A stretch of DNA of 64,000 nucleotides from Rhodovulum sp. P5 (GTDB lineage: Bacteria > Pseudomonadota > Alphaproteobacteria > Rhodobacterales > Rhodobacteraceae), in contig NZ_CP015039.1 of assembly GCF_002079305.1 (NCBI RefSeq), positions 558,001 to 622,000 on the forward strand, read 5' to 3'. The position numbers and the translations under genes are program-made. The stretch's first letter is position 1, and the number at the start of each line of letters is the position of its first letter. Shown piece after piece: positions 1 through 64,000 of this stretch. The notes under the pieces are model-generated. The model ran no database searches, was not told the DNA's origin, and worked only from the letters and a program-made list of their open reading frames with translations.

Positions 1-879
1 CCGGCCAGCATCGAAGACCTGCTGCCGGTCTCGGGCCTGTTGCAGACCGCGATCGGGCTGGCGCTGCTGGCGCTGACCGGGCTGGTCTGGGCCCTGATCG
101 GCCGGCGCGCGGGCGTTCCGCTGCGCCTGTTCGGGCGAGAGATCCCGATGCCGAGCTTTCGGACCGCGGTGGGTTTGACGGGCGCGGTGGTGGCCGATCT
201 GGTCGCCTCGGGCATGGTGCTGCATATCATGTACCCCCCTGACCTGTCGGTGAATTTCGTCGAGTTCCTCGCGATCTTCGGGATTGCCATCAGCCTTGGC
301 ATCCTCAGCCATTCGCCCGGCGGCCTTGGCGTGTTCGAGGCCACGATCCTGACCGCGACCGGGGCCCACGGCCGCGCCGATGCACTGGCGGCGCTGATCC
401 TCTACCGGGCGGTCTATACCCTGTTGCCGTTTCTTCTGGCCGTCATCGCCGGGGCGGTGGTCGAGGCACATCGCAATCGCGGCGGTATTGCCTATGCCAG
501 GCGGCTGGTGGTCAGGGCCTTGCTGCCGCGTGTACCCGGCCTGACCATCGGTCTGACCCTTGTGGCGGGGGCCGTTCTGGTGCTCTCGGGCATCCGGGGG
601 CCGCACGGCCCGGCGATGGGCCTCTTGCGGGACAGCGTGCCGCCAATGGCGGTATCCGGCGCCCATGTTCTGGGTCTGGTCGCGGGCGCGCTGCTTTTGG
701 CGGCCGCGGCGGCGCAGTATTTTCGGGTAAAGTGCATAGGGGCCGTGACGGTGGGCCTGCTGTGCGTGGGGATTGGGGCGCTACTGTTGCAGGGCCTGAC
801 GGTGATGGCCGGTGCGCTGGTGGTCGGTGTTGCGGGGCCGCTCTGGCTGCTCCGCCGCCTGTGCCGATTGCGGGGGTGA
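1..879 (+). CDS. MprF-like (lysylphosphatidylglycerol synthase TM region) membrane protein, 5' end outside window
   Basis: The frame is open from the first base, so the start lies upstream of the window. The visible part is almost wholly hydrophobic, with about seven or eight membrane segments. It carries the SHSPGGLGVFEATIL signature typical of the MprF/YbhN flippase-like domain. The later part resembles the second membrane block of long MprF proteins, but the frame stops about where the cytosolic DUF2156 aminoacyl-transfer domain would begin, and no such domain follows before the next gene. The product is therefore probably a flippase-like membrane protein without lysyl-PG synthase activity, or a truncated MprF. 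Family membership is fairly sure; the lipid substrate is unknown. Confidence 0.75.
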   Translation, partial: PASIEDLLPVSGLLQTAIGLALLALTGLVWALIGRRAGVPLRLFGREIPMPSFRTAVGLTGAVVADLVASGMVLHIMYPPDLSVNFVEFLAIFGIAISLGILSHSPGGLGVFEATILTATGAHGRADALAALILYRAVYTLLPFLLAVIAGAVVEAHRNRGGIAYARRLVVRALLPRVPGLTIGLTLVAGAVLVLSGIRGPHGPAMGLLRDSVPPMAVSGAHVLGLVAGALLLAAAAAQYFRVKCIGAVTVGLLCVGIGALLLQGLTVMAGALVVGVAGPLWLLRRLCRLRG

Positions 880-903
880 CCGGCACCGGCAGGATCGGCT
901 GTG

Positions 904-1824
904 CTAGCCTGGGCGCTGCCGCGCGCGCAATTCTGCCTTGATCCTGTCGGCCATGAACTCGATGAACAGCCGGCTTTTCGGATCCTGATTTCGCTTGTGC
1001 GGGAACAGGCAGGCCAGTTGCGCATCGGGCGGCGGGGTCGCGGTGCAAACCGGCACAAGGGCGCCGCTGGCCAGATGCCCGGCCACGTCGAAGACAGGCT
1101 TCAGAACGATCCCGCACCCGTCCAGCGCCCATGCCGTCAGAACATCGCCGTCGTCGCAGGCATAGGGGCCCTTGACCTCGAACCGCTGGGGGCCTTCGGG
1201 CGTGCGCAAGGTCCAGCGGAATTCCGTCGAGCCGGGAAAGCGCAGAAGCAGGCAGTCATGCCCCTGCGCGACCAGATCGGCCCCGGTTTCGGGCATGCCC
1301 CGGCGTTCGATATAGGACGGCGCCGCACACAGGATCCGCGGGCAATCGGCCAACGCCCGGACGCGGAGGCCCGAATCCGGCAATGCGCCCAGGACGAAGC
1401 CGACATCCAACCCCTCCCCCCGCAAATCGACATTCCGGTCGGACAGGCGCAGGCGCACATGGATCTCGGGGTACAGGGCCTGAAAATGCACGACGTTCGG
1501 CGCGATCAGCCGCCGCCCCACCCCCAGCGGCGCCGAAACGAAGATCGACCCGCGCGGGTTCTGCGTGACCTCGTGCACCGCGGCCTCTGCCTCGTCCACG
1601 GCCTCGATCACCTGCACCGCCTTGGGATAATAGATGCGGCCCTGTTCGGTCGGCTGAATCGACCGCGTCGTGCGCACGAAAAGGCGAATGCCCAGATGCT
1701 TTTCCAACTCTGCGATACGCGAGGACGCGACCGCCGCGGAAACCTGCAAATCGCGCGCCGCCGCGGACATGTTGCCCAATTCGTAGACCCGGACGAACAT
1801 GCGGATGTTGTTGAGGTTGGTCAT
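904..1824 (-). CDS. LysR-family transcriptional regulator
   Basis: The 306-residue length is typical of the family. The N-terminal winged helix-turn-helix covers about residues 1-60 (NIRMFVRVYELGNMSAAARD, then VASSRIAELEKHLGIRLFVR). A periplasmic-binding-protein-like effector domain covers about 90-295. The gene is divergent from puuD across 100 bases that contain a direct repeat of TATCAG near 1864-1879, so control of urate oxidation is a reasonable inference from position only. No strong ribosome-binding site precedes the start, but the N-terminus matches the family. The stop lies close to the end of the convergent MprF-like gene. Confidence 0.88.
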   Translation of the reverse strand: MTNLNNIRMFVRVYELGNMSAAARDLQVSAAVASSRIAELEKHLGIRLFVRTTRSIQPTEQGRIYYPKAVQVIEAVDEAEAAVHEVTQNPRGSIFVSAPLGVGRRLIAPNVVHFQALYPEIHVRLRLSDRNVDLRGEGLDVGFVLGALPDSGLRVRALADCPRILCAAPSYIERRGMPETGADLVAQGHDCLLLRFPGSTEFRWTLRTPEGPQRFEVKGPYACDDGDVLTAWALDGCGIVLKPVFDVAGHLASGALVPVCTATPPPDAQLACLFPHKRNQDPKSRLFIEFMADRIKAELRARQRPG

Positions 1825-1924
1825 CGGCGATTATTCGGGACTTTTTGAAACTGATCGGGAGTATCAGGAATTATCAGAAAGCCCAGGCCGCGTATAGCTT
1901 GGCGCCAAAGCGAGGGAGACGCCC

Positions 1925-3166
1925 ATGTTCGATATGGCCCTGATCTGGGACTGGCTGGAATTCGCCGCGCGCTGGCTGCATCTGATCACCGGCATCGCGT
2001 GGATCGGGTCGTCCTTTTACTTCATCGCGCTGGACCTCGGCCTGACCAAAGCGCCCAACATGCCCCACGGCGTACTCGGCGAGGAGTGGCAGGTGCATGG
2101 CGGCGGTTTCTACCATATTCAGAAATACGCAGTCGCCCCCGACCACATGCCCGAACATCTGACATGGTTCAAATGGGAAGCCTACTGGACCTGGATATCC
2201 GGGATGATCCTGTTGGCCATCGTCTATTGGGTCGGGGCAGACCTGTTCCTGATCGACTACACAAAGATGGAACTGACCCAGTGGCAGGCGATCGGGCTGT
2301 CGGCGGCGTCGCTGACCATCGGCTGGATCTGTTACGACCTGCTGTGCCGCAGCCCGCTGGGCAAACGGCCGACGGTGCTGATGCTGATCCTGTTCGCGAT
2401 CATCGTGGTGATGGCGTGGGGCTATACGCAGGTCTTCACGGGTCGCGCCGCGCTGCTGCATCTGGGAGCCTTCACCGGCACGATCATGGTGGCCAATGTC
2501 TTTCTGGTCATCATGCCGAACCAGCGGATCGTGGTGGCGGATCTGAAGGCCGGGCGCGTGCCGGACGCCAAATACGGCCAGATCGCCAAGCTGCGCTCGA
2601 TGCACAACAATTACCTGACGCTGCCGGTGATCTTCCTGATGCTGTCGAACCACTATCCGCTGGCCTTCGCCAGCCAATACAACTGGCTGATCGCAAGCCT
2701 TGTGTTCCTGATGGGCGTGACGATCCGACATTACTTCAACACGATGCACGCCCGGCAGGGTCGCCCGAACTGGACATGGGCCGCCACGGCCATCGTCTTT
2801 GCCGCGATCATGGCGTTGTCGTCGGCACCGATGTTCAAGGGCGACCCCTATGCCGAAGAGGCCGCCCTGCCCTCCCATCTGGAACCAGTCGTCGCCGCGG
2901 CCGGGTTCGAGGAGGTGCGCGATATCGTGCAGGGCCGCTGTGCCATGTGCCACACCGCCGAACCGCTTTGGCCCGGCCTGCGCGTGCCGCCGAAACATGT
3001 CCGCTTCGACACCGACGCACAGATCGCCGCCCATGCGCGTGAGGTTTACCTGCAGGCGGGGTTGAGCCATGCCATGCCGCCGGGCAACGTCATGATGATG
3101 CAAGATGCCGAGCGGGCACAGATCGTTCGCTGGTATCGCGGGCTGTCTACTGCCCCGACATACTGA
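1925..3166 (+). CDS. puuD: Membrane urate hydroxylase with C-terminal cytochrome c domain
   Basis: This is an integral-membrane urate oxidase that converts urate to 5-hydroxyisourate in purine breakdown and is thought to pass electrons to the respiratory chain rather than to O2 directly. The N-terminal part has several membrane helices with conserved histidines and the family signature WLHLITGIAWIGSSFYFIAL. The C-terminal domain has a CAMCH haem c motif (C339, C342, H343) and a likely axial Met at 384 in SHAMPPGN. The 413-residue length fits PuuD. A GGGAG site precedes the ATG. The gene stands alone, divergent from a LysR regulator; other ureide-pathway genes are not in the window. Confidence 0.93.
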   Translation: MFDMALIWDWLEFAARWLHLITGIAWIGSSFYFIALDLGLTKAPNMPHGVLGEEWQVHGGGFYHIQKYAVAPDHMPEHLTWFKWEAYWTWISGMILLAIVYWVGADLFLIDYTKMELTQWQAIGLSAASLTIGWICYDLLCRSPLGKRPTVLMLILFAIIVVMAWGYTQVFTGRAALLHLGAFTGTIMVANVFLVIMPNQRIVVADLKAGRVPDAKYGQIAKLRSMHNNYLTLPVIFLMLSNHYPLAFASQYNWLIASLVFLMGVTIRHYFNTMHARQGRPNWTWAATAIVFAAIMALSSAPMFKGDPYAEEAALPSHLEPVVAAAGFEEVRDIVQGRCAMCHTAEPLWPGLRVPPKHVRFDTDAQIAAHAREVYLQAGLSHAMPPGNVMMMQDAERAQIVRWYRGLSTAPTY

Positions 3167-3340
3167 CACACAGGCCTGGCGGACCGCGCCTGCACCCGTG
3201 GGGGACGGATACAGACGCGGCCCGGAGCATACGCCCCGAAAAGCCCGCAGGGAACGGACCCGTCGCCGTATCCGCGGGACCCTGAATGTAATCCCGCCGA
3301 TATTTGTTAACCAACCTTACCCACAGATGCGGTCAATGCG

Positions 3341-3967
3341 TCACACCGTCAGGGCGGCAAGCAGCGGGGTCCACTGTGCGCGCATCGGCGCATAAAGCTT
3401 CTGGGGCTTGTCGAAGACGGTCAGCCCGACCTCGGCCAGGTCGCCATAGGCGACACGTTCCGCAATCGTCGCGACCGGCATTTGCCCCATCTTCTCGGCA
3501 AAGGCGGCAAGCCGGGTCGCATCGCGCCCCCGCGCACGCACGCGGTTGGCCACCAGTTCGACCCCGACCTTGCCCTTTCGGATGCGCTTGATCCCGTCGA
3601 TTTCCTTCAGGAACCGCCGCGTGGCATCGGCATCGAAGAACGACGGCAAGACGGGCACCACCACGGCCTTTGCCTCAGCCACCAACTGAGCAGCCGTTTC
3701 TTCGTAGAGAGACCCGGGCGCGTCCACGATGATCCAGTCGGTCCCTTTCGTACCCTTGCCCAGCATCGCGGGTTCCGACCAGTCCAGCGGGCGGATTTCC
3801 GGCACGTCTTCCGGCCGCCGCTTCAGCCAGCGCCACGATGATTTCTGCGGATCGGCATCGGCCAGCGCCACCTTCCAGCCACCGTCGGCCAACGCGGCCG
3901 CCAAGGTCACCGCAATCGTCGTTTTCCCGCAACCGCCCTTGCGATTGGCAATCAGAACGGTCTTCAT
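3341..3967 (-). CDS. Orphan ParA/MinD-type P-loop ATPase
   Basis: A 208-residue ParA-family ATPase. The deviant Walker A motif KGGCGKTT (residues 10-17) is at the N-terminus, followed by ADADPQKSS (switch region) and IIVDAPGS (Walker B region). The frame is open further upstream, but the ATG at 3967 is preceded by GGAGG seven bases away and starts directly on the beta-strand leading to the P-loop, so I chose it. There is no parB, parS-like site or replication gene beside it, so this is not the chromosomal parAB pair. Such orphans usually position a protein cargo on the nucleoid or at the pole; the cargo here is unknown. Confidence 0.85.
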   Translation of the reverse strand: MKTVLIANRKGGCGKTTIAVTLAAALADGGWKVALADADPQKSSWRWLKRRPEDVPEIRPLDWSEPAMLGKGTKGTDWIIVDAPGSLYEETAAQLVAEAKAVVVPVLPSFFDADATRRFLKEIDGIKRIRKGKVGVELVANRVRARGRDATRLAAFAEKMGQMPVATIAERVAYGDLAEVGLTVFDKPQKLYAPMRAQWTPLLAALTV

Positions 3968-4109
3968 CCCGTTTTCCTCCACCGCCACCTCGCGCCAACC
4001 ATACCCGATGGAAATGGCTATGCAATGTATATACGGACCTTGAACCCGACCGCTTGACAGGCCGAAGCAAGCAGGCCGATCATGTCGGGCATCTGAAGGG
4101 AGTTTGCCG

Positions 4110-4952
4110 GTGCCGGAAACCATTGTCGTCGCAACCGACCTGTCCCCCCGTGCCGACCGTGCCGTGCAGCGCGCCTTTCGCCTTGCGAACTGGCATGATG
4201 CCAAGCTGCTGCTTCTTTCGGTCATCGATGAAGCCCTGCCCGCCGAGATCGCGACCCAGATGGGCGAGGCCGCCGAACTGCGCCTTGCGCAATTTGCCGC
4301 CTCTGTCCCCTATTCGGGCGAGGTTTGCCACGACACCCGCGTGATCGTCGACGACCCGGCGCATGGCATCCCGGCGGTGGCTGCGGAAGCGGGGGCCGAT
4401 CTTCTGGTTCTCGGCCTGCATCGGCCGCGCCCCTTCCTCGACCTGCTACGCGAAACGACGATGGAGCGGATCGTGCGGCTCTGCCCCGTTCCGGTGCTGC
4501 TGGTCCATGACCCGGTCGATCACACCTACTCCACCGTGCTGGCCGCGCTTGACTTCAGCCCCGCCTCGACCGCTGCGACAGACCTTGCCGCGACCCTCGC
4601 CCCCGAGGCCGATCTTTTCGGCGTCCATGCCCTGCATATTCCCTATCACGGCTTCATCGCGCCGGTCGGCTCCGCCGGGGCCGAGGCGCCGTTTCACCGA
4701 GAGGCGGAAGACCGCCTTTCGGCATGGCGGAAGGACTCAGCCATAGCCGCGCGTCTGAAAGACGTCACCATCGCCGAAGGCGCCGCCCATCAGGTGCTGG
4801 CCGAACGGATCGCCGCGCTGAAACCGGACCTTCTGGCGCTTGGCGCCCATGGCCGCGCAGGGGCCGCGCCCTCGATCCTCGGCAGCCTTGCCAACGACAT
4901 GATCCGTGAACCACCCTGCGACGTGCTGATCGCGCGGCCCCAAAAGGTATAG
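4110..4952 (+). CDS. Tandem universal stress protein (two UspA domains)
   Basis: A 280-residue cytosolic protein with two Usp domains in tandem (about 1-140 and 145-280). The second carries the ATP-binding signature GAHGRAG followed by LGSLANDMI. The first has only a loose version (VLGLHRPRP), so nucleotide binding may be confined to the second. GTG at 4110 is seven bases after AGGGAG and is preferred over TTG at 4104, which would sit against the Shine-Dalgarno. A TTGACA hexamer lies at 4054-4059, but no convincing -10 follows. The neighbour upstream is the divergent ParA ATPase. The role is probably stress or energy-limitation survival. Confidence 0.88.
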   Translation: MPETIVVATDLSPRADRAVQRAFRLANWHDAKLLLLSVIDEALPAEIATQMGEAAELRLAQFAASVPYSGEVCHDTRVIVDDPAHGIPAVAAEAGADLLVLGLHRPRPFLDLLRETTMERIVRLCPVPVLLVHDPVDHTYSTVLAALDFSPASTAATDLAATLAPEADLFGVHALHIPYHGFIAPVGSAGAEAPFHREAEDRLSAWRKDSAIAARLKDVTIAEGAAHQVLAERIAALKPDLLALGAHGRAGAAPSILGSLANDMIREPPCDVLIARPQKV

Positions 4953-5017
4953 ATCACCGGCTGGGATCGTTTGGCGGTCGCCGTCTGAACAGCCCGGCCC
5001 ACCGACCGCAAACGAAA

Positions 5018-5044
5018 ATGGGGCGGGTCCAGGACCCGCCCCAT
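5018..5044. terminator. Bidirectional intrinsic terminator
   Basis: A near-perfect inverted repeat, ATGGGGCGGGTCC (5018-5030) and GGACCCGCCCCAT (5032-5044), lies between two convergent genes, the universal stress protein and the VPLPA-CTERM protein. An A-rich run precedes it on the plus strand, giving a T-rich tail for leftward transcripts. It is likely to end transcription from both sides. Confidence 0.75.
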
Positions 5045-5068
5045 TCAAGACGTTCAAAAGACTATGGA

Positions 5069-5842
5069 TCAACGCGTCGCGCGACGGCGGGAGACCACCA
5101 TGGCGCCCAGGCCGGTCACCAGAAGCACGCCACCCGCCGGCAGCGGGACCGGATCGGGGTTCGGGCCAACATAGCCGTCATACAGGAATTCCTGCGTGTT
5201 CAGCACAACCTGCGCTTCGTTCGCGTCGACAGAGTTGAGCCAGTCGATATCGCCGAATGCCGCAATCCGGCCAGCGCCGAGATCGGTTTCGTCCCAGCCA
5301 GCCGCCACGGCCCGGCCGGTCACATCGGACGACACCACGACGTTGCGGCCGCTGACACCCGAAATCTGACCCGGGGACGACGGAGGCCAGCCCACGGCCA
5401 GATCGGCGTCAAGGTTCCCGATGGCGTTCGCGTTGTAGGTGAAGGTGCCGGACACGTCACCAAAGCCGCCAACGGTCACATCGCCGGCCAGCAGGCTGGA
5501 ATCGATGATCCGTTCCACACTGTCATTCGCCGCTTCGCAGCAGGGACGTTCAAAGGTCAGGTAAAGCCCCCCGCCATTGGCGACGAAGTCAATCAGCTGG
5601 TCTTCAAGCGCCGTCCCGTAGGACGAGTTGTAGCTGAGCGACCAGACGGTGTCGAACACGCTCAGGTCAACCGGAACGCTCGAACGGCTCACATTCGTGA
5701 CCGTATCGCCCTGCCCTTCAAGGATGGTCTGCACTTCGTCCTGCGCATAGCCGCGATCGCCGAAAATCAGCACATTTGCTGCAGACGCAGCATTCGCGGT
5801 CAGGGCCAAGGCCGCGACCGCAGTCAAAGTCTTCTTGATCAT
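5069..5842 (-). CDS. Secreted VPLPA-CTERM sorting-domain protein
   Basis: A 257-residue exported protein. Residues 1-21 form a Sec signal peptide ending NAASA. The C-terminus has the VPLPA-CTERM tripartite signal: VPLPAG, a hydrophobic stretch LLVTGLGAMVV, then SRRRATR. In Rhodobacterales such tails are cut by a dedicated exosortase and the proteins are placed at the surface. The body (NVLIFGDRG, then a central GGGLYLTFE) looks like a Rossmann-type or glutamine-amidotransferase-like fold, with two adjacent cysteines (PCC) near residue 100; I do not recognise a function. GGAG lies upstream of the ATG. No exosortase gene is in the window. Confidence 0.85.
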   Translation of the reverse strand: MIKKTLTAVAALALTANAASAANVLIFGDRGYAQDEVQTILEGQGDTVTNVSRSSVPVDLSVFDTVWSLSYNSSYGTALEDQLIDFVANGGGLYLTFERPCCEAANDSVERIIDSSLLAGDVTVGGFGDVSGTFTYNANAIGNLDADLAVGWPPSSPGQISGVSGRNVVVSSDVTGRAVAAGWDETDLGAGRIAAFGDIDWLNSVDANEAQVVLNTQEFLYDGYVGPNPDPVPLPAGGVLLVTGLGAMVVSRRRATR

Positions 5843-6239
5843 AGATCTAACTCCATCTGTTTTCTGGATACAATGTACCCACCCCAGCGACAGATGCCGC
5901 CAATACGCGGCACAAGTCAGGGCCGATTTCTCGGCCTATCCCCACGTCAACGTTAACACCGGTTAAGGGGCCGGGAAACAGGAAAGTGATCGAAAATCAG
6001 CCACTTAAGGTTGCACTGTGGGGGCGGGATGCGCGCATTCGGTGAGGCCGTCGAAAACCTGATCGCAACGCGGAAGCCGGGCCTCCGTGCAGTTGGCGCA
6101 CAGGACCGGGGGGCCTAACGCCTCGGAACCACCCGATCGGCTTGCGGCAGCGCCAGTGGGGAACCATGATGCCAACGCGCTTGACACAAGCCGGGATGTC
6201 TCAAGAGCGGGCCTCAGGGAGCTATCGTGAGGATTTGTC
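5843..6239. other. Intergenic region upstream of two divergent VPLPA-CTERM loci
   Basis: About 400 bases with no credible coding frame. It must hold the promoters of the leftward VPLPA-CTERM gene and of the rightward decayed LamG gene. I see no clear sigma-70 pair, operator palindrome or repeat. Confidence 0.5.
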
Positions 6240-6505
6240 ATGCGCCACTTGATTGCTTCCGCTATTGCGGCAGCAGTCTTTTGCTCGGCGGCGTCAGTTT
6301 CGTTGGCACCAATCCCAGTTTCCTGAACGAAGCCTTCCTTGGCTATGTCGACAACGTCTTCATCTTCGACGAAGCGCTGTCCGACAGCGACCTTGACGCC
6401 TTCCGGCTGAACGGTGGGCCGTCGCAGGTGCCGCTTCCAGTCCCCGCCGCGCTTCTGCTCTCCGGGCTGGGCGTGGTCGCGCTTGCCGGGCGGCGCCGTG
6501 CCTGA
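6240..6505 (+). pseudogene. Decayed LamG-domain VPLPA-CTERM protein (internal deletion)
   Basis: The ATG at 6240, preceded by GAGG, opens a good signal peptide (MRHLIASAIAAAVFCSAAS) but reaches a stop after 28 codons, at about 6324-6326. A second frame overlapping it encodes the last part of a LamG/concanavalin-like domain (FLGYVDNVFIFDEALSDSDL) and then a VPLPA-CTERM tail (VPLPVPAALLLSGLGVVALA, then GRRRA). The two halves of one secreted protein are thus present in different frames with nearly all of the LamG domain missing. The simplest reading is an internal out-of-frame deletion around 6285-6315. A functional short protein starting at GTG 6227 is possible but would lack a signal peptide. 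Confidence 0.7.
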
Positions 6506-6538
6506 GTTTTCCCCGGCCAACCGGGCCGGGGCCGTTCG

Positions 6539-8146
6539 TCAGACCTGCATTTCCTTGGTCGCGGACAGCGTCAACTCCGGGTGGTCCCGCTGCACCCGGT
6601 CGATGTCCCATTGCAGCCGGGTCATGAAGACAGCATCGCCGTCATTGTCGGTGGCCATGTGCTGCTTGTTCTTCGCGGCGAAGGCATCGACCGCGGCCTT
6701 GTCCCCATGCACCCAGCGGGCAGAGGTGAACTGGGTTGGTTCGAACCGCACGGGCAGCCCGTATTCCAGTTCGATCCGGCTGGCCAGAACCTCGAATTGC
6801 AGGGCACCGACGACGCCCACGATAAAGCCCGAGCCCATCATCGGCTTGAACACCTTCGCGGCCCCTTCCTCGGCAAACTGCATCAGGGCCTTGTCCAGAT
6901 GCTTGGCCTTCATCGGGTCGCCCGCGCGGCAGTTTTTCAGCAGTTCCGGCGCGAAACTCGGGATGCCGGTGACCTTCAGCGCCTCGCCCTCGGTCAGGGT
7001 GTCACCGATGCGCAACTGCCCGTGGTTGGGGATGCCGATGATATCGCCCGCCCAGGCCTCTTCCGCCAGTTCCCGGTCAGAGGCCAGGAACAGCACCGGG
7101 TTCGACACCGTCATCGGTTTCTTCGACCGCACATGGGTCAGCTTCATGCCCCGCTTGAAATGGCCCGAGGCCATACGCAGGAACGCCACCCGGTCCCGGT
7201 GCTTGGGGTCCATGTTGGCCTGCACCTTGAAGACGAAACCGGCGACCTTGTCTTCCTCGGGCGCGATCTGGCGGGGTTCGGCGGCCTGTACCTGCGGTTC
7301 CGGCCCATAGGTGCCGATCCCGTCCATCAGTTCCTTGACGCCGAAGGAGTTGATCGCCGAGCCGAACCAGATCGGGGTCATATGCCCCTCCAGCACCGAT
7401 TGGGGGTCAAGCGCGGGCAACAGCTCGCGCGCCATCTCGACCTCTTCCAACAGCTTCACCAGCAGATGTTCGGGCACATGTTCGGCCAGCTTGGGGTCGT
7501 CCAGCCCCTCGATCTTGACCGACTCCGCCACCTTGTTCCGGTCGGCACGGTCCATCAGTTCCAGCCGGTTGTTCAGCATGTCGTAGCAGCCCAGGAAATC
7601 GGACCCCACACCGATGGGCCAGCTTGCCGGCGTGACGTCGATGGCCAGCATTTCCTGGATCTCGTCGATGATCTCGAACGTATCGCGGCTTTCGCGGTCC
7701 ATCTTGTTGCAGAAGGTCAGAATCGGCAGGTCGCGCAACCGGCAGACCTCGAACAGTTTCTGCGTCTGGCTTTCCACGCCCTTGGCCCCGTCGATCACCA
7801 TCACCGCGGCATCGACGGCGGTCAGCGTGCGATAGGTGTCTTCGCTGAAATCACTGTGGCCGGGCGTGTCGACAAGGTTGAAGCGGAACGTGCCATAGTC
7901 GAAGGACATGGCCGAGGCCGAGACCGAAATGCCCCGGTCCTTTTCCATCTGCATGAAGTCCGACCGCGTCCGCCGCGCCTCCCCCTTGGCGCGCACCTGC
8001 CCCGCCATCTGGATCGCGCCACCGTAAAGCAGGAACTTCTCGGTCAGCGTGGTCTTGCCGGCATCGGGGTGGCTGATGATGGCAAAGGTACGCCGCCGGG
8101 CAATTTCCGGCGGCAGTTGCGGGCGGTTTGTGGGCGCGTCGAGCAT
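6539..8146 (-). CDS. prfC: Peptide chain release factor 3
   Basis: RF3 is the translational GTPase that removes RF1/RF2 from the ribosome after peptide release. Of its 535 residues, the G domain has SHPDAGKTTL (G1), DTPGHSD (G3) and NKMD (G4). The switch I region ARRTRSDFMQMEKDRGISVS is the RF3-type effector loop rather than that of EF-G. The domain II and III remainder is full length. The frame is open further upstream, but the ATG at 8146 (MLDAPTNRP) begins just before the P-loop domain as in relatives. The gene is monocistronic, with 55 bases to the upstream pentapeptide gene. Confidence 0.96.
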   Translation of the reverse strand: MLDAPTNRPQLPPEIARRRTFAIISHPDAGKTTLTEKFLLYGGAIQMAGQVRAKGEARRTRSDFMQMEKDRGISVSASAMSFDYGTFRFNLVDTPGHSDFSEDTYRTLTAVDAAVMVIDGAKGVESQTQKLFEVCRLRDLPILTFCNKMDRESRDTFEIIDEIQEMLAIDVTPASWPIGVGSDFLGCYDMLNNRLELMDRADRNKVAESVKIEGLDDPKLAEHVPEHLLVKLLEEVEMARELLPALDPQSVLEGHMTPIWFGSAINSFGVKELMDGIGTYGPEPQVQAAEPRQIAPEEDKVAGFVFKVQANMDPKHRDRVAFLRMASGHFKRGMKLTHVRSKKPMTVSNPVLFLASDRELAEEAWAGDIIGIPNHGQLRIGDTLTEGEALKVTGIPSFAPELLKNCRAGDPMKAKHLDKALMQFAEEGAAKVFKPMMGSGFIVGVVGALQFEVLASRIELEYGLPVRFEPTQFTSARWVHGDKAAVDAFAAKNKQHMATDNDGDAVFMTRLQWDIDRVQRDHPELTLSATKEMQV

Positions 8147-8201
8147 GGGCGCGGATATAGGGGAGCGGGCGAGGGGAGGCAATCGGGATTGGGTGGAGCC
8201 G

Positions 8202-9377
8202 TCAAACGGTGATGACGGGTGGGGTCGGCTGCGGAGGCGGTGGCATGCCGCCGGGAAAGGCGTGGTGCCAGATTCCCTTGACTGCGTGCAATATGGGTTC
8301 CCCACCCATCAGGATCGCACTGGTGAGAAGTGCGCCACCTGTAGCACTCGCCACCCCAACGATGATCTGTTGGGCCATCGTATCGTTTGCATTGGCGAGC
8401 GCAGTTTCCAAAGCACGTATCTGGCGTTCCAGAAAGGCGATCTTTTCTTCCAGCGCGGCAATCGTCGCGTTGCGCTGTTCAACGGCGCCGTCAAGCGCAT
8501 TTGCATCGGCAACAAGCTCTCCGATCCGCTGGAAAGCCAGACCTAGGACGCGCAAGGCTTCCATCTCGGGCGGCAGTTGGTTCGGGCGACCCGCGGCCTC
8601 CATGTAGGTCTCGATGGCCAGATCGATCTGCGCTGCCGAAAACTCCGCCGAGGCGATGGCTTGCGGTCCAAGCTGGACAAGCAGCGACACTTGATCCCTG
8701 AACCGGCTGAGGTCACGAGCAGATGTTTGCTCGATAGCTTCGGCGGGTTCCATAGGTTCCGCACCTTCATACTCCGGCAGGGAATTCGCCTCTTCGCTGG
8801 TTTCGCCCTTTTCCGCTTGTTTCCAATCGGACCAGTCTTCCGGGCGGTGCAACCCCTCGGGCAGGATGGTACTCATATCACCTAGCATCGTGTTGACCTG
8901 ATCTTGTGTCAGGCCTTGCGCCATGGACAAATCCGTCCGAACAATAAATGGTATGACGGTTAGGCGCTTCGGATCTTCACGTGAGCGGACATCTGCTTTA
9001 GCCAAATTCGCTTTGTCGAGCTTCGCGCCGTGTAAACGCGCACCCCTTAGATCCACCCATCCTAAGTCTGCTCCAGAAAGGTCTGCTTGCTCAAGGTCAG
9101 CGCTCATCAGGCACGCTCGTCCGAGTTTTGCACCCCTAAGGTCTGCCTTGGTCAAGGTCGCTTCTGTTAGGTCAGCTTCCATTAGGTCAGCTGACACAAG
9201 TCTTGCATCAGTCATATCAGCCTTCCATAAAGTCGTTTTTTGAAGATTGGCACCATTCAACACAGCCCCAGCCAGGTCCTCATTCCTAAGGTCTGCATCA
9301 AAACCTTCTGAGCGCCTCCGCCTATTCCACGCCTCTACGCCGTCGAGCAGCCATTTTACATGTTGCGGGTTACCCAT
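8202..9377 (-). CDS. Pentapeptide-repeat protein with coiled coil and C-terminal membrane segment
   Basis: A 391-residue protein. Residues about 28-130 are a run of A(D/N)LXX pentapeptides (DLRNEDLAGAVLNGANL, then ADLTEATLTKADL), expected to form a right-handed beta-helix. An acidic linker follows, then an alpha-helical region. A coiled coil lies at about 300-345 (VEQRNATIAALEEKIAFLER), and a membrane segment (IIVGVASATGGALLTSAIL) precedes a proline-rich tail. ATG 9377 is chosen because AAGGAGG is seven bases upstream; ATG 9383 would touch it. Base composition over the repeats is visibly less GC-rich than in the neighbours. Function unknown; a membrane-tethered scaffold is possible. Confidence 0.85.
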   Translation of the reverse strand: MGNPQHVKWLLDGVEAWNRRRRSEGFDADLRNEDLAGAVLNGANLQKTTLWKADMTDARLVSADLMEADLTEATLTKADLRGAKLGRACLMSADLEQADLSGADLGWVDLRGARLHGAKLDKANLAKADVRSREDPKRLTVIPFIVRTDLSMAQGLTQDQVNTMLGDMSTILPEGLHRPEDWSDWKQAEKGETSEEANSLPEYEGAEPMEPAEAIEQTSARDLSRFRDQVSLLVQLGPQAIASAEFSAAQIDLAIETYMEAAGRPNQLPPEMEALRVLGLAFQRIGELVADANALDGAVEQRNATIAALEEKIAFLERQIRALETALANANDTMAQQIIVGVASATGGALLTSAILMGGEPILHAVKGIWHHAFPGGMPPPPQPTPPVITV

Positions 9378-9524
9378 CGCCATCCCTCCTTGACCCTTGC
9401 ATGCAGGTTAGGGGCAGCCGGCGCGGCGGTAAACTCGACAGACCGCCCCGGGGACGTACCGTCTTGGCCCCGCCGCAGAATGCAGGCAGGATCACCCCAC
9501 AGGGATCAGCAAACGGAGGCCCCC

Positions 9525-9893
9525 ATGACGCTGGAAGAGATTGCCGCGGAGCTTGTTGCAGGCGTGAAGGAGAACCGGGCGAAGGAAAATCTGGAGACGC
9601 TCTATGCGCCCGACGCGGTCTCGGTCGAACCGATCGACATGGGCCAGGGGCGGGAGGCTGAGGGGCTGGACGCGATCCGGGCCAAGCATGACTGGTGGGA
9701 AGGCGCGATGGAGATGCTGGAGGCCAGCCATGACGGGCCGTTCCTGCATGCCCCCGACCGGTTTGCCGTCTACTACAAGATGAAGACGAAGGAGATCGCC
9801 ACCGGCAAGGAGCACGCGATGAGCGAGGTGGGTCTTTACACCGTCGCGGACGGCAAGATCGTGCGGGAGGAGTTCTTCTACTCCGCCGACTGA
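9525..9893 (+). CDS. SnoaL/NTF2-like domain protein
   Basis: A 122-residue small cytosolic protein of the NTF2-like superfamily (MTLEEIAAELVAGVKENRAK, DAVSVEPID, ending in GKIVREEFFY). The fold forms a cone-shaped pocket used by hydroxysteroid isomerase-like and polyketide cyclase-like enzymes and by some binding proteins. No catalytic set is recognisable here, so the substrate is unknown. GGAGG sits five bases before the ATG. The gene stands alone, facing the hydrogenase operon and divergent from the pentapeptide gene. Confidence 0.8.
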   Translation: MTLEEIAAELVAGVKENRAKENLETLYAPDAVSVEPIDMGQGREAEGLDAIRAKHDWWEGAMEMLEASHDGPFLHAPDRFAVYYKMKTKEIATGKEHAMSEVGLYTVADGKIVREEFFYSAD

Positions 9894-9987
9894 CCGCCCC
9901 GCGGACGAAGGTGTCGGGCGCATCCTGAACCGATATCGCCAAGGCGCCGGGCATCGCGGCCCGGCCCCCTGCCCTATGGGGCTGCGC

Positions 9988-11238
9988 TCAGTCCTCCGCG
10001 CCCTCCAGATGGTCGGCGATGATCTCCACAAGGCTGCCCAGCTTGCCCTGCCAGTTCAGCGCGGTCTTGCTTTCGTCCATCGTCAACCGGCAGTTCGAAC
10101 AGGACGAGACCAGCATGTCGGCCCCGGTCGCCTCGGTCTGGGCGGTCTTGATGCGGAACACCTTGTGGCGCAACTCCGCCGCGCGGCCGATGGCCTGCAC
10201 GCCGCCGCCGCCCCCGCAGCACCAGTTGTAATTGCCGGTCGGCGTCATTTCCCGGAAGTCTTCCGCGAAATCCTCCAGCAGATAGCGCGCATCGTCGGCC
10301 GCACCGCCGCGGCGGGAAATCTGGCAGGGGTCGTGATAGGTCATCGAGGTCTTAAACGGCGTCAGCTTCAGCTTACCGGCGCGCTTCAGGTCCGCCATGT
10401 ATTCGGTGATATGGCGCACCTCGAACGGCAGGGGGCGGCCGATGGTGTTGGCGCCCGCCCAGCGCAGCACGCCATAGGCATGGCCGCATTCGGGGATGAT
10501 CAGCGTCTTGATGCCCAGTTCCTCTGCCGCCTCGACCAGCCGCATGGTCATCGTCTTCGTGATATCGCCCCGCCCGGCCAGATAGCCGAAATTCGTGGCC
10601 TCATAACCCTTGGTGGAAAACGTCCAGCTGATCCCCGCATGATTCAGGATCTTCGCCATGGCCGCCAGACTGTCGGGGTATTTCATCGCCTCGACCGAGG
10701 ACACGGTCAGCATGACCTCGGCGCCCGCCTTGTCGATCGGCATCTCGGTTTCGTTCTCGTCCTCCAGCCACTCCACCCGGTCGCGCAGCTTTTCAGGCGT
10801 CAGGCCCAGGGGGCTGCCGTGATCTTTCGAGTTCTGCGCGGCCTGCATCAGGTCGGCCGGCCCCAGCCCCGCCGCGACGAAGGCCTGCCGCGCCTGCCCG
10901 ATGATCGAGGCGATATCGATCCCCATCGGGCAGATCGTGGTGCAGCGCCCGCACATGGTGCAACTGTCGAACAGCAGTTCTTCCCACTCGCTCAGATCCG
11001 CCTCGGTCAGCTTGGGCGTGAACAGCGACCACGGGAAACGGGCGTTGCGATGGGCCTTTGCCAGCGGGAACAGCTTGTAGGCGGGCGTGTGGCGGGGATC
11101 GCCCGTCGCCTCGTGGAAATGGCAGGCCTCGGCGCACAGCCCGCAATGCACGCAGGCGTCGAGAAAACTGACCAGATGGCCCTCCGTCTTCGAAAGGAAG
11201 ACGTCGGTTGCGGCCTTGACATCAACGGGGGCGTTCAT
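9988..11238 (-). CDS. isp2: Isp2-type heterodisulfide-reductase-like iron-sulfur subunit of hydrogenase
   Basis: A 416-residue cytosolic HdrD/DsrK-like protein. Two [4Fe-4S] ferredoxin motifs lie near the N-terminus (CVHCGLCAEACH, CTMCGRCTTICP). Two cysteine-rich CCG-type segments follow (PECGHAYGV, and DPCQIS ... WCCGGGGG ... SSCSNCRL), which bind a catalytic non-cubane Fe-S centre in heterodisulfide reductases. It is the last gene of the hydrogenase operon, three bases after hynL. In Isp-type hydrogenases Isp1 and Isp2 form the electron-transfer module between the periplasmic HynSL and the membrane or cytoplasm. The assignment rests on these motifs plus operon position; the physiological electron acceptor is not known from sequence. 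Confidence 0.88.
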   Translation of the reverse strand: MNAPVDVKAATDVFLSKTEGHLVSFLDACVHCGLCAEACHFHEATGDPRHTPAYKLFPLAKAHRNARFPWSLFTPKLTEADLSEWEELLFDSCTMCGRCTTICPMGIDIASIIGQARQAFVAAGLGPADLMQAAQNSKDHGSPLGLTPEKLRDRVEWLEDENETEMPIDKAGAEVMLTVSSVEAMKYPDSLAAMAKILNHAGISWTFSTKGYEATNFGYLAGRGDITKTMTMRLVEAAEELGIKTLIIPECGHAYGVLRWAGANTIGRPLPFEVRHITEYMADLKRAGKLKLTPFKTSMTYHDPCQISRRGGAADDARYLLEDFAEDFREMTPTGNYNWCCGGGGGVQAIGRAAELRHKVFRIKTAQTEATGADMLVSSCSNCRLTMDESKTALNWQGKLGSLVEIIADHLEGAED

Positions 11239-11241
11239 GGC

Positions 11242-12981
11242 TCAACTCACCTTGATCTGGACCAGCGGATCGCCGTCGGGGTCCACGACATGGACGGCAC
11301 AGGCGATGCACGGGTCGAAGGAATGGATGGTGCGCTGGATTTCCAGCGGCTGGTCCGGAACGGCCAGCTTGTGTCGGTCCATCAGCGCGGCCTCATAGGC
11401 GCCGGGCTTGCCTTCGACATCGCGCGGGCCGGCATTCCACGTGGACGGCACGACCGCCTGATAATTGTCGATGGTGCCGTTCTTGATCACCACCCAATGG
11501 GCCAGCGCGCCGCGCGGCGCCTCCATGAAGCCCACGCCCTTGGCCTCAGCCGGCCATGCGGACGGGTCCCACTTGGTTTCATTGTGGACCGACAGATCGC
11601 CTGCGCGGATATTGGCGATCAGCGCGTCGTACCAGACAGTCATCTGATCGGCGATGATCTTGCTTTCCAGCGTCCGCGCCGCCGTGCGCCCCATGGTCGA
11701 GAACATCGCCTCCAGCGGCAGGTCGAGCTGCGACAGCGCCTTGCCCGCCAGATCCTTGGTCGGCTCATGCCCCTTGGCGTACAGCATCAGAACGCGGGCC
11801 AGCGGGCCCACCTCCATCACGTTGCCCTTCCAGCGGGGGCTTTTCAGCCAGGAATAGTCCTTCTCGACATCGAGATGGCTGTAGGGCGGCTTCGGCCCGG
11901 TATAGTTGAGCTTGGTCTCCCCCTCCCACGGATGCAGGCCAGCGTCCTTGCCGCCCTTGTAGTCGTACCAGCTATGGGCGACGAATTCCTGCACCTCGTC
12001 CGGCGCGGTGATGTCGACGGGGTGGATGGTGGACAAGTCGCGGTTCAGGATCGCACCGGACGGGATCAGCCAGTCGGCCGGGTCCTCCTTGCCCGTCTCG
12101 GGGAAATCGCCATAGGTCAGGAAATTGCCGACCCCCTCCCCCCGGGCGAACCAGTCCTTGTAGAAAGACGCAATCGCCAGCGTGTCGGGCACATAGACCT
12201 GATCGACGAAGGCCTGCATGTCGCGGATGACCGAGCGGATCTGTTCCAGCCCCGTCATGTTCACCGCGGTGGCCGACAACGCCCCCTGCGCCTGAAGGCT
12301 GATCGGGGACGGCGCGCCGCCCACGAGGAAATTGGGATGCGGGTTCTTGCCGCCGAAGATCGTGTGGATCTGCACGACATTGCGCTGCCATTCCAGCGCC
12401 TCAAGGTAGTGGGCCAGCGCCATCAGGTTCGCCGCCGGCGGCAGCTTGTATTCGGGATGCCCCCAATAGCCATTGGCGAAAACGCCCAACTGCCCCTGTT
12501 CGACGAAGTTGCGCACCTTGGTCTGGATGTCGCTGAAATACCCCGCCGAGGATTTCGGCCAGGAGGAGATCGATTGCGCCAGCGCCGCGGTTTCCTTCGG
12601 GTCGGCGGACAGGGCAGAGACCACATCGACCCAGTCGAGCGCGTGCAGGTGATAGAAGTGCATCACATGGTCATGCACATATTGCGCGGCGACCATCAGG
12701 TTGCGGATCAACTGCGCATTGGGCGGGATCTCATAGTCCAGCGCATCCTCCACCGCGCGGACCGAGGCGATGCCATGGACCAGCGTGCACACCCCGCAGA
12801 TACGCTGGGCGAAAGCCCAGGCCTCGCGCGGGTCGCGGCCTTGCAGGATCACCTCGATCCCGCGGACCATGGTGCCCGAACTCCACGCGCCGGTGATGGT
12901 GCCGTCCGCGGCGGTCTCTGCCTCGATCCGCAGGTGACCTTCGATCCGGGTGATGGGGTCGACGACGAGTCTGTCATTCAT
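11242..12981 (-). CDS. hynL: [NiFe] hydrogenase large (catalytic) subunit
   Basis: A 579-residue catalytic subunit that splits or forms H2. The N-terminal nickel ligands are in RICGVC (C62, C65) and the C-terminal ones in DPCIAC (C558, C561). After H564 there is a 15-residue tail (VVDPDGDPLVQIKVS) of the type removed by the HupD endopeptidase after metal insertion, so this is a group 1 enzyme made as a precursor. It follows isp1 by 24 bases and precedes isp2. Placement in the Isp-type subgroup (often called group 1e) is inferred from the neighbours rather than from the subunit alone. Confidence 0.96.
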   Translation of the reverse strand: MNDRLVVDPITRIEGHLRIEAETAADGTITGAWSSGTMVRGIEVILQGRDPREAWAFAQRICGVCTLVHGIASVRAVEDALDYEIPPNAQLIRNLMVAAQYVHDHVMHFYHLHALDWVDVVSALSADPKETAALAQSISSWPKSSAGYFSDIQTKVRNFVEQGQLGVFANGYWGHPEYKLPPAANLMALAHYLEALEWQRNVVQIHTIFGGKNPHPNFLVGGAPSPISLQAQGALSATAVNMTGLEQIRSVIRDMQAFVDQVYVPDTLAIASFYKDWFARGEGVGNFLTYGDFPETGKEDPADWLIPSGAILNRDLSTIHPVDITAPDEVQEFVAHSWYDYKGGKDAGLHPWEGETKLNYTGPKPPYSHLDVEKDYSWLKSPRWKGNVMEVGPLARVLMLYAKGHEPTKDLAGKALSQLDLPLEAMFSTMGRTAARTLESKIIADQMTVWYDALIANIRAGDLSVHNETKWDPSAWPAEAKGVGFMEAPRGALAHWVVIKNGTIDNYQAVVPSTWNAGPRDVEGKPGAYEAALMDRHKLAVPDQPLEIQRTIHSFDPCIACAVHVVDPDGDPLVQIKVS

Positions 12982-13005
12982 GGGTCAGTCCCTTTCCCGC
13001 ACGGC

Positions 13006-13665
13006 TCAGATGGAAACGCCGCGACGGCGGTAGAAGATTCCCGTCTGGCCGCGGGTGATCCAGACCAGCACGGAATGGAAAAGCTTGCCGAAAGGCAGCC
13101 AGATCAGCATCGCGGCGACCGAGAGGATATGAAGGGCCAGAAGCGTGTCGTAGCGGACGAACAAGTGCGATTGCGCCATCAGCCCGGTCAGAACCGGCAG
13201 CATCGTCAGCAGCCAACTGACATAGTCGTCGATCCCGGACAAAAGCCGCAGCACCGGGCTGGCCACCCGCCGCACCAGCGCGGCGACCAGAGAGGCCAGC
13301 GTGATGACCGACACGACGGTGACGAAACCCGTCGGCAGGCCGGGCCATGCAAAGCCGAACAGCCCCTCCCACACAAGGATATGCTGGGTGAAGAAGAAGG
13401 CGATGATGAAAAGGCCGATATGGAACACATAGCCGTTCCAGACGGCAAAGCGCGGCGCAGCGCCAAGGCCCTTGGCAATCTTCATATGCGACACGATCCC
13501 GGCGGCGGCGGCCTGTATGCGCCAAGGTGCGCGCTCGCGGGGCTTGGACCGGTCGCGAAGGCGCGGCAGAAGCAGCAGCGCCACCAGGCGCCAGACGACA
13601 CCGGCCAGAAAGACCGCGATGGCCACGTTCATCGCCGGTCCGCGGGCGAAATCCAGAAGTGTCAT
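13006..13665 (-). CDS. isp1: Isp1-type membrane cytochrome b subunit of hydrogenase
   Basis: A 219-residue membrane protein resembling NarI/DsrM gamma subunits, with about five helices. Conserved histidines in GYVFHIGLF, FFTQHILVW, QSHLFVRY and LLALHILSV are candidate haem b ligands. The ATG at 13665 overlaps the hynS stop (ATGA). This replaces the HupC/HyaC cytochrome b of ordinary uptake hydrogenases and would pass electrons between HynSL and quinone or Isp2. The long upstream extension of the frame is only a shadow of hynS. Confidence 0.88.
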   Translation of the reverse strand: MTLLDFARGPAMNVAIAVFLAGVVWRLVALLLLPRLRDRSKPRERAPWRIQAAAAGIVSHMKIAKGLGAAPRFAVWNGYVFHIGLFIIAFFFTQHILVWEGLFGFAWPGLPTGFVTVVSVITLASLVAALVRRVASPVLRLLSGIDDYVSWLLTMLPVLTGLMAQSHLFVRYDTLLALHILSVAAMLIWLPFGKLFHSVLVWITRGQTGIFYRRRGVSI

Positions 13666-14750
13666 TCCTGCGTCCCCTCTTTTGCCTTTTGAACCGACGC
13701 CTCGGCCGCGGCCTTGCGCTTGCGCGCCAGCACCGCGCTGGCCGTACCCGCCGCGGCGCCGGCAACCACGGCCGCGCCGCCGACCAGCGCGGGCTTGCCC
13801 ATCACCACCGCCGATAGCGGTTGATAGATCCCGCCCCTGTCCCAGAAATCGGGTTCGGAACAGCCAATGCAGCCATGCCCCGACTGGATCGGGAAGCTGG
13901 TGCCGCCGTTCCATTTCAGCGTTGCACAGGCGTTCCACGTCACCGGCCCCTTGCAACCCAGTTCATAAAGGCACCAGCCCTTTCGCGCACCCTCGTCATC
14001 GAAGGCCTTGGCGAACTTGCCCTGGTCGTAGAATGTCCGGCGGTAACAGCGGTCGTGGATGGAATCCCCGAAGAAGGCAAGCGGCCGGTTCAGATGGTCG
14101 AGGTCCGGCAGCTTTCCGAAGGTCACGAAATAGGCCACGGTCCCGGCGATGGCCTCTGGGATCGGGGGACAGCCGGGGATGTTGACCACGGGCTTGTCCT
14201 TGACGATGTCGGCAATGGCCTTGGCCCCGGTGGGGTTCGGGTCGGCCATCGGCAGGCCGCCATAAGCCGCGCAGGTCCCGACACCGATCACCGCCGCAGC
14301 ATCGGCGGCGAGGTCTTTCAGCGTGGCAAGGTTCGTCTTGCCCGCATTGGTCGAATAAGCGCCCTCCAGCCCCGTTGCGACGGAACCGTCCACGACCAGC
14401 ACGTATTTGCCCCTGTTTTCCTCTCGCGACGCCTCCAGCGCCGCTTCCGCCGGTGCGCCGGAGGCCGCCATCAGCGTCTCGTGATAGTCGAGCGAGATCA
14501 GATCGAAGATCAGGTCTTCCAGCGTGGGGCTGAAGGAGCGCGTCAGGCTTTCGGTGCAGCCGGTGCATTCCTGAAAGCTGAGCCAGATCACCGGCTGGCG
14601 GGGTTGTCCGGCCAAGGTTTCGGCCATCACGCGCGAGGCCGTCGGCGGCAGCGCCATCAGGCTGGCCAGCCACGCGGTATAGCGCAAGAGCGCCCGGCGC
14701 GAGATCCCGCGGCGGGCAAGCCCCTCGCCGATGGTTTCATGATGTGACAT
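13662..14750 (-). CDS. hynS: [NiFe] hydrogenase small subunit, Tat-exported
   Basis: A 362-residue Fe-S subunit. A twin-arginine signal (ISRRALLRYTAWLASLM) shows that the folded HynSL dimer is exported to the periplasm. Cluster ligands are visible: CTGC, VGTCAAYGG and IPGCPP for the proximal cluster; IHDRCYRR, GWCLYELGC and HGCIGCSEPDFWD for the distal and medial clusters. The C-terminus has a hydrophobic segment (ALVGGAAVVAGAAAGTASAV) that could anchor it in the membrane. GGAGGAG precedes the ATG. It overlaps hupH by 14 bases and isp1 by 4, so expression is probably coupled to both. Confidence 0.95.
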   Translation of the reverse strand: MSHHETIGEGLARRGISRRALLRYTAWLASLMALPPTASRVMAETLAGQPRQPVIWLSFQECTGCTESLTRSFSPTLEDLIFDLISLDYHETLMAASGAPAEAALEASREENRGKYVLVVDGSVATGLEGAYSTNAGKTNLATLKDLAADAAAVIGVGTCAAYGGLPMADPNPTGAKAIADIVKDKPVVNIPGCPPIPEAIAGTVAYFVTFGKLPDLDHLNRPLAFFGDSIHDRCYRRTFYDQGKFAKAFDDEGARKGWCLYELGCKGPVTWNACATLKWNGGTSFPIQSGHGCIGCSEPDFWDRGGIYQPLSAVVMGKPALVGGAAVVAGAAAGTASAVLARKRKAAAEASVQKAKEGTQE

Positions 14751-15129
14751 GGGTCTCCTCCCCCTCGGACAGGGCGTTCAGCGTGGCGGCCAGCCGCGCG
14801 GATGCGGCGGCGATGTCGGCCGGTGCGGCGGCCAACGCCTCTGGCACCGTGGCAATCTCAAGACGTTCGGTCAGCAGGCGGTCCCCCGCCCCCAGATGCC
14901 GCACCCACCAGAGCCCGGGATAGGCGGTTTCCGCCACTTCTGACCGGCCGCCGGACTGAATGGTGGCCGTCACCTCCCCCCGGCCAAGCGTCGCCTCAAG
15001 CCGTTCGCGGCCCTGGGGCGTGATCGGCAGACTGCGCAGGTCGATTGCGGCGGGTTCACCGGTAAGGGCAAGGTGGTCCAGATGCCGGGCGAGTTCGGCC
15101 AGAAGGCTGAGGACCACCGGGTCAGGCAT
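14737..15129 (-). CDS. hupH: HupH/HyaF-type hydrogenase accessory protein (short form)
   Basis: A 130-residue protein matching the C-terminal HupH domain: LGRGEVTATI, then ETAYPGLWWVRH and a following EIATVPEAL. This is the conserved core of HyaF/HupH proteins, needed for maturation of the small subunit or its Fe-S clusters. Full-length HupH is usually about twice this size, so this is a short version, as seen beside some Isp hydrogenases. It overlaps hupD by 8 bases and hynS by 14. The family call is good; the exact step is inferred from homologues. Confidence 0.82.
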   Translation of the reverse strand: MPDPVVLSLLAELARHLDHLALTGEPAAIDLRSLPITPQGRERLEATLGRGEVTATIQSGGRSEVAETAYPGLWWVRHLGAGDRLLTERLEIATVPEALAAAPADIAAASARLAATLNALSEGEETHVTS

Positions 15130-15604
15130 CGGTCAAACTCCATGTCCGGTGAAGGTGCATAACCGCATCGACGGCAAGGGGCACCGCCGCGGCGACCTCC
15201 GGTGTCGGCTCAAGCCCCCATTCCGTCGAAACGGGCTGAATGGCGACCAGCGCCCGGTGCGCGGGCAAGGCCCCCGTCAGGCGTGCGGCATCCAAGAGAT
15301 CGGCCAGTGCCACCTCATGTGCAGAGCGTTTGGTGCCGCGGAGCATCGCATCCATCGCGACGCCCTCAAACACACGCAACTCTCCGGGCGCAGCGCCCAT
15401 GTTGCAGGCATCGACAGCAATCAGCGCCGCGGCGGCAGCGACCTCGCCCAGCAGGGCAAGACCGATGGTGCCGCCATCGCATAAAAGAATGTCCGGGGGC
15501 AGGTCACGCGCCCGAACCGCGTCAAGCACATGCAGCCCGACCCCGTCATCGGACAGCAGGCTGTTGCCAACCCCCAGCACAAGCGTGGACCGTTCTCCCG
15601 ACAT
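15122..15604 (-). CDS. hupD: Hydrogenase maturation endopeptidase
   Basis: A 160-residue HupD/HyaD/HybD-family protease that trims the C-terminal tail of HynL once Ni is in place. It has the family signature LVLGVGNSLLSDDGVG near the N-terminus (the Asp binds metal), VDACNMGAAPG in the middle and a C-terminal AVDAVMHLH. The ATG at 15604 is taken as the start because it lies just before the beta-strand LVLGVGN; GGAGGGG is 12 bases upstream. It is the first gene of the operon, so maturation genes precede the structural genes here. Confidence 0.93.
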   Translation of the reverse strand: MSGERSTLVLGVGNSLLSDDGVGLHVLDAVRARDLPPDILLCDGGTIGLALLGEVAAAAALIAVDACNMGAAPGELRVFEGVAMDAMLRGTKRSAHEVALADLLDAARLTGALPAHRALVAIQPVSTEWGLEPTPEVAAAVPLAVDAVMHLHRTWSLTDA

Positions 15605-15669
15605 CGCTGTTGCGACCCCTCCCGTCGACAGCCTTACAGTCAGCATCCGCGCAGGTTGCCGCGCAAACC

Positions 15670-15683
15670 TTGATGCAGGTCAA
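15670..15683. promoter_or_regulatory. FNR/FnrL-type binding site between hupD and hypC
   Basis: TTGAT-GCAG-GTCAA matches the FNR consensus TTGAT-N4-ATCAA at nine of ten positions. It lies in the 134-base divergent region, with its centre about 62 bases before hypC and 72 bases before hupD. Oxygen control of the hydrogenase operon by FnrL is a natural inference. Confidence 0.65.
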
Positions 15684-15738
15684 GGACGGCGCGACTTGTG
15701 CCCGCACAGAAAATACCAGTTCCAGGGGGGAAGCTGGC

Positions 15739-15981
15739 ATGTGCATGGGGATTCCGATGCGTGTGGTGAAGGTCGACGGCCTGACCGCAAAGTGCGAGGC
15801 AAAGGGAATCTGCCGGGATGTCTCGCTCTGGATGCTTCAGCACGAGACCGTCGCGCCCGGGGACCACCTGCTGACCCATCTCGACAATGCCGTTCGAAAA
15901 ATCACGGAAGACGAGGCGCGGGAAACCTGGGCGCTGCTGGATCTTGTGCTAACCGCATCGGGCCCGGCCCAACCGGCTTAG
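15739..15981 (+). CDS. hypC: HypC/HupF-family hydrogenase maturation chaperone
   Basis: An 80-residue chaperone starting MCMGIPMRV. The N-terminal Cys2 and following Pro are the invariant HypC features, used to carry the Fe(CN)2CO unit from HypD and to hold the large-subunit precursor. A purine-rich AGGGGGGA precedes the ATG at a good distance. It is divergent from the hydrogenase operon and followed by a terminator. HypA, B, D, E and F are absent from this window, so they must be encoded elsewhere or beyond it. HupF is an equally acceptable name. Confidence 0.9.
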   Translation: MCMGIPMRVVKVDGLTAKCEAKGICRDVSLWMLQHETVAPGDHLLTHLDNAVRKITEDEARETWALLDLVLTASGPAQPA

Positions 15982-16024
15982 GCCCTGCGAAACGCCTGAC
16001 CCACTTGCCCCGCGGAAAAGAAAA

Positions 16025-16053
16025 GCCCCGCCAAGGCAGATGCCTGGCGGGGC
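16025..16053. terminator. Intrinsic terminator between hypC and Bax-inhibitor gene
   Basis: The stem GCCCCGCC(A)AGGCA / TGCCTGGCGGGGC has a single bulged A. It is preceded on the plus strand by AAAAGAAAAG, which gives a U-rich tail for the leftward transcript. It probably ends the Bax-inhibitor gene and may also stop hypC transcripts. Confidence 0.8.
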
Positions 16054-16083
16054 CGGTCTTGCGTCAGGTCGCTGTAAGAGCGA

Positions 16084-16863
16084 TCACTCCCGGTTGCCGA
16101 GGAACTGCAACAGGAACATGAACAGGTTGATGAAGTCGAGATAGAGGTTCAGCGCCCCCATGATCGCCGACTTGCCCAACCATTCGCTATCGGCCATCTG
16201 CGCGTGCTGGATGTAGTCCGTCTTGATCCGCTGCGTGTCGTAGGCGGTCAGGCCCGCGAAGATCAGCACGCCGAGGATCGACACCGCGAACATGACCGCA
16301 GGCGACTGCAGGAAGATGTTCACGATGGACGCCACGACCAGACCGATCACGCCCATGATCAGGAACGACCCCCAGCCGGAGATGTCCTTCTTGGTGGTGT
16401 ACCCCCAAAGCGACAGGCCCGCGAACGCGATCGCCGTGATCAGGAAGGTCTGCACGATCGAAATGCCGGTGAACACCAGGAAGATCGAGCTGAGCGACAG
16501 ACCCATGACGGCCGCGAACACGTAGAACACGGTTTGCGCGGTCGAGGCCGACATGCGGTTGATGCCGGCGCTGAAGCCGAACACGAACAGCAGCGGCGCG
16601 AACATGATCAGCCATTTCAGCGGCGATGCATAAAGCGCCTGACCCAGCCCGGTCAGGTATTTGTCAGCACTGATTTGCGCGACGGCGCCGGTGGGGTCGG
16701 TCGTTACCGCAAGGCCCGAAATCGCCCAGGCCGCGGCCGCGGTCACCAGAAGGCCCACCGACATGGTGCCGTAGACCTTGTTCATGTGGGCGCGAAGGCC
16801 CTCGTCGATCTGCGCGGTGCGGACACCTGCCTGACCGGCGCGGATCGTGTTGTAGTCAGCCAT
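16084..16863 (-). CDS. Bax inhibitor-1/YccA-family membrane protein
   Basis: A 259-residue protein with seven predicted membrane helices. The family's C-terminal motif is present (AYDTQRIK, then LNLYLDFINLFMFLLQ), where acidic residues form a pH-sensitive latch for calcium leak in studied homologues. In bacteria, relatives such as YccA interact with FtsH. ATG 16863 is chosen because AGGAGG is six bases upstream; the longer frame lacks such a site. Monocistronic. The local role (ion leak or protease regulation) is unknown. Confidence 0.92.
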   Translation of the reverse strand: MADYNTIRAGQAGVRTAQIDEGLRAHMNKVYGTMSVGLLVTAAAAWAISGLAVTTDPTGAVAQISADKYLTGLGQALYASPLKWLIMFAPLLFVFGFSAGINRMSASTAQTVFYVFAAVMGLSLSSIFLVFTGISIVQTFLITAIAFAGLSLWGYTTKKDISGWGSFLIMGVIGLVVASIVNIFLQSPAVMFAVSILGVLIFAGLTAYDTQRIKTDYIQHAQMADSEWLGKSAIMGALNLYLDFINLFMFLLQFLGNRE

Positions 16864-17014
16864 TGACTGCCTCCTGTTTGGTCCAATACCGGCGGCAGCA
16901 TGAGAAAACGCCCCGCCATTGCCGGGAAATATCGGCAACAGGGGGCGTCATTTCAAGGCATTCCCACGCGAAAACGCAGCATTTCGTTAAGGTTTCGGCC
17001 AGCGCCTTGGCGCT

Positions 17015-17230
17015 TTAGCGCAACCAGCTTGACGGAACATCCCAGACCGGACGGCGCGCCTCGGCAAGGGCGTCTTCGGGCGTCAGACCGATATCGCGCA
17101 GCAAGGCCGGATCAAGGGTTGCAAGCCTGCGGCGCTGCTCTGCCGCGCGCAGGCCCAAGGCAATCCGGCGGACCAGTTGAACGGGCGAAACGCCGGAACG
17201 AAGATGGGGGACTGTCGAAATATGGGTCAT
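17015..17230 (-). CDS. DUF1127-domain small protein
   Basis: A 71-residue basic protein. The DUF1127 core is visible in the second half: RRLATLDPALLRDIGLTPED, with the typical L-x-x-L-x-x-x-x-L-x-D-I-G pattern. Alphaproteobacterial DUF1127 proteins of 45-70 residues have been linked to phosphate, carbon and RNA metabolism, but the biochemical role is not settled. It is divergent from a LysR gene. An FNR-like palindrome lies about 100 bases upstream of its start. Confidence 0.85.
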   Translation of the reverse strand: MTHISTVPHLRSGVSPVQLVRRIALGLRAAEQRRRLATLDPALLRDIGLTPEDALAEARRPVWDVPSSWLR

Positions 17231-17322
17231 GGCGACACCTTGTTAACCATTGGTGATGTGATGCGCGTCAGGCATCACGCTTCTTGATACTTATGCCGAA
17301 ACCTGCTTCATTCTTCAAACGA

Positions 17323-17336
17323 ATGATCGTTATCAA
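17323..17336. promoter_or_regulatory. FNR-like palindrome between DUF1127 and LysR genes
   Basis: ATGAT-CGTT-ATCAA matches the TTGAT-N4-ATCAA consensus at nine of ten positions. Its centre is about 100 bases upstream of the DUF1127 start and about 26 before the LysR start, where it would more likely block than activate LysR transcription. One such match by chance in a long window is possible. Confidence 0.4.
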
Positions 17337-17355
17337 TTGAATCAGGAATCGTGAT

Positions 17356-18210
17356 GTGCCTCGCAACCTGGACATGACCGCGCTCCGCTCTTTCGTGGCG
17401 GTGGCAGAGGCTGGCGGCGTGACCCGCGCCGCGGGATATCTGAACCTGACGCAGTCGGCGGTGTCGATGCAGTTGAAACGGCTGGAACAGGCGCTCGATC
17501 TGCAGTTGTTCGACCGGTCCGAACGCCGGATTCGGCTGACGGCATCCGGGGACCAGCTCCTGGCCTATGCCCGGCGGATTCTGGCCCTGAATGACGAGGT
17601 CTATGCCCGCATGACCGCGCAGGAATTCGAAGGCGAAGTCATCCTGGGCGTACCCCATGACATCGTCTATCCGGCGATCCCGATGGTGCTGAACAGTTTC
17701 GCGACCGATTATCCGCGGGTGCGGGTGCAGTTGCTGTCCTCCTACACCACGCGCTTGCGGGAACTGTTCGCCAAGGGCGAGGTCGACATCATCCTGACGA
17801 CCGAGGACGGCTGCGGCGAAGATGGGGAGACGCTGACCGAACTGCCGCTGGTCTGGGTGGGCGCCATCGGCGGCTCGGCCTGGAAACAGCGGCCGCTGCG
17901 GCTGGCCTATGAACATGCGTGCATTTTCCGCAAGGGCGTTCAGGCCGCGCTGGACAAGGCCTGCATTCCTTGGGAAATGGCCGTGGAAAGCGACAGCATC
18001 CGCACGGTAGAGGCCAGCGTCAGCGCCGACCTCGCCGTCCATACCGTATTGGAGGGGGCGATGCCGCCTTACGTGGAGCGTATCCAGCATGGCGGCGCCC
18101 TGCCCGACCTGACCACGACCAAGATCAACCTGTATGTGTCAGACCTGTCGGCAGGACCGATTGTCGAAGAACTGGCCGAGGTGATCCGCAAGGCCTATCG
18201 CAACAGCTAG
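17356..18210 (+). CDS. LysR-family transcriptional regulator
   Basis: A 284-residue regulator with a GTG start. The HTH is at residues 5-65 (MTALRSFVAVAEAGGVTRAA, then LTQSAVSMQLKRLEQAL), followed by an effector-binding domain with GEVILGVPHDIVYPAIP. It resembles LysR proteins that act on divergent or adjacent genes. Here the convergent neighbour is a quinone oxidoreductase and the divergent one a DUF1127 protein, so the target is unclear. A CAGGAA sequence lies a few bases before the GTG. Confidence 0.87.
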   Translation: MPRNLDMTALRSFVAVAEAGGVTRAAGYLNLTQSAVSMQLKRLEQALDLQLFDRSERRIRLTASGDQLLAYARRILALNDEVYARMTAQEFEGEVILGVPHDIVYPAIPMVLNSFATDYPRVRVQLLSSYTTRLRELFAKGEVDIILTTEDGCGEDGETLTELPLVWVGAIGGSAWKQRPLRLAYEHACIFRKGVQAALDKACIPWEMAVESDSIRTVEASVSADLAVHTVLEGAMPPYVERIQHGGALPDLTTTKINLYVSDLSAGPIVEELAEVIRKAYRNS

Positions 18211-18230
18211 GGCCACACCCGGCCAAATCG

Positions 18231-19205
18231 TCAGTCGGCCGCGCCCGCCATCGTGATGACGACCTTTCCCGTCGCCTTGCGTTGGCGCAGCAGGTCCAGC
18301 CCCTCCTCCACCCGGTCGAGCGGCAGGATGTGACTGACATGGGGCGACAGGCCCCCTTCGGCATACCAGGCGAACAGCCGTTCAAGGCTGCCGGTCAGAA
18401 CCTCTGGCCGGAAGGCCAGATAGCCCCCCCAGTAAAGCCCCATGACGGTCAGGTTCTTCACCAGCAGATGGTTGGCCGGGATTTGAGGAACGTCACCGCT
18501 GGCAAAGCCGATGACCAGCAGCCGCGCCTCGGGCTTGCAGGCACGCATCGCGGCCCGGAACAGGTCTCCGCCCACGGGGTCATAGACGACATCGGCGCCG
18601 CCAAGCCCCTTGACAACCGACCGCAGATCGTCGGTTTCGCTGTCTACAAGTTCATCGGCACCGGCGGCCTTCGCGACGGCCAGTTTCTCGGCGCCCCGCG
18701 CGCAGGCGATGACGCGCGCGCCCATCCGCTTGCCGATCTCGACCGCTGTCAGGCCCACACCACCGGCCGCGCCCATCACCAAAAGGGTTTCGCCTTCTTT
18801 CAGTCGGGCCTTGTGATCCAGCGCGACATGGGACGTGCCATAGGCGACCTGGAACGCCGCCGCATCGGAGAACGGCATCGCATCGGGCAAGGGCACGCAG
18901 CGACCCGCCGGAAAACAGCCATAGTCGGCCAAACCGTCCGCCCCGGCGAACACCGCGACGCGCCGCCCGGCCAGCGACGGATCGACCCCCGCGCCGATGG
19001 CATCGACCGTTCCGGCCAGTTCCATTCCCAGGGTGAAAGGCGCCGGCGGTATGTCCTGATACTTGCCTTCGATCATCAGCAGATCGGCGAAATTCAGCCC
19101 GCAGGCCGCAATGCGCACGCGGACCTCTCCCGGCCCGGGTTCGGGGACGGAGAGGTCCTGCACCACCGGCCCGGTATCCTGCGTCAAGAGTCGAAATGCC
19201 CGCAT
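18231..19205 (-). CDS. NADPH:quinone oxidoreductase-like MDR-family protein
   Basis: A 324-residue zeta-crystallin/Qor-type member of the medium-chain dehydrogenase family. GroES-like domain first (CGLNFADLLMIEGKYQ), then a Rossmann domain with LVMGAAGGVGLTA for NADPH. The zinc ligands of true alcohol dehydrogenases are absent, and the NFADLL signature is that of quinone or enoyl reductases. ATG 19205 is preceded by AAGGAA at eight bases. The upstream region holds three TTYGC-N5-GCRAM sites, so the gene is probably regulated. The substrate cannot be read from sequence; acryloyl-CoA reductase-like activity is one possibility among several. Confidence 0.88.
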   Translation of the reverse strand: MRAFRLLTQDTGPVVQDLSVPEPGPGEVRVRIAACGLNFADLLMIEGKYQDIPPAPFTLGMELAGTVDAIGAGVDPSLAGRRVAVFAGADGLADYGCFPAGRCVPLPDAMPFSDAAAFQVAYGTSHVALDHKARLKEGETLLVMGAAGGVGLTAVEIGKRMGARVIACARGAEKLAVAKAAGADELVDSETDDLRSVVKGLGGADVVYDPVGGDLFRAAMRACKPEARLLVIGFASGDVPQIPANHLLVKNLTVMGLYWGGYLAFRPEVLTGSLERLFAWYAEGGLSPHVSHILPLDRVEEGLDLLRQRKATGKVVITMAGAAD

Positions 19206-19291
19206 GGTGTCAGTTCCTTCGCGATTGCCGGTCGACGCGTTACCTCTCCCATCGCAGACGGTCGCGCAAGGGCGAACGCCATACGGACGAG

Positions 19292-19370
19292 TTTGCGAAA
19301 TGCAAAACAACCGGAGGGATCGGGCTTTCGCATTTTGCGAATTTCTGTGAAGATATTCGCGCATTGCAAC
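19292..19370. promoter_or_regulatory. Array of three TTYGC-N5-GCRA palindromic sites
   Basis: TTTGC-GAAAT-GCAAA (19292-19306), TTCGC-ATTTT-GCGAA (19327-19341) and TTCGC-GCATT-GCAAC (19356-19370) lie in the 344-base gap between the quinone oxidoreductase (leftward) and the XRE regulator (rightward). The first two are perfect palindromes apart from the five-base centre. The half-site resembles the TTTGC/GCAAA sites of ScfR-type short-chain acyl-CoA regulators, but the arrangement differs. The nearest site lies 87 bases before the oxidoreductase start. Confidence 0.55.
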
Positions 19371-19500
19371 CAATGAGCGAGCCGCATGGGACCATTTCCT
19401 GCCACCCAAGGCACCCCGGCGGGGTTCACAGAAAATTAATTCCTTTCCTTCTTAACCGCTTGGTGAGAAACTGCAGGCGAGCAAGTCCACCCAACACAAC

Positions 19501-19517
19501 TTGGCATGCAGTTTGCT
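19501..19517 (+). promoter_or_regulatory. Candidate sigma-54 promoter for the XRE regulator
   Basis: TTGGCATG-CAGT-TTGCT fits the -24/-12 consensus (YTGGCACG-N4-TTGCW) with one mismatch in the extended -24 box. The GG and GC dinucleotides are 12 bases apart from first base to first base. Transcription would start near 19528, about 22 bases before the ATG at 19550. No enhancer-binding protein gene is nearby. Confidence 0.45.
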
Positions 19518-19549
19518 TCACTAGCCCGTGTGATGTAAGGAGTGCACCT

Positions 19550-19917
19550 ATGAAACACCCAGTAGATGTCCATGTGGGCAAACGTATCCGGCACCGTCGC
19601 TGGATGGTCGGCATGACGCAGCAACAGTTGGCCGAACGGGTCGGGATCAAGTTCCAGCAGATCCAGAAGTACGAGACGGGCATGAACCGTGTCAGCGCAT
19701 CCCGGCTTTGGGATATCGCGGACGCACTGGGCGTTCGGGTGAGCTTTTTCTTCGAGGGCTTGACGGCAGCCACGAGGAAGCAGTTGCCGAAGGTCTGCCC
19801 GATGATCTGCTGTCGGACAAGGAAGCGCTTGAACTTGTCCGGTCTTACTATGCGATTCCGGAAAACCAGCGGCGGCGCCTGTTCGAACTGGCCCGCGTGC
19901 TGAGCGACGTGGCCTGA
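19550..19917 (+). pseudogene. XRE-type HTH regulator interrupted by a one-base frameshift
   Basis: The ATG at 19550, with TAAGGAG upstream, opens a regulator with a clear XRE DNA-binding domain (MTQQQLAERVGIKFQQIQKY, then ADALGVRVSFFFEGL). After FFFEGL the frame degenerates into an unrelated tail ending at 19903. The expected family C-terminus (LPDDLLSDKEALELVRSYYA, then QRRRLFELARVL) continues in the next frame to 19917. Adding one base near 19757-19760, for example GGCTTGAC to GGCCTTGAC, would restore a single 122-residue protein. As written, the product has an intact DNA-binding domain and a wrong tail of about 45 residues. It may be a true mutation or a base-calling error. Confidence 0.8.
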
Positions 19918-20007
19918 AAGCGGCGCTTGACGGACGGCTCCGATCAGGGCTAGCGCCCTGTCTGAAGTGCAGAACGCACTCCGTCCGTATCAAAGCCCGG
20001 AGGCCCG

Positions 20008-20808
20008 ATGCATCTTGACGATGCCGACAGTCTGATCAGTACTGCGCACGCCCTCGCCGATGCGGCGCGTGTTTCGACGCTCGCCCATTTCCGCACCCGG
20101 GCGCTTTCCCTTCAAAACAAGTCCGGCGACGGGTTCGACCCGGTCACGCAGGCCGACCGCGAGGCGGAGGCGTCTATGCGTGGTCTGCTGGCCGAATTGC
20201 GTCCCGATGACGGAATCCTTGGCGAAGAGCTGGACGATATCGCCGGGGCGACCGGCCTGACATGGGTGATCGACCCGATCGACGGCACCCGCGGCTACAT
20301 GTGCGGCACGCCGACATGGGGGGTGCTGATCGCCCTGTCCGATGAAACCGGCCCGCGGCTTGGCATCATCGACCAGCCCTATATCGGAGAGCGTTTCGTC
20401 GGCGGGCTGGGTCAGGCCAGCCTGACCGGCCCCGACGGCGTCCGGCCGCTGGAAACACGCGCGCCCCGGCCCTTGTCAGAGGCCTGCCTGTTCAGCACCT
20501 TCCCCGAGGTCGGCACGCCCGCCGAGGCCCGCGCCTTCGCCGAGTTGTCCGCCCATGTGCGGCTGACCCGTTACGGGATGGATTGCTATGCCTACGCCCT
20601 GATCGCGCTTGGCCAGATCGACCTTGTCGTCGAGGCGGGGCTTCACCCCTATGACATCCAGGCGCCGATTGCAGTGATCGAGGCCGCGGGCGGCGTGGTG
20701 ACCGACTGGCAGGGCGGCCCGGCGCATCAGGGCGGCCGGGTGCTGGCTGCGGCCAACCCGCAAATCCATGCCGAGGCTTTGGCAATCCTGTCCGCTGCGG
20801 GAGATTGA
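20008..20808 (+). CDS. hisN: Inositol-monophosphatase-family phosphatase, histidinol-phosphatase type
   Basis: A 266-residue Mg-dependent phosphatase. Metal-binding motifs of the family are all present: DPVTQADREAE, GEEL, DPIDGTRGY and a C-terminal HPYDIQAPIAVIEAAGG. The form DPIDGTRGYMCGTPTWG with a hydrophobic substrate pocket fits HisN-type histidinol-phosphate phosphatase, the last-but-one kind of step in histidine synthesis, better than inositol monophosphatase. GGAGG is five bases before the ATG. It is three bases upstream of the 8-oxoguanine deaminase gene, so the two are probably cotranscribed, although no metabolic link is obvious. Confidence 0.85.
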   Translation: MHLDDADSLISTAHALADAARVSTLAHFRTRALSLQNKSGDGFDPVTQADREAEASMRGLLAELRPDDGILGEELDDIAGATGLTWVIDPIDGTRGYMCGTPTWGVLIALSDETGPRLGIIDQPYIGERFVGGLGQASLTGPDGVRPLETRAPRPLSEACLFSTFPEVGTPAEARAFAELSAHVRLTRYGMDCYAYALIALGQIDLVVEAGLHPYDIQAPIAVIEAAGGVVTDWQGGPAHQGGRVLAAANPQIHAEALAILSAAGD

Positions 20809-20811
20809 CCC

Positions 20812-22152
20812 ATGAACCACGTGCTGATCCGCAATGCGGACCTGATCGTCACCATGGACGACCGGCGCAGCGAACGCGCCGGGCATGACCTGCGCCTGCG
20901 CCACGGCGTCGTGGCGGAAATCGGCCCGGACCTCGCACTGGAAGACGCCGAAATCGTGCAGGCGGAGGGCTGTCTTGTCACGCCCGGCCTGGTGAACACG
21001 CATCACCACCTGTCCCAATGCCTGACGCGCGCGGTTCCCGGCGGGCAGGACGCGCTTCTGTTCGGCTGGCTGCGTACGCTTTACCCGATATGGTCGACGT
21101 TCGGGCCCGAGGAATTTCGCGTCTCGGCGATGATCGGCCTTTCGGAACTGGCCCTGTCGGGCTGCACGATGAGTTCCGACCACCAGTACCTGTTCCCCAA
21201 CGGCGCGCGGCTGGACGACACCATCGCGGCGGCGGGCGAGGTCGGCCTGCGTTTCCACGCCACCCGCGGCGCGATGAGCATCGGAGAGTCGAAAGGCGGC
21301 CTGCCCCCGGATTCCCTGACCGAGGCCGAAGACGCGATCCTTGAGGACTGCATCCGCGTGATCGACGCCTTCCACGACGACCGCGATGGGGCGATGGTGC
21401 GCGTGGGCGTCGCCCCCTGTTCCCCCTTTACCGTCAGCCAGGACCTGATGCGCGATGCCGCGCTTCTGGCCCGCGACAAGGGCGTGCGGCTGCATACCCA
21501 CCTGGCCGAGAATGCCGAGGATATCGCCTATTCGCAGGAGATGTTCGGCTGCCGCCCCGGCCAGTATGCCGAGGATCTGGGCTGGACCGGCGACGATGTG
21601 TGGCACGCCCATTGCGTGAAGCTGGACGGGGCCGAGATCGATCTGTTCGCCCGGACCGGCACCGGCGTGGCGCACTGCCCCTGCTCCAATTGCCGTCTTG
21701 GGTCCGGCATCGCGCCGGTTCGGGCGATGCGGGATGCGGGCGTTCGGGTCGGGCTTGGCGTCGACGGATCGGCCAGCAATGACAGCGGCAACCTGATCGC
21801 CGAGGCGCGGCAGGCCATGCTGTTGCAGCGCGTCGCCAACGGCGCCAATGCGATGAGCGCGCGCGAGGCGCTGGAGATCGCGACCCGCGGCGGTGCCGAT
21901 GTACTGGGCCGTCCCGATTGCGGGCGGCTGATGGTGGGCAAGCGGGCCGATGTCGCGATCTGGGACATGCGCGGGATCGAGGCCGCCGGGCTTTGGGACA
22001 AGGCCGCGATCCTGCTGGCCGGGCCGACCCGGGTGCGCGATCTGTTCGTTGAGGGGCGGCAGATCGTCCGCGACGGCCATCTCAAGACACTGGATCTGCC
22101 GCGTGTCATCGAAACCCAGAACCGCATCGCCCGCAGGCTTGCCGGGGGCTGA
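20812..22152 (+). CDS. 8-oxoguanine deaminase-like amidohydrolase
   Basis: A 446-residue metal-dependent hydrolase of the ATZ/TRZ group. Metal ligands appear in VNTHHHLSQ (H64, H66), RLHTHLAE, the His of VWHAHCVKL and LGVDGSASND. The overall sequence, including the FGWLRTLYPIW region and the CPCSNCRLGSG loop, matches the family of bacterial 8-oxoguanine deaminases, which turn oxidised guanine into urate. Urate would then be a substrate of the PuuD enzyme about 18 kb away. The cytosine/guanine deaminase specificity is inferred by similarity only. Confidence 0.82.
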   Translation: MNHVLIRNADLIVTMDDRRSERAGHDLRLRHGVVAEIGPDLALEDAEIVQAEGCLVTPGLVNTHHHLSQCLTRAVPGGQDALLFGWLRTLYPIWSTFGPEEFRVSAMIGLSELALSGCTMSSDHQYLFPNGARLDDTIAAAGEVGLRFHATRGAMSIGESKGGLPPDSLTEAEDAILEDCIRVIDAFHDDRDGAMVRVGVAPCSPFTVSQDLMRDAALLARDKGVRLHTHLAENAEDIAYSQEMFGCRPGQYAEDLGWTGDDVWHAHCVKLDGAEIDLFARTGTGVAHCPCSNCRLGSGIAPVRAMRDAGVRVGLGVDGSASNDSGNLIAEARQAMLLQRVANGANAMSAREALEIATRGGADVLGRPDCGRLMVGKRADVAIWDMRGIEAAGLWDKAAILLAGPTRVRDLFVEGRQIVRDGHLKTLDLPRVIETQNRIARRLAGG

Positions 22153-22227
22153 TAGCCCTTGTCAGCGCCCGGTTCTTCGGCGCAGACCGGAGACCTGCAG
22201 ATCGGTCCGGCTCGATAGCCTTTGGTA

Positions 22228-23379
22228 TCAGTACCGGTATGGCTGAAAGTCGACGACCTGACCGTTCTGGCTGATCGCCACCAGATAGCCAATCGCCCCG
22301 GCCGCCAGCGCGGCCAGCACCGCGGCCAGCAGGATCTTCCAGACCGACCAAGGGCGTTCGCCCTGCACCCGCCCCGTCCGCCCGTTGACCACGAAGCGAT
22401 AGGTGCGCCCGCGATACTTGTAGGCCGCCAGCCAGACCGGCAGCAGGACATGCTTGAAGGTGACGCTTGAGATATCGGTATCGAGCGACGTGATCTGCTG
22501 CTGGTCCCCGCCGATGTCGAATTTCACGTCGCGCCGGATCACCCGGTCCATATAGGCCCGCGCCTCCCGAAACCCGTCCTCCAGCCCGACGGTGTAGCCC
22601 TCTGCCCGGAACCCGGCCAAAAACTCCGGCCGGTAGGGGTCGAGTTCGGACAGGTCCCAAGGCTGCAACCCGTCGGTAAAGCGTTTGGGCAGGCTGTGCG
22701 AGGCCAGAACCAGAACATCGTCGAAGAACCGCGCCACCCGGCCCGACACCGGCGTCCAGCGCACCTTGGGCACCTGGATGGTCTGTGTCTTGCCGTCCCG
22801 GATCACCCGCCGGGTTTCATAATAGACCGTCCCCCGCGCCCCGGAATAGCGCGACCGGGTATCGGCATCGAAGGTCCAGTAGGGCACATAGATGCCGTCC
22901 ATCTTGCGGCCCTTCCGGGCATATTGCTTCAACCCGTTCGGTGCGAACCACAGACGGCCCAGCCAGTCGGTCATCGCCTTGTGGGCGTCGCGTTCTTCCA
23001 GCGCGAAGGGCAGAACGCCCTTGGGCTTGATCCGGCGTTGGCGACCGGTGTCGGTGACCACCGGCGTCGCGCAGAACGGGCATTCGGTGGCATGGGCATC
23101 CGGGCCCATCTCGACCTCGGCCCCGCAATTGGGGCATTTCAGGTGCCGGACCTCCTGCATCTCGGCGCCCGGCAAATCGGCCGCCAGACCGGCCTGAAAA
23201 TCCAGTTCCGCAACGCTGCCCCTCCAGGGGCCGGCCATCTCGATCGCCTCGGTATGGCCGCAATGATCGCAGACCAGCCGGGCAGAGCCCGGGGCAAACC
23301 GCAGATCCGCACCGCATTGTTCGCAGGGGAACCGATGTTCTTGCGGCGCAATCGGGGGCACGGTGTCAGGCATGGGCAC
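22228..23379 (-). CDS. Zinc-ribbon protein with C-terminal membrane segment
   Basis: A 383-residue protein. The N-terminal 110 residues hold two CxxC pairs twice over (CEQCG ... CDHCG and CPNCG ... CPFCA), giving two zinc ribbons. A conserved middle domain (PFALEERDAHKAMTDWLGRL, then GIYVPYWTFDADTRSRYSG) follows. A single membrane helix near 345-365 precedes a short tail. It is the last gene of the XpaC-TelA-DUF2927-SPFH cluster, 25 bases after the SPFH gene. Related proteins are sometimes misnamed as helicase or primosomal proteins because of the zinc ribbon; there is no helicase motif here. Function unknown, probably a partner of the SPFH protein. Confidence 0.8.
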   Translation of the reverse strand: MPMPDTVPPIAPQEHRFPCEQCGADLRFAPGSARLVCDHCGHTEAIEMAGPWRGSVAELDFQAGLAADLPGAEMQEVRHLKCPNCGAEVEMGPDAHATECPFCATPVVTDTGRQRRIKPKGVLPFALEERDAHKAMTDWLGRLWFAPNGLKQYARKGRKMDGIYVPYWTFDADTRSRYSGARGTVYYETRRVIRDGKTQTIQVPKVRWTPVSGRVARFFDDVLVLASHSLPKRFTDGLQPWDLSELDPYRPEFLAGFRAEGYTVGLEDGFREARAYMDRVIRRDVKFDIGGDQQQITSLDTDISSVTFKHVLLPVWLAAYKYRGRTYRFVVNGRTGRVQGERPWSVWKILLAAVLAALAAGAIGYLVAISQNGQVVDFQPYRY

Positions 23380-23404
23380 AGGCGAAACAAGGCATCAGTC
23401 GCGC

Positions 23405-24523
23405 TTACGCATCATGCGGCGGGGGCGGTGGCAGAACGGTGAAAAGCTGCGCCAGTTCGGCCACGTCCTCGGCCCGCTTCCAGCCATCCTGCCCCGGTGT
23501 CCAGACATAGGTTTCGCGGCCCACCGCCCCTTCGGACGCCATACGCCCCAGATCGGCGCGAGAGAATGGCCCGCGCGTCGCGCCATTCTCGGCGATGTGC
23601 CACACATGTTCCACCGGCGGCGGGGGCGGCATCTGCCGGGCGGACGCAACCGCAGGCGCCGCCCCCCACGGCCCGTGATGGCCCATGTTATGCGCCATCG
23701 CCATTCCCATGCCCGCGCCCAGACCCGCCGCCATGCCACCGCCCGCGGGGTTCTTGGCCGCCTCGGTCATCGCCTCGGCCGCGGAATACTGGGTGTAGCG
23801 GCCCAGATCGCCCGCCAGCCCCATCGAGGTGCGCTTGTCCAGCGCCGCCTCCACCGCGGGCGGCAGGCTGATGTTCTCGATATAGAATTCCGGCAGGGTC
23901 AGCCCGTACCCGTCCAGCGTTTTCGACACCTCGGTCGCAATCAGCTTGCCCAGATCGGCGGTGTTCGCCGCCATGTCCAGCACCGGGATGCCCGATCCTG
24001 CGATCACCCGGGAAAATTCCTGCACGATGACGTTGCGGATCTGAAAGCTGATCTCGTCCATCGTGAATTCGCCATCGGTGCCCACGATCTCCACCAGGAA
24101 TGTCGCGGGGTCGGTCACACGCACGGCATAGGTTCCGAAGGCACGGATGCGCGTCGGCCCGAATTCGGGGTCGCGCAACATGATCGGGTTCTTGGTGCCC
24201 CATTTCAGATCGGTAAAGCGGGTGGTGTTGACGAAGTAGATTTCCGACTTGAAGGGCGATTTGAACCCGTGATCCCAGTGCTGGAGCGTCGTCAGCACCG
24301 GCATGTTGTTGGTTTCCAGCATGTAAAGACCGGGGGTGAAGACGTCGGCCAGTTGCCCCTCATGCACGAAGACGGCCGCCTGCCCCTCTCGCACGGTCAG
24401 CTTGGCACCGTACTTGATCTCGTGCCCCTCACGCTCGAACCGCCAGACCATGGTGTCGCGGGTGTCGTCGACCCAGTGGATGACGTCGATGAACTCACCG
24501 GAAAGGAAATCGAAAATGCCCAT
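23405..24523 (-). CDS. SPFH-domain protein with C-terminal GYF_2 domain
   Basis: A 372-residue protein. Residues 20-270 form an SPFH/band-7-like domain of the virion-core/YdjI type (AKLTVREGQAAVFVHEGQLA, then PGLYMLETNNMP). A glycine/methionine-rich linker follows. The last 70 residues form a GYF_2 domain (VWHIAENGATRGPFSRADLG, then ETYVWTPGQDGWKRAEDV), which binds proline-rich peptides or partners. The N-terminus lacks a membrane helix, so membrane contact is probably through the SPFH domain or a partner. It is followed closely by the zinc-ribbon membrane protein, a pairing seen in many bacteria. Role probably in membrane integrity or stress; not established. Confidence 0.87.
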   Translation of the reverse strand: MGIFDFLSGEFIDVIHWVDDTRDTMVWRFEREGHEIKYGAKLTVREGQAAVFVHEGQLADVFTPGLYMLETNNMPVLTTLQHWDHGFKSPFKSEIYFVNTTRFTDLKWGTKNPIMLRDPEFGPTRIRAFGTYAVRVTDPATFLVEIVGTDGEFTMDEISFQIRNVIVQEFSRVIAGSGIPVLDMAANTADLGKLIATEVSKTLDGYGLTLPEFYIENISLPPAVEAALDKRTSMGLAGDLGRYTQYSAAEAMTEAAKNPAGGGMAAGLGAGMGMAMAHNMGHHGPWGAAPAVASARQMPPPPPVEHVWHIAENGATRGPFSRADLGRMASEGAVGRETYVWTPGQDGWKRAEDVAELAQLFTVLPPPPPHDA

Positions 24524-24585
24524 ATGGCCCGTCCTCCGTTCGCAACACTCTGACTATAGGCGACCGAACGCCATCCGGTCACCGG

Positions 24586-25530
24586 TTACCCGCTTTCCTC
24601 CGGCATCAACTCTGCCGCGATGGTCTCCACGATCGGGCGCGCCTCGTCCTCGGTCATGCCGGGGCTAAGCCGCCGGTCGTAAAGGATGCGTAAAAGCATC
24701 TCGTCATGGCCAGTCAGCAGTGCGAATTCCTCATCGTCGTTGAAGATCGAGGGCCGGGCTGCCGGGCTGTCATTGGCCAGCCCCATGCCCTGGGCCAGTT
24801 CCTCGTGAATGCAGGACTGGCGCAAGCGTTCCGGATGTTCGCCGCGGATCACGGCGATGGCGCGGGAATAGGTGCTGGACGAGCCTTCGGAAAAGGCCAG
24901 GACAAGGCAGAAGGTCGACCGCGGCACATCCGTCACCGTGCGAATACCCGTGGCGTCGATCCCCGGCACCAGCCGTTCAAGCTCTGGCCCGAACGCGCGG
25001 CGCTCGTCCTCGTTCATCACCAGAACAAGATAGTTCGCATGATCGGCATCGGTCATGCGGATCGGAAGCCCCGTGAGCGCGGACAACCGGCTGGCATAGG
25101 CTGCAATATCGGCCCGGTCCGCCTTGCGACGGGACGCGGGGATGGTATCGCCGAAAACCAGCCCGATCCGGATCGGCTGGCCCCATCGGCGCAGGCGGCT
25201 TTTGGTTTCGCGGGCGACCAGTTGCCCCGAGCGCGGCACATACTCGTCATAAAGAGCGATCCGCAGGAAATTGCGCACCAGTGTCCGGCGCGAGAAGGGC
25301 ACATCGTCCAGGCCGGAATCGGTCCGCAGCAGCCCACGGCTGACGAGGTCGGCCTCGACACGGGCATAGTGCCGGGCCAATGCCTCGCTTTCCGCCGAAC
25401 TGCGGGCCGGTCTTTCGGCCGGATGCGCCGCCGACGGAAGATAGGTCACCGCGCGCGTCGATGTCTGGCAGCCGGCAAGGGCAGACGCCACCAGTATCAA
25501 CGCAAACAGGGCTCGGGGTGCGGGTTGCAC
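24586..25530 (-). CDS. DUF2927 lipoprotein, possible zinc metallopeptidase
   Basis: A 314-residue predicted lipoprotein. The GTG start gives a short signal peptide ending in lipobox ALAG-C21, so the mature protein is anchored at the membrane surface. The DUF2927 core ends with IHEELAQGMGLANDS (H242, E243), followed by LTGHDEMLLRILYD. This HE...GLxND pattern looks like a degenerate zincin site, though peptidase activity is only a suggestion. GTG 25530 is chosen because it lies seven bases after the TelA stop and yields a proper signal; the longer frame overlaps TelA. Confidence 0.8.
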   Translation of the reverse strand: MQPAPRALFALILVASALAGCQTSTRAVTYLPSAAHPAERPARSSAESEALARHYARVEADLVSRGLLRTDSGLDDVPFSRRTLVRNFLRIALYDEYVPRSGQLVARETKSRLRRWGQPIRIGLVFGDTIPASRRKADRADIAAYASRLSALTGLPIRMTDADHANYLVLVMNEDERRAFGPELERLVPGIDATGIRTVTDVPRSTFCLVLAFSEGSSSTYSRAIAVIRGEHPERLRQSCIHEELAQGMGLANDSPAARPSIFNDDEEFALLTGHDEMLLRILYDRRLSPGMTEDEARPIVETIAAELMPEESG

Positions 25531-25537
25531 GGTCTTG

Positions 25538-26716
25538 TCACGCCCCCGGCACAGACCCGCCGGCCTGGGCCCGGGATTTGGCTGCGGCAAGCGTGTCGCG
25601 CAATTCGGCCTCCATCTTCCTCAGGTCCTGTTCGGCCTTGGCGCGGCGCGCCTTGCCCTCATCCGCGATCTGCAGGCTTTCCTCGATCGTCGCGACCAGT
25701 TCGGCGTTGGCCTTCTTCACCGCCTCGATGTCGAAGACGCCGCGCTCCATCTCCTGGCGCACCGTCTTGTTGGCGGTGCGCAGGTTCGTGGCGTTCGCGG
25801 TCAGCAGTTCATTGGTCAGATCCGACGCCGCGCGCACCGCTTCTGCGGCCTCTTTGGACCGCTGGATGGTCACCGCCTGGGCCAGTTGCGTTTCCCAAAG
25901 CGGCACGGTGTTGACCAGCGTGGAGTTGATCTTGGTCACCAGCGACTTGTCGTTCTCCTGCACCAACCGGATCGAGGGCAGCGATTGCATCGTCACCTGA
26001 CGGGTCAGTTTCAGATCGTGCACCCGGCGTTCCAGATCGTCCCGCGCCGCGCGCAGGTCGCGCAGTTCCTGCGCCTTCATCACCTGATCGTTTTCATCGG
26101 CCGCATCGACGGCAGCCTGACACGCGGGGATCTCTGTCTCGTCGATATCCTTCAGCTTGCGTTCGCCAGCCGCGATATACAGCGCAAGCTCGTCATAGAA
26201 ATTCAGTGTCTTTTCATAGAGTTTATCGAGCGACTTGATGTCTTTCATCAAGGTGTGCTCATGGGTCAGAAGCCTGTCGGTAATGCCGTCGATCTGCCCC
26301 TGCACCGTTTCATAGCGCGCCACGAAACTGGCAAAGGGCGCGGTCTTGCCCATCAGCTTTTCCCACCAGCTTTGGTCGCGGCGAACATCCAGTTCCGACA
26401 CCGAGAACCCGCGGATCGTCGTCACCATCTCGCGCAGGGAGTCGCCCGCCGGACCGGCATCCTTGTTGCGCACATCGGCCAGCATGGCCTGGCTGATCTC
26501 CTGCAACTCTCCTTGGGCGGCCGACCCGAACCGGATGATCGAATTGCTGTCGGTGATGTCGAGTTCACCCATCCGCTTGCGGATCTCGTCAGCCATTTGC
26601 GGCTCCGCCGCCTCCAACGGGACCAGATCGCCCGCGGGTTCGGGCAACAGCGCGGCACTCAACTTTTCGACCTCGGCAACATCGGCGGCGGCCTTCCGGC
26701 GCACTTCATCGGGCAT
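25538..26716 (-). CDS. TelA/KlaA toxic-anion-resistance-family protein
   Basis: A 392-residue, largely helical cytosolic protein of the TelA family, first named from tellurite resistance on plasmid RK2. The characteristic blocks are present: MGELDITDSNSIIRFGSAAQ, then WWEKLMGKTAPFASFVARYE and a C-terminal heptad-rich half. ATG 26716 is preceded by GGAG and starts two bases after the XpaC stop, so the two are translated together. The XpaC-TelA pair is widely conserved in bacteria and is linked to cell-envelope stress; direct metal detoxification has not been shown for chromosomal members. Confidence 0.88.
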   Translation of the reverse strand: MPDEVRRKAAADVAEVEKLSAALLPEPAGDLVPLEAAEPQMADEIRKRMGELDITDSNSIIRFGSAAQGELQEISQAMLADVRNKDAGPAGDSLREMVTTIRGFSVSELDVRRDQSWWEKLMGKTAPFASFVARYETVQGQIDGITDRLLTHEHTLMKDIKSLDKLYEKTLNFYDELALYIAAGERKLKDIDETEIPACQAAVDAADENDQVMKAQELRDLRAARDDLERRVHDLKLTRQVTMQSLPSIRLVQENDKSLVTKINSTLVNTVPLWETQLAQAVTIQRSKEAAEAVRAASDLTNELLTANATNLRTANKTVRQEMERGVFDIEAVKKANAELVATIEESLQIADEGKARRAKAEQDLRKMEAELRDTLAAAKSRAQAGGSVPGA

Positions 26717-26718
26717 TG

Positions 26719-27636
26719 TCACTCTCCACGGTTGTGCGTGGCCGTCTCGGGGCGCACGCCTTCACGCTGCAATCTTTCGCGCAGCACCTCGATCTCGACA
26801 TCCAGATCGGTGCGGTTGTCCTGCATCAGGGCCCGGGTCCGAGCCGCGAAATTCTGTTCCAGATCATCCAGAAGCGAAACGTAGTCCGCCCGGGCACTTG
26901 CATCACGGGTCCGGGCAAAAAAATCGGCGAACTTGGTGGAGGCATCCCGCGCCCCCAGAAGATAAACGACGAGGTATTTCCGGGCCGCGGTCAGATCGCG
27001 CGGGTCCTCCTCCACGGTCCGGAGCATGTCGCGCACGGTCTCTTCGAACCGGGTGATGCGGGCCTCCAGCGTGCGGTCGCCGATGCGACTGATCGCTTCC
27101 GACATCGTTTTCAGATGCGCTTCGGCCTCCTCGACGACCTTTGCCACGCGGTCCTGCTGGAAGGTGTCGATCCCCTCCATCCCCTTGTCCTTCATCGGGT
27201 CCACCCCGAAGGTCAGGCTGTGCAGGACAAGGCCCATAACCGCATAGATCGACGGTTCGAGAAAGCCCGCCCCGGGGCCCATCCCGGCAAGAAAGAGCCC
27301 TGCCCCGGTCAGCGCGGACCCCATCATCTTGCGCGGCATCGCGGGCCGCCGGGCGACCTTGCGCGCCGACCACGCATCCTCGGCCCTCAGCCCCTCGCGC
27401 GTCAGCCACGCGGCCAGCAACAACAGGCCCAGCGCGCCCAGCGTCAGGCCCATCCCCACGGGATCAGAGGAAAACGCCCGCGGTATCAGGAAGATCGGCA
27501 CGAAGAACATGAAATTGGCCCGGGCGCCCGCCCGGCTGGGCCGCTTGTTCTGGAACGGATGGCGCGGGGGGATGACCCTCACGCCCTCGGTCTGCGCGGT
27601 CGGGCTGTATTTGCCGCCGTAACGCTCTGCCATCAT
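26719..27636 (-). CDS. XpaC-like (5-bromo-4-chloroindolyl phosphate hydrolysis) family membrane protein
   Basis: A 305-residue protein. Two membrane helices lie close together near the N-terminus (ANFMFFVPIFLIPRAF and VGMGLTLGALGLLLLAAWLT), followed by a third hydrophobic segment near residue 110. The cytosolic C-terminal part is a helical XpaC domain (VVEEAEAHLKTMSEAISRIG, then YLVVYLLGARDASTKFADFF). XpaC was named for colour formation from a phosphatase substrate in Bacillus, and the true function is unknown. The start overlaps the stop of a 27-residue peptide gene and the stop is two bases from telA, so it is the second gene of a tightly coupled operon. Confidence 0.8.
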   Translation of the reverse strand: MMAERYGGKYSPTAQTEGVRVIPPRHPFQNKRPSRAGARANFMFFVPIFLIPRAFSSDPVGMGLTLGALGLLLLAAWLTREGLRAEDAWSARKVARRPAMPRKMMGSALTGAGLFLAGMGPGAGFLEPSIYAVMGLVLHSLTFGVDPMKDKGMEGIDTFQQDRVAKVVEEAEAHLKTMSEAISRIGDRTLEARITRFEETVRDMLRTVEEDPRDLTAARKYLVVYLLGARDASTKFADFFARTRDASARADYVSLLDDLEQNFAARTRALMQDNRTDLDVEIEVLRERLQREGVRPETATHNRGE

Positions 27637-27716
27637 GCGCCCCCCGTGAAGGCGACATAGATCACCAGCGCGACCAGCAAGGAGAAAGCCAGCTTTTGTA
27701 GACCGGTCTCGGACAT
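27633..27716 (-). CDS. 27-residue single-pass membrane peptide upstream of xpaC
   Basis: MSETGLQKLAFSLLVALVIY followed by VAFTGGA is one membrane helix with a short charged N-terminus. Its stop overlaps the start of the XpaC gene (GCATGATGG). An in-frame ATG at 27728 would add four residues. No strong Shine-Dalgarno is visible, but the frame has a clear one-helix pattern and tight coupling. It may be a small subunit of the XpaC-TelA complex or a translation-coupling leader. Confidence 0.45.
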   Translation of the reverse strand: MSETGLQKLAFSLLVALVIYVAFTGGA

Positions 27717-27806
27717 ACCCAACCCCATGTACTTCGCTCTTGCCTTATACATGGGATGCGACAGCGATACGAAAAGCAAGCCCCGTGGAAATCTGTCGGC
27801 AGAGGT

Positions 27807-28607
27807 TTACCGGTTGCGGCGGCGCGTGCGCGCGACCTTGGGCCGTGCGACCGCGGTTCCGGTGGGTTTCTCGTCGGACCCAAGCCCCAGTTGGTCACGC
27901 ATGACCCGGGCGCGCACTTCTTCCACCTCGCCCGCCTTCAGCTCACCCAGACGGAAGGGGCCATAGCCCACCCGGATCAGCCGGTTGACCGAGAAGCCAA
28001 GGCTTTCCATGGCCCGGCGGATTTCGCGGTTCTTCCCCTCGCGCAGACCGATGGTCAGCCACGCATTGGCCCCCTGCTGCCGGTCGAGCGTCACGCTCAT
28101 CGGCTGGAACCGCTCCCCTTCGACCGTTACGCCCTTGCGCAAGGGCTCCAGCGCCTCGTCGCTGGGCGCGCCCTTGATACGCACGCGGTATTTCCGCACC
28201 CAGCCGGTCGCGGGCAGTTCCAACCGCCGCTTGATTTCCCCGTCATTGGTCAGCAGCAGCAAGCCTTCGGAATTGAGGTCCAGCCGACCGACCGACATCA
28301 CCCGCGGCATGTCCTCGGGCAGCGCGTCGAAGACCGTCGGCCGCCCCTTTTCGTCCCGCGCAGTGGTCACCAGCCCGGCGGGCTTGTGGTAAAGCCACAG
28401 CCGCGACGGTTCGGGCTCGGCCACCTCCTGCCCGTCGACGGCGATCTTGTCGGCCGGGGTCACGTTCAGTGCGGGGCTGGTGATACGCTGACCGTTGACG
28501 GAGACGCGCCCGGCCTCGATCATCCGCTCGGCCTCTCGGCGGGAGGCGATCCCGGCCCGGGCCAAAACCTTCGCGATGCGCTCGCCTGTGGGAGAATCCT
28601 TTTCCAT
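27807..28607 (-). CDS. 23S rRNA pseudouridine synthase, RluB/RsuA family
   Basis: A 266-residue enzyme. The S4 RNA-binding domain is at about 8-60 (ERIAKVLARAGIASRREAER). The RsuA-type catalytic domain has VGRLDLNSEGLLLLTNDG, with the catalytic Asp in GRLD, then KYRVRI and EGKNREIRRAM. A basic C-terminal tail (RPKVARTRRRNR) probably aids RNA binding. RluB modifies U2605 of 23S rRNA in E. coli; RluE/F or RsuA specificity cannot be excluded from sequence. Divergent from tadA, with 76 bases between the starts. Confidence 0.9.
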   Translation of the reverse strand: MEKDSPTGERIAKVLARAGIASRREAERMIEAGRVSVNGQRITSPALNVTPADKIAVDGQEVAEPEPSRLWLYHKPAGLVTTARDEKGRPTVFDALPEDMPRVMSVGRLDLNSEGLLLLTNDGEIKRRLELPATGWVRKYRVRIKGAPSDEALEPLRKGVTVEGERFQPMSVTLDRQQGANAWLTIGLREGKNREIRRAMESLGFSVNRLIRVGYGPFRLGELKAGEVEEVRARVMRDQLGLGSDEKPTGTAVARPKVARTRRRNR

Positions 28608-28683
28608 GGCTGATGGTCTACGCCCGTTCCGTGATCGGGGAAAGCGGCTTGCGACCGGGCCGGCCCCGCGGCATGAGGGTGAA

Positions 28684-29136
28684 ATGAGCCCCTTTCGCAG
28701 CCATATGGACGCGGCCTTGGCCGAGGCGCGCGCCGCCGCCGCCCGCGGCGAGGTGCCGGTAGGCGCGGTCGTGGTCGCCCCCTCGGGAGAGATCGTGGCC
28801 GCCGCTGGCAACCGCACGCGAGAGTTGTCGGATCCCACGGCGCATGCCGAGATCCTCGCCCTTCGGGCGGCCTGCGCGGCAGCGGGGTCGGAACGCCTGC
28901 CCGGCCATGATCTGTACGTGACGCTGGAACCCTGCCCGATGTGTGCCTCGGCCATCAGTCAGGCCCGCATCGCGCGGCTTTACTATGGCGCGGCGGACCC
29001 GAAATCGGGCGGTGTGGCCCACGGGCCGAGGGTTTTCGAGCATCCGCAAAGCCACCACGTGCCCCAAGTCTACGATGGTATCGGCGCGGCGCAGGCCGAG
29101 ACTCTTCTGAAAGACTTCTTCGCGGACAGACGGTGA
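28684..29136 (+). CDS. tadA: tRNA adenosine(34) deaminase
   Basis: A 150-residue cytidine-deaminase-fold enzyme that turns A34 of tRNA-Arg(ACG) into inosine. Zinc ligands are H54 in HAE (catalytic E56) and the cysteines of PCPMC (C84, C87). The segment after PCPMC (ASAISQARIARLYYGAADPK, then SGG) is the TadA pattern rather than guanine deaminase. GAGG lies five bases before the ATG at 28684. Positioned divergently from the rRNA pseudouridine synthase; both act on stable RNA. Confidence 0.92.
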   Translation: MSPFRSHMDAALAEARAAAARGEVPVGAVVVAPSGEIVAAAGNRTRELSDPTAHAEILALRAACAAAGSERLPGHDLYVTLEPCPMCASAISQARIARLYYGAADPKSGGVAHGPRVFEHPQSHHVPQVYDGIGAAQAETLLKDFFADRR

Positions 29137-29142
29137 CGAATA

Positions 29143-29165
29143 CGGCCCGGCACATCGCCGGGCCG
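29143..29165. terminator. Hairpin terminator between tadA and UPF0173 gene
   Basis: A nine-base perfect stem CGGCCCGGC / GCCGGGCCG with a five-base loop lies just after tadA and before the end of the convergent hydrolase gene. There is no clear T-run, so it may be a weak or Rho-assisted terminator. Confidence 0.55.
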
Positions 29166-29190
29166 CAAGGGACCGCCCGTAAAGGGACGA

Positions 29191-29883
29191 TCAGAGTTCG
29201 ATCGGGACCAGAACCTCGGGCTCGATCACATCGACGCCCGGCAGACCCTCTTTCAGCGCATCCGCCGACTGCTCCAGCAGCGGGAAGGTCTTGTAGTGGC
29301 AGGGGATCACGGTCTTGAAGTCGAAATAGGTTTTCGCCGCATAGGCCGCCCGCTTCATGTCCATGGTGAAATGACCGCCGGCGCACAGGATGCCGATATC
29401 GGGCGCGTGCAGGGCGTTGAAGACCCCCATGTCGGCCATCACGTCGGTATCGCCCGACACATAGATGGTGCGGCCCTCACCCGAAATCATGAAGCCCGAC
29501 TCCGTCCCGGTATAGACCGGCCCGTTCGGCCCGCCGATGGACGCCGAGTGGGTGGCGTTCACCATGGTCACGGCCACGTCACCCAGCTGTACGGTGCCGC
29601 CCTTGTTGAAGCCGATGACGTTGATTTTCTCCTGCTCTTCCCACCAGCTCATCAGGTCAAAGATGCCGACGGCGGGAATGCCGAGTTCGCGGCAGATCGC
29701 GACGGTGTCGGCGATATGGTCGAAATGGCCATGGGTCACCAGAAGATGGGTGGCCCCTGAAATGGCCTCGGCGCGGCGATCCTCGGGGAACATCGGGTTC
29801 CCGACAAGCCAAGGGTCGATCAGCAGAACCTGATCGCCGATCTCGATCCGAAAGCCGGAATGGCCAAGCCATGTGATTCTCAT
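29191..29883 (-). CDS. UPF0173 metal-dependent hydrolase (metallo-beta-lactamase fold)
   Basis: A 230-residue cytosolic hydrolase. The metal-binding motif THGHFDH (H51, H53, D55, H56) is followed by NATHSAS, SGDTDV and a C-terminal PCHYKTFP, giving a complete binuclear site. The protein belongs to the UPF0173/YtkL group, relatives of RNase Z- and UlaG-like hydrolases. The substrate is unknown. GGAG is six bases upstream of the ATG. Divergent from the ceramidase-like gene. Confidence 0.9.
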   Translation of the reverse strand: MRITWLGHSGFRIEIGDQVLLIDPWLVGNPMFPEDRRAEAISGATHLLVTHGHFDHIADTVAICRELGIPAVGIFDLMSWWEEQEKINVIGFNKGGTVQLGDVAVTMVNATHSASIGGPNGPVYTGTESGFMISGEGRTIYVSGDTDVMADMGVFNALHAPDIGILCAGGHFTMDMKRAAYAAKTYFDFKTVIPCHYKTFPLLEQSADALKEGLPGVDVIEPEVLVPIEL

Positions 29884-29944
29884 CTTACACTCCGTATATT
29901 GTTAATGAATAAGGCTTCCCTAGCAGACAAATGGCACGGGTTTA

Positions 29945-30586
29945 ATGAACTGGACCGAACAGATTGACGCGTATTGCGAACGGACCGACCCGACCTACTG
30001 GTCGGAGCCGATCAACGCCGTGACCAACGCCGCCTTCGTGATCGCCGCGCTGGTGATGTGGCCGCGGGCAAAGGGGCAACCGCTGGCGCGGGCACTTTGC
30101 ATCGTGCTCGCGGTGATCGGGGTCGGCAGCTTTCTGTTCCACACCCACGCGACGGCATGGGCTTCGATGGCGGATGTCCTGCCGATCCTTGCCTTCATCC
30201 TGCTCTATCTCTTCGCGGCGAACCGTCACTATTGGGGGCTGCCGCTCTGGCCTGCGCTGGGGCTGACGGCGTTGTTCTTCCCCTATGCCGCGGTGACGAC
30301 GCCCGTCTTCACCGCGATGCCTTGGCTGGGATCGTCCGCCGCCTATGCGCCGGTGGCCCTGCTGATCCTGCTCTATGCGGCGCTTCTGGCACGGCGACTG
30401 CCGAATGTGGCGTGGGGTCTGGGGCTTGGCGGGGGGCTTCTGGTGCTGTCGCTCACCTTCCGCACGCTGGACGGCCCGCTTTGCCCGAGCCTGCCCGTGG
30501 GCACGCATTTCATGTGGCATATCCTGAACGCCGTCATGCTGGCCTGGATGATCGAGGTCTACCTGCGGGCCGTTCGCAGCGCCTGA
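29945..30586 (+). CDS. Ceramidase-domain integral membrane protein
   Basis: A 213-residue protein with about seven membrane helices. The N-terminal AYCERTDPTYWSEPINAVTN is the signature of the alkaline ceramidase/PAQR-like family, as are the later SFLFHTHATAWASMADVLP and a C-terminal THFMWHILNA. The conserved His and Asp residues (HTHAT, MADVLP, FMWH) would bind zinc. In bacteria the natural substrate is uncertain: it could be an amide-linked lipid such as an ornithine lipid or a ceramide. The ribosome-binding site is weak. Confidence 0.85.
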   Translation: MNWTEQIDAYCERTDPTYWSEPINAVTNAAFVIAALVMWPRAKGQPLARALCIVLAVIGVGSFLFHTHATAWASMADVLPILAFILLYLFAANRHYWGLPLWPALGLTALFFPYAAVTTPVFTAMPWLGSSAAYAPVALLILLYAALLARRLPNVAWGLGLGGGLLVLSLTFRTLDGPLCPSLPVGTHFMWHILNAVMLAWMIEVYLRAVRSA

Positions 30587-30601
30587 GGCTGCGGCCTGAG
30601 G

Positions 30602-33600
30602 TCAGGCGACGTTCCGGCACCGCGCAAGCGCACGGCGCAGGAAGTCCTCTTCGCTTTCCGGTGTCGAGAAATGGAAGCCCTGAAGCACGTCGCATCCGAT
30701 CTCGGCCAGGATGTCGGCATGCGCCTGCGTCTCGACCCCTTCGGCGACGGTACGAATGCCCAGCGTCTGGGCAATCTCGACAATCGCGCGTACGACGGTA
30801 CGGGCGCCCTCGTCATCGGCAACCGGGGCCACGATCCGCCGGTCAATCTTCAGGGCAGAGGGCGCGATCTCGGTCAGGCCGATGATCGAGGCCTGTCCCG
30901 ATCCGAAATCGTCCACCTCGATATCGATCCCGGCCTCGCGGATCTTGCGCAGGCCGTGTGCGAGGGCCGTACTTTCATCCTCGACCAAGATCGACTCCAT
31001 CAGTTCGAAGGCAACCTTGGTCCCCTCCCCGCTCATCTCGCAGGCCAGCGACACCAGATCGGGGTCCTGAACACGCCCGGCACAGACGTTCATGCTGATC
31101 TTCGGGATCACCAGCCCGTTCGCGCGCCAGCGCGCCAGCGCATCGCGGGCCTTTCGCATGACCATGCGGTCGATTTCGGGCACCAAGCGAAGCTGTTCGG
31201 CCACGCGCAGAAACGCGTCCGGGGTCAGCAGGCCCCGTTTGGGGTGGTTCCAGCGCAGCAGCGTTTCCACACCGACGACCTCGCCGGTGCTGACGGAGAT
31301 CTGCGGCTGGAAATACGGAAGGAACTGGTCGCGTTCCAAAGCCTCGTGCAGGTCCTTGGCCAGACGGCGCTCTTCCAGCAGTTCACGGTGAAGATCGGCC
31401 GTGAAGAACTCCATCCGGTTTCGCCCGCCCTCCTTCGCCCGGTAAAGCGCAGCATCGGCAAAGACCTGAAGTTCGGCGCCGAATGCGGTGATATCGTCGG
31501 CATAGGCGATACCAAAGCTTGCGCCGAACCGGCAGGGCCGGCCATTATACAGGAAGGGTTCGGCCAACTGGGCCTGAATTCGTTCCACGATTTCCCCCGC
31601 ATTGCGGCGGGACATGGATGGGCCGAGAATGATCGAGAATTCATCGCCCCCGATCCGGGCTGCGAAATCGCCCGCGCGAATGTTGTCGCGCAAGACCCCC
31701 GCCACCCGCAGCAGCACCTCGTCACCCGCTTCGTGGCCCAGCGTGTCGTTGACATATTTGAAATGATCAAGGTCGATGCGGATCAGGGCACAGCCTTTCG
31801 GTCCGTCGGCAAAGGCGCCCTCCAGCCGCTTGGCCAACATCTGGTCGTAATAGCGGCGGTTCGGCAGGCCGGTCAGGCCGTCATGCAGGGCCTGACGTTC
31901 GTTCTCGGCCCGCATTTCCTCGGCCAGACGATGGGCGCGGCGCAGTTCGGCCTCGCGCTGAACATCCTGCGTGACATCGTTCATCGCCCCGGTCCAGATG
32001 ACGCTGCCATCGGGGTCACGCCGCGGGATGGAGGCACCATGCAGCCAGACCATGCCCCGCTGCGGATGGGTCAGCCGGAACCGCATGTTCCAGGGCGTCA
32101 GGGATTTCGCGCTTTCCTCGGCGCGGGCCAGAACCTCTGGCACGTCGTCCGGATGGATACGCCCGAAAACGCCAGAGCCAAGCGCCTCGATCTCTGCCCG
32201 GTCGAACCCGATCAGATCCTCGAACCGGGCGCTTGTATAGGGAAAGTCGATCTGGCCGTCGGGCGCCATCCGGTATTCGTAAAGGCCAGCAGGCGCGATA
32301 TCGGCCACGGCGCGCAAGCGTTCATGGGCCTTCTGCACTTCCTCGGCCGCTTGCGCTGCGCGGCCTTCGGCCTCCATCTCGCTCGTGATGTCGATAATCG
32401 AGCAATAGAAGACCCGCGTTCCGTCCGCGAACGCCGTCGGCTTGAAAGATGATACCACCCAGCGCAGGCCCTTTTCCGGATGCACGATCCGGTGACGCAC
32501 GTTCGCGGCAGTCATGTCCTTGCCCGCCGCATCGCGGGTCTGTCGCAAGGCACCGAGGTCCTCGGGGTGGATATGGCGTTCAAAAGCGGTGGAATCGGTC
32601 GCGATCTCGTCCCGTGTGACACCCGTGATCTCACACAGCTTGGCGCCGAAATAGGGCAGGCTGACCGACCCGTCGGCGGCGACACGGTATTCGAACAGCG
32701 CACTGGGGGCGTTGAAGACCAGCGTGTTCAGGCGGTCGCGCGCGCGCCGCGCGGACTCTACCGCATCCGAAAGCCGGGCCTGATCGTGCTTGCGTGCCGT
32801 GATGTCGGTTAGGCTGCCGCAGATCATGGAGGGCATGGAGGCCGCGCTGCGGTCCACCTTCTTGCCCTTGGAGGCCAGCCAGCGCCAGCTTCCATCCGCA
32901 TGGAGCACCCTGAATTCCGCCTCGAACGTCTCAGCCTCACCCGCCTCGATTGCGGCTTGGCGGTCGGTGACTGCTTGTGCATCGTCGGGATGGATGCGGC
33001 GCCGGAATTCGGCAGACGTAAGTTGCGTCTCGGCCGGCAGACCGAGGACGGTATTGAGGTTCTGTCCGAACCACGATGCCCCCGTCTCGGGAATACGGTG
33101 CCAGGGCACGACGCCGCCGTTTTCCGCGGCCACGCGCAAGATCTCGGCTGTCTCGACCGCCTGCGTCGGTGTGACTCGACCAGCCGGGGCCGCGGACACC
33201 GGCACCCCATGCGCCGTCAGGGTCCCGCACACAAGTTCGGCGTGATGCGGCGCCGTGCGCACCCGGCGTTCGCCGGTGGCGCGAAACCAGATTTCTGTTC
33301 CATCCGTGCCGATCAGCCGAAAGGCCACCTCGAAGCTCCGGCTTTCGCCGCGCATGACCCGGCGAAGCCCGCATAGGGCCGCCTTGCGATCCGCTGGATG
33401 GATGGATGAACGCAGTCGGTGGAAAGACAGCCGCCCCCCGTCCAAGGCATGCCCCAGCACATCTTGAATGCTATCGGAAAGCTCAATCGCGCCGGTTTCG
33501 AGATCGACCAACCATTCGCCGGCGCGCGGTCTTTCCCGCGGGACGGACACATCACTCGCCCGATTGAACTGAACCAGCGCCGCGACGGTCTTTCCCTGTT

Positions 33601-33883
33601 GAACGACCGGTGTCAGGAAACCGCCGCAGAGGTCCCGGCCGGCATCCCCGCGCAAGGCAACCGGCGCGTGGGCCTGCGGGCCAGCGACGCTTTCCAGCGC
33701 GGCAGAGAGTTCACCGAAAAGCGGCCCCCCGACATCGTGCAGCGTGCTGCCAATATCGGCGCCGATCCCGGCACTTCGTGCTGCGGTGTTGAGATCGATG
33801 AGGTCACCCGCCAGCGACAGAAGGACGGCGGGACAGGCGCTTTCGCCATGCATGGTCTTGAACGACTGAATGATCTGGTCCAC
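30602..33883 (-). CDS. Multi-PAS diguanylate cyclase/phosphodiesterase
   Basis: A cytosolic c-di-GMP enzyme of about 1,093 residues, with no membrane helix. A loosely PAS-like N-terminal region is followed by four PAS/PAC units (about 123-228, 248-363, 388-503, 526-643), then GGDEF and EAL domains. The cyclase site is intact (RIGGDEF, 745-749) with an inhibitory RAGD I-site five residues before it. The EAL motif reads ETL (873-875), but the metal and catalytic residues in SMNVCAG, FELMESI, VDDFGSG, LKID and TVAEGVET are kept, so it may still hydrolyse c-di-GMP. The start is uncertain: GTG 33883, GTG 33916 and ATG 33853 are all possible. Confidence 0.88.
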   Translation of the reverse strand: MDQIIQSFKTMHGESACPAVLLSLAGDLIDLNTAARSAGIGADIGSTLHDVGGPLFGELSAALESVAGPQAHAPVALRGDAGRDLCGGFLTPVVQQGKTVAALVQFNRASDVSVPRERPRAGEWLVDLETGAIELSDSIQDVLGHALDGGRLSFHRLRSSIHPADRKAALCGLRRVMRGESRSFEVAFRLIGTDGTEIWFRATGERRVRTAPHHAELVCGTLTAHGVPVSAAPAGRVTPTQAVETAEILRVAAENGGVVPWHRIPETGASWFGQNLNTVLGLPAETQLTSAEFRRRIHPDDAQAVTDRQAAIEAGEAETFEAEFRVLHADGSWRWLASKGKKVDRSAASMPSMICGSLTDITARKHDQARLSDAVESARRARDRLNTLVFNAPSALFEYRVAADGSVSLPYFGAKLCEITGVTRDEIATDSTAFERHIHPEDLGALRQTRDAAGKDMTAANVRHRIVHPEKGLRWVVSSFKPTAFADGTRVFYCSIIDITSEMEAEGRAAQAAEEVQKAHERLRAVADIAPAGLYEYRMAPDGQIDFPYTSARFEDLIGFDRAEIEALGSGVFGRIHPDDVPEVLARAEESAKSLTPWNMRFRLTHPQRGMVWLHGASIPRRDPDGSVIWTGAMNDVTQDVQREAELRRAHRLAEEMRAENERQALHDGLTGLPNRRYYDQMLAKRLEGAFADGPKGCALIRIDLDHFKYVNDTLGHEAGDEVLLRVAGVLRDNIRAGDFAARIGGDEFSIILGPSMSRRNAGEIVERIQAQLAEPFLYNGRPCRFGASFGIAYADDITAFGAELQVFADAALYRAKEGGRNRMEFFTADLHRELLEERRLAKDLHEALERDQFLPYFQPQISVSTGEVVGVETLLRWNHPKRGLLTPDAFLRVAEQLRLVPEIDRMVMRKARDALARWRANGLVIPKISMNVCAGRVQDPDLVSLACEMSGEGTKVAFELMESILVEDESTALAHGLRKIREAGIDIEVDDFGSGQASIIGLTEIAPSALKIDRRIVAPVADDEGARTVVRAIVEIAQTLGIRTVAEGVETQAHADILAEIGCDVLQGFHFSTPESEEDFLRRALARCRNVA

Positions 33884-34309
33884 CGCACCAAAGCCCTTGT
33901 TACCCGGCCCTGCCACAGGACCCGCATCCTTTGCGTAAAATGATTGGCGAATTGATCGAGCATTGGGTGTTTCCGCGGCGGATTTGGGGCAATTGCTAAC
34001 GAAGGGTTTCGGAAATACATCCTTGGGTTGCGTCGCTGGAGCGCGGATAAATGCAGCGGCGGAACCGTGTCCGTACCCGTGCGCATCTTGTCTGGATGAG
34101 GTTCGGGGATCGAAAGCAGGGAACAATTTGCGCCTGCCGGCGCGAAGGCGCACGACCGGTGACGCGTCAGCGTCAGAGGGAACAGCCAATGGCCGTCGAC
34201 GAAGTCGAGGGCAAGACGTTCATCCTTTCCCCGCCTGCGATTTCAGAACCACGCAGGTACGCGGATCACACGCGCCTTTCTGAAGGGGTCTTCGTCGGTC
34301 TGAATCGGG
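33884..34309. other. Non-coding gap between uvrB and the GGDEF-EAL gene
   Basis: About 430 bases without a credible gene. The GGDEF-EAL frame stays open through part of it, but the translation (charged, low-complexity and unlike any domain) does not look coding. It must contain the promoter of the GGDEF-EAL gene. I see no clear hairpin or palindrome. Confidence 0.45.
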
Positions 34310-36499
34310 CTATCCCCGTCGCCTCCGGCTCTTGCCCCCCCTCTGCCCCGCCTTGCCCGCGGTCGACCGTCCCTTGGCGCTGACCGCGGCCTCGACCGCG
34401 TCGTCCACCGCCGATTGCCGGGCAAGGGGGTCGTCGGCCACGGCCAGATCCACCGCTTCGAGACGCTTGATTTCGTCGCGCAACCGCGCGGCTTCCTCGA
34501 ACTCCAGATTCTCCGCCGCTTTGCGCATCTCGGCCCGCAGCCCGTCCAGATGGGCCCCAAGGTTCGCGCCGTGCATCGGCTTGTCGATCCTTGCCGTCAC
34601 GCGCGACTGGTCGGTGTCGCCCTGATAGAGGCCGGCAAGGATATCATCGACATTCTTCTGCACCGTCTCGGGCGTGATACCGTGCTCAAGGTTATAGGCG
34701 ATCTGCTTTTCGCGGCGGCGCTCGGTCTCGCGCAGGGCACGCTCCATGCTCCCTGTGATCCGGTCGGCATACATGATGACGCGGCCGTCGGCGTTCCGCG
34801 CTGCCCGCCCGATGGTCTGGATCAGAGAGGTCTCGGAGCGCAGGAACCCCTCCTTGTCCGCATCAAGGATCGCGACCAGCCCGCATTCGGGGATGTCCAG
34901 ACCTTCGCGCAGCAGGTTGATCCCCACCAGCACGTCGAAGGCGCCGAGCCGCAGGTCGCGCAAAATCTCGATGCGTTCGATCGTGTCGATGTCGGAATGC
35001 ATGTAGCGGACGCGGATGCCCTGTTCGTGCAGGTACTCGGTCAGGTCCTCGGCCATGCGTTTGGTCAGAACGGTGCAAAGGGTGCGATAGCCCGCGGCGG
35101 CGACCTTGCGCACCTCATCCAACAGGTCGTCCACCTGCATCTCGACCGGGCGGATCTCCACCTGCGGATCCAGCAGCCCCGTGGGCCGGATCACCTGTTC
35201 GGTAAAGATACCGCCGGTCTGTTCCAGTTCCCAACTTCCGGGCGTGGCGGACACAAACACCGATTGCGGGCGCATTGCGTCCCATTCCTCGAACTTCAGG
35301 GGGCGGTTGTCCATGCAGCTTGGCAACCGGAACCCGTGTTCGGCCAGCGTGAATTTCCGCCGATAGTCGCCCCTGTACATGCCGCCGATCTGCGGCACGC
35401 TGACATGGCTTTCGTCGGCAAAGACGATGGCGTTGTCGGGGATGAACTCAAACAGCGTGGGCGGCGGTTCGCCGGGCGCGCGGCCGGTCAGATACCGGGA
35501 ATAGTTCTCGATCCCGTTGCAGACGCCGGTGGCGTCCAGCATTTCAAGATCGAAATTGGTGCGCTGTTCCAGACGCTGCGCCTCCAACAGACGCCCCTCC
35601 TGCACCAGTTGGTCCAGCCGCTGGCGCAGATCTTTCCGGATTTGCTGGGCGGCCTGCTGAAGCGTCGGTTTGGGCGTGACATAGTGGGAATTGGCGTAAA
35701 CCCGGATCCGGTCGAACGTGTCGGTCTTCTGCCCGGTGAGGGGGTCGAATTCGGTGATCGTCTCAAGATCCTCGCCGAAAAACGACAGACGCCAGGCCCG
35801 GTCTTCAAGGTGGGCAGGCCAGATTTCCAGCACATCGCCCCGAACGCGGAAACTGCCACGCTGAAACGCCTGATCGTTGCGCCGGTATTGCTGAGCGACC
35901 AGATCTGCAATCACCTTGCGCTGGTCGTAGTCCTGCCCAACCATCAGGTCCTGGGTCATCGCCCCATAGGTTTCGACCGAGCCGATACCGTAGATGCAGG
36001 AGACCGAGGCCACGATGATCACGTCATCCCGTTCCAGAAGCGCCCGGGTCGCCGCGTGACGCATCCGGTCGATCTGTTCGTTGATCTGGGATTCCTTCTC
36101 GATATAGGTGTCCGACCGCGGCACATAGGCTTCGGGCTGGTAGTAGTCGTAATAGCTGACGAAATACTCGACCGAGTTGTCGGGGAAGAAGCCCTTGAAT
36201 TCGCCATAAAGCTGGGCGGCAAGCGTCTTGTTGGGGGCAAGGATGATGGCGGGGCGCTGGGTTTCCTCGATCACCTTGGCCATGGTGAAGGTCTTGCCGG
36301 TTCCCGTGGCGCCCAGCAGCACCTGATCCCGCTCTCCCGCGCGCACGCCCTCGGCCAGTTCCGCAATGGCGGTCGGCTGGTCGCCCGATGGCTTGAACGC
36401 GGTCTGCATGACAAAGCGTTTGCCGCCTTCCAGTTTTTCCCGTTCAGCCACGGGCGGGGCGGGGGCATTCAGCGCTGCGGGTTCTGTCGAATAGGGCAA
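34310..36499 (-). CDS. uvrB: UvrABC excinuclease subunit B
   Basis: A 729-residue DNA-repair helicase-like protein that verifies damage found by UvrA and recruits UvrC. It has Walker [13 protein letters not shown], the beta-hairpin [14 protein letters not shown]-box FADESH, helicase motif [11 protein letters not shown] and a C-terminal UVR domain ([20 protein letters not shown]). The basic tail ([12 protein letters not shown]) extends beyond the E. coli protein. TTG 36499 is preferred because AGAGGA lies upstream and relatives start MPYS; an earlier in-frame TTG exists at 36526. It faces the divergent NDUFS4-like gene. No LexA site was identified. Confidence 0.96.
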
Positions 36500-36683
36500 G
36501 GCGGCGATTCCTCTTCTTCTGTGCAAGAGTTGTCGCCGGGCCGGACGGGTTCAAGGGGCTTTCGGCGCGGCGGTCGCGTCATGATGCACAATCCTGTATC
36601 CCGCCGCATACAGACCTCTTGCACTTGTCGCCGGGCGTGCCCATAACTGATGCAAATTCCTATGGGGGAGGTGCAGGAAAACG

Positions 36684-36995
36684 ATGCGTGCGCGTATCTA
36701 TCAACCGGCCAAGACCGCGATGCAGTCGGGCATGGCAAAGACCGAACATTGGGTGCTGGAATTCGCGCCGGCCTCGGCCCGCGACATCGACCCGCTTATG
36801 GGCTGGACGGGGTCGACCGACACCCAGGCCCAGGTGCGCATGAAATTCGACACCCGCGAAGCCGCCGAAGACTATGCCCGCCGCCACGGGATCGAAGCCA
36901 CCGTGCTGCACCCCAAGAAGCGCAAGCACAATGTCCGCCCCACGGGATATGCGGAGAATTTCGCGCCCAGCCGCAGGGGGGCGTGGACCCACTGA
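36684..36995 (+). CDS. NDUFS4-like complex I accessory subunit
   Basis: A 103-residue protein of the 'ETC complex I subunit conserved region' family, related to mitochondrial NDUFS4 (18 kDa). The family pattern is clear: [16 protein letters not shown], then [25 protein letters not shown] and a C-terminal [19 protein letters not shown]. It binds the peripheral arm of NADH:quinone oxidoreductase near the NADH module. It occurs in alphaproteobacteria, in line with the origin of mitochondria, and is usually not in the nuo operon, as here. Followed by tRNA-Arg. Confidence 0.93.
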
Positions 36996-37112
36996 AAGCC
37001 CGCCACTGGGCCGCTGGCCGAAACGGCCCGATGGCGCCGTGAGCGGGAGGCCGGGCCGCTTGGCATCCACAACGTTGACATGGCGGCCCAGATCAACCAA
37101 GCACGTTGCGAG

Positions 37113-37188
37113 GGGCCGTTAGCTCAGTGGATAGAGCAATCGCCTTCTAAGCGATTGGTCGGGGGTTCGAATCCTCCACGGCCCGCCA
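37113..37188 (+). tRNA. tRNA-Arg (anticodon TCT)
   Basis: A complete cloverleaf is visible: acceptor GGGCCGT/ACGGCCC, D arm GCTC/GAGC, anticodon stem ATCGC/GCGAT with loop CTTCTAA (anticodon TCT at 37146-37148), T arm GGGGG/CCTCC with TTCGAAT, discriminator G and encoded CCA (37186-37188). It reads AGA codons, which are rare in DNA this GC-rich. Confidence 0.97.
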
Positions 37189-37258
37189 CCTTTTCGGATC
37201 TGCGACAGCCCCCTTCTGGCGATCGGCCGGCGCCTGCACGCCCGTCTTGAACGCGTGT

Positions 37259-39022
37259 TCAAACGGAGTGCCGACCCGCACCCATCACCGCCTTCTGGGG
37301 CAATACGGTATCCGCCAAGGCCGGGAAGAGCCGCGACCAGTGGCTGAAGAAGATGAACTGCCCGGCGTCCTCGTGCACCTCGAACGTGATCCAGGGGTAG
37401 TCCTCGCGGAACTCGGCGACCGTTTCGGGCGGGGCGATCGGATCGGTGGCGCCGTTGATGAAGCGCACCGGAATCGTGTCACGCGTGGCCTGAACCGCGC
37501 GTTTCCAGTCGCCACGGGCGAATTCACACATCTCCTGCGCATAGGCCCGATGAGCCAGATGGCGGGGCGATACGGCGACGCGGGTGCCCGTCAATATCGC
37601 CTCTCGTGCCGTGGCATCCGCCATCACGGCCACGTCGGGGCGTGAACTGCCATAGACCTGTCGCACGAACTCCTCCCGCCCGATGCGTGCAGCGAAGTGA
37701 AACCCGCCCCGGGCCACCAGCGGGATCAGCGACGGTGTGTAACGCGCCGTGCCCACGACGAAACGATGCCACTTGTCCATCCGGCTGTACTGCACCTCGC
37801 GCGTCATTGGCAGGACACCCGCAAAGGCGACCAAGCCCGCCACGCGCCCGGGGAACCGTTCGGCGAAGCAGAAGGCGAGGAAGCTGTCGTTCTCAAGCGA
37901 TACGAGCGTCACCTTCCCGGCAGTCTCCCGGTCGAGGATCAGCAGGATATCCTCGAAGATTCGGTCCAGCACGTCTTCCCCGGCCTCCCGGCCCGAGGTG
38001 TTGCCGTAACCGGGCCGGATCGGCACGATCACGCGATAGCCGCGCCGCGCGGCCTCTTTCTCGGCCAGGGCGGGCCACTGGCAAAAGCCGTAGGTTCCGT
38101 GAAAGAACAACAGCGTCTCGCCCCCCGGCGCACCAAAGGCGCGATAGGTCACCGTCCGGCTGCCGTCACATATGAGTTCCTCGTCATCGAAGAACGGCAA
38201 GGCGCAGGCCCGCCCCTTGCCGCCGCCCACCGACGGATCGGCAAGCGGGGGGTCGCGGTACATGGAGGCACTGATCAGCGTCAGTTCAAGCTGCGATTGG
38301 GCGCCGGTCTTGTCGAAAATCCGCTTGGTCTGTTTCTTGACGGTTTCAGGCGAGACATCGCGATGGACCGCGATTTCCTTTCGGCTGAGACCCTGCAACG
38401 ACAGGCCCAGAACCTCTTGTTCTGCCGCGGTCAGGTCGAAGGCGCGGGCGATCTGCCCCGCCACCCGGGAAATGGCGGCACGATCAAACAGAATGACGAA
38501 TTCGCAGGCGGTCGACCCCTCGATATCGACGGGAAGCCGGCGCACGACCGACCCGGGCAGTTTCCCCCGCAGCAGGCCCTGGGCCGTCCGCCGTTCCTGC
38601 CCTGCATCACGCGGCCGGTCCGCACGAGACTGGGCCTGACAGGTCGTGTCAGGCGCCAAGAGGCTCTGGGCCTTCGGGTTCGCCCGCAGGACGACACCGT
38701 CCTTTGACAGCAGCAGCGCCGGCAAATGTTCGTAGACCGCAAAAAGCTTGTCGATTTCCGGAAACGGCGTGGTGGTGTCGAAGATGCGCTCCGCCTGCCC
38801 CACATGGCGCGAGGCCGCCTGCGGGTCGAGGGGAGAGCCGGCAAGGGGCGAGGCGACGGCAAGCGCCTTTTCCCAACTGTCGACAAGGCGTTCATAACGC
38901 TCGGGGTTCAGGGCGGTGCCGTAGATTTCGCAAATCAGATCGCTCTCCACCGAAAGCGGTGTGCGCGCGTGGGCGCCCCCGTCGTAAAGCAGTTGTCCCG
39001 GCTTGTTCATTCGGAAACCCAT
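37259..39022 (-). CDS. LuxR-type regulator fused to a degenerate alpha/beta-hydrolase domain
   Basis: A protein of about 587 residues. A PAS-like segment lies at 88-125. A LuxR/GerE DNA-binding domain lies at 197-252 (LTAAEQEVLGLSLQGLSRKE, then DVSPETVKKQTKRIFDKTG). An alpha/beta-hydrolase domain covers 280-575 with the oxyanion-loop motif FFHGTYG. The nucleophile elbow reads VSLENDS, with E377 where Ser should be, and the catalytic His is Q555 in EDAGQF; only the acid in GATDPIAPP is kept. The hydrolase domain is therefore probably a small-molecule sensor, as in plant hormone receptors. ATG 39022 or 39010 is the start; an AT-rich TATATTTATATAT patch lies just upstream. Confidence 0.83.
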   Translation of the reverse strand: MGFRMNKPGQLLYDGGAHARTPLSVESDLICEIYGTALNPERYERLVDSWEKALAVASPLAGSPLDPQAASRHVGQAERIFDTTTPFPEIDKLFAVYEHLPALLLSKDGVVLRANPKAQSLLAPDTTCQAQSRADRPRDAGQERRTAQGLLRGKLPGSVVRRLPVDIEGSTACEFVILFDRAAISRVAGQIARAFDLTAAEQEVLGLSLQGLSRKEIAVHRDVSPETVKKQTKRIFDKTGAQSQLELTLISASMYRDPPLADPSVGGGKGRACALPFFDDEELICDGSRTVTYRAFGAPGGETLLFFHGTYGFCQWPALAEKEAARRGYRVIVPIRPGYGNTSGREAGEDVLDRIFEDILLILDRETAGKVTLVSLENDSFLAFCFAERFPGRVAGLVAFAGVLPMTREVQYSRMDKWHRFVVGTARYTPSLIPLVARGGFHFAARIGREEFVRQVYGSSRPDVAVMADATAREAILTGTRVAVSPRHLAHRAYAQEMCEFARGDWKRAVQATRDTIPVRFINGATDPIAPPETVAEFREDYPWITFEVHEDAGQFIFFSHWSRLFPALADTVLPQKAVMGAGRHSV

Positions 39023-39542
39023 CGGAAAGATATATAAATATAGTGCGGACCACGGGGGCACAAGCTCCCATCGGTGGATCCGCCTGTATGTATCCCAATA
39101 ATGCCATGAGGTTATGACGCTTGGGCGGGCACGCGCAACGCCGCGCATCCCAGGCTGCCCGTCGATTGCGGCGATTGTCCCGATGCGTTCATCAATGCCG
39201 CTTTTACAGGCTGATTTCCGCCGGATGCGGCCCCCGAACCGGCGATTATTTGCCGGTCCCGAGCAGCCCCAGACAGATTGAATACCCCAGCTGGGGAATG
39301 GAAGCAGGCGCGCCGATTTCACTATTGTCGCGGTAGAGCAGTCCTGACGGTTTTCAGGCGATGGTTCGGGGAAAGGGGCACGAACGCTGTGCCCCCGCCT
39401 GTCCACTGCCGGAAGCCGTGATCCAGCAAGCGCGGAGGGCCCGGCGCCGTGTCCGATTTACGGTTTGCGGCAGCAATGCACGCGACACACCCCGGCCGGG
39501 TCGAGCCGGTCGCCGCCACGTCCCCGTTCCGGAGGCAACGAA
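39023..39542. other. Divergent intergenic region with promoter-like AT patch and palindrome
   Basis: About 520 bases without a convincing gene. Near 39028-39043 an AT-rich stretch probably forms the -10 region of the LuxR-hydrolase gene. A perfect 12-base palindrome CCCCAGCTGGGG is at 39284-39295. Small frames here are composition artefacts. Confidence 0.45.
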
Positions 39543-39905
39543 ATGGTTCAGACCCTCATCGCGATCACGGCCGTCGCAATGGCCGTGACGCTGTTTCAAA
39601 CCTCGGTTCTGCTGATCGGCGGGTTCATCGGGAAAGAGATGCTGGCCCCGTTCTACCGCGCAGTCCCCACATGGTGGCAGCGGATGCTGCTGGTGATCAT
39701 TCCCCTGTCGGGCACCGGGAACCTGCTGGCCGCCTATGCCTTTCGGATCGATCCGATGGCCGCGGGCGTCGGCCTCGCGGTCTTCGGCATCTGGACCCGG
39801 CTTGTTGGCGGCGTGATCGTGCAGGGCAAACCGCTCGACGCGGTGAGCCTCGGGCTGGTGGCCGCGATCACGCTGCTTGGCCTGGCGCTTGGCCTGCGTG
39901 CCTGA
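39543..39905 (+). CDS. Small integral membrane protein of unknown function
   Basis: A 120-residue protein that is mostly hydrophobic, with four predicted membrane helices (ITAVAMAVTLFQTSVLLIGG; MLLVIIPLSGTGNLLAAYAF; VGLAVFGIWTRLVGGVIV; LVAAITLLGLALGLRA). GGAGG lies seven bases before the ATG, so the gene is real. I do not recognise the family. It sits alone between the LuxR-hydrolase regulator and a PEBP protein, which starts 65 bases downstream. The spacing allows cotranscription unless the hairpin between them ends it. Confidence 0.75.
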   Translation: MVQTLIAITAVAMAVTLFQTSVLLIGGFIGKEMLAPFYRAVPTWWQRMLLVIIPLSGTGNLLAAYAFRIDPMAAGVGLAVFGIWTRLVGGVIVQGKPLDAVSLGLVAAITLLGLALGLRA

Positions 39906-39909
39906 AGCT

Positions 39910-39938
39910 GGGGCGCCGCCCAGTGCAGCCGCCGCCCC
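39910..39938 (+). terminator. Possible intrinsic terminator
   Basis: GGGGCG (39910-39915) and CGCCCC (39933-39938) could pair across a 17-base loop and are followed by CTGATTTTTT. It would separate the small membrane protein from the PEBP gene. The loop is long, so support is modest. Confidence 0.4.
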
Positions 39939-39969
39939 CTGATTTTTTGTACTGAAGAAGGAGAACCCG

Positions 39970-40521
39970 ATGACCCGTTTTGCCTTGCGCCCCCTCATGG
40001 CCGCGGCCCTTGCCCTGGCGGCAACGCCCGTGGCGGCCGAGATGACCCTGACCTCGCCCGATATCGCACCCGACTCCGCCATCGGTGCGGATTTCGTATT
40101 TGACGGGTTCGGTTGCACCGGGCCGAACCTTTCGCCCGCGCTGGAATGGTCCGGCGCCCCCGAGGGCACGGGCAGCTATATCCTGACCGTCTACGACCCC
40201 GACGCGCCCACCGGTTCGGGCTTCTGGCACTGGTCGCTGTTCAACCTGTCCGCCGACACCACGTCCCTGCCGCAAGGCGCAGGCAAGACGGCAGACCTGC
40301 CCGATGGCGCGGTGCAGGCCCGGAACGACTATTCGCAGAACGCCTATGGCGGCCCCTGCCCGCCCGAGGGCGACGCCCCCCATCGCTACATCTTCACGAT
40401 CTACGCCATGCCGCAGGACAAGCTGCCGATCGGTGAAACCGCATCGGGGGCCTTTGTCGGCTTCTTCGCGCACACAAGCGCGCTGGACAGCGCCAGCTTC
40501 ACCGCGCTCTACGGGCGCTGA
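39970..40521 (+). CDS. Periplasmic YbhB/YbcL-type PEBP (Raf kinase inhibitor-like) protein
   Basis: A 183-residue protein. A signal peptide (MTRFALRPLMAAALALAATP, cut near VAAE) sends it to the periplasm. The PEBP fold signature follows: GANDF-like region FDGFGCTGPNLSPALEWSGA, then LTVYDPDAPTGSGFWHW and the later HRYIFTIYAM. The anion pocket residues (DPDAP, GFWHW, HRY) are conserved. AAGGAG precedes the ATG. Bacterial members have no settled function; ligand binding or enzyme inhibition is suggested by the fold. Confidence 0.9.
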   Translation: MTRFALRPLMAAALALAATPVAAEMTLTSPDIAPDSAIGADFVFDGFGCTGPNLSPALEWSGAPEGTGSYILTVYDPDAPTGSGFWHWSLFNLSADTTSLPQGAGKTADLPDGAVQARNDYSQNAYGGPCPPEGDAPHRYIFTIYAMPQDKLPIGETASGAFVGFFAHTSALDSASFTALYGR

Positions 40522-40604
40522 CGGGGATCGGACCCGGCCCTGTAACCGGTTCGGCCGACGCAAAGATATCCGCGTCGCAAGTTCAAGATACGCCCGGTCC
40601 ATCG

Positions 40605-40633
40605 GCAATGGCGGCCCACGGGGTCGCCATTGC
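40605..40633. terminator. Hairpin between PEBP and tupA genes
   Basis: GCAATGGCG (40605-40613) and CGCCATTGC (40625-40633) form a nine-base perfect stem with an 11-base loop, followed by TGTTTCA on the plus strand. It lies between convergent genes and probably serves at least the PEBP gene. Confidence 0.55.
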
Positions 40634-40690
40634 TGTTTCACATTATGTCCCAAGGAACGAAGGTTCACGCTTCCGTGGCCGCGGAAACCG

Positions 40691-41512
40691 CTATTCGGGT
40701 GCGTTCGGGAAGAAGAGCTGCTGCCCTGACACCTTGTAGGCCGCAATACTGGTCTGCCCGTCGTCCGACAGCAGCCAGTCGATAAAGGCCTGCCCCTCTT
40801 CGGCATTCACGCTTGGGCATTTCGCGGGGTTCACGAGGATCACGCCATACTGGTTGAAAAGTTCCTCGTCCCCCTCAACCAGTACCGCATAGTCCTGCTT
40901 GTTGCCGAAACTGATCCACGTCGCCCGGTCGGTCATCACATAGGCGCCCATCCCGATCCCGGTGTTCAGCGTCGCCCCCATGCCCGACCCGGTTTCGCGA
41001 TACCACGTCCCCGATGCCGCCGTGGGGTCGATGCCGGTTTCCGACCACAGCGCCATTTCCTTCTTGTGGGTGCCGGAGTCGTCCCCGCGTGAGGCAAAAA
41101 GCGCGCCTGACCCCGCGATCTTGCGCAGTGCCTGCCGCACCTCCGTCATCCCTGCGACACCGGCCGGGTCAGCCGCGGGCCCGACGATCACGAAGTCGTT
41201 GTACATCAGATCCGTCCGCGCGACCCCGCCGCCATCGGCCACGAATTTCTCCTCTGCCGGTTTGGCGTGAACCAGCAGCACGTCGCCGTCGCAGTTTGCG
41301 GCATTGCGGATCGCCTGCCCGGTGCCCACGGCAACCACATGCACCTTGATCCCCGTCTTGTCCTGAAAGATCGGCAGGATGTAGTCGTAAAGACCCGAAT
41401 TCGCCGTCGAGGTTGTCGACTGCACGATGATTGCATCCTCTGCGGCCTCGGCCGGCAGGCCCAACAGGCCAGCCGCGGTCATTGCCGCGATGAACAGTCT
41501 TCTGGTCAGCAT
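40691..41512 (-). CDS. tupA: Tungstate ABC transporter substrate-binding protein
   Basis: A 273-residue periplasmic binding protein with a signal peptide (MLTRRLFIAAMTAAGLLGLP, cut after AEA). The oxyanion-binding signature VQSTTSTANSGLYDYILPIF is that of TupA, which prefers tungstate over molybdate with very high affinity, rather than ModA. Further family blocks are FASRGDDSGTHKKEMALW and WYRETGSGMGATLN. GGAGGGAGGGG precedes the ATG. It is the last gene of the tupB-tupC-tupA operon, about 20 bases after tupC. Tungsten would feed W-dependent enzymes encoded elsewhere. Confidence 0.93.
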   Translation of the reverse strand: MLTRRLFIAAMTAAGLLGLPAEAAEDAIIVQSTTSTANSGLYDYILPIFQDKTGIKVHVVAVGTGQAIRNAANCDGDVLLVHAKPAEEKFVADGGGVARTDLMYNDFVIVGPAADPAGVAGMTEVRQALRKIAGSGALFASRGDDSGTHKKEMALWSETGIDPTAASGTWYRETGSGMGATLNTGIGMGAYVMTDRATWISFGNKQDYAVLVEGDEELFNQYGVILVNPAKCPSVNAEEGQAFIDWLLSDDGQTSIAAYKVSGQQLFFPNAPE

Positions 41513-41532
41513 TTTCGCCCCTCCCTCCAGAT

Positions 41533-42294
41533 TTACAGAACAAGGCGCCCAGCCAGATGGGCGCGGGCAACCTCTGTCTTTGGATTTTCAAAGAATTCCC
41601 GCGCAGGCCGGTGTTCTGTCACCCGGCCGCGATGCAGGAACACCACGTCATCGGCCAGCCGGCGCGCCTGCCCCACGTCGTGGCTGACAAGGATGACGCG
41701 CACGCCATTGCAGGCCGCATCACGGATGATCGACTCGATCGCGTGGCAGGAGGACGGGTCGAGGCTGGCCGTCGGTTCGTCCAGCAGCAGAACCTCCGGC
41801 TCCGTGGCCAATGCCCGGGCAAGGCAAAGCCTTTGCTGCTCTCCCCCCGACAGATGGCGCGCCGCCTGCCCGGCCTTGTCCGCCAGACCGACCCGCGCCA
41901 GCAACGCGTCGCGCCGCCGCCGATCCACGCCGCGCGCGCGCAACACGAAGTCGACATTCGCGGCCACCGAGCGGCGTAGAAGGACCGGCTTCTGGAACAC
42001 CAACGCCTGCCGCCGCATAACCGCGGGCGACATCGGCAACCCGCCCCAGCGGACCGTTCCGCGACTCGGTGCGATCAAGCCGTGCAACAGGCGCAAAAGC
42101 AGGCTCTTGCCCGCGCCGTTGGGGCCCATCACCACGGTCAGACCCGTCGGCCTGAGCCGCAGGTCGAGGCCGGAAATAAGCTCGCTCCCACCAAGGGTCA
42201 GGCCCAGCCCTGTCACCTCAAGCGGCATTAGCGGCGGCAGGATCGGCCGACCCGCCGGTACGACCGGCCCCGGGGGATGCACCGTTTCACGCAC
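41533..42294 (-). CDS. tupC: Tungstate ABC transporter ATP-binding protein
   Basis: A 253-residue ABC ATPase. Walker A GPNGAGKSL, signature LSGGEQQRLCLARAL, Walker B VLLLDEPTASLD and H-loop ILVSHD are all intact. The GTG start at 42294 overlaps the tupB stop by eight bases; ATG 42228 would give a protein starting at the first ABC strand (MPLEVTGLGL) but has no Shine-Dalgarno. There is no TOBE domain, in line with TupC and unlike ModC. It energises tungstate import with TupB. Confidence 0.9.
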   Translation of the reverse strand: MRETVHPPGPVVPAGRPILPPLMPLEVTGLGLTLGGSELISGLDLRLRPTGLTVVMGPNGAGKSLLLRLLHGLIAPSRGTVRWGGLPMSPAVMRRQALVFQKPVLLRRSVAANVDFVLRARGVDRRRRDALLARVGLADKAGQAARHLSGGEQQRLCLARALATEPEVLLLDEPTASLDPSSCHAIESIIRDAACNGVRVILVSHDVGQARRLADDVVFLHRGRVTEHRPAREFFENPKTEVARAHLAGRLVL

Positions 42295-42994
42295 AGGCTT
42301 GCCGTATCGCGGTCAGCCGCACGCCCTGAACCACCGCGTTCACCGCCAGGGCAATTGCCATCAGGACAATGCCCAGGGCCAGGGCCAGCGCCAGATCCCC
42401 CTTGGAGGTTTCCAGCGCAATCGCCGTCGTCATCACACGGGTCAGATGGTCGATATTGCCACCCACGATGATCACCGCGCCGACCTCGGCAATGGCGCGC
42501 CCGAAACCGGCCAATCCGACCGTCAGCAGGGAATAGCGCGCATCCCACAAGAGCGCCCGCACCACCTGCCCGCGCGACAGGCAGAAAGACCGGAACTGCT
42601 CGGCATATTCCTCGTGCAGATCCTCCAGAACCTGACGCGACAGGGCCGCAACGATAGGGGCGATCAAGATGGTCTGGGCAATGATCATCGCGGTCGGCGT
42701 ATATAGCAGCCCCAGAAAGCCCAGCGGCCCGGCGCGTGACAGGTGCAGATAGACCAGAAGCCCCACCACCACCGGCGGCAGGCCCATCAACGCATTCACG
42801 GCCACAAGCGCCGCCTGCCGTCCCGGAAAGCGCGTAACCGCCAGAAACGCCCCAACCGGCAGTCCCAACAGGCAGGACAGCGCCGTCGCCGTCAGGCTGA
42901 CGCGCAAGGACAGGCCGACGATCTCGATCAGATCGCCGTCACCCGATGCGACAAGAGACACGGCCATTCCCAGGGCCTCTCCGAAATCCTGCAA
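42287..42994 (-). CDS. tupB: Tungstate ABC transporter permease
   Basis: A 235-residue permease with about five or six membrane helices. The EAA-like cytosolic loop (LSRGQVVRALLWDARYSLLT) contacts the ATPase. TTG 42994 is chosen because GGGAGGAAATC lies directly upstream at ideal spacing; the longer frame to 43069 runs into the promoter region. It is the first gene of the operon and is divergent from the HTH/binding-protein regulator across the palindromic operator. Confidence 0.9.
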   Translation of the reverse strand: MQDFGEALGMAVSLVASGDGDLIEIVGLSLRVSLTATALSCLLGLPVGAFLAVTRFPGRQAALVAVNALMGLPPVVVGLLVYLHLSRAGPLGFLGLLYTPTAMIIAQTILIAPIVAALSRQVLEDLHEEYAEQFRSFCLSRGQVVRALLWDARYSLLTVGLAGFGRAIAEVGAVIIVGGNIDHLTRVMTTAIALETSKGDLALALALGIVLMAIALAVNAVVQGVRLTAIRQACA

Positions 42995-43130
42995 GATTTC
43001 CTCCCAGATGCAGATTTTTCGGACACGTTGAGCGTAGAAAGCGAATTGCATTGCGGCAAGCGATTTCAACCGCGCCAGTCATAGACGTAGCGTCCCGATC
43101 CAGAGGAAAAGGCCAGAGGTCTGGGCCGGG

Positions 43131-43175
43131 CCGTTCTGCAAAATCTCGCAGAACTTTGCATATCTTGCAGAACGG
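43131..43175. promoter_or_regulatory. Palindromic operator between tupB and its divergent regulator
   Basis: A perfect 11-base inverted repeat, CCGTTCTGCAA (43131-43141) and TTGCAGAACGG (43165-43175), is separated by 23 bases. A third GCAGAAC half-site is in the middle (43148-43154). The 372-base region around it has no other gene. The obvious reading is that the divergent regulator binds here to control tupBCA and itself. Confidence 0.65.
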
Positions 43176-43366
43176 TCGAGATCCCGATCTTCCCCTCGAC
43201 AGCGGCGTCCGGCGCCGGATACGCTTCGGCGTCAGGGAGGACAGGGCTTTCAGCGGCCGCTTGGGGTCATCTTGGCGTAAGGTCGGGGCACTGGGGCCGA
43301 TCCGTCCTTGGGTCGACCGATGCGACACCGCGAAAGCCCATCGAGAAGAGGGAAACACCGACGACC

Positions 43367-44266
43367 ATGCCGGAGGTGCAGGACAAAACATCACCACCCG
43401 AATTCCTGACGGTCCGGGAACTGGCCGATCTGTTGCGGATCAAGGAACGGAAGGTCTACGAACTGGCCGCCTCGGGCCAGATCCCGGTGTCACGCGTGAC
43501 CGGCAAACTTCTGTTCCCCGAACGCGACATCCGCGCCTGGATCGCAGGCGGCAGCAGCGGCGGCCCGGCCCCCGCCGACGACAGGCCCCCGGAAATCTTT
43601 CTGGGCAGCCATGATCCGTTGCTGGACTGGGCCATCCGACAGTCACGCTGCGGGCTTGCCACGCGCTTCGACGGCAGTCTGGACGGGCTTGCCCGGTTTG
43701 CCGCAGGCGAAGGTGTGGCCGGTGGGTTGCACATCCATGATGCGGAAACCGGGGGCTGGAACCTGCCGCAGGTAACAGCCGCCTGTTCGGGTCAGAACGC
43801 GGTCCTTATCGCATGGGCGCGGCGCAACCGGGGGCTGGTGATCCGCCCCACGGACGTCGGCGCGATCCGCTCCATGGCCGATCTGGCCGGCCGGACGGTT
43901 GTCCCGCGCCAACCCGAGTCCGGCACCCAGACAGCCTTTGAAAAACTGCTGGCCGCGGACGGGCTGTGCCAAGGGGACCTGTCCCTTGTCGAAAGCGCCC
44001 CGACCGAGGACGATGCGGTGATGGCCGTGGCCCAAGGCAAGGCCGAGGTCGCCTTCGGGCTGGAATCGGTCGCCCGAATCTTCGGCCTGCATTTCGTGCC
44101 CATCATCGAGGAACGCTTCGACCTTTTGGTCGACCGCCGCGCGTGGTTCGAGCCGCCGCTGCAACGCCTTCTTTCCTTCTGCCGATCCGAGAGCTTCCGG
44201 ACCCATGCAAAGGAGACGCCCGGTTATGACATGGGCGAGCTTGGCACGGTGCGCTGGAACGCCTGA
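43367..44266 (+). CDS. HTH (excisionase-like) regulator with periplasmic-binding-protein-like sensor domain
   Basis: A 299-residue one-component regulator. Residues 12-62 are an excisionase/MerR-like winged helix (FLTVRELADLLRIKERKVYE, then GKLLFPERDIRAWI). Residues 75-295 are a PBP-like domain of the type found in molybdate/tungstate sensors and MoeA-linked proteins (HDPLLDWAIRQS, then LAGRTVVPRQPESGTQTAFE and AQGKAEVAFGLESVAR). It lacks a signal peptide and is cytosolic. Divergence from tupB and the shared palindrome suggest that it senses tungstate or molybdate and represses the transporter. The ligand is inferred from context. Confidence 0.85.
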   Translation: MPEVQDKTSPPEFLTVRELADLLRIKERKVYELAASGQIPVSRVTGKLLFPERDIRAWIAGGSSGGPAPADDRPPEIFLGSHDPLLDWAIRQSRCGLATRFDGSLDGLARFAAGEGVAGGLHIHDAETGGWNLPQVTAACSGQNAVLIAWARRNRGLVIRPTDVGAIRSMADLAGRTVVPRQPESGTQTAFEKLLAADGLCQGDLSLVESAPTEDDAVMAVAQGKAEVAFGLESVARIFGLHFVPIIEERFDLLVDRRAWFEPPLQRLLSFCRSESFRTHAKETPGYDMGELGTVRWNA

Positions 44267-44363
44267 CGACCCGGGGCGAGTGCCATTTTCACGACCTTCG
44301 CCCCTAGGGTTCCGGTGACGCTATCGCGCCGGAATTTCGTCGCCGAAACCCTGACGGCGCGCC

Positions 44364-46415
44364 TCACACCTTGCGTCTTGGCGGAGTGTTGCCACCGGCC
44401 GGCATCGGCGCGCGTTTTCTGGAAAGCCGCTTGCCGGTATCGGCCGCGGGGTTGCGCTTTTTCGGGGCCGGTCCATCGCCACGCGGTTTCTTGGCAACCC
44501 CCTCAGCCGTCCGGTCCGCGCGGTCGCTGGCGCGGGGTTTGTCCTTAGGTTTGGCCCACCCCTTCTTCAGGGTCGAATGGCGCGCCTTGCGCGGCTTGTC
44601 CTTGACCGGGTGTCGCGCAACCTCCGCGTCGGACCGGGGGGCAGGTGTAGGCGCAGCCTCTTCGGCGCGCGGCGTCGGTGTCGGAACCTGTGCAGCCCGT
44701 GGCCCCGCGTCCCTTTCAGGAACTGGCCGCCCACGACCCGCGGACGGTTTGCCATGGGGTTTGGCGGGCCTTTGCGGTGCCGCGCCATCCCGTGATGCAG
44801 GGCGCGGCCGCGCCGGGCGCTCTTGCGGCTGACTTGATCCTTCGGGGACAGCATCCAGCTTGCGGGCGCTCACATCGTCTTCCAGAATCCCCTCCGGCCC
44901 CAGACGGTCTAGGAAGCCAGGCAGCGCAGGCTCGGCGATTTCGACAAGTGTCGTCTCGGGCATCACGCGGATCTTGCCGATCTGCGCCTTGTCGAGATCC
45001 CCGGCACGGCACAAGAGCGGCAAGAGCCAACGCGCCTCTGCCCGGCGATCCTGCCCGATGGACAGTTCCACCCAGGCCGACGGGCCGAAAGGCGCGCGTT
45101 CGGGGCGCGCCGCCCTTGCCGTGGGTGCATTCAGTTCCTCGGGCGCGGACAGGTTGGCACGGTAAAGCCGCAGGCAAGCGGCTGCGATCTGCTCCGGCCC
45201 GTAATCGGCCATCAGCTTCGCGGCAAAGGCCGCTTCGGTCTGAGACAGCTCCGCCGCCCATATCGGATCGGACAGAAGGCGGCTTTCATCCAGCGCAAGG
45301 ATTTCCTCGGGGCTCGGGGCAAAGGTCCATTCGGCCCCGATCTTGGCCCATTTCAGCAGGCGTGCGGCCTTTTTCGACACCTTGTCGGGCACGATCAGGG
45401 CAGAGATCCCCTTGCGACCTGCCCGCCCGGTGCGACCGGACCGGTGCAAGAGCGCCTCGGTATTCGTCGGCAGATCGGCGTGGATCACCAGATCGAGATT
45501 GGGCAGGTCGATGCCCCGCGCCGCCACATCGGTGGCCACGCAGACCCGCGCGCGCCCGTCCCGCAGCGCCTGAAGCGCATGGCTGCGCTCATCCTGGCTC
45601 AACTCCCCCGACAGGCTGACGACCGACAGGCCCCGGTTGGCAAGGCGCGCGGCCAGACGGGCGACCGCGGCGCGGGTATTGGCAAAGACGATGGAGGTCG
45701 GCGCATCATGATAGCGCAACAGGTTGATGATGGCATGTTCGGCATCGGCCGGTGCCACCTGAATCGCCTGATAGGCAATATCGGTGTGCTGCTCACCCCG
45801 CGACAGCGTGGTGACCCGAACCGCGTCGCGCTGATACTGCTTGGCCAGATCCGCGATCGCCGGCGGCACCGTGGCCGAGAACAGAAGCGTCCGCCGGTCC
45901 GACGGGGCCTCCCCCAGCATGAATTCCAGATCCTCGCGAAAGCCGAGGTCCAGCATCTCGTCGGCCTCGTCCAGCACCACGGCCCGGATATCGCCAAGAT
46001 CGAGCGATCCACGGGTGATATGGTCACGCAGACGCCCCGGCGTTCCCACGACGATATGCGCGCCGCGGTCCAGCGCCCGGCGCTCGTCCCGCGCATCCAT
46101 GCCCCCGATGCAGGACACCACCCGCGCCCCCGCCTTGGAATACAACCACATCAGTTCCCGCTGCACCTGAAGCGCCAGTTCCCGCGTCGGCGCGACGACC
46201 AGCGCAAGGGGGGCTGCGGGGGCGGCCAGCCGCTCCTCCGACCCCAGAAGCGTTGGGGCGATGGCCAAACCGAAACCCACCGTCTTGCCCGACCCGGTCT
46301 GGGCCGACACCAGCAGGTCGGCCTCCGAAAGGTCCGGGGCCGTGACGGCCTTCTGAACCTCGGTCAGCGTGTCGAACCCGCGTTCGGCGAGGGCGTCGGA
46401 AAGAGTCGATATCAT
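44364..46415 (-). CDS. DEAD-box ATP-dependent RNA helicase with long basic tail
   Basis: A 683-residue DeaD/CsdA-like helicase. Motif I AQTGSGKT, motif II DEAD in VLDEADEML, motif III SAT, and motif VI HRSGRTGRAGR are intact. After the RecA core a DbpA-like RNA-binding domain lies at about 480-560 (SAWVELSIGQDRRAEARWLL). The last 120 or so residues are Lys/Arg/Pro-rich low complexity and likely disordered RNA-binding sequence. ATG 46415 starts at the helicase core. The role would be cold adaptation, ribosome assembly or mRNA turnover, as for CsdA, but the exact orthology is uncertain. Confidence 0.92.
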   Translation of the reverse strand: MISTLSDALAERGFDTLTEVQKAVTAPDLSEADLLVSAQTGSGKTVGFGLAIAPTLLGSEERLAAPAAPLALVVAPTRELALQVQRELMWLYSKAGARVVSCIGGMDARDERRALDRGAHIVVGTPGRLRDHITRGSLDLGDIRAVVLDEADEMLDLGFREDLEFMLGEAPSDRRTLLFSATVPPAIADLAKQYQRDAVRVTTLSRGEQHTDIAYQAIQVAPADAEHAIINLLRYHDAPTSIVFANTRAAVARLAARLANRGLSVVSLSGELSQDERSHALQALRDGRARVCVATDVAARGIDLPNLDLVIHADLPTNTEALLHRSGRTGRAGRKGISALIVPDKVSKKAARLLKWAKIGAEWTFAPSPEEILALDESRLLSDPIWAAELSQTEAAFAAKLMADYGPEQIAAACLRLYRANLSAPEELNAPTARAARPERAPFGPSAWVELSIGQDRRAEARWLLPLLCRAGDLDKAQIGKIRVMPETTLVEIAEPALPGFLDRLGPEGILEDDVSARKLDAVPEGSSQPQERPARPRPASRDGAAPQRPAKPHGKPSAGRGRPVPERDAGPRAAQVPTPTPRAEEAAPTPAPRSDAEVARHPVKDKPRKARHSTLKKGWAKPKDKPRASDRADRTAEGVAKKPRGDGPAPKKRNPAADTGKRLSRKRAPMPAGGNTPPRRKV

Positions 46416-46555
46416 GGGGAGAGCATCCGTGGGAGGCCGCGCCAGCATGGCACGGTAAAGAGGGCAGGCATAGGGGATTGTGCCCCCCATGTCCAGCAAA
46501 GACTGGGCGAGGCAGGACCGTGCAGGGACCGGCGCGGCCCGCTGATTACCCTGCA

Positions 46556-47149
46556 CTAGCTGTCTTGTCCAGCCTTCAGGGCCGCCCTCAACTCCGCTTG
46601 CCGGGCCTGGAATCCTTCGGCATCTCCGAAATCCACGAAACGGCCATAAGAGGCATGAGGCTCCGCCACGCGTCGGGCATGCTTGATCGGGCACCAGAAT
46701 TGTTCGGTCCGCGCGGCGATCTCCCTCACGAAGGCGATCAACCCGTTGGCATAGCCGCAATAGATGCAGTTCAGCTTCTGCAATCCGTTCAGATAGGCCA
46801 GTTGGTGGCGGTCGATCACGATGTGATCGGCACGGCGCACTTTTTCGATCCCGTAAACGGGAAAACACACGGCCTGATACAGCATCACCGTCAGGTCCAG
46901 CAGCACAAGCGGCACGATCAGGACATAAATGAACGGCGCTGTCAGGATGAACAACGGCCGGGGATTGCGCAGAAATGTCAGCAGGCTGACCCGCAGGGCG
47001 TTGTGGCGCGCCAAGACTTCTGCCTCAAAGCGCACCCGGCCCTGCTCGATCCGATAGCGGAACTCCGCCCGCTTTTCGTCAAGCTCGTCCTGCAGGCTTT
47101 GCTGCAACTCCCGTATCCGGGCGAGCAGGCTTTCGACATTGGGCGTCAT
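46556..47149 (-). CDS. Conserved membrane protein of unknown function with CxxC motif
   Basis: A 197-residue protein. An N-terminal helical, charged region (residues 1-55, likely coiled coil: ARIRELQQSLQDELDEKRAE) is followed by a hydrophobic pair of membrane segments (LFILTAPFIYVLIVPLVLLD, then LTVMLYQAVCFPVYGI). A cytosolic tail has NCIYCGYANG, which could bind metal or form a disulfide. ATG 47149 has AGGAAGGGAA upstream. I recognise it as a conserved but unnamed family. It lies between the DEAD-box helicase and an FKBP isomerase, without clear operon links. Confidence 0.75.
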   Translation of the reverse strand: MTPNVESLLARIRELQQSLQDELDEKRAEFRYRIEQGRVRFEAEVLARHNALRVSLLTFLRNPRPLFILTAPFIYVLIVPLVLLDLTVMLYQAVCFPVYGIEKVRRADHIVIDRHQLAYLNGLQKLNCIYCGYANGLIAFVREIAARTEQFWCPIKHARRVAEPHASYGRFVDFGDAEGFQARQAELRAALKAGQDS

Positions 47150-47212
47150 GGCACGTTCCCTTCCTGTTCGATCCAGTTGACCACAAGGGCGCGGAACGTG
47201 CCACAACCGTGG

Positions 47213-47641
47213 TTAATCGATCGAGACCAGTTCGATCCGGAACGTCAGGTCCTTGCCCGCCAGCGGGTGGTTGGCGTCCAGCACGACCTCCGTCTCGGTC
47301 AACTCGGCCACGGTCACCGGGATCACCTGCCCCTGTTCGGTCTGCACCTGCAGCGATGCGCCGACTTCCAGCGGCATGTCGGCGGGCACCTGCGCACGCG
47401 GGATCGCCTGCCGCGCCTCGGGCCGGGCCTCGCCGTAGGCATCGGCGCAGGCGATTTCCACGGTCTTCTTGTCCCCCGCGCTCATCCCCGGCAGCGCGGA
47501 ATCAAGGCCGGGGATGATCTGCCCCGAACCCACGGTGAATTCCAGCGGATCACGCCCTTCGGAACTGTCGAAAACGGTGCCGTCCGACAGGGTGCCGGTG
47601 TAGTGGATGCGAACCTTGTCGCCCGCCTTGACCTGGGTCAT
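47213..47641 (-). CDS. SlyD/SlpA-type FKBP peptidyl-prolyl isomerase
   Basis: A 142-residue enzyme that combines an FKBP domain (RIHYTGTLSDGTVFDSSEGR, then IPGLDSALPGMSAGDKKT) with an inserted chaperone flap (about 70-120). It has no signal peptide, so it acts in the cytosol. The C-terminus lacks the His-rich metal-binding tail of E. coli SlyD, so SlpA-like is the closer description. SlyD-like proteins help nickel delivery to hydrogenase in E. coli, but without the tail such a role for the hydrogenase in this window is not supported. Confidence 0.9.
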   Translation of the reverse strand: MTQVKAGDKVRIHYTGTLSDGTVFDSSEGRDPLEFTVGSGQIIPGLDSALPGMSAGDKKTVEIACADAYGEARPEARQAIPRAQVPADMPLEVGASLQVQTEQGQVIPVTVAELTETEVVLDANHPLAGKDLTFRIELVSID

Positions 47642-47756
47642 CGGTCTCTCTTTCATATGTCGGGGGTGAATTTCCAAAGGCCGCGCCACCAGCGCGCGGG
47701 TGCTTTGATCGGTTACCCCAGCGTAAAGGGAAGACCGGCGATGTAAACCCCGTGCC

Positions 47757-48134
47757 TCAGGCGGGTTTGATCAGCCCGAAAGCGGCGCCCGTAGGATCGG
47801 TCACGATGGCAACGCGGCCGACAAACGGGATCTCGAATGGCTCCTTGATCACCTGCCCGGCGCGTTCACGCGTTTGCTCAACCGCCTTGTCCACGTCCTT
47901 GACGGCAAAGTAGGAAAACCAGTGCGGGGGTCGCCCCTCGGCCTCCTGCAGGTTGCTCATGTCCATCACGCCGAGCACGGCCTGATCCCCGCGCTTGCCG
48001 ACATAATAGCCGGCCGGCCCCATCGGCACCTGCTCGAAATGCCAGCCGCAAACAGCCCTGTAGTATTTCAGCGCCCCCTGAACGTCCCGCGTCCTCAATT
48101 CGGTCCACCAGACCTTTCCGTGGTTCTGCGACAT
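47757..48134 (-). CDS. VOC-family (glyoxalase/bleomycin-resistance fold) protein
   Basis: A 125-residue protein with the paired beta-alpha-beta-beta-beta modules of the VOC superfamily (VWWTELRTRDVQGALKYYRA, then GHWFEQVP-like loop and WFSYFAVKDVDKAV). It matches the group of short VOC proteins that bind small ligands, sometimes annotated as glyoxalase-like or 27 kDa antigen-like. The metal ligands are not all obvious, so catalysis is uncertain. AAGGAG is seven bases before the ATG. Divergent from the haloacid dehalogenase gene. Confidence 0.85.
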   Translation of the reverse strand: MSQNHGKVWWTELRTRDVQGALKYYRAVCGWHFEQVPMGPAGYYVGKRGDQAVLGVMDMSNLQEAEGRPPHWFSYFAVKDVDKAVEQTRERAGQVIKEPFEIPFVGRVAIVTDPTGAAFGLIKPA

Positions 48135-48250
48135 CGCATTCTCCTTCTGCGTTCGCATGGCTGTTAATGCTTGAACGTAACACGCATGTGCACGGACGCT
48201 CTTTCCCAGTTTGCGCGCCTGTGCCACTGTCGCCCGGCGAGGGAGGAGAA

Positions 48251-48940
48251 ATGACGACAACGACCTGCATCTTCGATGCGTATGGCACGCTGTTCGACGT
48301 GGCCGCCGCCGCGCGGCAGGCCGCGGCGGAACCGGGGCGGGACCGTCTGGGCGATGTCTGGCCGACGCTGGCAGAGGACTGGCGTCAGAAGCAGTTGCAA
48401 TACAGCTGGCTGCGCGCGGTCACGGGCGCCCATGCGGATTTCTGGCAGGTCACGCAGGACGGCCTCGACTGGGCGCTGGAGGCGTCCGGGCTGGACGGCG
48501 ATGCCGGGTTGCGGGCGCGGCTTCTCGACCTTTACCGGGAACTGTCCGCCTATCCAGAGGTGCCGGCGATGCTGTCGGCGCTGAAACAGGCGGGCAAGGC
48601 GACCGCCATCCTGTCGAACGGGTCGCCGGATATGCTGGCGGCCGCGGTTGCCTCGGCCGGGATCGGCGATCTTCTGGACGATGTTCTGTCGGTGGAACGG
48701 GTCGGCGTCTTCAAGCCGCATCCGTCCGTCTACGATCTTGTGGGACAACGCTTTGGCTGCGACCGGGCAGAGGTTCTGTTCGTCTCGTCCAACGGATGGG
48801 ATGCGGCGGCGGCCACGGGCTTTGGGTTCACGACCGCCTGGGTCAACCGCGCGGGCGCACCGATCGACCGTCTGCCCTGGCGGCCGGCACATGTGCTGAC
48901 CGACCTGACCGGCATTCCCGCACTGGCGATGGGGGCGTGA
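48251..48940 (+). CDS. L-2-haloacid dehalogenase (HAD type II)
   Basis: A 229-residue HAD hydrolase. The nucleophile D9 lies in FDAYGTLFD; the other core motifs are LSNGSPDML, the catalytic Lys in VFKPHPSVY and SSNGWDAAAA. The SNG and SSN(G)WD forms and YSWLR are those of L-2-haloacid dehalogenases, which hydrolyse 2-haloalkanoic acids to 2-hydroxy acids. GGAGGAG precedes the ATG. It is the first of an eight-gene plus-strand run, and its stop overlaps the next start (TGATG). Confidence 0.9.
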   Translation: MTTTTCIFDAYGTLFDVAAAARQAAAEPGRDRLGDVWPTLAEDWRQKQLQYSWLRAVTGAHADFWQVTQDGLDWALEASGLDGDAGLRARLLDLYRELSAYPEVPAMLSALKQAGKATAILSNGSPDMLAAAVASAGIGDLLDDVLSVERVGVFKPHPSVYDLVGQRFGCDRAEVLFVSSNGWDAAAATGFGFTTAWVNRAGAPIDRLPWRPAHVLTDLTGIPALAMGA

Positions 48941-49773
48941 TGCAACGTTTTGCCGCCGATGACGGCCTGATGCTGGCCTATGACGATCAGGGCGCGGGCG
49001 CACCGGTTCTTTGCCTGTGCGGGCTGACCCGCAACATGGACGATTTCGAGCCGGTGGTAGAGCGTTTCGCGGACCGCGCGCGCATCCTGCGGCTGGACAC
49101 CCGCGGGCGGGGTGCCTCCGATCACGATCCCGACTTCATGAACTACAACCTGATCCGCGAAAGCCGCGATGTCCTTGCGCTTGTCGATCACCTCGGGCTC
49201 GACCGGGTCGCGATCATCGGCACCTCACGCGGGGGGCTGATCGCGATGACCCTGGCCGCGGGCCATCGCACCCTGCTGTCCGGCGTCTGCCTGAACGATA
49301 TCGGCCCGATGATCGACCCCCACGGCATGGGCTATATCATGAGCTATCTGGGCCAGCGCCCGGGCTATGCCAACTACGACGATGCCGCGGCCCAGCTTGA
49401 AACGAAGATGGCCGGGCGCTTTCCCGGCGTGACGCGCGACCAGTGGCGCGCCTATGCTCGCCGCGTCTGGTCCGAGGCGCCGGACGGGTTGGCGCTGCGC
49501 TATGATCCGAACCTGCGTCGGGCGGTGGCAGAGGCATCCGCGGCGGGGGCGATGCCCGATCTCTGGCCGTTGTTCGACGCGCTGAACGGGCTGCCCGTCG
49601 CACTGATCCGGGGGCAGAATTCGGACATCCTCTCATGTGAAACCGCCGAGGAAATGCGCCGCCGCCGACCCGACATGATCTATGCCGAGATCCCCGACCG
49701 CGGGCATGTGCCCTTCCTTGACGAACCCGCCGCGGTCGAGGTGATCGCGGCCTTTATCGAGCGCCTGACATGA
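48940..49773 (+). CDS. Alpha/beta-fold hydrolase
   Basis: A 277-residue hydrolase. The nucleophile elbow is GTSRGG (S96); the C-terminal GQNSDIL and DRGHVPFLDEP supply Asp and His. The family resembles haloalkane dehalogenase/proline-iminopeptidase-like hydrolases, with DTRGRGASDHDPD after strand 4. The start codon overlaps the stop of the haloacid dehalogenase (ATGA-type coupling) and the stop overlaps the next gene. The substrate is unknown. Confidence 0.85.
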   Translation: MQRFAADDGLMLAYDDQGAGAPVLCLCGLTRNMDDFEPVVERFADRARILRLDTRGRGASDHDPDFMNYNLIRESRDVLALVDHLGLDRVAIIGTSRGGLIAMTLAAGHRTLLSGVCLNDIGPMIDPHGMGYIMSYLGQRPGYANYDDAAAQLETKMAGRFPGVTRDQWRAYARRVWSEAPDGLALRYDPNLRRAVAEASAAGAMPDLWPLFDALNGLPVALIRGQNSDILSCETAEEMRRRRPDMIYAEIPDRGHVPFLDEPAAVEVIAAFIERLT

Positions 49774-50750
49774 CCATCGACGCCATCGAGGCCGCCGCCG
49801 ACCGGCTGAAGGGCCGCGCGCGGCGCACGCCGCTCCTCTCCTCTCCGTTTCTGGACGAGATCGCCGGGCGGCGGGTGCTGGTGAAGGCCGAATGCCTGCA
49901 ACACACCGGCAGCTTCAAGTTCCGTGGCGGGTGGTCGGCGTTGTCGGCCCTGCCCGAGGCGGCCCGTGCCAAGGGCGTGATCGCCTATTCCTCCGGCAAC
50001 CATGCGCAGGGGGTGGCGCGGGCCGCGCAAACCCTTGGCGTTCCGGCCGTCATTCTCATGCCGTCCGACGCGCCGAGCTCCAAGATCGACAACACCCGCG
50101 CGATGGGGGCCGAGGTGGTGCATTACGACCGCGCAACCGGGGACCGCGACGCCATCGGCGCCGCACTGGCCGCGGAGCGTGGACTGACACCGGTGATGCC
50201 CTTCGATGACCCCAATGTCATCGCGGGGCAAGGCACCTGCGGTCTGGAAATCGCCGAACAGGCGGCAGAGGCGGGCATCGGCGGTGCCGATGTCCTGATC
50301 CCCTGCGGCGGCGGCGGGCTGACCGCGGGCACCGCGCTGGCGCTGGAGGCCCGGGCACCGAGGCTGCGCGTCCGCCCGGTGGAGCCCGAAGGCTTCGACG
50401 ACACGGCCCGGTCGCTGGCCAGCGGCCGGATCGAGCGGAACGAAAAGACCGCCGGATCGGTCTGCGATGCGATCCTGACGCCGTCCCCCGGCAAGCTGAC
50501 CTTCCCGACCATCGCGCGTCTGTGCGGCCCGGGCCTTGTGGTCAGCGAAAACGACGCCCTGCGCGCCATGGCCGCGGCCTTCGCCCGCCTGAAGATCGTG
50601 GTGGAACCGGGCGGCGCCGTCGCACTGGCCGCAGCGCTTTATCACCCCGCGCAATTCGAGGGCGACGCGGTGATCGTCATCGCCTCGGGCGGCAATGTGG
50701 AACCGGCGCTGTTTGCCGAGACGCTGGGCCGCTACGGGGACGGGGCATGA
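49770..50750 (+). CDS. PLP-dependent threonine/serine dehydratase
   Basis: A 326-residue fold-type II PLP enzyme. The PLP lysine K50 is in TGSFKFRG, the phosphate-binding loop in PCGGGGLTAG. AYSSGNHAQGVA is the conserved substrate loop. The size fits a catabolic threonine dehydratase or serine racemase-like enzyme without the regulatory ACT domain, so isoleucine-type feedback is not expected. ATGA overlap with the upstream hydrolase and with the downstream EEP gene implies one transcript. Confidence 0.9.
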   Translation: MTIDAIEAAADRLKGRARRTPLLSSPFLDEIAGRRVLVKAECLQHTGSFKFRGGWSALSALPEAARAKGVIAYSSGNHAQGVARAAQTLGVPAVILMPSDAPSSKIDNTRAMGAEVVHYDRATGDRDAIGAALAAERGLTPVMPFDDPNVIAGQGTCGLEIAEQAAEAGIGGADVLIPCGGGGLTAGTALALEARAPRLRVRPVEPEGFDDTARSLASGRIERNEKTAGSVCDAILTPSPGKLTFPTIARLCGPGLVVSENDALRAMAAAFARLKIVVEPGGAVALAAALYHPAQFEGDAVIVIASGGNVEPALFAETLGRYGDGA

Positions 50751-51937
50751 CCCGCTTCACCATCGCCAGTTTCAATGCCCAGAACCTGATCGGCCCGGAC
50801 CAGACCTATTACCGGTTCGAGAAATACACCCCCGCCGACTATGCGTGGAAGCTGGACTGGATGGCCGGGCAACTGACCCGGATGAACCCCGATATCGTCG
50901 GGTTTCAGGAAATCTTCGATGCCGATGCCCTGAGGGAGGTCATCGCCGCCGCCGACCGCAAGGGGGAGGCATCCGACATGGCGATCCTGCCCAGCGGCGA
51001 CAGCCCGTTTGGCCCCAAGGCGATCTTTCGCAAACCGGCCTATGACGCCTATGGCGACGCCGCGCTGGCCTTTGCCCCGAACGTGGCCGATGGCGGCCCC
51101 GGCGACCGGCGGCCCGGTGTGGCGATCCTGTCGCGCTTCGGCTTTGCCGAGGACCCGCAGTCGATCCAGTTGCTTGACCCGCCGGTCGACGTCCCCTTCC
51201 TACACCTCGGCGGCGGCGATGCCGGCAGTTACCAGATAAAGCGGCTTGGTCGCCCGATCCTCAAGGTCCGCGTGCCGGTCGGCGGGCAGGTGATCACCGT
51301 CTTCAACACCCACCTGAAATCGAAGCTGGGGGAGTTCGTCCGCCCCCAAAGCGCGCCCTTCTCCCCCGAAATCGACCTGCTGAATTACAACGCCGCAGGC
51401 CGGGCGATGGGCACCCTGCGCTCTGCCCTGCGCCGGATGGCAGAGGCCTGGGTGCTGCGCACGCTGATCCTGCAGGAACTGGATCAAGGCCGCCCGGTGA
51501 TGGTGCTGGGCGATCTGAACGACAGCGGCCATTCGATCACGCAGGAAATCCTGTGCGGGGAAAAACCGCTGCGCGACTACACGCGGATGCGCCGCCCCGA
51601 CGCGACCGCGGCAGACGATTTCTATACAGCCGAGGATGCCGCAGAGATCACCGAGAGCATCGACCGGGTTCGGCTTTACTCTGCCGAACGGCTGTTCATG
51701 CGCAAGTCGCTGCGGGATCTGGTGTTCACGACATCCTTTGGGGGCGGCTTCCAGACGCTGGACGCGATCCTGATGTCACGGCAGTTCCATCCCGAATGGC
51801 CCGACCGGATCGGCGAGATGGAGTATTTCAGCGTCTACAACGACCATATCACCGACGCGGCCAGCCCCGGGGCGCCCGAGGACCGGATCACCTCTGACCA
51901 CGGACAGGTGATGGCCCATATCCGGCTGACCGAGTGA
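50747..51937 (+). CDS. Endonuclease/exonuclease/phosphatase-family protein
   Basis: A 396-residue EEP-fold protein. The metal motifs ASFNAQNL, GFQEI, NTHLKSK, LGDLND and a C-terminal ITSDHGQV are all present, so it should be a Mg-dependent phosphodiesterase or phosphatase. There is no signal peptide. The large central insert (YQIKRLGRPILKVRVPVGGQ, then LLNYNAAGRAMGTLRSALRR) is unusual for simple AP endonucleases, and the substrate could be DNA, an inositol phosphate or a lipid head group. The ATG overlaps the dehydratase stop. Confidence 0.82.
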   Translation: MTRFTIASFNAQNLIGPDQTYYRFEKYTPADYAWKLDWMAGQLTRMNPDIVGFQEIFDADALREVIAAADRKGEASDMAILPSGDSPFGPKAIFRKPAYDAYGDAALAFAPNVADGGPGDRRPGVAILSRFGFAEDPQSIQLLDPPVDVPFLHLGGGDAGSYQIKRLGRPILKVRVPVGGQVITVFNTHLKSKLGEFVRPQSAPFSPEIDLLNYNAAGRAMGTLRSALRRMAEAWVLRTLILQELDQGRPVMVLGDLNDSGHSITQEILCGEKPLRDYTRMRRPDATAADDFYTAEDAAEITESIDRVRLYSAERLFMRKSLRDLVFTTSFGGGFQTLDAILMSRQFHPEWPDRIGEMEYFSVYNDHITDAASPGAPEDRITSDHGQVMAHIRLTE

Positions 51938-52016
51938 TGGACGCCCGGAAACCGCTGTTGCAGCCGGTCGGGGCTTGTCCGAAGATGCAGGGCCTGACGG
52001 ATCAAGGGAGACTGCC

Positions 52017-52805
52017 GTGAAGATCGCCGATCTGGGGGACGTGGCGCTGCATTATCGCGAAGACGGCGATCCCGACGGCGCGCCCGTGGTGTTTTCAAAC
52101 TCGCTGGGCTGCGATCTGCGGCTTTGGGACGATGTCGTCGCGCTTTTGCCCGATGGCGTGCGCGCAATCCGCTATGACAAGCGGGGCCACGGTCTTTCGT
52201 CCTGCCCTGACGGGCCCTATTCAATGGGCGCGCTGGTGCGCGATGCCGAACGCCTGCTGGAATTTCTGGGCGTCGCCGACTGCGTCTTCGTGGGACTGTC
52301 CATCGGTGGCATGATCGCACAGGGGCTGGCGGCGAAGCGGCTGGACCTCGTGCGCGCCATGGTGATTTCCAACACCGCCGCCAAGATCGGTACGCGAGAG
52401 ATCTGGGCGGACCGGATCGACGCCGTGCGCGCGGGCGGCATCGCGGCGCTGACCGAGGGCACGATGGAACGCTGGTTCACCCGCCCCTTTCGCGAAAGCC
52501 CCGACTGCGCACTCTGGCGCAACATGCTGACCCGCCAGCCGGTGGAGGGGTATCTGGGCTGCTGCGCGGCAATCTCCGGCACCGATTTCTACACCACGAC
52601 CGCGGGCCTGACCCTGCCGACGCTGGCGATCGCCGGCAGCGAGGACGGATCGACCCCGCCCGATCTGGTGCGAGAGACCGCGGCGCTGGTGAAGGGATCG
52701 ACCTTCCACCTGATCCGCGGTGCGGGCCACCTGCCCTGCGTGGAAAAGCCCGGCGACTATGCCGAGATTCTCAACCGTTTTCTGAAGGACATCGGCCATG
52801 CCTGA
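52017..52805 (+). CDS. 3-oxoadipate enol-lactonase-like alpha/beta hydrolase
   Basis: A 262-residue hydrolase. The start is GTG with AAGGGAG seven bases upstream. The FSNSLGCDLRLWDDV segment, nucleophile VGLSIGGM (S95), GSEDGSTPP and GAGHLPCVEKP match PcaD, which opens 3-oxoadipate enol-lactone in the beta-ketoadipate pathway. No other pca genes are here, so a PcaD-like esterase for another lactone is possible. It overlaps the next hydrolase gene by eight bases. Confidence 0.82.
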   Translation: MKIADLGDVALHYREDGDPDGAPVVFSNSLGCDLRLWDDVVALLPDGVRAIRYDKRGHGLSSCPDGPYSMGALVRDAERLLEFLGVADCVFVGLSIGGMIAQGLAAKRLDLVRAMVISNTAAKIGTREIWADRIDAVRAGGIAALTEGTMERWFTRPFRESPDCALWRNMLTRQPVEGYLGCCAAISGTDFYTTTAGLTLPTLAIAGSEDGSTPPDLVRETAALVKGSTFHLIRGAGHLPCVEKPGDYAEILNRFLKDIGHA

Positions 52806-53520
52806 CCGCCACATGACAGAATTTCTGTTCGTCCACGGCTCCAACCACGGCGCGTGGTGCTGGCGCGACGTGCTGACCCCGCTGGAACGGGCGGGCCACG
52901 CCGCGCGCGCCATCGACCTGCCCGCCGCGGGCCTTGACCCCACCCCGCCCGAGGGCGTGACGATGGACGACTACCGCGACGCCGTGGTGGCCGCGATCAC
53001 CCGCCCGACGATCCTTGTGGGCCACTCCTTCGGCGGCATGCCAATCACCTTTGCCGCGGCGGCCGCGCCCGAAAAGATCAAGGCGCTGGTCTACCTGACC
53101 GCATGGGCCCCGAAAGAGGGCGACAGCGCCCGCGACCTGCGCGCGCGCTATGGCTGCCGCAACCTGATGTCGGCGATGCGCCTGAGCGAGGACAAGGCGA
53201 CCTCCACCTTCGCCGACGAGACGCTGGAGCCATTGTTCTATCACGACTGCCCGCCGGGCACGGTCGACTATGCCCGCGATCACCTTGTGCCGCAGGCCAC
53301 CGCCCCGGGTCATGCGCCCGCACCGGCCCTGCCCGGGGGGATCGCGCGCCACTATATCCGCTGCACAACCGACAAGATCATCCCGCCCGAGGCACAGGAA
53401 GACATGTCGCGCGACTGGCCGGCCGATTGCATCCACGACATCGCCTGCGGTCATTCGCCCTTCTTCGCCGCGCCCGACCGGCTGGCGGAGATTCTGGCCG
53501 ACATCGCCGGGCGAAGCTGA
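52798..53520 (+). CDS. Alpha/beta-fold hydrolase, methyl-salicylate-esterase-like
   Basis: A 240-residue hydrolase of the SABP2/hydroxynitrile-lyase group: FVHGSNHGAWCWRDV oxyanion-hole motif, GHSFGGMP nucleophile (S77), and CGHSPFFAAP catalytic His. In plants such enzymes cleave methyl esters; bacterial members often act on small esters or lactones. The ATG lies within the end of the preceding PcaD-like gene, so the two are coupled. The substrate is unknown, but the context suggests ester or lactone breakdown. Confidence 0.83.
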   Translation: MPDRHMTEFLFVHGSNHGAWCWRDVLTPLERAGHAARAIDLPAAGLDPTPPEGVTMDDYRDAVVAAITRPTILVGHSFGGMPITFAAAAAPEKIKALVYLTAWAPKEGDSARDLRARYGCRNLMSAMRLSEDKATSTFADETLEPLFYHDCPPGTVDYARDHLVPQATAPGHAPAPALPGGIARHYIRCTTDKIIPPEAQEDMSRDWPADCIHDIACGHSPFFAAPDRLAEILADIAGRS

Positions 53521-53529
53521 CCCCCGACC

Positions 53530-54762
53530 ATGAGCGACAAGGAAAACCGCCTGCCGATCGTCTTCATCCTGATCACGCTGGTGCTGGACGCCATCGGGAT
53601 CGGCCTGATCCTTCCGGTGATGCCCGACCTGATCAAGGATATCGAGGGCGTCGGCCTGTCGGATGCCGCCGTCTGGGGTGGCATCCTCGCCACCTGTTTC
53701 GCGATCATGCAGTTCCTGTGCGGCCCGCTGATCGGCGGTTTGTCCGACCGGTTCGGGCGGCGGCCGATCCTGCTGTTGTCGCTCGCCACGATGGCGCTGG
53801 ACTACGTGGTGATGGCGCTGGCGGGATCGATCTGGCTGCTGCTGGCGGCGCGGGTCGTCGGCGGTGTCACCGCCTCTACCCAGGCGACGGCCAGCGCGTT
53901 TCTGGCGGACATATCGAAGCCCGAGCAGAAGGCCGCCCGCTTCGGCATGGTTGGCGCCTCCTTCGGGATCGGCTTTGTCATCGGGCCGCTGATCGGCGGT
54001 TTCCTGGGAGAGCTTGGCCCCCGCGCGCCGTTCTGGGCCGCCGCGGTTCTGGCCACGGCGAACCTGACCTTCGGCTGGTTCGTGCTGCCCGAAACCGTCA
54101 CCGACCGCATCCGGCGAAAGTTCGAATGGCGCCGGGCCAACCCGCTTGGCGCGTTCCGGCAGATCGGCGCCCTGCCCGGCGTGCGGCCGCTTCTGCTGCT
54201 GTTCTTCCTCTATGAATTCGCGATGTGGATCTATCCCGCGATCTGGGCCTATTTCACCCAGTACAGGTTCGGCTGGTCGCCCGGCACGGTCGGGATTTCG
54301 CTGGCCATGTTCGGCATCGGCGTGGCCGCGGTTCAGGGCGGGCTGATCCGGGTGATCCTGAAGGTGCTGGGGGAGCGTGTGACCGTCTGGTACGGGCTCA
54401 GCTACAACTTCGTGGCGTTCCTTGCCATCGGCTTCGTCGACAGTTCCACCGCGGTTCTGGTGATGACCCCGCTGATCGCGCTGGGGGCGGTGGTCACGCC
54501 CGCGCTTCTGGGGATCATGTCCAAGGCCGCCGGCGACGACCAGCAGGGGGAGCTACAGGGGCTGATCAGTTCGATCCGTTCGATCTCCATGGTCGTGTCA
54601 CCCCTGGTGATGACCCAGCTTTTCGCCGCCTTCACGCGGGACGGCGCGCCCTTGATCCTGCCCGGCGCGCCCTTCCTTCTGGCCGCGGCCACGATGATCG
54701 TCTGCGGGGTCGTCTTCGCCGCGCGCCCACGGGCCGGCACCACCGCGACACATGCCGAATAA
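53530..54762 (+). CDS. MFS transporter, TetA-like drug/metabolite efflux family
   Basis: A 410-residue permease with 12 predicted helices. The DHA1/TetA motif LIGGLSDRFGRRPILLLS lies between helices 2 and 3, and the family's helix 5 motif GFVIGPLIGGFLG is present. The start has only a weak ribosome-binding site but follows the hydrolase stop by ten bases, so it is probably translated from the same message. The substrate is unknown; export of an aromatic or organic acid would fit the neighbouring catabolic genes. Confidence 0.88.
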   Translation: MSDKENRLPIVFILITLVLDAIGIGLILPVMPDLIKDIEGVGLSDAAVWGGILATCFAIMQFLCGPLIGGLSDRFGRRPILLLSLATMALDYVVMALAGSIWLLLAARVVGGVTASTQATASAFLADISKPEQKAARFGMVGASFGIGFVIGPLIGGFLGELGPRAPFWAAAVLATANLTFGWFVLPETVTDRIRRKFEWRRANPLGAFRQIGALPGVRPLLLLFFLYEFAMWIYPAIWAYFTQYRFGWSPGTVGISLAMFGIGVAAVQGGLIRVILKVLGERVTVWYGLSYNFVAFLAIGFVDSSTAVLVMTPLIALGAVVTPALLGIMSKAAGDDQQGELQGLISSIRSISMVVSPLVMTQLFAAFTRDGAPLILPGAPFLLAAATMIVCGVVFAARPRAGTTATHAE

Positions 54763-54772
54763 GGAGGCCCCC

Positions 54773-55855
54773 ATGCGCCCGATCAAAGCCGCCGTCTGCC
54801 GCGAATTCGGCGCCCCCCTGACGATCGAAACCCTGCACCTGCGCCCGCCCCGAACCGGTGAGGTCGAGGTCACGCTGGAGGCCGTTGCGGTCTGCCATTC
54901 CGACATCTCGATGGCCGAGGGCGGGTTCAACCGCAGCCTTCCCGCCGTCTATGGGCACGAGGCAGCGGGGCGCGTAACCGCCGTGGGCGAGAGTGTGACA
55001 GGCGTGGCCCCGGGCGACACGGTGATCGTAACCCTGATCCGGTCCTGCGGCACCTGCCCCACCTGCGCGACGGGTCGCCCGACGATCTGCCGGACCAAGC
55101 CCAATGACGGCGACACGCCGATCTTCACGGCGGACGGCGACCCGATCCATCACGGGCTGGACACCGGCGCCTTTGCCGAGGCCGTCGTGGTCCATGAAAG
55201 CCAGATCGCGAAGATCCCCGACACCGTTCCGATGGAGTCCGCCTGCCTGATCTCCTGCGGGGTGATCACCGGGCTGGGCGCGGCGGTCAACACCGCCGCC
55301 ATTCGCCCCGGCGAAACGGTCGTGGTGATCGGCGCGGGCGGCGTGGGGCTGAACGCCATTCAGGGCGCGCGGCTGGCGGGTGCCGCGCGGGTGATCGCCG
55401 TGGACCTTCTGGCCGACAAGCTGGCGGTCGCCAAGGACTTTGGCGCCACCGATGGCGTGCTGGCGAGCGATGCGAAACCCTGGAAGGCGGTGCGCGCCAT
55501 TGCCCCCCGCGGCGCCGATGCGGTGCTGGTGGCCGTGGGCGCGCCTGCGGCCTATGACACCGCGCCGCGCTATTTGCGCGCGGGCGGGCGGATCGTGATG
55601 GTGGGCATGCCCCATGCGGGCCAGACCGCCGCCTATGAACCGATGGCGATTGCCCTTCTGGGGCAGGATCTGCGCGGGTCGATGATGGGGGATACGGTGC
55701 TGACGCGCGACATCCCGTGGATCATCGACCTGTACCAGCAGGGTCGGATCAAGCTGGACGAGCTGATCTCGGGCCGCTGGACGCTCGACCAGATCAACGA
55801 GGCGATTGCCGACACGAAAACCGGCGCGGCCCGGCGCAACGTGATCCTGTTCTGA
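54773..55855 (+). CDS. Zinc-dependent class III-like alcohol dehydrogenase
   Basis: A 360-residue MDR dehydrogenase. The catalytic zinc ligands are in CHSD and GHE; the structural-zinc loop SCGTCPTCATGRPTICR has four cysteines; the NAD fold is GAGGVGLNA. It resembles FrmA/AdhC-type dehydrogenases but is of a shorter, uncharacterised subgroup. AAGGAGG is six bases before the ATG. It is the last gene of the eight-gene run and would oxidise an alcohol or glutathione adduct product of the upstream hydrolases. Confidence 0.88.
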   Translation: MRPIKAAVCREFGAPLTIETLHLRPPRTGEVEVTLEAVAVCHSDISMAEGGFNRSLPAVYGHEAAGRVTAVGESVTGVAPGDTVIVTLIRSCGTCPTCATGRPTICRTKPNDGDTPIFTADGDPIHHGLDTGAFAEAVVVHESQIAKIPDTVPMESACLISCGVITGLGAAVNTAAIRPGETVVVIGAGGVGLNAIQGARLAGAARVIAVDLLADKLAVAKDFGATDGVLASDAKPWKAVRAIAPRGADAVLVAVGAPAAYDTAPRYLRAGGRIVMVGMPHAGQTAAYEPMAIALLGQDLRGSMMGDTVLTRDIPWIIDLYQQGRIKLDELISGRWTLDQINEAIADTKTGAARRNVILF

Positions 55856-55858
55856 GGC

Positions 55859-56206
55859 TCAGAGGATGTCCAGCACCAGCTCTGGCGGGCGGCCCAGCAC
55901 CGCGCGGCCATTGGCAAAGACAATGGCGCGTTCGATCAGTTTCGGGTTTGCGGCCATCGCGGCCAGCAATGTCTCGTCGTCATCGTCCTTCGACAGGCCG
56001 AGGTCACGGAAGAGCGTTTCCTTCACGCGCATCATCTCGATGGCGCGCAGACCCAGCGTTCCTTGCGTGGCGCGCAGCTCCTCAAGGCTGGGCGGATCGT
56101 CCAGATAGCGGCGGATCACCGGGGTGATCCCGCGCCCCTCGATCAGCTTCAGCGCCTCGCGCGACTTGGAACAACGCGGATTGTGCCAGATGACGACCTC
56201 GGTCAT
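55859..56206 (-). CDS. ArsC-family arsenate reductase-like protein
   Basis: A 115-residue thioredoxin-fold protein. The reactive cysteine is in [13 protein letters not shown] (ArsC pattern HNPxCS+SR). [13 protein letters not shown] follows, and the substrate-binding Arg occurs in RPPELVL (the family's RP motif). It matches glutaredoxin-coupled ArsC of the E. coli plasmid type or the related YffB/Spx-like group; arsenate is the likely but unproved substrate. No ars genes are nearby. GGAGG precedes the ATG, which overlaps the pyrD stop. Confidence 0.86.
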
Positions 56207-57261
56207 GTCCACTCCTCCCGGCCCGTGCCCACGGCCTCGGCCACATTGGCAAACCCGTCGCGGGCCAGCAACCGATCCAGCCCCCGGGCGATGTCGCCCA
56301 CAAGGCTGAGCCCGTTGTAGACCAGCGCGGTGTAAAGCTGCACGGCAGAGGCACCCGCCCGGATCTTGGCATAGGCGTCTTCGGCCGAAGACACCCCACC
56401 CACCCCGATCAGCGGCAGCGCGCCCCCGGTCAACTCCGACAGCCGCGCCAGCACCCGGGTCGACCGCGCAAACAGCGGCGCACCCGAAAGCCCACCCGCC
56501 TGCCCCGCATCCGCGCTTTTCAGGCCCACACGGGCCAGCGTTGTGTTGGTCGCGATGATCCCCGACAGACCGCTGGCCAGCGCAACCTCGGCAATCTCCG
56601 CGATCTCGGCATCGTTCAGATCCGGCGCGATTTTCAGGAAGACCGGGATCGGCTTGGGCAGGTCTGCACGGACGGCCATCACGCCCTCCATCAGCGCAGT
56701 CAGCGCCGCCTTGCCCTGCAAATCGCGCAGTTTCTCGGTATTGGGAGAGGAGACGTTGACCGTGGCGAAATCCACATGCGCGCCGCAATGGGCCAGCACC
56801 GCGGCATAGTCCGCCGCCCGATCGACGCTGTCCTTGTTCGCGCCCAGGTTCAGGCCGATCACGGCGTCCTTCGGCCGCGCGGCCAGCCGGGCCCCGATCG
56901 CCACCATGCCGTCATTGTTGAAGCCGAAGCGGTTGATCGCCGCCCGATCCTGGGTCAGGCGAAACAGGCGCGGGCGCGGGTTTCCGGGCTGCGGACGCGG
57001 GGTGGCCGCGCCGACCTCGATAAACCCGAACCCCGCCCGGGCCAGCGGCACCAGAGCCTCGGCATTCTTGTCGTAACCGGCGGCAAGGCCCACCGGGTTG
57101 GGCAAGCGCAGCCCCGCCACCACCGTTTCGAGCCGTTTCGTGGCGACGACCCCCGGCAGCGGCACCAGCCCCGATTTCAGCGCCGTCAGCGACAGGCTGT
57201 GCGCGCGTTCGGCATCCATCCGGTGAAAGGCGGCAAGGCCAAGACGCTCCAGCGGGGTCAT
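56203..57261 (-). CDS. pyrD: Dihydroorotate dehydrogenase (quinone), class 2
   Basis: A 352-residue FMN enzyme oxidising dihydroorotate to orotate in pyrimidine synthesis, passing electrons to quinone. The N-terminal helical membrane-association region (about 1-40) and [14 protein letters not shown], with catalytic Ser in NVSSPNT, mark class 2. [20 protein letters not shown] is the FMN-phosphate site. ATG 57261 overlaps the upstream gene's stop. It is followed by arsC in the same direction. Confidence 0.95.
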
Positions 57262-57596
57262 ACCACGCCCTCTGGGAAGATATGGCCCGACGCGCCCATC
57301 GGCAGCGATTTGTCCCAGACCACATCGGCCATCCGAAGATCGCGGTAGAGATGCGGGAACAACGCCCCCCCGCGGGATGGTTCCCATTTCAGGGCATCGC
57401 CCATCCGCTTGGTGTCGACGGCCACCAGCACAAGATCGCTTTCGCCCGCGAAGTGCCTTGCCGCCGTTTCGGCCACCTGCTCGGCCGTCGAGAAATGGAT
57501 GAAGCCATCGGCAAGGTCCACCGGGGCACCGGCGGTCCGGCCCACGGCGCGAAAGGCATCCCATTCGGGGCGGCGGAAGATCTTGTACATCAGCAT
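57258..57596 (-). CDS. DUF952-family protein
   Basis: A 112-residue protein. The DUF952 pattern is clear: [20 protein letters not shown], then [20 protein letters not shown] and a C-terminal [13 protein letters not shown]. The fold resembles ADP-ribosyltransferase-like glutathione-S-transferase kinase folds, but no function has been proved. Its stop overlaps the pyrD start (ATGA). ATG 57596 or 57590 is the start. Confidence 0.85.
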
Positions 57597-57702
57597 GCAG
57601 CCGGAATGCCCGTAGAAGTGACTTCGGTCAAGCATCTACAGCTTTGACAGACCCACCGGTCTGCCCCACCTTTCATCCATTGATCACACAGGGAGAATCC
57701 CG

Positions 57703-59277
57703 ATGAAGATGCGAGTCCTTTCCACCGTGGCGGCGCTGGCCCTGACCGGCGGCGCGGCCCAGGCCGACTTCACATTGACCATCCTTCACACAAACGACTT
57801 CCACGCACGGTTCGAACCGATCTCGAAATACGACTCCGGCTGCAGCGCCGAGGACAACGAGGCCGGCAAATGCTTTGGCGGCACCGCGCGTCTGGTTACC
57901 GCGCTGGCCGAGGCCCGGGCCACGGCGGAAAATTCCATCCTCGTCGATGCGGGCGACCAGTTTCAGGGCACGCTGTTCTACAACCAATACAAGGGCAAGG
58001 TCGCGGCCGAGATGATGGAAAAGCTCGGCTATGACGCGATGGCCGTCGGCAACCACGAATTCGACAACGGCCCGGAGGTTCTGCAAGCCTTCGTCGATGA
58101 GGTCGACATTCCGATCCTGATGGCCAATGCCGATCTGTCGGGCGCGCCTGAACTTCAGGACATCATCGAGAAATCGGTGGTGATCGAAACCGGCGGCGAA
58201 AAGGTCGGGGTCATCGGCCTGACACCGATGGACAATGACGAATTGTCGAGCCCGGGCCCGAACATCGTCTTCACCGATCCGGTGCAGGCCGTGCAGGCCG
58301 AGGTCGACCGCCTGACCGCGGATGGCGTGACCAAGATCGTGCTGCTCAGCCATTCGGGATACACGCTCGACAAGCAGATCGCGGCCGGAACGACCGGTGT
58401 CGACGTGATCGTGGGCGGGCACAGCCACACGCTGTTGTCCAACACCAGCGACCGGGCCGCGGGCCCCTACCCGACCATGGTGGGCGACACCGCCATCGTG
58501 GCGGCCTATGCCTATGGCAAGTATCTGGGCGATCTGACCGTGACATTCGACGATGCGGGCAAGGTAATTTCGGCAGAGGGTGAGCCGATCCTTCTGGATG
58601 CCTCGGTCGCGGAGGACGCCGACATCAAGGCCCGGATCGCCGAACTGGCCCAGCCGCTGGAAGAACTGCGCCAGCAGGTCGTGGCCGAAGCCGCCGAACC
58701 CATTGGCGGCGAGCGCGCCGATTGCCGGACGCGGGAATGCCCGATGGGCAATCTGGTGGCCGATGCGATGCTGGACCGGGTGATGGATCAGGGCATCCAG
58801 ATCGCGATCCAGAACGGCGGGGGGCTGCGTGCCTCGATCGATGACGGTCCTGTCACGATGGGCGAGGTGCTGACGGTGCTGCCGTTCCAGAACACGCTGT
58901 CGACCTTCTTCGTGTCCGGCCAGACGATCATCGACGCGCTGGAAAACGGGCTGAGCCAGGTCGAGGAGGGCGCCGGCCGCTTCCCGCAGGTCTCCGGCAT
59001 GCGCTTTGCCTGGGATCCGGCGGGCGAACCCGGCAACCGCGTCCGCACCGTCGAGGTCATGGAAGATGGCCAGTGGACCCAGATCGACCGCGCCAAGACC
59101 TATGGCATGGTGTCGAACAACTATGTCCGCAATGGCGGCGACGGGTATTCGGTGTTCAAGACCGCCGACAATGTCTACGACTTCGGCCCCGATCTTGCGG
59201 ATGTGACGGCCGAATACCTCGCCACCCGGTCGCCCTATCGGCCCTATACCGACGGCCGGATCACCGTGGCGCAATGA
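57703..59277 (+). CDS. Periplasmic bifunctional 5'-nucleotidase/metallophosphatase
   Basis: A 524-residue UshA-like enzyme. A signal peptide (MKMRVLSTVAALALTGGAAQ, cut near A-D) exports it. The N-terminal metallophosphatase has TNDFHARFE, DAGDQFQGT, GNHEFDNG, a Ser/His motif in LLSHSG and GGHSHT. The C-terminal domain (NGGGLRASI, then VSNNYVRNGGDGY) binds the nucleoside. It would dephosphorylate nucleotides outside the cytoplasm to scavenge nucleosides and phosphate. GGGAGAA precedes the ATG. A strong hairpin follows. Confidence 0.93.
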   Translation: MKMRVLSTVAALALTGGAAQADFTLTILHTNDFHARFEPISKYDSGCSAEDNEAGKCFGGTARLVTALAEARATAENSILVDAGDQFQGTLFYNQYKGKVAAEMMEKLGYDAMAVGNHEFDNGPEVLQAFVDEVDIPILMANADLSGAPELQDIIEKSVVIETGGEKVGVIGLTPMDNDELSSPGPNIVFTDPVQAVQAEVDRLTADGVTKIVLLSHSGYTLDKQIAAGTTGVDVIVGGHSHTLLSNTSDRAAGPYPTMVGDTAIVAAYAYGKYLGDLTVTFDDAGKVISAEGEPILLDASVAEDADIKARIAELAQPLEELRQQVVAEAAEPIGGERADCRTRECPMGNLVADAMLDRVMDQGIQIAIQNGGGLRASIDDGPVTMGEVLTVLPFQNTLSTFFVSGQTIIDALENGLSQVEEGAGRFPQVSGMRFAWDPAGEPGNRVRTVEVMEDGQWTQIDRAKTYGMVSNNYVRNGGDGYSVFKTADNVYDFGPDLADVTAEYLATRSPYRPYTDGRITVAQ

Positions 59278-59284
59278 CGATACG

Positions 59285-59312
59285 GGCCGGGGGCATCGAT
59301 CCGCCCCCGGCC
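59285..59312. terminator. Bidirectional terminator hairpin
   Basis: GGCCGGGGGC (59285-59294) and GCCCCCGGCC (59303-59312) form a perfect ten-base stem with an eight-base loop, between the 5'-nucleotidase and the convergent VPVPA-CTERM gene. Strongest hairpin in the window by eye. Confidence 0.75.
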
Positions 59313-59318
59313 TGCCCC

Positions 59319-60168
59319 TTATTCCCGGCGCCGACTGGACAGCGCGAAGGCCCCGATTGCGGACAGAACCAGCGGCAAGCTCGCTGGCACGGGCACGGCA
59401 CCTGGTTGCAGATAAAAGATGACGTCGGGATCGGTCAGGTTTTCGTTCAACCCCTCGTCGGCGCGTATCTTGCCGATTCCGGGGGCGTAGTACTTGAACT
59501 CCCTGAGGCTTGGGTCGATCGCCGTGGTCTCATACATGATGATCACGTCTTCGAACCATCCCAGCCCGGGGATCTCGACATCCTGATCGACGGCGTAGAC
59601 CAGCGCCTCGTCCAGGGCCTCGTCGGCGGCGGCGTATTCCTGATAATAGCTGAGGCCCAGCGTCGGGGTTGCGGGCATCATCCAGCCCGGAAGCGCGCCG
59701 TTTTCTCCCGCGATCCAGGCCGAGTGATCGTCGGTTCCGATCAGGTTTCCATCGTCGTCGTAGTAATAGTTCACCACGTCCTCGCCGAAGTACCAGACAT
59801 TGCCGGAGGTGTCGGCGGCGTAGTAGTCGTAGGTATCCTCGATCAGGACATCGTTCTCATAGGCACTGTCCCGGATCGTTCTCATAGGCACTGTCCCGGA
59901 TCGCGACGGTCTGAACCCCGAGGATTTCCCTGCCGTCACCGACAACCCTTTGCACGGATTTCTCGACAAAGGGGTTTCCGTCCTCGTCGACACCGGTGGC
60001 CAGCGTGACCTTGGTCTCTGTGTAGTTAAGGGGGAAGTAGGTATTGACCGGGCTCTCTCCGGTGAACGCCTCCGGGTTGAATGCCGGAAGCATCGTGGTT
60101 GCAGACGCGGCCAGCGGGGCCAGAAACGCGCCGCCGAGCGTGACGGCCAGAATTGTGCGTAGGGTCAT
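59319..60168 (-). pseudogene. VPVPA-CTERM secreted protein gene disrupted by a 25-bp tandem duplication
   Basis: ATG 60168 opens a signal peptide (MTLRTILAVTLGGAFLAPLA) and a mature region that reads through VNTYFPLNYTETKVTLATGV to RDSAYENDPGQCL and stops at 59857. The missing continuation (VLIEDTYDYYAADTSGNVWY ... MPATPTLGLSYYQEYAAADE ... YAPGIGKI) and a CTERM tail (AVPVPASLPLVLSAIGAFAL, then SSRRRE) are in the next frame. A 25-base unit is repeated at 59852-59876 and 59877-59901; removing one copy restores one 274-residue protein. The domain is a family I recognise only as a secreted protein of unknown function with an exosortase tail. Precise loss of one unit would reverse it. Confidence 0.85.
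59852..59901. repeat. 25-bp perfect tandem duplication
   Basis: Two adjacent identical copies (59852-59876 and 59877-59901) begin CGTTCTCATAGG and end TCCCGGAT. Flanking bases extend the identity by a few more, so slippage in either direction is easy. Twenty-five is not a multiple of three, so copy number switches the reading frame of the VPVPA-CTERM gene. Confidence 0.97.
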
Positions 60169-60362
60169 CGGGCAACTCCCTTGCCTGTTTTGAAAGTGCC
60201 GTCATCAGGCCGAATGGCGCGCCTTTGGTCGATCCGACCTCTGGCAGACAGGGGCGCGGTGCCATCCCGCATGGGGCGATCCGGCAAATGGCAGATGGAC
60301 CGGACGCGGCGCTTTTGGCAGATTATCCGCGTCGCAATCCGCAAGGGTGGAGCCCCCGGAAC

Positions 60363-60932
60363 ATGAAACCCAAGCTTTCGCGGGCAACGTGGTTGCTGAT
60401 CCTGTCTGTCCCGGTTCTGTCCGCCGGCATGCTGGGCATCGACATGATCATCGAGGGCACCGTTCCCCGGCTTGCTGAATTCGCGCTTGATTTCGCCGAG
60501 AAGTGTTTCCTCTTCGGCAGCATGGTCCTGATCGCGATGATGGTCGGCCGGGTCGATACGCTGGAGGCCGACAGCGTGGCGCTCCGCCGCGATCTTGCTC
60601 TTGCCACGCAAGCGGGCGAGGCGTGGCGCCAACAAAGCCGGAAGCTGATGCAGGGGCTGTCGGATGCCATCACCCAGCAATTCGACCGCTGGAACCTCAG
60701 CCCGGCAGAGGCCGATGTGGCGGGCCTGATGCTGAAGGGGCTGTCGCTGCGCGAGATTGCGGGGCTCCGGCAAAGCTCTGAGGCGACGGTGCGCCAGCAG
60801 GCCCAGAACGTCTATCGCAAGTCGGGTCTTGCCAACCGGGCCGAGTTGTCGGCCTATTTCCTGGAGGATCTGTTCGCCGTGGCGGGCAGCGGCCTGTCCC
60901 CTGATGCAGAAAACGGCGCCGTCACGAACTGA
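60363..60932 (+). CDS. Membrane-anchored LuxR-type HTH regulator
   Basis: A 189-residue protein with an unusual layout. Two membrane helices near the N-terminus (about 10-30 and 42-62: LLILSVPVLSAGMLGID and FGSMVLIAMMVG) are followed by a coiled linker. A LuxR/GerE DNA-binding domain lies at about 108-170 (LSPAEADVAGLMLKGLSLRE, then SEATVRQQAQNVYRKSGLAN). It has no receiver domain. GGAG precedes the ATG at a slightly long distance. It is divergent from the broken VPVPA-CTERM gene, which is a candidate target. Confidence 0.85.
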   Translation: MKPKLSRATWLLILSVPVLSAGMLGIDMIIEGTVPRLAEFALDFAEKCFLFGSMVLIAMMVGRVDTLEADSVALRRDLALATQAGEAWRQQSRKLMQGLSDAITQQFDRWNLSPAEADVAGLMLKGLSLREIAGLRQSSEATVRQQAQNVYRKSGLANRAELSAYFLEDLFAVAGSGLSPDAENGAVTN

Positions 60933-61039
60933 CCGCCCAACCGCACACCCGTTGACGCATTACGCTTGCCAGAGGACGCGGACGACCGGTAACGGGAGTG
61001 TATGCAAACCTGTTTCGCCAGTACCGGATTCCGCACGGC

Positions 61040-62083
61040 ATGACCGCGCGGAAGGGATTCCTGCTTGGCGGCGAAACCGTGCCGCCCGGCGCGCGCGCCA
61101 CGGTCGATCTGCCGGTGTCGGTTCTGTCGGACCACACGCCGGTGACGATGTCCGCCCATGTGATCCACGGCCGCCGCGCCGGCCCCGTCGTCTTCGTCAC
61201 CGCCGGCGTGCATGGGGACGAGGTCATCGGGGTGGAAATCGTCCGCCGCCTGCTGGGGCTGCCGGCGCTGGGCAATATGCGTGGCACGCTGATCGCCATC
61301 CCGATCGTCAACGCCTTCGGCTTTCTCAACCTGTCGCGCTACCTGCCCGACCGGCGCGATCTGAACCGTTGCTTTCCGGGGTCGGCGACCGGGTCGATGG
61401 CCGCGCGTCTGGCCAAGCTGCTGATCGATGAGGTCGTGGCCCGCGCCGATCTGGGGATCGACCTGCATTCGGCCGCCATTCACCGCACCAACCTGCCGCA
61501 AATCCGCGTCACCCCCGGCGATCCCGACCTGATGCGGCTGGCACGTATCTTCGCAGCACCCGTCATCCTGCGCTCCGACCTGCGCGAGGGATCGCTCCGC
61601 CAGGCAGCGCAGGAGCGCGGCGTCAGCATGCTGCTATACGAGGCGGGAGAGGGCCTGCGCTTTGATGAAACCGCGGTCCGGGCCGGTGTCTCGGGCATTC
61701 TGCGGGTTCTGCATGATCAGGGCATGATCCCGGCAAAGGGCGTGCCGCGCGCGCGCCGCCCCTCGCTCGTCTGCCGCGCCTCGCGCTGGCTGCGCGCGCC
61801 ACAGGGCGGGCTGGTCCGCATGTTCCGCTCCGAAGGGGATGTGGTGGCGGAAGGGGAATTGCTGGCCATCGTCTCCGACCCGTTCGGAGAGATCGACGCC
61901 GAGATCACCGCGCCCGAGGCCGGGATCATTGTCGGCCGCGCCGTGCTGCCCGTGGTGAACGAGGGCAACGCCGTGTTCCATCTGGCCGCGATCACCCCCG
62001 ACGACCGGGCCGAAGACCGGATCGACGCCTGGACCGCGGAACTGGAAACCGACACCTTGTTCGATGAGGACGAGATCCTCTGA
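61040..62083 (+). CDS. Succinylglutamate desuccinylase/aspartoacylase-family zinc hydrolase
   Basis: A 347-residue metallohydrolase. Zinc ligands are in GVHGDEVIG and the later DLHSAA, with DRRDLNRCFPG as the substrate loop. The C-terminal half has a lipoyl-like/beta-barrel extension (QGGLVRMFRSEGDVVAEGEL, then LLAIVSDPFG), as in the larger AstE-like relatives. ATG 61040 matches relatives that begin at the GGxxVxPG strand; GTG 60998 in the same frame has only a poorly placed ribosome-binding site. It would remove an acyl group from an amino acid or similar compound; the substrate is unknown. Confidence 0.83.
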   Translation: MTARKGFLLGGETVPPGARATVDLPVSVLSDHTPVTMSAHVIHGRRAGPVVFVTAGVHGDEVIGVEIVRRLLGLPALGNMRGTLIAIPIVNAFGFLNLSRYLPDRRDLNRCFPGSATGSMAARLAKLLIDEVVARADLGIDLHSAAIHRTNLPQIRVTPGDPDLMRLARIFAAPVILRSDLREGSLRQAAQERGVSMLLYEAGEGLRFDETAVRAGVSGILRVLHDQGMIPAKGVPRARRPSLVCRASRWLRAPQGGLVRMFRSEGDVVAEGELLAIVSDPFGEIDAEITAPEAGIIVGRAVLPVVNEGNAVFHLAAITPDDRAEDRIDAWTAELETDTLFDEDEIL

Positions 62084-62091
62084 CGCGCGCG

Positions 62092-62859
62092 CTACCAGCG
62101 GCCGCGCATCGCCCGCCACAAAAGCCCGCCGCGCCGGCGAAAGTCCGACGGGACAAGCCGCCCCTCTGCCACCCGCGCGGGGTCATCGACCGCGCGCGTC
62201 AGGATCGGCCCGGCCAGCCATGCGATCCGGGCCGCCGGGATCGCGCATTCGGGGATCGCGTCCCGCTCTGCCTTCAGGGCCGCCAGATCCGCCGCCGCCC
62301 GCGCGGCCAGTTCCCGCACCGCGCCCGGTCGCCCGTCAACCAGCGGCACGCGCCCCCGCGCCTCCAGTTCCGGCACGGCAACCAGCCAGTTCGCGACGCC
62401 CATCGCATGGCCGAGCCGCCTGAGCGCGGCCTCCCCCCTTTCCGCGCCGAGAACACGCGCCGCCACCCAGAGCAGCGCGCCCGACGTCGCATCGATATGC
62501 GTCTTGAACGCGGCGGCATCGTCGAACGGGTCGCGATAGATATCCCAGCGGCGCGCGGCGACGAGCCCGTCAAGAAGCCTTGCCTCCTCCGCCCCCAGAA
62601 CCGACGCCAGCGGGGTCGCAACCTCATGCGCACGCACCGTGCCCCCGGCCGCGATTTCGCCCAGCACGTCGCGCCACCATTGCAGGCGCATCTCGGCAAT
62701 CATCGGCTCCGCCGTCACCCAAGGGGCGCGGGCGACCTCCACATTGAAGGCGAACAGCGGGAACAGCCGGGCCCGCGCATCCACCGGCGCCGCCATGGTC
62801 GCGAGAAACCGGTCGGGATCGCCACGGCGGACGATATCGGCGCAGGCATCCAGGCTCAC
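62092..62859 (-). CDS. Squalene/phytoene synthase-family protein (NDUFAF6-like)
   Basis: A 255-residue helical protein. LFPLFAFNVEVARAPW and EMRLQWWRDVLGEI are the signature of the alphaproteobacterial/mitochondrial branch related to NDUFAF6, a complex I assembly factor, rather than of true phytoene synthase: the DxxxD prenyl-diphosphate sites are not complete. No carotenoid genes are adjacent. It may aid respiratory complex assembly. The stop is just after the convergent aspartoacylase gene, and the start overlaps the cimA stop. Confidence 0.8.
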   Translation of the reverse strand: MSLDACADIVRRGDPDRFLATMAAPVDARARLFPLFAFNVEVARAPWVTAEPMIAEMRLQWWRDVLGEIAAGGTVRAHEVATPLASVLGAEEARLLDGLVAARRWDIYRDPFDDAAAFKTHIDATSGALLWVAARVLGAERGEAALRRLGHAMGVANWLVAVPELEARGRVPLVDGRPGAVRELAARAAADLAALKAERDAIPECAIPAARIAWLAGPILTRAVDDPARVAEGRLVPSDFRRRGGLLWRAMRGRW

Positions 62860-64000
62860 GGATGGGGCGCCTTGTCCCGCACCAGTTTCCAGACGATCGC
62901 GTCCAGCAGCGCCTCGAACGAGGCATCGACGATATTGGCCGACACGCCCACCGTGGCCCAGCGCCGCCCCTGCCCGTCTTCGCTGTCGATGATCACACGG
63001 GTCACGGCCTCGGTCCCGCCATTGGTGATGCGCACCTTGAAGTCGACCAGCTTCATGTCGTCGATATAGGACTGGTAGGGTCCCAGATCCTTGGCCAGCG
63101 CACGCGACAACGCGTTGACCGGCCCGCTGTCGGTGCCATCGGGCCCAAGGCTTTCCGAGACCGACAATTTACGCTCCCCGTCCACCAGCACGACGACCAC
63201 GGCCTCCGACAGGCTTTTGGGGCGGCCCTGTTCGTCGCGGCGGCGTTCCACGGTCACGCGATACCGCTTGACCCGGAAGAATTCGGGCAACTGCTCCAGA
63301 TGCCGCCGGGCGATCAGTTCGAAACTGGCCTGCGCGGTATCATAGGAATAGCCCTGCCCCTCGCGCGTCTTGATCTCGTCCAAGATCGCGGGCAGGCGCG
63401 GGTCGTCCTTGGCGATCTCGATCCCGGCCTCGGTCAGGCGCTTGCGCAGGTTCGACTGCCCCGCCTGGTTCGACATCGGGATGACGCGGGCATTGCCGAC
63501 CAGCGCGGGGTCAATATGTTCGTAGGTCGAGGGGTCCTTCAGGATCGCGCTGGCATGCAGCCCCGCCTTGTGCGCAAAGGCCGAGGCGCCCACATAGGCC
63601 GCCGCCTTGCGCGGCACGCGGTTGAGGATATCGTCCAATAGGCGCGAGGCCCGGGTCAGCCCGGCCAGCGCCTCGTCCGTCACGCCGGTCTGGAAACGGC
63701 TGGCATAGGGTTCCTTCAGGGTCAGGGTCGGGATCAGCGTGGTCAGGTTGGCATTGCCGCAACGCTCCCCCAAGCCGTTGAGCGTGCCCTGAACCTGCCG
63801 CGCGCCCGCATCGATGGCCGCAAGGCTGCCCGCGACCGCATTGCCGGTGTCGTCATGGGTGTGGATGCCGATGGCCGTGCCGGGGATACCGCCCGCGATG
63901 ATCTCTGCGGTGATCTCGCCCACCTCATGGGGCAGCGTGCCGCCATTTGTGTCGCACAGCACGATCCAGCGCGCCCCGGCCTCATACGCCGCCTTGCAGC
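62856..64000 (-). CDS. cimA: (R)-citramalate synthase, 5' end outside window
   Basis: The 3' part of an alpha-isopropylmalate synthase-family enzyme; the frame runs off the right edge. Visible blocks are VLCDTNGGTLPHEV, HTHDDTGNAVAGS (metal-binding HxH), GLGERCGNANL and AHKAGLHASAIL of the TIM barrel. The C-terminal leucine/isoleucine-sensing LeuA dimer domain follows (residues from about DYRVTVER to the end). CimA condenses pyruvate and acetyl-CoA to citramalate, an alternative route to isoleucine. The VPRKAAAYVGASAFAHKAGL stretch favours CimA over LeuA and homocitrate synthase. Confidence 0.92.
   Translation of the reverse strand, partial: CKAAYEAGARWIVLCDTNGGTLPHEVGEITAEIIAGGIPGTAIGIHTHDDTGNAVAGSLAAIDAGARQVQGTLNGLGERCGNANLTTLIPTLTLKEPYASRFQTGVTDEALAGLTRASRLLDDILNRVPRKAAAYVGASAFAHKAGLHASAILKDPSTYEHIDPALVGNARVIPMSNQAGQSNLRKRLTEAGIEIAKDDPRLPAILDEIKTREGQGYSYDTAQASFELIARRHLEQLPEFFRVKRYRVTVERRRDEQGRPKSLSEAVVVVLVDGERKLSVSESLGPDGTDSGPVNALSRALAKDLGPYQSYIDDMKLVDFKVRITNGGTEAVTRVIIDSEDGQGRRWATVGVSANIVDASFEALLDAIVWKLVRDKAPHP

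Follow-up and report, generated by a model that had tools for sequence, protein, structure and literature searches.

A conserved operon of Rhodobacteraceae joining XpaC-TelA and an SPFH-zinc-ribbon pair with a microprotein and a predicted matrixin-like lipoprotein

What do six closely spaced genes of Rhodovulum sp. P5 do together, and do they form an undescribed system? The genes lie in the window, the whole stretch of 64,000 nucleotides that was analysed, where a first-pass annotation had listed a micro-peptide, XpaC, TelA, a DUF2927 lipoprotein, an SPFH-GYF protein and a zinc-ribbon transmembrane (TM) protein, hereafter ZnR. This description was accurate: each of the six genes was found, all of them on the minus strand, their families are as given by Pfam and their spacing could be computed (Table 1). 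In gene order from the micro-peptide to ZnR, the junctions are -4, -4, +7, +62 and +31 nt. The stop of the micro-peptide gene and the start of xpaC overlap by 4 nt, and so do xpaC and telA, provided that telA starts with GTG. For the DUF2927 gene, the GTG at 25530 is the most likely start and yields the lipobox LAGC; for the ZnR gene, it is the ATG at 23373. Most of the closest named relatives come from Rhodovulum. A consensus scan detected no sigma-70-like site directly before the operon, the consensus not being that of stress sigma factors, and the promoter and terminator scan at the operon ends gave no informative site.

Table 1. Coordinates of the operon genes, of the upstream neighbour and of the DUF2927 motif in the window
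Feature	Position	Strand	Description
micro-peptide gene	27633..27716	-	27 aa, single TM, MSETGLQKLAFSLLVALVIYVAFTGGA
xpaC	26719..27636	-	XpaC membrane protein, 305 aa; PF10112 E 1.8e-25 (Pfam)
telA	25538..26722	-	TelA / YaaN-type 'toxic anion resistance' protein; PF05816 E 2.2e-109 (Pfam)
DUF2927 lipoprotein gene	24586..25530	-	PF11150 E 2.2e-61 (Pfam); GTG start
SPFH-GYF gene	23405..24523	-	PF13421 (Band_7_1) E 7.2e-102; PF14237 (GYF_2) E 3.5e-20
zinc-ribbon TM gene (ZnR)	22228..23373	-	double zinc ribbon + C-terminal TM; YdjG relative
rluB-type pseudouridine synthase	27807..28604	-	PF00849 E 9.6e-17; upstream neighbour
HEELAQGMGLAND	24769..24807	-	metzincin helix position, zinc ligands replaced by Glu/Gln/Asn

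The operon is core and conserved across the Rhodobacteraceae sample. In the order sample (149 genomes, all from one family), TelA was found in 147 genomes, nearly always as a single copy. A set of 60 loci, one per genus from 60 genera, was then compared, and XpaC, TelA, DUF2927, SPFH and ZnR were colinear on a single strand in 50 of them. In the remaining ten, the genes detected keep the same order: the contig ends shortly past SPFH in L062, L072, L086 and L088, a match is missing for XpaC (L036), DUF2927 (L041) or ZnR (L042), neither SPFH nor ZnR adjoins the other genes in L066 and L077, and L067 has only a decayed TelA. Thus the genes are not scattered in related genomes, and the proposal that they form one conserved unit held in the gene-order check. 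The aligned gap was 250 nt or less for XpaC-TelA in 57/58, for TelA-DUF2927 in 57/58, for DUF2927-SPFH in 48/56 and for SPFH-ZnR in 30/52. Since the last two are less often this short, the second half of the operon is looser; 22 of the 52 SPFH-ZnR gaps are longer than 250 nt, several of them with intervening genes. Pfam confirmed four of six candidate cytochrome b561 inserts; counting these inserts by regular expression was unreliable, as known ones were missed and doubtful ones included.

The rluB gene lies upstream in 52/60 loci and a divergent tadA in 41/60. Several distance correlations with rluB equalled those within the operon, the XpaC spans being coarse; as the operon values are not clearly above those for rluB, they indicate only shared descent. 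rluB is a conserved neighbour, probably outside the function of the operon. In addition, a whole-genome search for SPFH covered ten genomes. SPFH was on a contig other than that of telA in G124 (locus L077), no SPFH was found in G081 (L066), which keeps telA, and none scored above the cut-off in G011, G106 and G085, the genomes without an intact TelA.

The microprotein was examined by looking for a TM-like small ORF that ends within 60 nt of a gene start. Of 82 de-duplicated genomes, 79 have such an ORF at xpaC, and the same test at control starts gave 0/83 for telA, 0/79 for DUF2927, 0/73 for SPFH, 0/53 for rluB, 3/55 for ZnR and 2/25 for tadA. The micro-peptide of the first-pass annotation is thus no chance ORF. 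Its length is 27-29 aa in 62 of the 79 genomes, and its majority consensus reads Q-K-[ILV]-A-[FY] ahead of the TM segment, with a Gly close to the end. The dN/dS ratio was about 0.19 over 62 pairs from 39 genomes, pairs that are not independent, and shows the microprotein to be under selection. The copy in the window has no Pfam match.

The TelA and XpaC families are widespread and their mode of action is unsettled; their names come from tellurite and from an indolyl-phosphate colour test. Hydropathy gives XpaC a single TM segment at residues 60-78. TelA scored 366 bits against a PF05816 gathering cut-off of 30, which places it in the family, and has no TM segment. Its structural model is helical at low confidence (pLDDT 63.9, pTM 0.45), too poor for a comparison with ESCRT-III, and a sequence search of the PDB with TelA returned nothing at E 1. 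Sequences of Bacillus spizizenii were used for comparison. The window TelA matched the XpaC-adjacent Bacillus copy, here called YaaN, at 37% (E 4e-71), and more weakly a second copy, presumably YceH, at 26% (E 2e-37). Bacillus xpaC-yaaN combines these two families in identical order, with PF10112 in both XpaC proteins, and BLAST gave no significant match between the window XpaC and Bacillus XpaC. The Bacillus pair stands far from ydjGHI, whereas here it is joined to SPFH-ZnR and preceded by the microprotein.

The second half of the operon resembles pspA-ydjG-ydjH-ydjI of Bacillus subtilis, an operon located in Bacillus by means of a primer printed in PMC8581546. ZnR aligned with Bacillus YdjG near full length (26% over 360 columns, E 2e-37) and SPFH with YdjI over the SPFH domain (31% over 263 columns, E 3e-41), and in both systems the genes are close together. 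With its zinc ribbons, for which all Pfam matches are sub-threshold, its C-terminal TM segment (349-367 of a 383-aa ORF) and its homology to YdjG, ZnR belongs to the YdjG family. SPFH is of the YdjI type: it carries Band_7_1, is encoded near a YdjG relative and showed no hydrophobic segment. In contrast to Bacillus, SPFH here has a GYF domain where YdjI has zinc ribbons, and the six genes lack PspA and YdjH and include XpaC-TelA, DUF2927 and the microprotein. No YdjH (a TPM-domain membrane protein) was found among the six by Pfam. In B. subtilis, the membrane localisation of YdjI and PspA requires YdjG and YdjH, according to passages of PMC8581546.

Of 57 SPFH proteins from the 60 loci, 55 have a proline-run linker ahead of the GYF domain and 54 have a proline tail after it, one of the misses (L062) being cut at the contig end. 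Since these stretches of the protein itself flank the domain, GYF may bind neighbouring SPFH protomers. Among solved structures, the closest GYF relative lies in the gliding protein AglX (7z3c, E 0.0012), and the C-terminal domain of SPFH varies by lineage.

PspA/IM30 (PF04012), by which a PSP system is recognised, had no match in this genome, so the operon does not count as a PspA-centred PSP system. It scored above the cut-off in 47 of the 149 order-sample genomes; from these counts, TelA is near-universal and PspA optional. Roughly one in three genomes of the order sample has PspA alongside the telA operon, which speaks against a strict replacement of one by the other. The PSP systems treated by Ravi et al. 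2024 (PMC11237479) likewise include Band-7 and ZnR partners within a membrane-stress operon, as far as passages of that paper tell; in its main text, the terms 'SPFH', 'toxic anion', 'YceH' and 'TelA' are absent, and under those terms it presents no TelA-bearing, PspA-free version. In the open-access literature, we found no paper combining TelA, XpaC and SPFH and none joining phage-shock-protein, toxic anion resistance, SPFH and PspA; the matches for GYF with SPFH were off topic and, among the matches listed, the SPFH papers concern other SPFH proteins.

Outside the order, the two halves can be followed separately. TelA was detected in 14 of 144 genomes of the class sample, three of which belong to the family of the window, and ten TelA loci were taken from nine of the eleven others, the two weakest being omitted. 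Only three of these ten (L093, L094 and L095, from three families) carry SPFH-ZnR nearby: their XpaC-TelA-SPFH-ZnR core is contiguous and a DUF2927 match is absent. The other seven gave no SPFH or ZnR match within 16 kb. A TM-like small ORF of 38 aa overlaps an xpaC start by 4 nt in L093, one of 26 aa ends 17 nt ahead of an xpaC start in L094, and one lies 336 nt upstream in L095; none of the three scored significantly against the family-peptide profile (E 3.1 or worse). A search of the 450 nt upstream of Bacillus xpaC found no small ORF of this TM-like kind. The phylum sample gave 17 strong SPFH matches outside the family, and 14 loci were analysed. SPFH and ZnR are close together in six of them (L109-L114), a ZnR match is absent from the other eight, and none of the 14 had a TelA, XpaC or Bacillus-PspA match. 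These class and phylum loci indicate that the four-gene core exists without DUF2927 and that the SPFH-ZnR pair is separable.

For the DUF2927 lipoprotein, a degenerate zincin-like site of the form HE...GLxND had been proposed. The motif is present in the window, but its His is not invariant: the invariant form is E-E-x-x-Q-x-x-G-L-x-N-D, whose E, E, Q, G, L, N and D were unchanged in 40 of 40 aligned homologues. EExxQxxGLxND occurs in 56 of 58 loci; of the two exceptions, L072 has HEELAQGLGLASD, whereas in L052 a stretch of this kind did not show up. Its register against HExxHxxGxxH was set by the sequence around the Gly. The predicted fold is that of a matrixin catalytic domain (Foldseek best E 0.0039, 9-19% identity), and the zinc site of active matrixins and metzincins (HExxHxxGxxH/D) is absent. 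Matrixins (M10) bind zinc through His/His/His, whereas DUF2927 has invariant Glu/Gln/Asn at these positions and is a lipoprotein, with a lipobox-like site in 45 of 58 relatives. DUF2927 is thus predicted to be a lipoprotein and matrixin-like pseudo-metalloprotease. In the PDB, a single-sequence search with DUF2927 found nothing at E 5 and a profile search only two unrelated weak matches (E 1.2 and 1.3); Pfam gave no metzincin match up to E 10 for three DUF2927 homologues and P0122. Nothing on DUF2927 was found in the open-access literature.

The operon unites two stress modules that are already known and adds to them a microprotein and a predicted pseudo-matrixin specific to the lineage. The suggestion of an undescribed system stands in part: both halves are known modules elsewhere, and what is new is their union, together with the microprotein and the predicted pseudo-matrixin. 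Envelope stress, as the first-pass annotation proposed, is the best reading of the operon by homology, namely through the YdjI-YdjG pair, its partnership with PspA and both sigma-W operons of B. subtilis; passages of PMC3498285 describe xpaC-yaaN as a core and pspA-ydjGHI as a secondary sigma-W operon.

We lean somewhat towards a core membrane-integrity operon, made of an anchored SPFH scaffold, XpaC-TelA, the microprotein and DUF2927. The YdjG-like ZnR would anchor the YdjI-like SPFH-GYF scaffold at the inner membrane, with XpaC as the second anchor in the membrane, holding the helical TelA. TelA would occupy the slot held by PspA and YdjH in Bacillus; the comparison supports, but does not prove, that TelA-XpaC acts there. 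Upon membrane damage, the SPFH scaffold and TelA would assemble at the lesion, where contacts between GYF and polyproline may link the rings of the scaffold to one another. The microprotein would be coupled to the translation of xpaC and serve as a subunit or a regulator of XpaC, and DUF2927 would be an arm on the outer side, sensing or binding something in the periplasm. Observations in favour of this core operon include the shared absence of intact TelA and SPFH from G011, G106 and G085 and the 4-fold nisin effect of a telA homologue in Listeria described below; against it stand the state of G081 and G124, the small share of TelA loci outside the order with SPFH-ZnR nearby and the longer SPFH-ZnR gaps.

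The same loci bear on another possibility, rather doubtful in our view, in which XpaC-TelA with the microprotein and SPFH-ZnR are two independent complexes with no more in common than their operon and stress regulon. It would account for the separate loci of the modules in Bacillus spizizenii, for the SPFH-ZnR pairs without TelA nearby in other families of the phylum (L109-L114) and for the different contigs of SPFH and telA in G124; the co-absence in G011, G085 and G106 and the contiguity across four families argue against it. The name of TelA and the source annotations would instead suggest resistance to toxic anions such as tellurite or selenite as the main role. In Listeria, where loss of a telA homologue increased nisin sensitivity 4-fold (Collins 2010, cited in a passage of PMC12791056), the tellurite effect was 2-fold as cited there. 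However, the partners in the operon are membrane-scaffold proteins and Bacillus xpaC-yaaN belongs to the envelope-stress regulon of sigma-W, according to the same passages of PMC3498285, which makes this role quite unlikely.

A defence role, also put forward from the sequence at the outset, fared worse. In its favour, TelA matched PbeC weakly in PADLOC (E 0.0018), but this match is marginal and the only one, the other four of the five larger proteins having no PADLOC match at E 0.01. Moreover, telA is near-universal in the order sample and nearly always single-copy, and its neighbourhood, including the adjoining rluB, is conserved. We consider an anti-phage or other conflict system very improbable; membership of the anti-phage class was rejected, as the only match to a described system is the marginal one and the distribution is near-universal, not patchy and mobile.

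That TelA and XpaC are fixed in an operon with a YdjG-YdjI scaffold, in organisms most of which have no PspA, offers these proteins a direct, testable role. The conserved microprotein provides a handle on XpaC, and DUF2927 gains a predicted fold together with grounds for expecting binding over proteolysis. Tentatively, and as a far from probable extension, the operon might be a PspA-independent counterpart of the phage-shock response, in which TelA-XpaC would serve as membrane-repair polymer and anchor on a YdjG-YdjI platform, an XpaC-bound microprotein would tune it and the dead matrixin lipoprotein, binding and not cutting, would couple it to the periplasm. If true, a major family of marine and phototrophic bacteria would have in this operon its standing machine for membrane repair.

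Several loci carried a cytochrome b561-like gene (PF01292) that separated the SPFH gene from the gene of the zinc-ribbon protein, and four of the six candidates at this position were confirmed by Pfam. At the other end of the operon, a second small membrane ORF with the pattern MSKxTFYFxV...GYxRKL was found upstream of the microprotein-xpaC pair in 12 of 58 loci. TM-like small ORFs were also observed at or before xpaC in the loci from three other families (L093, L094 and L095), their sequence being unlike that of the family's microprotein.

Additional genes and small ORFs at the operon loci
Feature	Coordinates	Remark
Cytochrome b561-like gene between SPFH and zinc-ribbon genes	L032:10897-11496	PF01292
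Same	L044:11290-11886	PF01292
Same	L058:11681-12211	PF01292
Same	L078:10842-11477	PF01292
Second small membrane ORF (example)	L031:6078-6248	upstream of microprotein-xpaC pair
TM-like small ORF at or before xpaC	L093:6059-6175	
Same	L094:6431-6511	
Same	L095:6137-6223	

SPFH proteins differed between lineages in their C-terminal domain (loci L109-L122, L123 and L093-L095): GYF domains, zinc ribbons, and domains which we take, by eye, to be helix-turn-helix-like or SHOCT-like were seen.

A second DUF2927 gene was present in the Rhodovulum sp. P5 genome (G000:C1:661720-662322; L101:4562-5932); its product shares the E-E-x-x-Q motif of the operon protein and carries a long extension at its C-terminus. 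In another genome of the class, a DUF2927 cluster of about 20 kb (G280:C1:46652-66787) gave seven matches, representing at least six genes.

Database entries for relatives of the zinc-ribbon protein (window 22228-23373) frequently bear the name "primosomal protein N' (replication factor Y) - superfamily II helicase" or that of RNA-polymerase RPC12. Since the window protein is a YdjG-type membrane protein, these names are misleading.
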